Positions 1 to 32,410 of a stretch of DNA of 32,410 bases are shown here, piece by piece. The DNA is taken from positions 1-32,410 of the forward strand of contig MHSS01000009.1 in assembly GCA_001822835.1 (NCBI GenBank), read 5' to 3'. A program made the position numbers and the translations under genes. Position 1 is the stretch's first letter; the number at the start of each line of letters is the position of its first letter. This DNA comes from Candidatus Terrybacteria bacterium RIFCSPHIGHO2_01_FULL_48_17 (GTDB lineage Bacteria; Patescibacteriota; Minisyncoccia; Terrybacterales; 2-01-FULL-58-14). The notes below the pieces were generated by a model that was not told the DNA's origin, searched no databases, and saw only the letters and a list, made by a program, of their open reading frames with translations.

Positions 1-378
1 CTTTTGATGTTGCTCACCACGCCGCACCATGAAAAGAAAAAGGGCACGATTGTACAAACAGAGCTTCTTATGCCAAAACGGACGTTCACACTTTTTGTTG
101 CCAAACAGGCGTTTGCTTCTTTTGGAACGCTTGCCATCACTTTTTCCATATCGCTTGCGAACGTCTCGCTGGTTAACGCAACCGAGGGCGTAAAGTACGC
201 GTTTTTATTTTGTATGGTGATTCTTTTGTCGATTCGTTTCCCCCACATTTTGCGTGAAGACCTTGCCGGATCGTCGCTCGGGGCAAAAATAGCAGGAATA
301 GTTTTTGTGGGGATGGGCCTTGCGTTTCTCGCATTGCCCGACCCCGTAGATTTCGTGAAGCGCATTTTTCTCCTATGA
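1..378 (+). CDS. C-terminal part of an EamA/DMT-like membrane transporter (5' truncated by window edge)
   Basis: Frame is open to the window start; hydrophobic segments; 'QAFASFGTLAITFSISLANVSLVNATEGVKYAFLF' resembles the C-terminal half of EamA-type proteins. Family call from memory. Confidence 0.55.
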   Translation, partial: LLMLLTTPHHEKKKGTIVQTELLMPKRTFTLFVAKQAFASFGTLAITFSISLANVSLVNATEGVKYAFLFCMVILLSIRFPHILREDLAGSSLGAKIAGIVFVGMGLAFLALPDPVDFVKRIFLL

Positions 379-1409
379 AAAAGTTTTTGAGGATATTGAA
401 GCGCCTAGCCCTCGTGTTCCTCATTTTGTGCATCCTTGCCATTATCGCGCTTGCCGCATTAAGCCGCGGGCCGTGGGATCAAAAAATTTTAGAAAGCGAG
501 CGCCAATGGGGCATAACATTTTCCACAATTTATACAAGACAGCTTGAGCTTCCTGTCGAGGAAACACACCTTGCCCTTTTGGACGAGCTTGCAGTCAAGC
601 GCATTCGGCTTCCGGTGTATTGGCCGGAAGTGGAAGAGCGTGAGGGGGTATTCGATTTTTCTTTATACGATTGGTTTTTGGATCGCGCAGAAGAGCGTGG
701 CGTTTCGGTAATTTTGACTATCGGAAGAAGGGTGCCGCGTTGGCCAGAATGCCATGTGCCTGAATGGGCGCGGGAGTTGTCGGAACAGGAGCAACAGCAA
801 AGGATACTTTCTTTGCTTGAGGCGGAAATTAGGCATTTTCAGGAAAGGCGCAGCATTTGGGCATGGCAAGTTGAAAACGAACCCTTCATACTCTTTTTTG
901 GCGAATGCCCCAAGGCCGATAAAGAGTTTTTTTCAAGAGAAGTTGCGTTTGTCCGCGGGCTGGATCCTGCGCGCCCGATTATTGTAAGCGATTCTGGCGA
1001 GTTGTCGCTCTGGTATGAGGCGGCGCGCTATTCCGACATTTTCGCAACGACGATGTATCGAGTCGTTCCCACGCTTGACCAAAAGGACTTCACAACTTGG
1101 CATATTCCCGCATGGTTTTATACAAAGAAAGCAAATCTTGTGCATCGCATAACGCCGCTCAAAGACGTTATGGTGATTGAATTGCAAGCGGAGCCCTGGG
1201 CGCAACTGCGCCAGGTTCAATTACTTCCTTTTATCGAGCAATTTCGTTCATTCGACACGGCTCGTTTCCATGACAACATCCGCTATGTTCGCGAAACCAA
1301 TTTCAAAGAGGTGTATCTTTGGGGCGCCGAGTGGTGGTACTGGGCAAAATTGCATAACCATCCCGAGTTTTGGAATATCGCAAAGCTATTGTTTAACGGA
1401 AAGATATGA
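375..1409 (+). CDS. Membrane-anchored clan GH-A glycoside hydrolase-like protein (GH5/GH42-like)
   Basis: N-terminal TM helix; WQVENEPF (acid/base) and VIELQAEPW (nucleophile) motifs typical of clan GH-A; overlaps the upstream stop by 4 nt. Confidence 0.7.
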   Translation: MKKFLRILKRLALVFLILCILAIIALAALSRGPWDQKILESERQWGITFSTIYTRQLELPVEETHLALLDELAVKRIRLPVYWPEVEEREGVFDFSLYDWFLDRAEERGVSVILTIGRRVPRWPECHVPEWARELSEQEQQQRILSLLEAEIRHFQERRSIWAWQVENEPFILFFGECPKADKEFFSREVAFVRGLDPARPIIVSDSGELSLWYEAARYSDIFATTMYRVVPTLDQKDFTTWHIPAWFYTKKANLVHRITPLKDVMVIELQAEPWAQLRQVQLLPFIEQFRSFDTARFHDNIRYVRETNFKEVYLWGAEWWYWAKLHNHPEFWNIAKLLFNGKI

Positions 1410-2581
1410 ACCAATTTCCTGAAAACTTTCTTTTTGGTGCCGCAACCTCCGCTCATCAGGTGGAGGGGAACAATGCGTATTCTGATTGGTGGGAATTTGA
1501 GAGAATTCAAAAGCTTGATCCTTCTGGGGCCGCATGTGACCATTGGAATCGGTTTCGCGAAGATTTTGATCTCGCAAGGGCCCTGGGACACAATGCCCAT
1601 CGTTTTTCTATTGAGTGGGCGCATATTGAGCCGCGGGAAGGGGAATGGGATGGGTTTGCGCTCTCACATTATGAAAAGGTTTTGGAGGCGTTGCGCGAAC
1701 GTAATATTATCCCTTTTGTGACGCTGCATCATTTTACGAACCCCGTATGGTTTACAAAGAAGGGGGGATGGGAGCGCAACGACGCTGCGGAACGTTTTGC
1801 ACGATACGTTGAACACGTCATAGAGCGCCTTGCGCCAAAAGCGAGTTTTTGGATGCCGATTAACGAACCCTGGGTGTTAGTATCAAACGGCTGGCTTGCG
1901 AAAAAGTGGCCGCCTGGGAAAAGAAGTTTTATTGGGGCATGGCGCGCGTGGCATAACCTTCTTGATGCACACAAAAAAGCATACGGAGTTATTAAGCGCT
2001 ACGCCCCAAATTCCAAGGTGGGATTTAATGTAGCATATGCGGCATTTCGTCCGACCGGACGGAAGAATCCCCTTGATAAGTTTGCCACGACTCTTGCGCG
2101 CTACCAGGATACGACCGCAATGCTCAACCGCGTAAAATATTTTATGGATTTTATCGGACTTAATTACTATAGAGGTTTTTCTGTTTCTGCTATTCCTCCT
2201 TTTATCAAAGAGCTTGGTGAACGAAAAACTGATCTTGGGTGGGGCATCTATCCTCAAGGATTAGGACAGGCGCTGCATGAACTTTGGCATTATCAAAAAC
2301 CGCTCTATATTACGGAAAACGGCCTTGCTGATGCTAATGACTCACAGCGACCGCGATTCCTTACGGATCATCTTAAGCAGGTACTAGACGCATTGCATGA
2401 TGGCATTGATGTACGGGGATATTTCCATTGGTCGTTACTTGATAATTTTGAATGGGCAGATGGTTTTTCTCCGCGTTTTGGTCTTGTGGCGGTAGATTAT
2501 CAAACCCAAAAGCGCACTCCTCGCCCAAGTGCCTATCTATACCGAGATATTATTCAATCCCATCGTCTTTCTGTTTCCTAA
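1406..2581 (+). CDS. GH1 family beta-glucosidase
   Basis: N-terminal FPENFLFGAATSAHQVEG, acid/base motif NEPW, nucleophile motif YITENGLAD. Confidence 0.93.
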   Translation: MNQFPENFLFGAATSAHQVEGNNAYSDWWEFERIQKLDPSGAACDHWNRFREDFDLARALGHNAHRFSIEWAHIEPREGEWDGFALSHYEKVLEALRERNIIPFVTLHHFTNPVWFTKKGGWERNDAAERFARYVEHVIERLAPKASFWMPINEPWVLVSNGWLAKKWPPGKRSFIGAWRAWHNLLDAHKKAYGVIKRYAPNSKVGFNVAYAAFRPTGRKNPLDKFATTLARYQDTTAMLNRVKYFMDFIGLNYYRGFSVSAIPPFIKELGERKTDLGWGIYPQGLGQALHELWHYQKPLYITENGLADANDSQRPRFLTDHLKQVLDALHDGIDVRGYFHWSLLDNFEWADGFSPRFGLVAVDYQTQKRTPRPSAYLYRDIIQSHRLSVS

Positions 2582-2654
2582 GGCCCTCTTTTCTCTTCAT
2601 TGTGGATAACTTATTTTGTTTGTTTTTCATTTGTTCTATACTTAAAAAGAAGCT

Positions 2655-3272
2655 ATGTCTTTTTTGCTTTCAGCTGGAATAACAGCCGCAGTAGTATTTT
2701 CAGCTCTTGCTCCGAGCGTCTCTTTCGGCTTGGGTCATGTTGTTGCGGCACAGACAGATGATGGAGCTACGAATTCACAATCGTTGCGCCAGCGCATTGA
2801 AGAGCGTCGAGAGGCATTGCAAGCGCAAGCACAAGAGCGGCGGGCAGCGTTGGATGAGCGGCGCAGAGAACGAATTTCCAACTTTTTTGAAAAAATGACG
2901 GTTCGTTTGGACATTCTGTTTAGAAATCTTGACCGTTTTGAGGCGCGTATCGAATCCCTCGTGGATAAATTTGAGGAGAAGGGGAAGGACGTTACGGTCG
3001 TGCGCGAAAAACTTGCCCAAGCCCATACCGAAAGCGACGAGGCAAAAGCCGCATATGCCCTTTTGAAAGATGCTTTTGCCGTTATGCTTGAAGCAGACCA
3101 TCCGCGGGAGGCATTCGCAGATGTTCGTGAGGCGCTTAAGAATTTAAAACAAGAACTTCGCCAAACGCATCTTTCGTTCGTCGGGGTGTTGCGGGAGCTT
3201 AAGGGTGCTTCGGGCGGCGTTTCCTCCCAAGACCAGTCATCTGAAGACGAATCGACTAACGAGGACGAGTAG
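2655..3272 (+). CDS. Exported coiled-coil hypothetical protein
   Basis: Hydrophobic N-terminus, then long charged helical segment; acidic C-terminus. Confidence 0.65.
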   Translation: MSFLLSAGITAAVVFSALAPSVSFGLGHVVAAQTDDGATNSQSLRQRIEERREALQAQAQERRAALDERRRERISNFFEKMTVRLDILFRNLDRFEARIESLVDKFEEKGKDVTVVREKLAQAHTESDEAKAAYALLKDAFAVMLEADHPREAFADVREALKNLKQELRQTHLSFVGVLRELKGASGGVSSQDQSSEDESTNEDE

Positions 3273-3281
3273 CTCGGATAA

Positions 3282-3578
3282 ATGCTTATGCCAGATTTTA
3301 TGCAACGAAGCAATAGATGGGTCATTGGCGCGCTGCTTGCAATTATCGTGGCGCTTTTCAGCGCGCTGTTTGTTGAGTTGATATACCCCGGCCAAGTGCT
3401 TCAAAGGGCGCTCGAGCGCGTTCCCTTAATTCCCTCTCAACAACCCGTTACTCCAGAAACAGAACTTGGGCAGCTTGAAGGACAGCTTAATGACGAGCAA
3501 ACGAATTTTGAACAAGAAGGGGTACAGATGGATCAACAACTGGAAAGTATTGATATGGAATTAGAAGGGCTTCCATAA
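3282..3578 (+). CDS. Small single-TM hypothetical protein
   Basis: One N-terminal TM segment (WVIGALLAIIVALFSALFVELIYPG) and acidic tail; directly follows the coiled-coil gene. Confidence 0.6.
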   Translation: MLMPDFMQRSNRWVIGALLAIIVALFSALFVELIYPGQVLQRALERVPLIPSQQPVTPETELGQLEGQLNDEQTNFEQEGVQMDQQLESIDMELEGLP

Positions 3579-3607
3579 CGTCATGATATAATTTTGGTTT
3601 AAACACG

Positions 3608-3629
3608 ACGGCTTGCCACAAGCCGTTTT
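3608..3629 (+). terminator. Intrinsic terminator
   Basis: ACGGCTTG CCA CAAGCCGT followed by TTTC. Confidence 0.6.
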
Positions 3630-3676
3630 CATGTTATAAAGAGGGCAGTAATTTGATAAAATTGAAAGGAAGTTGT

Positions 3677-5071
3677 ATGTATCCAAAAATCTTAGCAACT
3701 CTTGGTCCCCACAGCTCCGACGAAAGAACCATTCGCGCAATGTTTGAAGCGGGCTGCGATGCCGTACGCCTAAATTTGGCGCATGATACGCAAGCGGCTC
3801 ACGCGGAACGTATTGCGCGAGTTCGCCAAATTGCAGAGGAATTGCATAAACCCATTGCGATTTTATGCGATTTGGGCGGACCCAAGGCGCGTATCGGAAA
3901 AGTGGCGTCCGGAGCATATCTTAAAGAGGGAAGCGTTTTTTATCTTTCCAAGGCATGCACGCAAGGAAACGAACAGTGCGTGTCAGTTAATTTCCCAAAG
4001 ATTCTTGATGAGCTTCTTGTGGGAATGATTGTGTGGCTGGATGATGGCACCAAGAAGCTTGTGGTAGAGGGTCGGGAAAAAGATATGGTTCGGCTCCGGG
4101 TGCTTGATGGCGGGGAATTACGCGATAACGTTGGCATTGCCGTAGAGGGTCTTACCTTTGGGCTTGACTCGTTTACCCAAAAAGACGAACGCGACCTTTC
4201 TTTTGTCGTAAAGCACGCGGTTGATTTTGTAGCAGTATCGTTTGTGCGCACTCCGCGCGATATCGAACTAGTACGGGAAAAGGTTCCTGCCCAGGGGCCA
4301 TCGCTTATTGCTAAAATCGAAACCCCCCAAGCAGTTGCCAACGCCGAAGGTATCGCTGAGGCGGCTGATGGCATCATGGTTGCTCGCGGCGATTTGGGGT
4401 TAACTCTTCCTTTCGATGAGGTTCCGGCGGTACAGGAGCGCTTGGTAAGGATTTGTTTGCGTGCGGGAAAGCCGGTGATTGTAGCGACGCAAATGCTTGA
4501 GTCGATGATTCGTTCCCCCCGGCCCACGCGGGCGGAAGTTGAAAACGTGGCGCATGCTGCTATGCAAGGGGCAGACGCGTTGATGCTTTCTGCGGAAACC
4601 GCGCGCGGCATTGATCCCGCGCGCGTTGTTGCCACAATGCAAAAAATAGCCGGGCGTTTTGAATACAGATGTCCGCAACAGACCCTCGATTCGTTAGGCC
4701 TTGAGCGGCTTTCCGGGGCCGATACGGTAAGCGCTATGGTGGTGGAAGCAGCGGAAGCGCTTGATGCAAAACTTTTGGTTGCCTTCACCGAAACCGGCAG
4801 GGCAGCGCAGCGCATTGCGCGGTTTCGTCCAAAAAAACAAATCTTGGCGGTATCGCCCAATGAGGCGACAGCCCGGAAACTCGCATTGACCTTTGGTGTT
4901 AAAACAAAAGTGGTTCCTCCGGTGCAGACCATTGAAGAAGCCGTGGAAGTTGCGAAGCATGCAGTGAGAGAGTTGGGGCTTCTAAAGACCGGGGATTGTT
5001 TTTTGATCTCCGCAGGCCGTCCGTTTGGAGCGTCCTCTACAACAAATTCGATGTTGATAGAGTATATATAA
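3677..5071 (+). CDS. pyk: Pyruvate kinase
   Basis: KILATLGPHSS, RLNLAHD, ILCDLGGPKARIG, GKPVIVATQMLESMIRSPRPTRAEVENVA, MLSAETARG. Start chosen at ATG 3677 behind AAAGGAAG. Confidence 0.95.
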   Translation: MYPKILATLGPHSSDERTIRAMFEAGCDAVRLNLAHDTQAAHAERIARVRQIAEELHKPIAILCDLGGPKARIGKVASGAYLKEGSVFYLSKACTQGNEQCVSVNFPKILDELLVGMIVWLDDGTKKLVVEGREKDMVRLRVLDGGELRDNVGIAVEGLTFGLDSFTQKDERDLSFVVKHAVDFVAVSFVRTPRDIELVREKVPAQGPSLIAKIETPQAVANAEGIAEAADGIMVARGDLGLTLPFDEVPAVQERLVRICLRAGKPVIVATQMLESMIRSPRPTRAEVENVAHAAMQGADALMLSAETARGIDPARVVATMQKIAGRFEYRCPQQTLDSLGLERLSGADTVSAMVVEAAEALDAKLLVAFTETGRAAQRIARFRPKKQILAVSPNEATARKLALTFGVKTKVVPPVQTIEEAVEVAKHAVRELGLLKTGDCFLISAGRPFGASSTTNSMLIEYI

Positions 5072-5075
5072 CATA

Positions 5076-5100
5076 GCCGCCCCTCGGGCGGCTCATCGTT
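5076..5100 (+). terminator. Hairpin/terminator after pyk
   Basis: GCCGCCC CTC GGGCGGC (5076-5092), then tcatcgttttc. Confidence 0.6.
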
Positions 5101-5136
5101 TTCGTGTCCTGAACCCCGTCCCCTGTATCCTGTTTT

Positions 5137-6657
5137 CTATTTCTTTCCCAACGATTGTGGCAGCACCACCTCTTTGCCAAAATTGATAGTTGCGGCAATC
5201 GTATGCGTAACATGCGGCAAAATTCCTGCACCCGATGGCTTATTATTGCCGGAGCGTTTCAGCCCCCCAAAGGGTAGTTGTACTTCCGCCCCAACGCTTG
5301 AAAGATTTGCATATCGCACTCCAATTTCAGAAGTCAGGGTAATAAAATCAAACACCTCTTCAAAATCGTTCGATACAATTGCACCCGCCAAACCGTAAGG
5401 AGTATCGTTGTGGATTTTAAATGCTTGGCGCCACTGGCCAGAACGATAGGGGATGATGGCAATGTGCGGTCCAAAAACCTCTTCTTGAGTAGGCAGAAAC
5501 CTTGAGTTATATTTATCAACGCGATAGATAAAAGGCGTTAAAAAATTCCCGTGCCGCAACATGCCTTTGCGTGCGCGTGCCCCGTCAAGTAAAATCGTGA
5601 TTCCAGATCTTTCTATTTTGGCAGCCCTTCGTACCATTGCATTGAATCGTTCAACCTTCTTGAGCCCATTTTCATTGATCATTGGCCCCATGGTTGTTTC
5701 TGGGGAAAGGGGATTGCCGACTCGTATCGTTCGTTTGGTTTCTGCAACAAAGCGTGCGGTAAATTCATCCGCAATTTCTTCGTCCACGATAAATCGAGAG
5801 GCAGAAACACATCGCTGCCCCGTTGTTTTATAAGCGCCTTTCAGTGCCGCATCCACAGCAATATCCATATTTGCGCTTTTGGTGATTACAATTCCGGCTT
5901 TGCCACCCGCTTCAGTCGCGCAGAGTTTTCCTAAGCGAATGCTCTCTGTTTGGATCCAAGTTGCGGCCCCAAACGATCCGGTAAAGACGATATTTTTTAT
6001 TGCACGATGCCGAACCAATGCTTTCCCGGTTTGCGCATTGCCATGCACAAGATTAAATACTCCTTTTGGAAATTTTACGCGCGATGCAATTTCTGCCAAT
6101 TTTTGCCCGCAAAGCGGCGTATCTTCAGATGGTTTAAATACCACGGTGTTTCCGGCAACTAACGCAATGGCCCACGTCCACGTGGGAATGGCGATAGGGA
6201 AGTTCCACGGAGAGATAGATGCCGTAGGCCCAATTGGCACGCGGAGGGTAAAGGCAAATTTTTTCGGTACTTCCGATGGGATAATATTTCCTATGGCGTT
6301 ACGCCCGAACGATGCGGCATATTCGAGCATATGGCGCGCCTCAACCACATCCGCCCGCGCTTCGGCGAGGGCTTTTCCCGATTCCTGTGCGACAATTCGC
6401 GCAAGCCCTTTTTCGTTACGTTCGACCTCCTGTCCAAATTTTTTAAGATAGTCAGCGCGCACCGGCCATGGCGTGCGCGACCATAAAGGGTATGCGGTAC
6501 GTGCAGCTTCACACGCAGCATTCACAGTTTTTCTATCGCTTTGGGGAAACGACCCGAGCACCTTTCTTCGGTCGGCGGGGTTTTTTGAAAAAAAACGCTT
6601 CCCTCGAAACGAGATAAAGTTTCCGTTTATGAAATTTTCGAACCGTTTTTGTGTCAC
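5137..6657 (-). CDS. NAD(P)-dependent aldehyde dehydrogenase (succinate-semialdehyde dehydrogenase-like)
   Basis: PWNFPIAIPTW, GSFGAA, EAGGKAG, catalytic Cys in TTGQRCVSAS, EEVFGPHIAI. Confidence 0.93.
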   Translation of the reverse strand: MTQKRFENFINGNFISFRGKRFFSKNPADRRKVLGSFPQSDRKTVNAACEAARTAYPLWSRTPWPVRADYLKKFGQEVERNEKGLARIVAQESGKALAEARADVVEARHMLEYAASFGRNAIGNIIPSEVPKKFAFTLRVPIGPTASISPWNFPIAIPTWTWAIALVAGNTVVFKPSEDTPLCGQKLAEIASRVKFPKGVFNLVHGNAQTGKALVRHRAIKNIVFTGSFGAATWIQTESIRLGKLCATEAGGKAGIVITKSANMDIAVDAALKGAYKTTGQRCVSASRFIVDEEIADEFTARFVAETKRTIRVGNPLSPETTMGPMINENGLKKVERFNAMVRRAAKIERSGITILLDGARARKGMLRHGNFLTPFIYRVDKYNSRFLPTQEEVFGPHIAIIPYRSGQWRQAFKIHNDTPYGLAGAIVSNDFEEVFDFITLTSEIGVRYANLSSVGAEVQLPFGGLKRSGNNKPSGAGILPHVTHTIAATINFGKEVVLPQSLGKK

Positions 6658-6700
6658 CGTTTTTATTCTAAGCGCGTTGGATGGGGGGCGTCAAATGAGA

Positions 6701-6732
6701 ATGCCGCACCCAAAAAGTGCGGCATGTTTTTT
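6701..6732 (+). terminator. Strong hairpin with T-tract (reads best on +)
   Basis: ATGCCGCAC ccaaaaa GTGCGGCAT G TTTTTT. Confidence 0.5.
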
Positions 6733-6761
6733 ACTTCGCGTGTTATTGTGAAATTTCGTAT

Positions 6762-8309
6762 TTACGTCTCCGTGTCCGAAGGACCGGTTGACCCCCCGGG
6801 GGGATCTAAATCATTTGGTGCGCCAGGCGGACGAGGCGGGCCTGCCTGCCGCGTCAGCATAAGCGCGGCGAGCCGGCGTTGTGCTTCTATGATAACGCTT
6901 TGCGTGTGCTGTTCGAGCTTTTCGATATCCGGAGTATCGGGGTAATCAATCACGGCTTCTTGAAGTGCCTTTGCGAGGTATGCGCTATCAAAATTCTCAG
7001 AATTTCTTGGCGGTTCCGAGGCATATGCCATAAGCGCGTCGCGTGAACGCTGCAGGGCGAGCGTCTTTTCAACTCTGAAAATAATAGTTCCGCCCCTGTA
7101 CAGCTTACCTGCAAGCGCTACGCGACTTAACGGATTGCGTACGTTTCGCTCAAGCGCTGTTTGCAGCATCGCGTCGGTCCAAACCCCTTCATCCCCAAGC
7201 TCGTTTCGTTGCGGCTCTCGCGTTTGCCACAACAGCCATTCCTTGAACGTTGGATCAAAAACAGCAAAAATGCCGTGCTGCTCAAGCCGTTGCTGTATGA
7301 TATTGAGCTCATGTTCCAAAAGCATCATTTGAGCTTCTTTGGTCCGCGGTCCGATAATGACGAGCTCATCCCCGATGGCATCAAGTAGTGTGCCCCAGCG
7401 ATAATTGCTTATTGCTTTGCGCACTTTTAGGAAACTTGCCCTTCGTGATTGGGTTTGATTGTTGGGAAGAGGGAACCCAAGCGTCATTCCTTTCGGAACG
7501 ATGCCATCACGGTCCTGTGCGGTCATCAGCACAATGGAGCGCGTAAAATCGGTCATACCGCCGCCGTAATGCAACGGCAGCTTCCCGGTTGTAAGAATTG
7601 GCATGAGAACCTGCGCGATGAATTCGGGAGGGGCAACATCTACATTTTTGAACACGACGACCGAAAAATATGGTTCGTGTCGTTGGTCAATCTCCATTTG
7701 CACTTGATTGACATGATCTGCAAGGTTGCTAAGTTCTCGGTCAATGTGTATGGATTTTTTGCTTAAACTCTTGAGCTGTTCATTGAGGGCCACCAACCTA
7801 GGAATTATCCTGTCGAAGAATTGTTGCATCCAACGTACGTACGGTATCTTTTCGTGCTCTGTTTTGAGCAGGCGGTGCGGTTCTTCAATAGAATATTGTG
7901 CAACATCTGAAAAAATAATCGCACCATCGGTTTGTTTTGGCGGCCCAAGAAGCTCTCGAAACCATTCAGGGTGTTGCCCTGGATAATACTGCATGCAGTG
8001 AATTGTACATAGGGGAGCGGATCCGTCGCTCGATGTTCCAAGCCATGTGCGTGCAAGCGTTTCGACAATAAGATCAAGGGGGGCCGCGCCGACATGTTCG
8101 CCGCCATCGGTATCGCCAAAAAGAATGCCTCCGTAAATGGGTCGGTCAGGACGCTTACCGCCGCCCTCTGCAGTTTCAATGGCTTTCGCGACTCGCTCAA
8201 AGAAAAGCTGGGTTCCTTGATCGTCTTGATTAATGGCCCTTCCGGCGTTTAAGAGCTCTTGTGCAATATGCGAGAGAGAAAAAATGGGCTGGTGTTGTTT
8301 TCCGGCCAT
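6762..8309 (-). CDS. Degenerate ClpA/ClpB-like AAA+ protein, predicted catalytically inactive
   Basis: HEPYFSVVVFKNVDVAPPEFIAQVLMPILTTGKL aligns to ClpB D2 [67 protein letters not shown] aligns to [32 protein letters not shown]. Start at 8309 behind AAAGGAAG. Confidence 0.7.
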   Translation of the reverse strand: MAGKQHQPIFSLSHIAQELLNAGRAINQDDQGTQLFFERVAKAIETAEGGGKRPDRPIYGGILFGDTDGGEHVGAAPLDLIVETLARTWLGTSSDGSAPLCTIHCMQYYPGQHPEWFRELLGPPKQTDGAIIFSDVAQYSIEEPHRLLKTEHEKIPYVRWMQQFFDRIIPRLVALNEQLKSLSKKSIHIDRELSNLADHVNQVQMEIDQRHEPYFSVVVFKNVDVAPPEFIAQVLMPILTTGKLPLHYGGGMTDFTRSIVLMTAQDRDGIVPKGMTLGFPLPNNQTQSRRASFLKVRKAISNYRWGTLLDAIGDELVIIGPRTKEAQMMLLEHELNIIQQRLEQHGIFAVFDPTFKEWLLWQTREPQRNELGDEGVWTDAMLQTALERNVRNPLSRVALAGKLYRGGTIIFRVEKTLALQRSRDALMAYASEPPRNSENFDSAYLAKALQEAVIDYPDTPDIEKLEQHTQSVIIEAQRRLAALMLTRQAGPPRPPGAPNDLDPPGGSTGPSDTET

Positions 8310-8413
8310 CTTCGTTACTTCCTTTCCGTTTTTTGTCAACGTACGGTGATATAACCATAACGCGTTTTTTTATTTTTGTCAAAAGCTTTTCAAATGAACC
8401 CCACCTATGCTAT

Positions 8414-9079
8414 ATGAGAAAAGACATGCAATGGAAATTATCTCCTTCTTCCCTTACGCTTTTTGAAGATTGCCCCCGCTGTTTTTGGTTGTATATCCGG
8501 GAGCGGCATGCGCGGCCCTCTATTCCCGTTGCAAAAATTACGGAGGGAATGGATAGGGTGATGAAGGCCTATTTTGATTCGTTTCGCAAAAACGGCACCC
8601 TTCCGCCTGAGCTTTTGGGTAAGGTGGATGCGCGTTTGGTGGGCGACCAGACGCTTATGGAACAGTGGCGCAGCTTCATCGGAGCAGAGGAGAACGATGT
8701 GTTGTTTCGGGGAAAGCTCGACGAATGTTTGGTGGATAATGAAGGCCGTTTCATCCCGTTTGATTTCAAAACAAAGGGAGACGTGCCGCGCCAAGACGCA
8801 TTCAAATATTATGTAACACAGCTGGAAAGCTACGGTTGGCTTCTTGAAAAAAACGGCTACCCTCCTTCCCAGAAAGCGTATTTAATGTACGTTTACCCAA
8901 AAGCAGTGGGGGATAATATGATGGTAGATTTTGGATCGGAACTTCAGGAGGTAATAATCGAGCCGAAACGCATTAGCGACCAACTCAAGTCCGCTTCGGC
9001 TTTACTCGCATCTCCAATTCCCCAGCGGCACGGCGCTTGTCAATTTTGCGTATGGGTTGAACGCACGCACGCGCTTTAA
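8414..9079 (+). CDS. PD-(D/E)XK (RecB/Cas4-like) nuclease-superfamily protein
   Basis: N-terminal SPSSLTLFEDCPRCFWL, central LDECLVDNEGRFIPFDFKTKG (D..DFK), C-terminal CQFC. Confidence 0.75.
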   Translation: MRKDMQWKLSPSSLTLFEDCPRCFWLYIRERHARPSIPVAKITEGMDRVMKAYFDSFRKNGTLPPELLGKVDARLVGDQTLMEQWRSFIGAEENDVLFRGKLDECLVDNEGRFIPFDFKTKGDVPRQDAFKYYVTQLESYGWLLEKNGYPPSQKAYLMYVYPKAVGDNMMVDFGSELQEVIIEPKRISDQLKSASALLASPIPQRHGACQFCVWVERTHAL

Positions 9080-9141
9080 AATACTTAGAAGCTCTCGTGG
9101 TTTTTGGGGCGCTTGGCGTCCTCTCTGTTTTTTGGTAGTTG

Positions 9142-9150
9142 TGATACAAT
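9142..9150 (+). promoter_or_regulatory. Extended -10 promoter element (TGATACAAT) 7 nt upstream of the histidine kinase ATG
   Basis: TGA-TACAAT at 9142-9150, ATG at 9158; no convincing -35. Confidence 0.45.
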
Positions 9151-9157
9151 AAAAACA

Positions 9158-10450
9158 ATGGAAGAGCTGAAGCACGCCGATATATTGCCGTTAGAGCGGT
9201 ATCCTTCGTTAGGAAGCCCCATCCTTTTTATTGCCGCAGCACTAACTCTTTTTACAACGCTGGCCCTCGCTTTGGGGAGCGTGGAAGTTTCTTCGCAAGG
9301 AACCGCATATTCTTTGCTCGCCATAGGGTCTGCGGTTTTTTTGAGCGCTGCCTTCACGCGCCAAAAACTAGTGCGCGCCTCGGCAATTGCCTTTAACTTT
9401 TCCTGCTACGTGGTATTTATCGGCATGGTTACGGGCTTTGTGGTGCTTACCGACGGTCCCGCGAGCGCGGTTTTTTTCTTTTTCTATATCATTTCGGTTT
9501 TAGCGCCCCAGCGCGTGCCGGTTCTTCAGGCCATTTTGCTCAACACGTTGATAGCCGGAGGAATTATTTTTATCTTTGTAAAAACATTTGGCGTGCCCCT
9601 TGAGGTTGAAGAACGCCAACAGCTTGGTTTTTCGTTGCTTTATCTTATGGCAGTAGCGACGGCTGGGGTATTGGCCCGTTACCAAGTTGAGCGCGCATTT
9701 GGCGCGTATCTGAAAGAACATTCAGAGAGCAAGCGCCTTGCCGAAGCCGCAAAGCTCAAGGATGAACTTGCATTTATTGCAGCACATGAGCTGCGCTCTC
9801 CCGTAACGACAATCCGCGGCTATCTTTCTTTATTTCGTTCCGGAGATTTTGGACAACTAAGCCAGGCAGCGCAACAAGCATTGGAGGTGATGTGGCAGAG
9901 CATTGAACGGTTGCGTACGCTCGTTGCCGACCTTCTTGATGTTTCGCGTATTGAATCGGGAAAATTACGTTTGGTTATGGAGCGAGTTGACGCGGGAGAT
10001 CTTGTGGCGGGCGTCTGCGCCGGCCTTCGTCCAAAGGCAGAAGAAAAAGAACACGATCTTGTATGTAATGCAGCATCAATTCGTGGCGTTTTAATTGATG
10101 CTGACGCCGTACGTTTGCAAGAGGTATTCACAAATATTGTAGACAACGCCATTAAATATACTCCACCGCACGGTATTATAAAGGTAGACGCCGAACACGA
10201 GGATGGCCGTATATCCGTAATGGTTTCCGATACGGGTCCGGGCATTCCCGACAGCGCGAAAAAACATATTTTTGAAAGATTTTATCGCGTTCCGCGAAAA
10301 GGGGAGCAAATTGAAGGAACGGGCCTGGGACTTTTTATTAGCAAAAACTTGGTTGTGGCAATGCACGGTACTATCTCTTTTCAATCAAAAGAAGGGGAGG
10401 GTACCACCTTTACGGTAGTGCTTCCCTCGGTTTCGAAAGATAGCGCGTGA
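9158..10450 (+). CDS. Membrane sensor histidine kinase (orphan)
   Basis: Hydrophobic N-terminal domain; H-box AHELRSPVTTIRGYL, N-box NIVDNAIKYTPPHG, DTGPGIP, EGTGLGLFISK. No response regulator in the window. Confidence 0.93.
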   Translation: MEELKHADILPLERYPSLGSPILFIAAALTLFTTLALALGSVEVSSQGTAYSLLAIGSAVFLSAAFTRQKLVRASAIAFNFSCYVVFIGMVTGFVVLTDGPASAVFFFFYIISVLAPQRVPVLQAILLNTLIAGGIIFIFVKTFGVPLEVEERQQLGFSLLYLMAVATAGVLARYQVERAFGAYLKEHSESKRLAEAAKLKDELAFIAAHELRSPVTTIRGYLSLFRSGDFGQLSQAAQQALEVMWQSIERLRTLVADLLDVSRIESGKLRLVMERVDAGDLVAGVCAGLRPKAEEKEHDLVCNAASIRGVLIDADAVRLQEVFTNIVDNAIKYTPPHGIIKVDAEHEDGRISVMVSDTGPGIPDSAKKHIFERFYRVPRKGEQIEGTGLGLFISKNLVVAMHGTISFQSKEGEGTTFTVVLPSVSKDSA

Positions 10451-10496
10451 AACAGATATTATTTCGTGGGCACGCTGGTGTAATCTTTTGGATGCA

Positions 10497-10517
10497 AGCG
10501 CCTCTGGCGCTTTTTAT
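10497..10517 (+). terminator. Intrinsic terminator
   Basis: AGCGCC TCT GGCGCT followed by TTTTATTT. Confidence 0.7.
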
Positions 10518-10573
10518 TTGATATGCTATAAAATAATTCTACGATCTTTTATGAATCAAAAGGGGTGAACGGC

Positions 10574-11752
10574 ATGGATCTAGTTATTCCCGATTGGCGC
10601 GGAGCTGTCGAAGGGCTTTTTACTGCACGGCTTTTTGGAAGCGAAACCTTGCTGTTGCCGGTTGCCGGAAAGAGAATTGACGGTGCTTCTGACTACTCGC
10701 GTCTTTTCGCCCGGGACACGCTCCTTTCCGCCTTTACTTTTTCCGATTTGCCACATGAAGCAACGGCGCACTTACTGGAAAATTCGCTGCGCTATTTTGC
10801 AGCTCACCAAGGAAGAAAACCAGATCCTTTCACCAACGAGGAGCCGGGCAAGACACTTCATGAACTTGAAGGCATACCGTTGCGTGGTCACAATACGCTG
10901 TTTTCTGCGTGCGATACCGTTTCGCTTTTTCTTATCGGGTGTGCGCGGTATGCCAGAAGCGCTTATTTTGAACAAGAAGCGTGGGACTATCTTGTGCCGC
11001 GCATGCACGCAGGGCTTGGATATTTGCGCGCACATATTGAAGACGGCCTTTTCCTTGAAGACCCGCGCCACAGTGGCGCAAAAGATTTTGCGTTGCTGGC
11101 AACCTATTGGCGCGACTACGGCATTGGGGGGCGGCGTGGCAGGCATCTATACTATCCTTGCGCCTTTTTATTGGTGCAGGCACAGGTTGTTGCGGCTTTG
11201 CGCGAGCTTTTATATTTAGCCAAGATCAAACGGTTTTCCGGAGAGCTTGCGCGTCTTGAGGGGGAGCTAAAAGCCGCACGCAAAGCGTTTTTGAGCTTTT
11301 TTGGGTCGGGAGCCGCAGCTCCCGTTGCGATTGATGCGAAGGGCCCAATTCATTTTGTATCCACCGATCCTGCGCACGCATTGTATTACCTTGAGCCGGA
11401 TGATGTCTCGTATCCCTACCTTTGCGACGCACAAGATTTGCTTGGAGATCTTAAAACGCCGTGGGGATTCAAGACCTGGAAACGGGATAAAAAAATTCCT
11501 GCAATGAACTGGGAACCAGAACGAATCTGGCCATGGGAGCACGCGTTTATCGCGCAGGGTCTAAAGAAGCACGGCGCATACCATGACTTCGAAGATGCGA
11601 TATCACCCGCGCGTTTCCTTGCGGAAAGCGGAATTCCTTTTACCGAGTTTTTGGAATTAAAATACGGCAAGCCCCATGCTGCCGGCTGCCACGTACAACT
11701 ATGGACCTGCGCCTATTGGGCGTGGGTGGAACAGCAACACTTGCCCCGATAA
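10574..11752 (+). CDS. Glycogen-debranching / glucoamylase-like (alpha/alpha)6-barrel protein
   Basis: SDYSRLFARDTLLSAF, ARYARSAYFEQEAWDYLVPRMHAGLGYLR, YPYLCDAQDLLG, AMNWEPERIWPWEHAFI; overall pattern resembles amylo-alpha-1,6-glucosidase-type proteins. AGGGG SD upstream. Confidence 0.55.
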   Translation: MDLVIPDWRGAVEGLFTARLFGSETLLLPVAGKRIDGASDYSRLFARDTLLSAFTFSDLPHEATAHLLENSLRYFAAHQGRKPDPFTNEEPGKTLHELEGIPLRGHNTLFSACDTVSLFLIGCARYARSAYFEQEAWDYLVPRMHAGLGYLRAHIEDGLFLEDPRHSGAKDFALLATYWRDYGIGGRRGRHLYYPCAFLLVQAQVVAALRELLYLAKIKRFSGELARLEGELKAARKAFLSFFGSGAAAPVAIDAKGPIHFVSTDPAHALYYLEPDDVSYPYLCDAQDLLGDLKTPWGFKTWKRDKKIPAMNWEPERIWPWEHAFIAQGLKKHGAYHDFEDAISPARFLAESGIPFTEFLELKYGKPHAAGCHVQLWTCAYWAWVEQQHLPR

Positions 11753-11770
11753 GTTCGGGGCTTTTAATTT
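11744..11770 (+). terminator. Intrinsic terminator overlapping the stop codon
   Basis: CCCCGA TAAGT TCGGGG then CTTTTAATTT; the TAA stop lies in the loop. Confidence 0.75.
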
Positions 11771-11791
11771 GTAGTGCTTGCTCATTACCTG

Positions 11792-11819
11792 TTGCAAAAA
11801 AATGAACAAGAAATATAAT
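11792..11819 (+). promoter_or_regulatory. Sigma70-type promoter of htrA
   Basis: TTGCAA - 16 nt - TATAAT; the -10 ends 9 nt before the ATG. Confidence 0.55.
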
Positions 11820-11828
11820 ACGATTTGT

Positions 11829-13043
11829 ATGAAACAGACACTTTTTATAGTCGTGGCAGCAGCCGCTACAAGCGTAATCGTTTCGGCTGCAACAGTTATG
11901 GCAATCGCGGTCTGGCATCCCTTTGCAATAACGTTAGCTCCTCTGACGCAGGCGCCACAGCAATCAAATGCCCCGAGTCCAATTTCACAAGAGAGCGCCA
12001 GCTCCGTGGTGTCGATTGTGGAAGCCGCCTCGCCCGCGGTGGTCTCGGTAGTAGCTACCAGGGATGTTCCTATTGTTGAGCGTTTTTTCGAATCGCCCTT
12101 CCCGGATGATCCGTTGTTTGAGCAGTTCTTCGGACCGTTTTTTAGTGTTCCGCGCGAGCGTCAACAGGGAACCGAACGGCGGCAAGTTGCAGCGGGATCT
12201 GGTTTTATCGTACGCAAAGACGGGCTAGTGGTTACCAACCGTCATGTCGTGGATATTCAAGATGCGGAATTTACCGTGTTCTTCGCTTCGGGTGAGACAG
12301 CGACTGCAAATGTAGTAGCCGTTGATTCGCTTGAAGACATCGCGTTGTTACAGATTCAAGAGAAGAAAGAGTTTCCGTATCTTGAGCTTGGCGATTCGGA
12401 TGTGTTGAAGGTTGGAGAGACGGTTATCGCCATTGGAAATGCGCTGGGAGAATTTCAAAATACGGTTTCTGTAGGAGTTATTTCGGGACTCAACCGTCGT
12501 ATTGTGGCGGGAGGAGGAGGACAAAGCGAGGTGCTCGAGGGAGTTATTCAGACCGATGCTGCAATTAATCAAGGAAACTCCGGAGGCCCGTTGCTGAATC
12601 TTTTGGGTAAGGTTGTGGGTGTAAATACGGCTATTGCCGCAGGGTCCGAAAATATCGGTTTTGCAATTCCTATTAACAAGGCAACAGAATCCTTGCAATC
12701 GTTTGAACAATCCGGCAAAATCACGCACGCCTTTTTGGGAGTGCGTTATGTGCCCGTAACAAATGAAATTAAAGAGGCGCGAAAGCTTTCGGTCGACTAT
12801 GGCGCTTTGGTGGTAGGGTCGCAGGACGGAAAAGAGCCCGGCGTTTTGCCCGACTCTCCTGCGGCAAAAGCCGGTATTCATGAAGGCGATGTGATTTTGG
12901 AATTTAACGGCGAGCGCATTGACGAGAGGCATTCGCTGGCGGAGTTCGTGCGAAGTAAAAAAGTAGGGGAGACGGTAACGGTGAAGGTGTTGAGTGCAGG
13001 AGAGGAGCGCGAGGTGCAAGTAACGTTGGGTGAGGCGCCTTGA
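11829..13043 (+). CDS. htrA: HtrA/Deg family serine protease (active triad, one PDZ)
   Basis: N-terminal TM; His in VVTNRHVVD, Asp in DSLEDIALLQI, Ser in QGNSGGPLLN; PDZ segment PDSPAAKAGIHEGDVILEFNGERID. Confidence 0.95.
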   Translation: MKQTLFIVVAAAATSVIVSAATVMAIAVWHPFAITLAPLTQAPQQSNAPSPISQESASSVVSIVEAASPAVVSVVATRDVPIVERFFESPFPDDPLFEQFFGPFFSVPRERQQGTERRQVAAGSGFIVRKDGLVVTNRHVVDIQDAEFTVFFASGETATANVVAVDSLEDIALLQIQEKKEFPYLELGDSDVLKVGETVIAIGNALGEFQNTVSVGVISGLNRRIVAGGGGQSEVLEGVIQTDAAINQGNSGGPLLNLLGKVVGVNTAIAAGSENIGFAIPINKATESLQSFEQSGKITHAFLGVRYVPVTNEIKEARKLSVDYGALVVGSQDGKEPGVLPDSPAAKAGIHEGDVILEFNGERIDERHSLAEFVRSKKVGETVTVKVLSAGEEREVQVTLGEAP

Positions 13044-13063
13044 GAGCGGGTTCGCGGGGGGCT

Positions 13064-13170
13064 ATTTGCGAAACGCGACAAACCCCAGCGTGGCTTGTCG
13101 CTCTGTCCTCGGCTCGCCTCCGACCATGCGGCTCGCCTGCGGAGGTTCGCAAATATCCCTCCGCTCACTC
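13064..13170 (+). repeat. Dispersed structured intergenic repeat, copy 1
   Basis: ATTTGCGAA...TTCGCAAAT outer arms and GCGACAA...TTGTCGC inner arms; nearly identical blocks at 20163-20284. Confidence 0.85.
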
Positions 13171-13221
13171 ATATATTTTTCCTTCGGCACTTATTTTTTA
13201 AATGGAGAGGGAAAACAGGAA

Positions 13222-13242
13222 AGCCGAGCATGGTGCTCGGCT
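13222..13242 (-). terminator. Hairpin downstream of the DUF4177-like gene
   Basis: AGCCGAGCA TGG TGCTCGGCT. Confidence 0.5.
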
Positions 13243-13258
13243 CTGTTAGTTATACCCG

Positions 13259-13477
13259 TTAGCTTCCCCAGCCGGATGATCTTTTTGGTTTTTCTGCTGC
13301 ATTGGGTTGAGAAACCTGTACAGGGCGCTTGAAGAAAAGATCAAAGTAATTGTTACGATCACCCAGTGGTGCTGCAGAAACGAGTTCCCACCCTTGTTTT
13401 GCGCGAGTATCGATTTCGTTTTCCACATATATGCGCGATAAGTCCCATACTATCTTGTGTTCAAACCGTTGTTGCAT
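13259..13477 (-). CDS. Small DUF4177-like protein
   Basis: MQQRFEHKIV...AKQGWELVSAAPLGDRNNYFDLFFKRP pattern; SD AGGAGAGG 7 nt before the ATG. Confidence 0.6.
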   Translation of the reverse strand: MQQRFEHKIVWDLSRIYVENEIDTRAKQGWELVSAAPLGDRNNYFDLFFKRPVQVSQPNAAEKPKRSSGWGS

Positions 13478-13491
13478 TTTCTAACCTCTCC

Positions 13492-13519
13492 TTGTCAATG
13501 TACTAATTCGATATATACT
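13492..13519 (+). promoter_or_regulatory. Promoter of alpha/beta hydrolase
   Basis: TTGTCA - 16 nt - TATACT. Confidence 0.55.
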
Positions 13520-13558
13520 TAACGTAGATCTCTGAAAACGTCAAGAAGGGAGTGTGCG

Positions 13559-14503
13559 ATGTTTGCGTGGTTGATCATTCCGGCTTTAGCCGTCATAACG
13601 GTTGTTGTCATGGGATGGCAATTTCTCAAACTGTTTATTCAGATAAACGTACACAAGCAAGTTGCGAGATATGTTCCGGCCTATCCCGATCACCCCCGCA
13701 AATGGGGTATGACCTATTGCAACGTGCGGTTTGAAACCGAAGATGGTATAGGCCTTTGCGGTTGGGTGATAGCGCCAAAGCGCGACCAAGAAGCACGCGG
13801 AGTTGTGCTGCTACTACACGGGCTTGGCGGTCCTCATGATACCGGAGGGAAATCGCGCCAACTTCCTTGGGCAAACGTATTTGCAGATCAAGGGTATCTT
13901 GTGCTCATGTTTGATTTCCGAAACCATGGTGATAGCGACTCTGGCTTTATCACGTTTGGAAGAGACGAGCTTCTTGATGTTCGCGCGGCACGTAATTTTA
14001 TTGCAAAATCCTGGATGTTATCGGATCTTCCTGTGGTGCTTGCGGGCGTATCTTACGGCGCAGCAACCGCAATTCGTTTTGCAGCAACACACCCGTATAG
14101 TTTCCAAGGAGTAATTGCCATAAGCGGCTATGCCGACTTTTCTCTCATTTTGCACGAGCGCGTGAAAGATCAAACAATCTGGGGTAAGATCCCGGGGATT
14201 TCGCGTTTAGTAGAAGATGCGTTATGCGCAGAGCTTTCGATCTCTGATCTTCGCCAATTATCGCCTTGCGAAGTTGCTGTTCATGTTTCCCCGATGCCGC
14301 TTCTTATTCTTCACGGCACCAGAGACGATATTATAGGAGAACACCATGCGCACCTTTTATATTCTGCGGCGCACGATCCTAAGTCGCTCGTGGTTGTTAA
14401 AGACGGCAGCCATGGATTTTTGTTAGATCCTATTGGCTCGCACAAAGCGGCCTGCGAAGCACGCGAAGCCGTAATTCGATTCACAGAAAGCGTTTCAAGA
14501 TAA
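13559..14503 (+). CDS. Membrane-anchored alpha/beta hydrolase
   Basis: LLLHGLGG, nucleophile GVSYGAA, Asp in HGTRDDI, His in DGSHGF; SD AAGGGAG. Confidence 0.85.
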   Translation: MFAWLIIPALAVITVVVMGWQFLKLFIQINVHKQVARYVPAYPDHPRKWGMTYCNVRFETEDGIGLCGWVIAPKRDQEARGVVLLLHGLGGPHDTGGKSRQLPWANVFADQGYLVLMFDFRNHGDSDSGFITFGRDELLDVRAARNFIAKSWMLSDLPVVLAGVSYGAATAIRFAATHPYSFQGVIAISGYADFSLILHERVKDQTIWGKIPGISRLVEDALCAELSISDLRQLSPCEVAVHVSPMPLLILHGTRDDIIGEHHAHLLYSAAHDPKSLVVVKDGSHGFLLDPIGSHKAACEAREAVIRFTESVSR

Positions 14504-14509
14504 ATTTTA

Positions 14510-14530
14510 CCCCGCGTTACGCGGGGTTTT
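14510..14530 (+). terminator. Intrinsic terminator
   Basis: CCCCGCG TTA CGCGGGG TTTT. Confidence 0.85.
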
Positions 14531-14549
14531 ATGTTATAATATATATGAC

Positions 14550-14578
14550 TTGACATGTCCCCTGGACGAGGGTAGATT
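14550..14578 (+). promoter_or_regulatory. clpB promoter
   Basis: TTGACA (14550-14555), 17-nt spacer, TAGATT (14573-14578). Confidence 0.75.
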
Positions 14579-14603
14579 AGCACTCAAGGGTATCGACTGC
14601 TAA
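14577..14603 (+). promoter_or_regulatory. CIRCE operator (HrcA site)
   Basis: TTAGCACTC-N9-GACTGCTAA against consensus TTAGCACTC-N9-GAGTGCTAA: exact spacing, one mismatch. Confidence 0.92.
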
Positions 14604-14612
14604 TTTAATATT

Positions 14613-14640
14613 CTGTTCCCTGATCACTGATTCCTGATTG
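14613..14640 (+). repeat. Heptamer array in the clpB leader
   Basis: CTGTTCC CTGATCA CTGATTC CTGATTG, four in-phase 7-mers. Confidence 0.8.
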
Positions 14641-14647
14641 CCTTTTT

Positions 14648-17344
14648 ATGAACGGACACAACTTTACCATCAAAGCGCAAGAAGCACTGCAGCGTGCGCA
14701 CGAAATTGCCATTGAGCGCGGCCATCAGCAAATAGAGCCCTTGCATTTGCTTGCCTCTGTTTTGGCCGATGCCGATTCTGCTGCCGCGGCGGTTCTGGAG
14801 AATATGGGCGTTTCCTTAGATGAAGCGCGCGAGCGCATTCGCCGAGCGCTTGGTTCTTTGCCCCGTATTATGGTTAATGTTCCGTTCGGGCAAGTATATT
14901 TAACGCCCGAACTTGCCCGTATTTTGGAGCGCGCGAAAAAAGAGGCAGAACGCATGTCGGATGAATTTATCTCCGTTGAACATTTATTTTTGGCATTGCT
15001 TGATACTCCCTCACGTGCGCGCGAGGCGCTTACTTCGCTTCGGGGTGCCGACGGCGCCGCCTTAAGTTACGAGTTGGTTGAAAAGGCGCTCAAAAACATT
15101 CGTGGGAGCGACAGGGTTACCGATGAGCGTCCGGAAACAAAATATAAGGTTCTTGAGCGTTACGCGCGCAATCTTACCGAGCTTGCCCGCAAAGAAAAAC
15201 TCGATCCTGTCATTGGGCGGGATGCAGAAATCCGTCGCCTTATGCAGGTGTTGTCCCGCCGCACAAAAAACAATCCTGTGCTTATCGGTGAGGCGGGCGT
15301 GGGCAAGACCGCAATTGTTGAGGGTTTGGCACAACGCATCGCTTCGGGGGACGTTCCCGAATCCTTGCGCGAAAAAGAGCTTGTTGCCATTGATTTGGGG
15401 GCCTTGGTTGCCGGTACCAAATACCGCGGCGAATTTGAAGATCGTCTTAAGGCGGTATTGCGGGAAATCGATCGCGCAGCCGGCAAATTCCTTCTGTTTA
15501 TCGACGAATTGCATACTCTTGTTGGGGCAGGTGCGGCAGAGGGCGCTATTGATGCTTCAAACATGCTTAAGCCCGCGCTTGCGCGGGGAGAGTTGCATGC
15601 CATTGGAGCAACAACCCTTAAAGAGTATCAGCAGCATATTGAAAAAGATCCGGCGCTTGCTCGGCGATTTCAGCCGATCTATGTGGTGGAACCATCCGAG
15701 GAAGATACTATTGCGATTCTTCGCGGTATTCGCGAAAAATATGAATTACATCACGGAGTGCGTATTACGGATGTGGCGATTGTTTCGGCCGCACGGCTTT
15801 CGGCGCGTTATATCACCGATCGTTTTTTGCCCGATAAAGCCGTCGATCTTATTGATGAGGCCGCTTCCGGATTGCGCCTTGAAATTGAGTCAGAGCCCGA
15901 AGAGCTTGATAAGCTGCGCAGGGAGGCGCGCCGTCTTGAAATGGAGATGGCTGCTTTGAAACGCGAGGAAAAAGATCGCGACACGAAAGAGCGTTTGAAG
16001 GAAGCGCGATTGCGTCTTGCAAATGTTCGGGAGGAATTAGAAACCTTTGAGACACGATGGCGATCGGAGCGGGAGGCGTTGGCTGCCATGAAATCGAAGC
16101 GTCGGGAAATCGAGCATATTCGGCAGGAAGCGGAAATCGCCGAACGATCCGGCGACCTTGAACGTGCAGCAGAACTGCGTTACGGGCGCATTCCCGCACT
16201 TGAACAAGAGCTTCGTAAAGCCGAGGAAGGGTTAAACCGCATTCCCGAAAGCCGCAGGATTTTACGGGAGGAAATTTCAGAGGAATCAATCGCGCAGGTC
16301 GTTTCACGCTGGACTGGTGTGCCGGTGACAAAGCTTTTAGCAACCGAGGCGGAAAAATTATTGCATCTTGAGAAAGATATTGCCACGCGCGTGATTGGAC
16401 AAGAAGAAGCTATCGGGGTTGTGTCAAATGCTCTGCGCCGGGCGCGCGCCGGCATTGCCGAGCCAACCCGTCCCATGGGCTCATTCATTTTTTTGGGGCC
16501 GACTGGTGTGGGGAAAACCGAACTTGCCCGGGCGTTGGCCGAGGTATTGTTTGACGATCGGGAAGCGATAATCCGTTTGGATATGTCCGAATATATGGAA
16601 CCGCATGCCGTTTCAAAAATGATCGGCTCCCCCCCGGGATACATTGGCTATGAAGAAGGGGGACAATTCACAGAACTTATCCGCCATAGGCCCTACAGCG
16701 TTGTATTATTTGATGAAATCGAAAAAGCGCACCCGGATGTATTTAATGTCATGCTTCAGGTGTTGGATGATGGGCGCCTTACCGATTCTAAGGGCCGAAC
16801 CGCTTCGTTTAAAAATACGATTATTATCATGACGTCAAATGTGGGTTCCGAATTTGCCCATAAAATGCAGGAGTTTGGTTTTTCATCCGAAGAAGAGGCG
16901 GAGGTAGAACATCAACAGAGCATGTTAAAAGACAGGATTAAGGAAGCGCTCCGTGAGCGGTTTAAGCCGGAATTTGTAAATCGGCTTGATGCGGTTATCG
17001 TGTTTAATACCCTGACGCGTGAAAATATTTTGCGAATCGTCGACCTCCAGCTTGAGCGCATACAAATGCGCTTGCGCGATCGGCACGTTACGCTTTCAGT
17101 AAGCCCGCAAGCGAAAGCGCTTTTGGCGGAACGGGGTTTCGATCCGCAATATGGTGCGCGTCCGCTTAAGCGCGTGATTGAAACAGATGTGCTGGATGTG
17201 CTTGCCAAAAAATTAATTGCGGGAGAAGTTCACGATGGCGCAAAAGTACATGTTGACGTTAAAAATGGGGGAATAACTATCGCCGCCGCTGCGCAACGTC
17301 GCCACAAGTCGTCACGTAAGCACCTTGCCTCTTCGCGCCGTTAA
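14648..17344 (+). CDS. clpB: ClpB disaggregase (Hsp100)
   Basis: Clp_N repeats; two AAA+ modules ([36 protein letters not shown]); long M-domain with [21 protein letters not shown]. Confidence 0.93.
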
Positions 17345-17347
17345 GGT

Positions 17348-18076
17348 ATGGCTATTTCTATCCTTTTGGGTACGGCAGTTGCCGTGTGGTGGATTTCGTT
17401 CCCCTTTGCATCCGTTATTTCCGCTGCTTCGTTTGTGATAGCAGCGTTTCTTATTTATAAGGCCAGCCCTTCTGTTTTTTCCGGTCCGCAATTATTGCTT
17501 GCCGCATCTCTTCCTGTTTTTTCTTTTTCCGTTCCATTCTCTCTTTTATCTTTGGCATTGGTTTTGTTTGGTATTGCGATGCTTGCCTTTTTCCGTGATG
17601 CCGACAATCAAGATCTAGCCCCCCCCTTTATGGCCCGCATCCGATTTTTGCTGCTTTTGGCTCTGATTCTGTGGGCCATTTTCGCATTTCGTCTTGGCTC
17701 ATTCCATAATAGTGTAACCGTTCTTTCTGCCGCAGCAATCGTAGTCGCAGTCGTTGGTTACGCAGGATTTAAAACCGCAAGCGCGGAAAATATATTGGCT
17801 GGGCGGGTAGATGACGGTCTAGTTCGTGCCGTTGTAGGTTTTGCCGCAGCATTGGTTGGCGGAGAATTGTTTCTTCTTCTTTTATTTCTTCCGTTTGCCG
17901 CATATGTTTCCGGAATCCTTCTTGCGGTAAGTATGTGGGTGTTTTTTGAAGTCATGGCAGCTGCCAAGAACGTTCCGTTTGCGCTTGCGCGAGCATCGCG
18001 TGCTGCAATTTTAGGGTTTACAACCTGGGTCGCTTTGGTTCTTACGGCTCCTTGGCCTTCTGGGATAGTTCGTTAG
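17348..18076 (+). CDS. Polytopic membrane protein of unknown function, probably co-transcribed with clpB
   Basis: Multiple predicted TM segments; starts 4 nt after the clpB stop codon ends. Confidence 0.75.
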   Translation: MAISILLGTAVAVWWISFPFASVISAASFVIAAFLIYKASPSVFSGPQLLLAASLPVFSFSVPFSLLSLALVLFGIAMLAFFRDADNQDLAPPFMARIRFLLLLALILWAIFAFRLGSFHNSVTVLSAAAIVVAVVGYAGFKTASAENILAGRVDDGLVRAVVGFAAALVGGELFLLLLFLPFAAYVSGILLAVSMWVFFEVMAAAKNVPFALARASRAAILGFTTWVALVLTAPWPSGIVR

Positions 18077-18090
18077 TTTTCTTATATTAT

Positions 18091-18813
18091 ATGCGTTTTT
18101 TTCGTAAATTCTTGTTCGTGGTATTTATCATTTTTCTGAGCGCCCTTGGTGGCATCCTGGGGAATCGTATTTTGTTCCCCTGGCTTGCATCGTTTGAACA
18201 ACTCTCGATCCTTCAGCAATTTGCAAGGAACAACGGCACAACCATTATTAATCCTACAGAGCAGATTATTGTGAATGAAAGCGAGGGCTTTGAACGCGCA
18301 GTCGCTTTGGCCTTGCCGTATCTCGTTTTGGTTGAGCGCGAGGGTTCGAAAACCGCGGTATCGGGCGTTGCTGTCACGGAAGACGGGCTGGTTGCGACGG
18401 ATGCTCAAATTGCCGTCGGTCGCGGACAACTTTTTGTTGTACGACACAACGAACGGTTCGCGGCAACGCTTGTACGCGTAGATGCTTCTTCAAATACGGC
18501 GCTTGTCAAAATAGATTCACACAACCTTTCCTTTCCCGATTTCGACGACTCCGTTAATTTGGGACAGGCCTTGGTTGCGGTGCGGATGGTCAACGAGGAA
18601 CAAATGGCTGTGCCGGAGGTCATACAAACGTATGCCAACCGTATTGGTGAAAACTCATTCTCGCTTCCTTTCGCGCTCGATTCTGCGCATCGTGGTATGA
18701 TTTTAATAACATCGGAAGGAAAGTTGGCAGGAATGGTTGTTTCGGGAGCCAAAGCAGGTGATTATATGGTCGTCTTGCCAAAAGTGCTTACGAATCTGCT
18801 TTTAGGTAATTGA
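18091..18813 (+). CDS. Membrane-anchored HtrA-like protein lacking the catalytic triad
   Basis: SGVAVTEDGLVATDAQIAVGRGQLFVV...LVRVDASSNTALVKID aligns with the HtrA core GSGFIVRKDGLVVTNRHVVD...VVAVDSLEDIALLQI; catalytic residues replaced. Confidence 0.7.
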   Translation: MRFFRKFLFVVFIIFLSALGGILGNRILFPWLASFEQLSILQQFARNNGTTIINPTEQIIVNESEGFERAVALALPYLVLVEREGSKTAVSGVAVTEDGLVATDAQIAVGRGQLFVVRHNERFAATLVRVDASSNTALVKIDSHNLSFPDFDDSVNLGQALVAVRMVNEEQMAVPEVIQTYANRIGENSFSLPFALDSAHRGMILITSEGKLAGMVVSGAKAGDYMVVLPKVLTNLLLGN

Positions 18814-18901
18814 TTGACATGTAGACCACCGCAAGCAATACTACGATTACGCATATTGCGAAATAGGACATTTTATTTGAAATTTAATTTTGATATTCGG
18901 T

Positions 18902-20107
18902 ATGGATTGGCAAACTTTTTTACGCGAGCACCCCGACGGTCCCTTGGGGGCTTATCTTTCAAAGGATGATCAGGCAAAGTTATCGGTTGCCGAACGTTTA
19001 TTCGTGGAGGGTCGCGCAACACTCGACGAAGTCGCAACCATATTGGAGGCCTCGCCCGATGTCGCGCGAGATGTGTTGGGCCGCTCCGGTGCATTTAAGC
19101 GCAAGAAAATTTTGGTATGCGGGGGTGCTGGTTTTATCGGCTCCAATTTTATAAGGCATATTCTGGACAAATATCCTCATTATGAGGTCGTTAATTTTGA
19201 TAAGCTCACGTATGCCGGAAACCTTGATAACCTTACGGGTGTTGACCGCGACCCGCGCTATACGTTTGTGCAGGGAGACATTGCGGATCCTGCAGCCATT
19301 GATAAGGTTTTTTCGAGTGGCGTTGATGCGATCATAAACTTTGCTGCAGAAACGCATGTGGGTCGCTCTGTATATTACGGGGCGCGTGAATTTGTGCACA
19401 CAAATGTTCTGGGGGTACAAACGTTGCTTGAGGCGGTGAAGAAGTTTAAAACTCCTCGTTTTCTGAACGTTTCCACAGACGAAGTATACGGCGAGCTTTC
19501 ATTGGATGATAAGCGGGCATTCGATGAAACCTGGCCGTTTCAACCAAACGTTCCTTATGCTGCGGCAAAGGCCGGGGGCGATCTTATGTGCCGTGCATAC
19601 TGGGAATCCTATAAAACGCCGGTTATTGTAACGCATTGTTCAAATAATTTCGGGCCGTATCAGCATCCGGAAAAACTGATTCCGCATTCAATCTTTCGTG
19701 CCATGGCAAATCAACCGCTAACGATTCACGGAGAAGGGCAGCATGTGCGTGACTGGATTTTTGTATTGGATCATTGCGAGGCGTTGGATCGTGTGTTACA
19801 TCAAGGCAAATTGGGAGAAGTGTATAACATTGGAGCGGGCAACGAGATTTCCGTAAAAGATATTGTTCGTCTTATTCTTGATATTTTGGGAAAGCCGCGC
19901 TCGCTTTTTGTGAATGTGCCCGACCGGCCGGGCAACGATCTTCGCTACTCGCTTGATATCGGAAAAATACAGCGGGAATTTTCATGGTCGCCGGCGCATA
20001 CTTTTGAGGAGGCAATGCCAAAGACCGTGCAGTGGTATCAGGCGAATATAGATTGGGTTGAGCGGGTGCGCGAACGGGACAAAAAGTCGTTGAGCTATAC
20101 GATTTAG
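18902..20107 (+). CDS. rmlB: dTDP-glucose 4,6-dehydratase with about 65-aa N-terminal extension
   Basis: GGAGFIGSNFIRHIL, STDEVYGEL, YAAAKAGGD, NNFGPYQHPEKLIP, DRPGNDLRYSLD; extension precedes the Rossmann start. Confidence 0.9.
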   Translation: MDWQTFLREHPDGPLGAYLSKDDQAKLSVAERLFVEGRATLDEVATILEASPDVARDVLGRSGAFKRKKILVCGGAGFIGSNFIRHILDKYPHYEVVNFDKLTYAGNLDNLTGVDRDPRYTFVQGDIADPAAIDKVFSSGVDAIINFAAETHVGRSVYYGAREFVHTNVLGVQTLLEAVKKFKTPRFLNVSTDEVYGELSLDDKRAFDETWPFQPNVPYAAAKAGGDLMCRAYWESYKTPVIVTHCSNNFGPYQHPEKLIPHSIFRAMANQPLTIHGEGQHVRDWIFVLDHCEALDRVLHQGKLGEVYNIGAGNEISVKDIVRLILDILGKPRSLFVNVPDRPGNDLRYSLDIGKIQREFSWSPAHTFEEAMPKTVQWYQANIDWVERVRERDKKSLSYTI

Positions 20108-20162
20108 CTTGCGGGCAGCGCCTCTTGCTTTCTCTGAGCGTTTCAGGAGTTCGCGCAGGGCC

Positions 20163-20284
20163 ATTTGCGAAACGCGACAAACCCCAGCGTGGTTTGTCGC
20201 TCTGTCCTCGCCGCGCTCGCCTCGCTACGCTCGGCACCATGCCCGCGCGGCTGCGGAGGTTCGCAAATGTCCCTCCGCTCACTC
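20163..20284 (+). repeat. Dispersed structured intergenic repeat, copy 2
   Basis: ATTTGCGAAACGCGACAAACCCCAGCGTGG(T/C)TTGTCGCTCTGTCCTC shared with 13064-13170; same terminal inverted arms. Confidence 0.85.
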
Positions 20285-20401
20285 CTCGAGCTGCGTAACT
20301 TGCTCGAAGCGCTGTTGTTTGCATTTATTCGGAGCATTCGGATGCTATTTCGAGATTAGGATCGCGCTCGTTATGTGATAGGGGAAAAGAGAAAAAAGGA
20401 A

Positions 20402-20418
20402 GCCGCCCCTCGGGCGGC
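20402..20418. terminator. GC hairpin identical to that after pyk
   Basis: GCCGCCCCTCGGGCGGC, identical to 5076-5092. Confidence 0.5.
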
Positions 20419-20440
20419 CATCGCATATTTAAAACGTACT

Positions 20441-20482
20441 ATCCGCGTCAATCTGCGTTTAGATCAGCGTTGATCCGCTTCT
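20441..20482. repeat. Decamer-like degenerate array
   Basis: ATCCGCGTCA ATCTGCGTTT (AG) ATCAGCGTTG ATCCGCTTCT. Confidence 0.6.
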
Positions 20483-21086
20483 ACTTTTTCCGATAGCGGA
20501 TGATCATATAAATGACTACAAGAGAGCCAAGAAACGTTACGCCGTTGCCGATGATGATGGTGATATCCTTGACCAAAAAGCCAAGAAGCGCATAGAAGGC
20601 AAGGCCGACGGTTAAGCACGCAAACGCAAGCAGGGAAAGTCCGGTGGGATCTTTGGTGCGAAAGAGATTCGTATTTTGTACGAGATAAAATGCTACAACA
20701 CCCGAAAGCCCGAGCCATCCGGCAGCGGTGCTTGCAAAAACGGGAGACGCGGTAAGGTGTATTGCGATAAGCGCGCCAAAGCCAACGATGAGCGTCAAAA
20801 GACCCGCGGCTCTTTCCGTGGCGCGAAGCCCTTGCGAACGGAACCAGACAATGAGCAAGATAAGGGTTGCAAACGCAAGGTTGCTTGTATTGCCGGCGAT
20901 AAATCCCAAAAGTCCCAAATGTATTCCGAGGGCCAAGTAGCCGCTGATGCCAACCGCAATCAACGAAAAGGCAAGAAATGAAAGGCCGACGGGGTTTCGC
21001 GTAAAAACAAGCCGCCAGTTTTGGATGGGGTAGAAAGCAACAATGCCGGCGGTTCCTAACCACTGCACAAGCGTTGTGAGATCCAT
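20481..21086 (-). CDS. PQ-loop / SWEET-like membrane protein with two internal repeats
   Basis: FYPIQNWRLVFTRNPVGLSFLAF and FYLVQNTNLFRTKDPTGLSLLAF are two related PQ-loop-like repeats; start at 21086 behind GGAGG. Confidence 0.75.
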   Translation of the reverse strand: MDLTTLVQWLGTAGIVAFYPIQNWRLVFTRNPVGLSFLAFSLIAVGISGYLALGIHLGLLGFIAGNTSNLAFATLILLIVWFRSQGLRATERAAGLLTLIVGFGALIAIHLTASPVFASTAAGWLGLSGVVAFYLVQNTNLFRTKDPTGLSLLAFACLTVGLAFYALLGFLVKDITIIIGNGVTFLGSLVVIYMIIRYRKK

Positions 21087-21193
21087 TCGTTGTCCTCCAT
21101 TGTTGTGAAGATGCTCTGTCCACAACAGCACATGAAGCGTATGGCCGCAAGAGGCCAAGGGAGGGCTTGATTTTTTTCTGGCGAGGCGGCAAG

Positions 21194-21224
21194 AAGCTGT
21201 GGGGGGACTGTCCCCCCACAGCTT
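21194..21224. repeat. 14-bp perfect hairpin
   Basis: AAGCTGTGGGGGGA CTG TCCCCCCACAGCTT. Confidence 0.8.
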
Positions 21225-21236
21225 GTTTATGTCGGC

Positions 21237-21260
21237 AAAGCAGGGTCAGATCCTGCTTTT
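21237..21260 (+). terminator. Terminator-like hairpin
   Basis: AAAGCAGG gtcagat CCTGCTTT T. Confidence 0.5.
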
Positions 21261-21344
21261 CTTATGCACCAAGCTTCGTAACAGCAAGAGGGGAGAGCGC
21301 TTATTTTATAAGGACTTTTATAGAGTAAAGTGTCAAGATGGGGC

Positions 21345-21373
21345 TTGACGTTTTTAAATATCTGTGCTATTAT
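21345..21373 (+). promoter_or_regulatory. Sigma70-like promoter reading into a gene-poor region
   Basis: TTGACG - 17 nt - TATTAT. Confidence 0.65.
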
Positions 21374-21379
21374 TAAATT

Positions 21380-21595
21380 GTCAGAGAGGGTTGATCTCCG
21401 GTTCCCATCGGGAACGTTGACAATAAGAAAAGAGGAGAGGGTCGGCCGAACCTATGCGCTGGGAACGCATAAAATCTTTTAGGCATCTTGTTGCCGAAAG
21501 ATACTTGGTTTGTGCCGTAACGCAGCCATAAACGGCTGGGAATGCCTTTCTTCTCTTTTTAAAAAGGAAGCCATCCCCAGCCGTTTTGATTTTTG
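21380..21595 (+). ncRNA. Candidate structured RNA of about 215 nt
   Basis: Promoter upstream; stems GTTCCC/GGGAAC, TATGCG/CGCATA, TCTTT-GGCA/TGCC-AAAGA; 3' terminator AAACGGCTGGG (21530-21540)/CCCAGCCGTTT (21576-21586) with T-rich tail. Confidence 0.5.
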
Positions 21596-21949
21596 AGATC
21601 GCAAAAATCATCTCTCGTTCGCTTTGTTATTCGTGTATGTGTCAGCGTAAGTCCGCGTACAGTCCGCGCACCTTTGGTGAAGAGGACGATGGAGAGGAGA
21701 GGGTTCAGTACGATTCTTGACAACGGGCCAGGCGCATCTTACGAGGTGCGTACTGCATATCGTCTTTTGGGCATATGCCTTTGGGAAACCCTTGTTTGGT
21801 CTCGTCGCTCCTTTAAGAGCAGCTGAACTTGGGACAATAAGAAACAGGGCTTGTACTCTCTGTGATATTTGCCCGCATGTTTTTCTTGTTGCAGCGCTCT
21901 TCTCTATCGTTTTCCTTGCCAATAAACACGAATTAACACAAATAGAAAA

Positions 21950-21992
21950 ACGAATATACACGAATGTGATGCGGTAGGATTCGTATATTCGT
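21950..21992. repeat. AT-rich inverted repeat
   Basis: ACGAATATACACGAA ... TTCGTATATTCGT (2-nt bulge). Confidence 0.65.
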
Positions 21993-22543
21993 ATCAATTC
22001 GTATTTCGTAGTATTGAAAAGTAGTAAGGAGTGAGACCTGACAGGACCACTTGGGCGCACGGCCCGCATCATTTGGGTTGTGTGGCTGGTTGTGTCTGGG
22101 TCACTCCTTGGTACGGGATCGAACCATGCAGCACTCACGGTTCCAACTCTTTGTGGCATCTGGTATGGTGTGAAGATTTGGAGGTGAAGGAGTGCCGCAA
22201 AGCGTCTCACCCTCCAGCCGTCTTGGCTCAGCCGGGCAGGCGTGAAACATCCGTTTGCCCGGCTATGATTTACCAATGAGAACCCATTGAATAAGGAGAG
22301 GGCTGCGCATAGGTCAATGTGCAGGAATCTAGGCCGCGGGGAGTAAATTTTACTCCTCCCTCCGGTGCTGCTGGCCAAAGAGAATGTTTGAAACGGCCTT
22401 TTGCATTTTTAAACCCTCTCCTCTATGCAGCCACGTCACACGTGGCAGGCCGTCAAATCCTTTGGTGAGCAGCGCCGGGGGGAACGATAACGCATGTCCT
22501 GAGTTTATCGAAGGGCAGCGTTGGAGGAATAGTCCATAGTTTT

Positions 22544-22567
22544 ACGCCGCCCAGTTTTGGGCGGCGT
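22544..22567. terminator. Hairpin at the end of the minus-strand operon
   Basis: ACGCCGCCC agtttt GGGCGGCGT. Confidence 0.55.
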
Positions 22568-22571
22568 TGTG

Positions 22572-23036
22572 TTAACGCGTGCGTTCAAAAAACGCAGGGT
22601 GTTCGGACACGGAACACAAATGCTCCGGCTCGTTACAGTAGCAGGAAAATCCGTGGAAGGTCATGTGGCACAGTTTTGCCTGCGCTCGTTGCCGTATATC
22701 GCCCTGTTCCCATGCAAAGTATTCGGCATCGGGATTGCGCGGATCTTCGCCGTCGTTTCTTGGGATCGCAAGAAGCTGTTCGATAAACTCCCAAAAGGTT
22801 GGCGTTCCGAGGAATCTATTTGAATATGCGCATTCGCGTTGTTTTTGTATGCATGCCGCAAATTGGTTGTGGAGCGCATGCACACATCTACATCCAGTAG
22901 CCACAGCAATGCTTTCCGCTTTTCTGGCGCACATCGCACGCCAGTCGGCAAACCCTTGCGGATCTTCGAAGGTAAATCCCGGGAGTCCGGCAGCGCGTAT
23001 GCGTTCCCTGACCGTTGTACCTATGAAGTAACGCAT
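22572..23036 (-). CDS. Cys/His-containing hypothetical protein
   Basis: 154-aa ORF in operon arrangement, start overlaps upstream stop by 16 nt; no recognisable family. Confidence 0.6.
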   Translation of the reverse strand: MRYFIGTTVRERIRAAGLPGFTFEDPQGFADWRAMCARKAESIAVATGCRCVHALHNQFAACIQKQRECAYSNRFLGTPTFWEFIEQLLAIPRNDGEDPRNPDAEYFAWEQGDIRQRAQAKLCHMTFHGFSCYCNEPEHLCSVSEHPAFFERTR

Positions 23037-23302
23037 GGCTTATCCTTTCGGTAGCGTTCCAAGAACTCTTGCCGTATTTCTTCAGTAATCGTAATTTCTG
23101 CATCGCAAAGATGACACAGGTATGGTCCCGCATGTGAAATTCTTCGTGTTCGTTCCGAGTACGTATTTTCGTTGCATGGTATGCGGAAAACCAATATATC
23201 GCGCGGCGCACCGCATCGCGGGCACGAAAGCCATAAGACATACTCGACTTTCCTTATACCTACGTGGAAAAACTCTCGCCGCCTACTTCCCTCAGAAGAC
23301 AT
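23021..23302 (-). CDS. Small zinc-ribbon-like hypothetical protein
   Basis: LSCPRCGAPRD ... YLCHLCDAEI two CxxC knuckles; AAAAGG upstream of the start. Confidence 0.6.
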   Translation of the reverse strand: MSSEGSRRREFFHVGIRKVEYVLWLSCPRCGAPRDILVFRIPCNENTYSERTRRISHAGPYLCHLCDAEITITEEIRQEFLERYRKDKPCVTS

Positions 23303-23344
23303 ATCGGGCCTTTTCTTTTGGTAAGGGAACTTTCTTTCGACGTA

Positions 23345-23818
23345 TCAGGAAATCTTAAGTTGGTCAAGCAGTTTGGCGTTAAACGTTTGTCCTTCGCCGC
23401 CTTCTTCTGTGGGCGTCCACGCTGCAAACTCTTTTGCCGCTTTGGGATCATACGGACCTTGTTCTACTTCATAAAGAATAGTTCCTGGATCTAGCGCAAT
23501 CACCGTATGCCACATTCCTTCCGCAACATCCACGCCAAAAATTGGGCCATGAGGTGAGATCAAGACATGTTCGACGATCTTACCATTTTTATCAAAACCT
23601 ACCATAAGCGCGCGACCCTGCAGGCACAGAAAAACTTCTGGTTTGCCCAGATGGCGATGCGGTCGTGCATAGGTTTCCGGCTCCAGGGCATTCAGCATTC
23701 GTTGCACCGGTTCATCCGCGCTTTTGTGGAAATTGAAGTTTTTGCGTTTGCGCGAAGCCGCTTTTGCTTCTTTGGTAAGCGTTTCAAAAAGCAATCGGTC
23801 AATATGCGTAAATGCCAT
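23345..23818 (-). CDS. WbuC-family cupin protein (paralog 2)
   Basis: ARPHRHLGKPEVFLCLQGRALMVGFD...EGMWHTVIAL...GPYDPKAAKEFAAWTPTE. Confidence 0.85.
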   Translation of the reverse strand: MAFTHIDRLLFETLTKEAKAASRKRKNFNFHKSADEPVQRMLNALEPETYARPHRHLGKPEVFLCLQGRALMVGFDKNGKIVEHVLISPHGPIFGVDVAEGMWHTVIALDPGTILYEVEQGPYDPKAAKEFAAWTPTEEGGEGQTFNAKLLDQLKIS

Positions 23819-23854
23819 ATGGTTCTTATGATGCCCTATGGGAAGCAAAATGAA

Positions 23855-23879
23855 AACCCTCCGAGAATTTCGGAGGGTT
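23855..23879 (-). terminator. Intrinsic terminator between the two cupin genes
   Basis: On minus: AACCCTCCGA aattc TCGGAGGGTT TTCATTTT. Confidence 0.7.
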
Positions 23880-23884
23880 GAATG

Positions 23885-24397
23885 TTATTCTTGTAAAAAC
23901 CGAAAGAGCAGCAGTTCGGGGTTGGCGCGGCGAACAGTATCGAGCAGTTTTCGCTGCCATTGCTCGGCTTCGGCTGCGCCTTCGCTCGGCGCCCACGCCG
24001 CAAACTCTTTTGCGGTGTTGGGGTCGTAAGGGCCAGCTTTTACTTCAAGGAGAATGCTCTCGGTGAGCGCAACAACCGTGTGCCACGTTCCTGCCTCTAT
24101 TTTGCATGCTCTGGTGACTCCCGCCTCCAGAAGCGCAATTTGCGTAACTTCCCCGGCGTCATCAAATTCCAATGTCAGCACCGTACCTTCGCAGATGAGA
24201 AAATACTCGTCTTTGTCGACGTGACGATGCGGTTGCACATATGTGGGGGGAGAGAATGCATTAAAGAAAAACTGCACCACGTCCTTGTACTCGTGAAGAT
24301 TCGCGTTTTGCCTTTTGCGCGGCGAGCGTCGCGCCGCATGCTTTAAAGCATTTACATCTTCCCATGTTACTATTTTCAAATTACTTCTCCTTTCCAT
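23885..24397 (-). CDS. WbuC-family cupin protein (paralog 1)
   Basis: VQPHRHVDKDEYFLICEGTVLTLEFD...AGTWHTVVAL...GPYDPNTAKEFAAWAPSE; similar to the adjacent paralog. Confidence 0.85.
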   Translation of the reverse strand: MERRSNLKIVTWEDVNALKHAARRSPRKRQNANLHEYKDVVQFFFNAFSPPTYVQPHRHVDKDEYFLICEGTVLTLEFDDAGEVTQIALLEAGVTRACKIEAGTWHTVVALTESILLEVKAGPYDPNTAKEFAAWAPSEGAAEAEQWQRKLLDTVRRANPELLLFRFLQE

Positions 24398-25202
24398 CCA
24401 AAATTGCATCGAGAGCGTCAGTAAGAGTTGTTACAACCATATCTGCCGCAATACAATTCTCGCGTTTATACCTATTGGCGCGGTCGACAAGAATAGTAAA
24501 TATTCCTTCTCGGTACGCCTGAACGATATCGGTTGCATAGGAATCGCCTACCATTATTGCGCGATCATGCCGGCCCATTTTTGTGATACGCCTTGCAAGC
24601 TCCCAAAATCGTGGACTTGTTTTGTCGTAGGGATCTCCCGTAATTATGGCATCGCATAAAGTCGAAAGGGGAGAGGTATGAATTCTCGCAATTTTTTGTT
24701 GTCGTGAATAACGCGTATCATATTGCATCGTGCCGTGCGAAGGACGCAAGCGCGCATCAGAAGACGTGGCAATGGCAATGGTTGTATCCACGTTTCGCAA
24801 TTGCACAAGAAACGCTTCCGAATCAGGGAAGGGTTCATTATTGTCGGCAATCGCATTCCAGTAAGCCATAGCGGCTTGCTGTGCAATAGCTCGCGGAAGC
24901 GGCATGCCATGCAAAAACGCCCCTGTTAAAAGCCATAGTTCTCGTGAGTATATAATTCCTTCAGGAGGGGTGTTCAAAACGCTTTTACTGGCTATTTTAC
25001 TCTGCCGCGTGCGTATATTGTCCTTGCCTTCTCTGCTTGCTCGCATCGTTTCCCTAAATGTTTCGTTAACCCATTTGGTAAGAAACCGTGCCTCGTACGG
25101 CGGTAGCTTCTTTTTAAGAAATCCTCGCAAAGCGCTAATACCAAGGTCGTGCCGAAATTCAACGAGCGTTTGATCCCAGTCGACAAATACGACTGTTCTC
25201 AT
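24381..25202 (-). CDS. HAD-superfamily hydrolase
   Basis: FVDWDQTLVEF (motif I), ATSSDAR (motif II), IMVGDSYATDI (motif IV). Confidence 0.88.
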   Translation of the reverse strand: MRTVVFVDWDQTLVEFRHDLGISALRGFLKKKLPPYEARFLTKWVNETFRETMRASREGKDNIRTRQSKIASKSVLNTPPEGIIYSRELWLLTGAFLHGMPLPRAIAQQAAMAYWNAIADNNEPFPDSEAFLVQLRNVDTTIAIATSSDARLRPSHGTMQYDTRYSRQQKIARIHTSPLSTLCDAIITGDPYDKTSPRFWELARRITKMGRHDRAIMVGDSYATDIVQAYREGIFTILVDRANRYKRENCIAADMVVTTLTDALDAILDGKEK

Positions 25203-25237
25203 TTTTCCCTTTCTTGTTGGAAAAGTTCAGCGTAAAG

Positions 25238-25266
25238 AATATACTATACGTATTATTTTTTGTCAA
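25238..25266 (-). promoter_or_regulatory. Promoter of the HAD-cupin operon
   Basis: On minus: TTGACA - 17 nt - TATATT. Confidence 0.75.
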
Positions 25267-25311
25267 ATGAAATGCGCCCCGTACAATAAGGCGAGGCGCT
25301 TTTTCTCTTTG

Positions 25312-26085
25312 TTAGTTACTAAACCGCAGTTCTCCTGTTTCAAGCATCGCACAAAATTCTGCGACCGCTGCTTTGGTAAAGGCGCAGTAGATCTGCTGCT
25401 GAACTATCGATTTATTAATCTCTTTTAGCGTCATCCATCCGATAATACCCGCAACGGATTCGGTGGGGTCAAGCCGAATGGATCGGGGATCGGGCGGAAC
25501 GATGTTATACTGCACGGCAAATACTGGTTGCGGCGTATCGAACGTGGTATTTGGGCAAGCCAGTCCAAGTGCTTGCGAACCTATCGGTTTTCCAAATCCC
25601 ATTTCTTCAGTCGCCTCTTCTTTAGCGATGGTTTCGGCAGCTACTTTCTCTTTTCCGAATCCTCGTGGGATCTCTAAGCTCCAGCAGCCGAAATATTCCG
25701 GATGGTGTAGCTCTCCATATTCCCAAGGGGGCGCGTCTGGTTTGCGGGTCGCATCACGATATTGCCATTGGAAAGCAAGTCGTATATTGCGCATAGCGTC
25801 AATGCCCCAAGGGATTGTGACAGCACCTTTTGGCTCGAGACGCAGAATTTTGTCTCCGCAAATTTCACCGGTTTCCGTGTTGAAGATTGCAAGCAGACGA
25901 CGTTCCCCATACCGCGGATGCACAAATCCGTCTATCGTTTTTCTCCACCCTGGTATCCAAAAGTCGCGTGGATGTTGCGCACGTTCTTCATAAATGCGTG
26001 CGGCTTCGGATGCCGAAATAAGCTCTATCGGCGGCGAAGCATCTGGTTTTGGCGGTATGCCGTAACACGTTTTTTCGTGAGCCAT
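25312..26085 (-). CDS. Nudix-like hydrolase domain protein (Nudix box partly degenerate)
   Basis: GFGKEKVAAETIAKEEATEEMGF resembles Gx5Ex7REUxEExGU with E to V and R to E changes; SD AAAGGAGG. Confidence 0.6.
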   Translation of the reverse strand: MAHEKTCYGIPPKPDASPPIELISASEAARIYEERAQHPRDFWIPGWRKTIDGFVHPRYGERRLLAIFNTETGEICGDKILRLEPKGAVTIPWGIDAMRNIRLAFQWQYRDATRKPDAPPWEYGELHHPEYFGCWSLEIPRGFGKEKVAAETIAKEEATEEMGFGKPIGSQALGLACPNTTFDTPQPVFAVQYNIVPPDPRSIRLDPTESVAGIIGWMTLKEINKSIVQQQIYCAFTKAAVAEFCAMLETGELRFSN

Positions 26086-26207
26086 CGGTGATCCTCCTTT
26101 TTCCGTTTTTAACGATCTCTTGTCCTTAATTGCTTATCATGTTATATATTTTTTGTCAAGCTTGCATCAATTTATATTCTTCTGTATCGTACATACGACA
26201 TCTTTTT

Positions 26208-27269
26208 ATGAAAGCTCTTATCCCTGCAGCTCGTGACGCAAAAACGCGACCCTTTTGGCGCGACAAAAATAAACACTTGTTGCCCTTGGCAAACACGCCG
26301 ATGATTGTGTATGCGCTTTCCGCACTTGAGCGCGCGGGACTCCGCGACATTGGCATTGTGATTGGTCCAAACGATGAAGATTTAAAAGGTTTTTTGGGCA
26401 ACGGCGAGCGTTTTGGGGTATCGCTAAGCTTCATTACCCAAAACGAACCGCGTGGCATTGCGCATGCGGTTATGTCGGCGAAAGAATATTTGGGAGACGA
26501 CTCGTTTGTTTTGCATCTTGGCGACAATATAGTGCGCGAAAATATCGCGATGCTTTTGGACGCCTTTATGCAAGCGGATGCCGCGTGTCTTTTGGCCCTC
26601 GCAAAAGTGCGTAACCCCGAGCGTTTTGGCGTTCCGATATTTGAGGGAGAGAAAATCCGCGGCGTTGAAGAACGCCCCTTCAAACCTCAAAGCCCTTTTG
26701 CGGTAACGGGTGTATATGTATACCATCCCATGGTGCATGCGTTGTTGCCGGAATTGAAAGTAAGCGCGCGAGGCGACTATGAAATTTCCGATCTGCACAC
26801 GCGTTTGGTCCAAGACGGCCAAAATGTGCATTGGGTAGAGGTTTCCGACTGGTGGAAAGATACCGGCCAGCCAGAAGACCTTATCGACGGCAATCGTTTT
26901 GTGCTTGAGGGTCTGCGCGGCGATAGGGAAGGGAGCGTTGCTCCCGGGGTGGTTGTAAAAGGACCCGTGCGCATAGGAGAGGGATCAAAAATTCTTGGAC
27001 GTTCCGTTGTGTTAGGACCGGCTGTCATTGGGCAAAACTGTCTCATTACGGACTCGTATATTGGCCCTTACTCGTCTATTGGAAACAACGTTGAGCTTCA
27101 CGGCGCTGAAATAGAAAACTCCGTGGTGTTTGATGGTGTGCGCGTGGCATCGGCAAAACGCATACAGGCGTCTATTCTCGGAGAAGGTTCGATCGTGGCA
27201 TCGGAACAACACACAAAACCTTCGGGGCATCGCATTATCGTAGGAGAGGGATCAGTCGTTGACTTGTAA
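26208..27269 (+). CDS. RmlA-like sugar-1-phosphate nucleotidyltransferase with left-handed beta-helix C-terminus; altered signature loop
   Basis: NKHLLPLANTPMIVYAL, LHLGDNIV, WKDTGQPEDLIDGNRFVL, hexapeptide repeats (VVKGPVRIGEGSKILG...IGPYSSIGNNVEL). Confidence 0.85.
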   Translation: MKALIPAARDAKTRPFWRDKNKHLLPLANTPMIVYALSALERAGLRDIGIVIGPNDEDLKGFLGNGERFGVSLSFITQNEPRGIAHAVMSAKEYLGDDSFVLHLGDNIVRENIAMLLDAFMQADAACLLALAKVRNPERFGVPIFEGEKIRGVEERPFKPQSPFAVTGVYVYHPMVHALLPELKVSARGDYEISDLHTRLVQDGQNVHWVEVSDWWKDTGQPEDLIDGNRFVLEGLRGDREGSVAPGVVVKGPVRIGEGSKILGRSVVLGPAVIGQNCLITDSYIGPYSSIGNNVELHGAEIENSVVFDGVRVASAKRIQASILGEGSIVASEQHTKPSGHRIIVGEGSVVDL

Positions 27270-28387
27270 TGCTACAGCAGCCGTTAGTTACCATAACGCT
27301 TTTAAATTGTAACGACCGCAGGACCATTTTCCATGCGGTCGATTCTGTTGCGGACACGCACTATCCCAATCTTGAACTCATCCTTATTGATAACAATTCC
27401 ACCGACGGCACGAGGGAGGAACTTGAGTCGCGTATTCCTCAATGGACGGCGCAACGTGCAAAAAATGTATCCCTTATCCCTTATCCTTTATCTTCTGGTT
27501 GGTTTCATTTCATAAAAAATAATGAAAACGTCGGCTTTGCCCGGGGCCACAACCAGGCGATACGCATGGCGGGCGGAGAATTCATTCTTTGTTTAAATGC
27601 CGACGCCATTCTTACCCCAATATTTGTCGGGGAAGCCCTGAAACCCTTTTCAGATGAGCGCGTTGGTGCGGTACAGGGGAAGCTCGTGCGTTATGACTTT
27701 GCCAAAAATGCTCCCAGGACCCAAGACCAAAAACAGATTCTTGATACAACGGGCCTCCTCATTTTAAAAAATAGGCGCGTTGTTAACCGGGGCCAGGGAG
27801 AAAAAGATAACGGTCAATACGAAAAACAAGAAGAAGTGTTTGGCGCAGACGGCGCGGTACCCGTGTATCGTAAAAAAGCCCTAAACGACGTCGCGGTACC
27901 CCTGTTGAACATTCAACATGGAACTTTAAACGACGCCTTGGTTGAATTCTTCGACGAGGACTTCTTTTTATATAAAGAAGATGTCGACCTTGCGTGGCGT
28001 TTGCGTATTGCCGCTTACAAGACCATCTATGAACCAAAAGCTCTTGCATATCACGGCAGGGGATCGGGCGATTCCATGGCGCTCTCGCCTTTAGCGATAA
28101 TTAGAGAGCGGAGGAAAATTAACCCGCGCGCAAAATTTTTTTCATTCCGCAATCAGCGCCTCATGCAGTTGAAAGACGAATATCCTTCCATTTTCTTCCG
28201 GCATCTCTATCGGATGTTCCCGAAAGAATGTGCGGCATGGGGATATGCATTGTTATTTGAGGGCACCATTGTGCCGCGCGCTTTGCGGGATTGGGTAGCG
28301 CTTATTCCTCGGATGCTCAAAAAGCGGCGATTTATTATGTCCCGCCGTCGTGCTTCCGTTCAAGATCTCACCCGTTGGTTTGTGTAG
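27269..28387 (+). CDS. GT2 family glycosyltransferase (rhamnosyltransferase-like)
   Basis: LILIDNNSTDGTREELE, NENVGFARGHNQAIRMAGGEFILCLNADAIL, FFLYKEDVDLAWRL. Confidence 0.9.
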   Translation: MLQQPLVTITLLNCNDRRTIFHAVDSVADTHYPNLELILIDNNSTDGTREELESRIPQWTAQRAKNVSLIPYPLSSGWFHFIKNNENVGFARGHNQAIRMAGGEFILCLNADAILTPIFVGEALKPFSDERVGAVQGKLVRYDFAKNAPRTQDQKQILDTTGLLILKNRRVVNRGQGEKDNGQYEKQEEVFGADGAVPVYRKKALNDVAVPLLNIQHGTLNDALVEFFDEDFFLYKEDVDLAWRLRIAAYKTIYEPKALAYHGRGSGDSMALSPLAIIRERRKINPRAKFFSFRNQRLMQLKDEYPSIFFRHLYRMFPKECAAWGYALLFEGTIVPRALRDWVALIPRMLKKRRFIMSRRRASVQDLTRWFV

Positions 28388-28388
28388 T

Positions 28389-28440
28389 CCTTGAATATTT
28401 AAACTTTTGAACCCTTACACCTTGAACCTATTGAACTTTC
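28389..28440. repeat. TTGAAC-type 7/8-mer degenerate array
   Basis: CCTTGAATATTTAAACTTTTGAACCCTTACACCTTGAACCTATTGAACTTTC. Confidence 0.7.
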
Positions 28441-28444
28441 ATTT

Positions 28445-29254
28445 ATGGAACTTTCTATTGTCGTTAATCATTATCGCTCGCCCGCGGCGCTCAAAACCTC
28501 GCTCGGCGAACTTCAAAAAAACGTTTCGCTCTCACACGAAACAATCGTAGTGGATAGCGCTGCCCAAAAAGATACTGGGCGTATGCTCAAAGATCTTTTT
28601 CCCAATGTCCGCTATATTCCATTTCAAGAAAACGTCGGCTTTGCAAAATCGGTGAATGCGGGTGTAAAAGAAAGCTCGGCACCCTATGTATTTATCGTAA
28701 ACGCCGACTTAATCATCGGCCAGAAGTGCGCAGAATCCTTGCATGCGCTTCTTGAGCGAGAGAAAGACATTGCATTAGCTTCTCCGCGCCTCCGCAATTT
28801 CGACGAAACGCTGCAGCCATCGGCATTTCGCTACTATACTCCGTTGCGCATTCTTGCCCGCAGAACCGTGTTGGGCAAAACGCCATTGGGCAAAAAAATA
28901 TTGTCTCGTTTTGTGGTGCAAGAAGCCCTGCGCGAAGACCTCGCAGGCCCTTTGCCGGTTGATTGGGTCATGGGTTCGGCCCTCTTTGTACGCAAAGCCG
29001 CCATTGAAAAAGTGGGGATGCTGGACGAGCGGTATTTCATGTATTTTGAGGATGTAGATTGGTGCCGGCGCTTTTGGGAAGCGGGCTATAAGGTTATGTA
29101 CGTGCCCTATGCGCGGGCATGGCATTTGCACAAGCGTGCATCAAAAGGCGGGATGTTTGATGTTGTTTTGAATCGGTATACTCGTATCCATCTTTTGTCC
29201 GCAGCAAAATATTTTCTCAAATTTGGCGTATCGGCTCCCAAACACGGTGTTTGA
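28445..29254 (+). CDS. GT2 family glycosyltransferase
   Basis: ELSIVVNHYRSPAALKTSL, ENVGFAKSVNAGVKESSAPYVFIVNADLII, YFEDVDWCRRFWEAGYKVMYVPYARAWH. Confidence 0.9.
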   Translation: MELSIVVNHYRSPAALKTSLGELQKNVSLSHETIVVDSAAQKDTGRMLKDLFPNVRYIPFQENVGFAKSVNAGVKESSAPYVFIVNADLIIGQKCAESLHALLEREKDIALASPRLRNFDETLQPSAFRYYTPLRILARRTVLGKTPLGKKILSRFVVQEALREDLAGPLPVDWVMGSALFVRKAAIEKVGMLDERYFMYFEDVDWCRRFWEAGYKVMYVPYARAWHLHKRASKGGMFDVVLNRYTRIHLLSAAKYFLKFGVSAPKHGV

Positions 29255-29307
29255 ACTTTTAAACACTGGACCCTTGAACTTTTGAGCGTGTAACTTTTGA
29301 ACTGTCC
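29250..29307. repeat. TTGAAC-type 7/8-mer degenerate array
   Basis: TTTGAACTTTTAAACACTGGACCCTTGAACTTTTGAGCGTGTAACTTTTGAACTGTC. Confidence 0.7.
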
Positions 29308-29310
29308 GCT

Positions 29311-30228
29311 ATGAAGGTTATCATTATCGGTGCACAAGGAATGTTGGGCCACGCGCTTTCTGATGTTTTCTCGCGCGCCACCCAGAAACTTTTATTATGG
29401 GATCGTGGCGATCTTGATATTGTCAACCGCGCTGCTGTGGAGATGGCCATCGGAAGAGAAAAACCGGATATTCTTATCAATGCCGCAGCATATACGGATG
29501 TTGATGGCGCAGAAAAAGAACGCGAACGTGCAATGCAGGTGAATGCAACGGGCGTCGGCAATCTCGCCGATACGTGCGCAAAGCTCCAGATTACCATGGT
29601 GCATTATTCGACTGATTACGTATTTGATGGCAAAAATCCAAACGGTTACAAAGAAAGCGATGTTGCGGGAAATCCGGTCAATTTTTATGGCCGCTCAAAA
29701 CTTGCCGGCGAAGAATTATTTGTATCACCTTTTAAACCTTTGAACCTTGAACACGGAATTTACCGCTGGTACTTGGTACGTACCTCGTGGCTGTACGGAC
29801 CGCACGGCAAAAACTTCCCGTTGTCTATGATCGAACGCGTCCGCGGGGGACAGAAAGAATTTAAAGTGGTTAACGATCAACACGGTCGTCCTACTTACAC
29901 ATACGATTTAGCACATGGAACCTTTGAACTTTTAAAATCTAAATCCCCAGCGGGCATCTATCATCTAACCAATTCCGTGAAAGATAATACGTCGGGCCAA
30001 AAAGAGCCATCGGTTACGTGGTTTGATTTTACAACAGAAATTTTCCACAGAGCCGTTGCATTCGATCCGGCGTTTCATGAGGTTTCGGTAGGGCCTTGCA
30101 CATCAGTCGACTTTCCGCGTCCAGCCATTCGCCCGAACTATTCCATATTGGTAAGCACAAAACGTCCTCCTTTGCGTTTGTGGGAAGATGCGCTGCAAGA
30201 TTATTTGCGGTCCCATGTTTTTGCGTAA
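29311..30228 (+). CDS. rmlD: dTDP-4-dehydrorhamnose reductase
   Basis: [50 protein letters not shown]. Confidence 0.93.
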
Positions 30229-30982
30229 GATCATAGTGGCAGGGTTGGTAGCATCCGCGCTTGGCGCGGTTTTTGCTATTGGCTTTTTGTGGGGAAACAA
30301 AACCAAAGAATTTCCTGTACCCGGATTACCTTTTAGTGAAACCCTTCTTGAACCTGAAACGTTTAACGTTGAACGTGGAACTTTGCACTTGGAACATGAG
30401 ACGTTAATCGTTTCCCGTGTTATCGACGGCGATACCGTAGAATTGTCTTCCGGCGAGCGCGTGCGCATTATTGGCATTGATGCGCCCGAGCACGATGAAT
30501 GTTTTTTCGAGGAAAGCAAGACCATGCTTGAGCAATTGGTTTTGGGGAAGGATGTCCGCGCACAACAAGAAACGAACGACCGAGACCGTTACGGTCGGCT
30601 TCTTAGGCATTTATACGTGGGTGATACCTTCATCGATCTTACCTTGGTAGAAGAAGGTTTTGCCGCAGCATACCCATATCCACCGGACACGGCATACGCC
30701 GCAGAATTTTCAGATGCAGAAACGCAGGCAAAAGCGCACGGCCGCGGTCTTTGGTCAAGTTGTGCTTCTTTTAAAAATGTTGAACAGTTTAACTCTGAAC
30801 CCTCGGTTGAAGGATGTGTTGTAAAAGGAAACATTTCCTCTTCCGGCGAAAAAATTTATCACCTTCCTGGTTGCGGATCGTATGGTAAAACCAATATCGA
30901 CGAATCAAAAGGGGAACGGTGGTTTTGTTCTGAACAAGAAGCGCAATCTGCAGGTTGGCGCAAGGCCGGGAATTGCTCGTAG
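30215..30982 (+). CDS. SNase-type (thermonuclease-like) nuclease with C-terminal Cys-rich domain
   Basis: [36 protein letters not shown]-terminal [45 protein letters not shown]. Confidence 0.9.
30348..30410 (+). repeat. Nine in-phase heptamers inside the nuclease ORF
   Basis: TTGAACC TGAAACG TTTAACG TTGAACG TGGAACT TTGCACT TGGAACA TGAGACG TTAATCG. Confidence 0.85.
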
Positions 30983-30986
30983 CGAT

Positions 30987-31014
30987 TTGACAAATCTATA
31001 ATATTTGGTATAAT
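30987..31014 (+). promoter_or_regulatory. Consensus sigma70-type promoter
   Basis: TTGACA - 16 nt - TATAAT. Confidence 0.85.
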
Positions 31015-31078
31015 AGAATAGTCAGCAATCCTAGATGTCCGCTGGTTTCGCCAGCGTACAAAAGAAGGGAGATTCGTC

Positions 31079-31258
31079 GTGGCACGACGAGAGAATAAGC
31101 GTCAGCTGCGCTGTCAGCGCGCTGACGAACGCGAAACTGCGGCTGCGGGGCGAACCCCCCAGGCGCAGCTTGCGCGACTAGATGCGCGGCTTGGCGTCGG
31201 GGTAGGGGCACAGCGCGAACGCGCCCGCCTCGCGGCCCGAATCGCCGCAAGCGCATAA
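31079..31258 (+). CDS. 59-aa Arg/Ala-rich small protein (GTG start)
   Basis: GTG-start ORF not in the supplied track: MARRENKRQLRCQRADERETAAAGRTPQAQLARLDARLGVGVGAQRERARLAARIAASA; SD AAGGGAG 8 nt upstream; own promoter and terminator. Confidence 0.75.
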   Translation: MARRENKRQLRCQRADERETAAAGRTPQAQLARLDARLGVGVGAQRERARLAARIAASA

Positions 31259-31290
31259 ACAGCGCGCCACATAACTAAATAATGGGTTCT

Positions 31291-31325
31291 GCCGGGTGTC
31301 CCGAACACCCGGCCTTGCTTTTTTG
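31291..31325 (+). terminator. Intrinsic terminator
   Basis: GCCGGGTGT cccga ACACCCGGC cttgcTTTTTTG. Confidence 0.85.
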
Positions 31326-31378
31326 ATTAGTGTTTTACCATGCCTTACTATTGACTGCGAAAGAACCCTTCTTTAATA

Positions 31379-31400
31379 TATGGTAGTCCGACCACCATAG
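31379..31400. repeat. REP-like palindrome upstream of RAYT
   Basis: TATGGTAGTCCGACCACCATAG (one mismatch). Confidence 0.8.
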
Positions 31401-31415
31401 TTTTAAGATAGCTTT

Positions 31416-32117
31416 ATGGCACAAAGACCCCCTTTTACGAATGGCGAGTTTTACCATATTTATAATCGCGGAGTAGAGAAACGAAAAATCTTTCTAGATA
31501 AAAAAGATTACTTTCGTTTTCTTCACGACCTATTTGAATTTAATGATGCGGATGAAACGTTAAATTTGAACTATTATTATTATGGTAGTCCGACTACCAT
31601 AGTTGAGCGGAGGCCGCGGAAACTGCTTGTTGACGTGCTTGCTTTTGCGCTTATGCCAAACCACTATCATTTGTTACTGCGTCAACGTCGCGAAAACGGA
31701 ATTTCGAAATTTTTGCAAAAACTCGCAGGAGGATATACGCGTTATTTTAATGAAAAACGCGAACGATCAGGAGTTCTTTTTCAGGGAAAGTTTAAGGCAA
31801 AACATATTAATGATGATCGTTATCTCCGGCATCTGCTCCTTTATCTTCACACAAACCCCGTAGATATTTTTCAGAAAAATTGGAAAAGAGCTGGTATTAC
31901 TCATGCCGCTCGTGCACTTCGATTTCTTGAACGGTATCGATGGTCAAGCTACCCCGATTATCTTGGTATTAAAAACTTTCCTTCGGTTATTAATCTCGAG
32001 CTCGTAGATGAGTTTGGGCTTCCGAAAGGGAAAGAGCAGCAAAAAATAATGGTCGAATGGCTTGGGGCTCCTGGTCAAAAAATGCAGAATGTTTTCGATT
32101 TTACCTTTGACCATTAA
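31416..32117 (+). mobile_element. REP-associated tyrosine transposase (RAYT, Y1/HUH family) ORF
   Basis: GEFYHIYNRGVEKRKIF, FALMPNHYHLLL (HUH), KFLQKLAGGYTRYFN (catalytic Tyr region), LFQGKFKAKHI. Confidence 0.93.
31581..31601. repeat. REP-like palindrome inside the RAYT ORF
   Basis: TATGGTAGTC C GACTACCATA, perfect 10-bp arms. Confidence 0.85.
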
Positions 32118-32133
32118 TTGTGGGAATCGGATT

Positions 32134-32160
32134 AACTATGGGGATCCGATCCCCATAGTT
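32134..32160. repeat. REP-like palindrome downstream of RAYT
   Basis: AACTATGGGGATC C GATCCCCATAGTT, perfect 13-bp arms. Confidence 0.85.
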
Positions 32161-32227
32161 CGCAGAACCCCGTAGTTGGGCGGGAGGGGTTGCTTTCGGG
32201 GGCGTTCAGGAGGTGTTTGTTTGGGGG

Positions 32228-32256
32228 TTGACAGATAGGCGATTTGTGTTTATAAT
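32228..32256 (+). promoter_or_regulatory. Consensus sigma70-type promoter
   Basis: TTGACA - 17 nt - TATAAT; ATG 9 nt after the -10. Confidence 0.85.
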
Positions 32257-32265
32257 GCGCCTGGT

Positions 32266-32410
32266 ATGAAACGGGCGTTTTTTGTTTTTGGGGGTGGCGC
32301 CGTGCTGATTGCGGCCGGCGTTTTTGTGTTTATGTCTAAACCCGCTGTTGCGCCGGATCAATTGCCGACGCCTTCGGCGCCGGCAATTGAAGAGAGCGAT
32401 TTGCGCGATC
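32266..32410 (+). CDS. N-terminus of a membrane-anchored/exported protein (truncated by window end)
   Basis: MKRAFFVFGGGAVLIAAGVFVFMSKPAVAPDQLPTPSAPAIEESDLRD: TM/signal segment plus Pro-rich linker, frame open to the end. Confidence 0.65.
   Translation, partial: MKRAFFVFGGGAVLIAAGVFVFMSKPAVAPDQLPTPSAPAIEESDLRD

Follow-up and report, generated by a model that had tools for sequence, protein, structure and literature searches.

Heptanucleotides are the most common long simple sequence repeats in many bacteria (Mrazek 2007), according to two papers that cite this finding (PMC4679880, PMC4692102). The same papers carry the proposal that seven nucleotides is the length contacted by the polymerase, and they describe bacterial examples that include GGGAATC in Xanthomonas, GGGGA[T/C]T in Nostoc, and heptanucleotide repeats in Calothrix. 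For repeats within coding regions, unit lengths that are multiples of three are expected (PMC4679880, PMC9879509). The genome described herein, and apparently its class, breaks this rule in essential genes. A literature search restricted to openly licensed papers yielded no report of heptanucleotide repeats in Patescibacteria, which is weak evidence of absence.

The DNA analyzed is a 32,410-nucleotide stretch (hereafter the window) of the genome of Candidatus Terrybacteria bacterium RIFCSPHIGHO2_01_FULL_48_17. Near its end lies a gene whose product combines an SNase domain with a C-terminal sunset domain, making it an SNase/sunset nuclease (Table 1). The protein comprises 254 residues when counted from ATG 30218, which is probably the start codon given the homology to loci L048 and L049. 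A preliminary description of this DNA placed a 7-nt repeat array in a linker between a transmembrane segment and the SNase domain. The domains and the linker position hold up, and the hydrophobic N-terminal stretch, as read by eye, is a putative membrane anchor. We consider it likely that the array is a decayed heptanucleotide microsatellite in a tolerant linker, and that it belongs to a genome- and class-wide pile-up of varied 7-nt arrays.

Table 1. Positions in the window of the nuclease gene, its array, and the neighboring genes and tracts
Feature	Position	Strand	Evidence
Nuclease gene hosting the array: putative N-terminal hydrophobic anchor, linker, SNase domain, sunset domain	30218..30982	+	PF00565 (6e-20); NCBIfam sunset NF051437; AF2 model
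Degenerate TTGAACN heptad array, 9 units, last two weak	30348..30410	+	Sequence; 20-nt pattern search; heptad scan; lag identity
TTGAAC heptads in rmlD, peptide FKPLNLEH, at a 7-9 aa loop insertion	29732..29752	+	Heptad scan; homolog alignment; PDB 8g22, 1vl0
rmlD (dTDP-4-dehydrorhamnose reductase), host of the 29732 tract	29311..30228	+	PF04321 (5.9e-77)
Spacer TTGAAC heptads, starting at the final codons of the glycosyltransferase gene upstream	29251..29302	+	Heptad scan
Spacer TTGAAC heptads	28391..28427	+	Heptad scan
TTGAAC heptads in GT2 gene, peptide LNIQHGTLN, at a loop insertion relative to most homologs	27905..27931	+	Heptad scan; homolog alignment
TATCCCT heptad array in GT2 gene, peptide VSLIPYPLS, in a variable-length loop	27468..27492	+	Self-similarity search; homolog alignment
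GT2 glycosyltransferase gene with two unrelated heptad arrays	27269..28387	+	PF00535 (3.3e-20)

The array spans 63 nt and consists of nine in-phase heptads (TTGAACC, TGAAACG, TTTAACG, TTGAACG, TGGAACT, TTGCACT, TGGAACA, TGAGACG, TTAATCG) that are translated as EPETFNV / ERGTLHL / EHETLIV, as the preliminary description had it. Seven of the heptads are clear. The final two are weak, with heptad 8 matching the TTGAAC core at 3/6 positions and heptad 9 at 4/6. Given this weakness, and because heptad 9 overlaps strand 1 of the SNase barrel in the AF2 model, the secure part of the array amounts to about seven heptads. A TTGAAC heptad scan of the window gives the array a score of 14.2, and the same scan finds no array in 20 Markov shuffles of the window. 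A 20-nt pattern with up to three mismatches has nine matches in the window versus 0.06 expected. The array therefore displays the tandem 7-nt periodicity beyond chance that defines a heptanucleotide simple sequence repeat.

Self-identity within the array is 0.66 at lag 7, 0.63 at lag 14, and 0.64 at lag 21, and it ranges from 0.03 to 0.36 at lags not divisible by seven. Because the three lags are equal in identity, the array is primarily repeat DNA, and its 7-nt unit comes before any period in the peptide. This supports the earlier view that repeat-type DNA resides in a coding linker. Translation of a 7-nt repeat, whatever its frame, comes back to its starting point every seven codons, and thus the heptapeptide period is an arithmetic consequence, as was also correctly recognized before. 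We rejected duplication of a 21-nt unit, or duplication at the protein level, as the origin of the array, since either would favor lag 21 and no such bonus is seen. Likewise, the array is not of the type found in Borg open reading frames, where repeat units are divisible by three: its period is 7, and lag 21 does not rise above lag 7.

Perhaps the peptide itself is what selection has favored, with an alternating polar/hydrophobic pattern that builds a strand stack, a short coiled coil, or another useful structure. The translation is indeed periodic (E..T.xV), and in the AF2 model its final residues run into the first strand of the barrel. However, the absence of a lag-21 bonus in the DNA argues against this reading, as does the model itself, in which residues 39-57 have pLDDT values below 50 and the barrel, with values above 90, begins only at about residue 60. 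Moreover, orthologs carry unrelated linkers. The preliminary description had proposed looking for conservation of the linker at the protein level in distant orthologs, and there is none: alignment with class relatives reveals linkers of other sequence and other length. We therefore regard a selected heptapeptide as very unlikely. Most likely, the heptapeptide stretch serves as a putative spacer that separates the nuclease domain from the anchor. Because the linker is similar in length to those of the nearest orthologs, the array may have replaced linker sequence instead of lengthening the linker.

TTGAACN read in frame yields TGA as one codon in seven, and in the nuclease array these positions fall in heptads 2, 5, and 8, where the codons now read GAA, GGA, and GAG. 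All three have been mutated, which explains much of the degeneracy that the preliminary description expressed as T[TG][GA]. A hand count over the three coding TTGAAC tracts and their genes in the window found G at position 2 in 5/5 in-frame heptads and in 1/12 off-frame heptads (Fisher p=0.001). An open frame lacks stops by definition, and what this count reveals is how the openness arose. Recoding of TGA was rejected: among 378 well-scored genes with an intact stop, TGA ends 70, TAA 204, and TAG 104, and thus TGA works as a regular stop codon in this genome and code 11 applies. The nuclease array, rescued by substitutions, represents a rare orientation in which the unit itself bears a stop. 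A consensus heptad with a stop occurs on the coding strand of one in 34 coding arrays, versus the opposite strand of 13 in 34, and, for intergenic arrays, on 17 of their 40 strands (p=5e-4 and 7e-5 for sense-strand stop avoidance relative to antisense and intergenic strands, respectively). Coding arrays are thus almost always kept in the stop-free orientation.

The TTGAAC family is represented by five tracts, all on the + strand and all within 2.5 kb (27905-30409): two in spacers and one each in the GT2, rmlD, and nuclease genes. The spacer tracts had been noted before, and both are present. The coding copies in the GT2 and rmlD genes, as well as the TATCCCT array in the GT2 gene, are additions to that picture. 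The rmlD and GT2 tracts coincide with loop insertions, since class relatives lack these loops or have them at other lengths, and the rmlD loop is missing from solved RmlD structures 8g22 and 1vl0. A horizontal origin of the cluster from a donor rich in repeats was considered as well; the nearest homologs found are only about 50% identical. Downstream, at 31416-32117, is a gene for a REP-associated tyrosine transposase (Y1_Tnp), with ATGGTAGTCCGACTACCAT-type short palindromes ahead of and within the gene and a further palindrome after it, in a REPtron-like arrangement.

Independent births do not readily account for five same-family tracts on a single strand within 2.5 kb, and this stretch around the nuclease gene also holds 9 of the 16 matches to the 20-nt pattern in the whole genome, or about half of the total. 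One might therefore speculate that template switching or recombination copied a single TTGAAC tract of the polysaccharide cluster to nearby loops and spacers, such that all five share one origin. However, among 49-66 arrays of this genome, neighbors resemble one another no more than random pairs do (p=0.6), and satellites with the same heptad are no more common than in controls. Like heptads are thus not locally clustered in general, and local spread is unsupported as a general mechanism. For the five tracts here it is possible but unlikely in our estimation, and it could add to a general process of array formation without replacing it.

Such a general process is suggested by the genome as a whole, where period 7 is favored. 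A sequence-blind self-similarity search was performed for each lag over 480.6 kb, comprising the window and stretches of the same genome that had not been chosen for hits. It found 32 arrays of period 7, compared with 7 of period 9, 4 of period 12, 3 of period 6, one each of periods 5 and 11, and none of periods 4, 8, 10, or 13. This excess over other periods is that of a heptanucleotide simple sequence repeat, and shuffles of the genome gave zero period-7 arrays at stricter thresholds. The heptads vary and include CAGGGTA, CAAGATA, CAAAATC, AAATTCC, TTATCCC, CTGATTT, and others. The preliminary description had recommended a genome-wide search for TTGAACN, and this heptad does not constitute a genome-wide family. 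We rejected that idea because there are few tracts outside the window cluster, all weak. The feature shared across the genome is instead the period of seven, with many heptads. In the class, three near-perfect TTGAACN units are found in 20/286 genomes, and a reversed control pattern turns up often as well, owing to the presence of other heptads.

By gene calls from a simple codon model, 18 of the 32 arrays lie wholly in predicted genes, 6 cross a gene end, and 8 are intergenic; the coding fraction is 83%, and array density is still higher in spacers. It had been proposed that spacer-type repeat DNA expanded into the nuclease linker. The repeat-DNA portion of this idea stands. However, with more than half of the arrays wholly within genes, many of them housekeeping genes that seem to take no harm, the arrays are not chiefly a matter of spacer DNA leaking into one linker. 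A spacer-to-gene direction is conjectural, and the nuclease array may have arisen either by expansion in place or by insertion of a ready-made tract.

Pfam matches, sought for the array-bearing genes only, identify the hosts in unselected stretches as TsaD (two arrays), RNA pseudouridylate synthase, PNPase, UvrB, DnaX, FemAB (two), trigger factor (at the C-terminus), LepA, and DprA. Stretches chosen for a TTGAAC match add LeuRS (four), RecG (three), PriA, Mur ligase, ATP synthase gamma, DNA polymerase X, and GlmS. Where arrays sit at the 3′ end of a gene (L389:13617-14930 and L223:12051-13196), they lengthen the C-terminus, and one of them supplies the stop codon. A separate curiosity is a 286-aa open reading frame (L385:3666-4526) that has no Pfam match and contains three heptad arrays, one of 83 nt. 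It may be a protein built from repeats or a gene that has diverged strongly.

A 7-nt unit in coding sequence next to surface-polysaccharide genes brings to mind a phase-variable contingency locus, in which adding or losing a unit changes the reading frame and thereby switches the nuclease and those nearby genes on and off. This mechanism exists in neuO of E. coli K1 (PMC13001214). However, the neuO tract is uniform, whereas the nuclease copies are far from near-identical, at about 66% identity (lag 7). Furthermore, like arrays occur in essential genes such as those for LeuRS and DnaX, where an OFF state would be lethal. We consider phase variation extremely unlikely here. Because the repeat has since been broken by point mutations, the nuclease array is probably no longer prone to slip.

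In LeuRS, too, arrays take the form of protein insertions. The four heptad arrays of this gene (L219:8942-11554) include two, IQSSKSKVQ and GIPNSKFQIPNSEF, within an insertion of about 41 aa. Residues 446-486, which make up this insertion, are absent from nearly all class relatives as judged by alignment gaps, and also from Thermus LeuRS 1h3n, in which the chain runs straight on from residue 443. A further array adds 6 residues at 556-566. In RecG, 17 and 10 residues are added at two arrays. LeuRS, RecG, RmlD, and GT2 thus all carry in-frame additions that are lacking in homologs, as do proteins hosting Rickettsia palindromic elements. In LeuRS of the same-family genome G052 (L304), the match is piecewise, and about 550 nt of extra sequence between query residues 235 and 246 adjoins the position of an array (232-243) in the LeuRS studied here.

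In-frame inserts in unrelated housekeeping genes across a genome are also what a short mobile element family would produce, as described for the Rickettsia elements (PMC10969869). If so, the arrays would not be products of slippage at all. However, they have no common sequence, no palindrome, and no fixed length, and their period is the only constant. A mobile family therefore seems to us quite improbable.

Array formation by some 7-nt process appears to extend to the class. In G021 (L292), a genome from a different family of the class, LeuRS carries perfect heptads AGAAAAC and AATTCAA at two loops that also hold arrays in the LeuRS studied here. These different heptads at common loops point to separate births at sites that tolerate change. 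Among 15 other LeuRS genes of the class, we found nine period-7 arrays in five genomes, one of period 6, and none of periods 9, 12, or 15. AlaRS and MnmA also have arrays in other genomes. In the first part of contig 1 of 40 class genomes (665 kb), there are 33 period-7 arrays/Mb versus 1.5/Mb in 70 loci of other bacteria (663 kb), a contrast that is indicative only, as these non-Patescibacteria loci are nuclease homologs and often G+C-rich. In G052, stretches without a long open frame (L274:15457-19023) contain CCCTAAA-like heptads, which is the plant telomere sequence.

Based on the different heptads at common LeuRS loops in the distant class members G000 and G021, and on the arrays in 5/15 other class LeuRS genes, we tentatively suggest that a lineage-wide process in Patescibacteria specifically makes 7-nt arrays and feeds heptapeptide inserts into loops of essential proteins, with worn arrays being a main source of lineage-specific insertions in housekeeping proteins. 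This broader proposal is plausible, though we would stop somewhat short of calling it probable.

How might such arrays arise? We infer slippage in 7-nt steps. Slippage during replication, or a similar error of copying that strongly favors this step, would keep making arrays. Within genes, the arrays are seen to persist at variable loops and linkers, in frame, and either in the stop-free orientation or, as in the nuclease array, with every in-frame TGA position mutated, which we take to be the work of selection. The copies have also been worn down, in the nuclease array by point mutations. MutS was not found in this genome, which fits a high tolerance for slippage. Mismatch repair works chiefly on small loops, and thus loss of MutS does not by itself explain the number seven. 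The insertion lengths of 6, 10, 17, and 41-42 aa do not fall cleanly on multiples of seven residues, and therefore the slippage account needs extra indels.

If confirmed, these observations would provide a mechanism for loop insertions in Patescibacteria proteins, as well as a direct record of mutation versus selection in strand orientation, stop avoidance, and loop choice. They would also make the question of why seven testable, whether the answer is the polymerase footprint, the repair defects of reduced genomes, or something else. Additionally, they warn against taking heptapeptide stretches of predicted Patescibacteria proteins for domains, since these are repeat DNA that has been read through.

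Each of the closest known systems shares some of these features. According to PMC4692102 and PMC4679880, the Xanthomonas, Nostoc, and Calothrix repeats likewise have an over-represented 7-nt unit and degenerate units, with variable length stated for those known repeats. In contrast, those of Xanthomonas and Nostoc are described there as lying mostly between genes, each genome having a single heptad type, whereas here there are dozens of heptads and more than half of the arrays are in genes. The TAACTGA direct repeats of marine Beggiatoaceae (PMC4679880) also form short heptamer arrays whose placement is limited by a stop codon in one orientation. However, they have one fixed sequence, lie near start codons, have a proposed regulatory role, and do not form inserts in protein domains. 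The neuO gene (PMC13001214) has a 7-nt coding repeat as well, with a frame that is open when the repeat number is divisible by three, but this is a single gene with a uniform tract that is still slipping, unlike the degenerate arrays in many genes seen here. Borg tandem repeats (PMC9879509) similarly turn DNA repeats in open reading frames into amino acid repeats that are mostly disordered, although all Borg units are divisible by three and near-perfect, whereas the unit here is seven and the copies are worn. Finally, Rickettsia palindromic elements (PMC10969869) resemble the arrays as tolerated in-frame additions to unrelated housekeeping proteins, but they belong to palindromic families of about 150 bp, whereas those described herein are simple arrays of about 20-130 nt with no common sequence.
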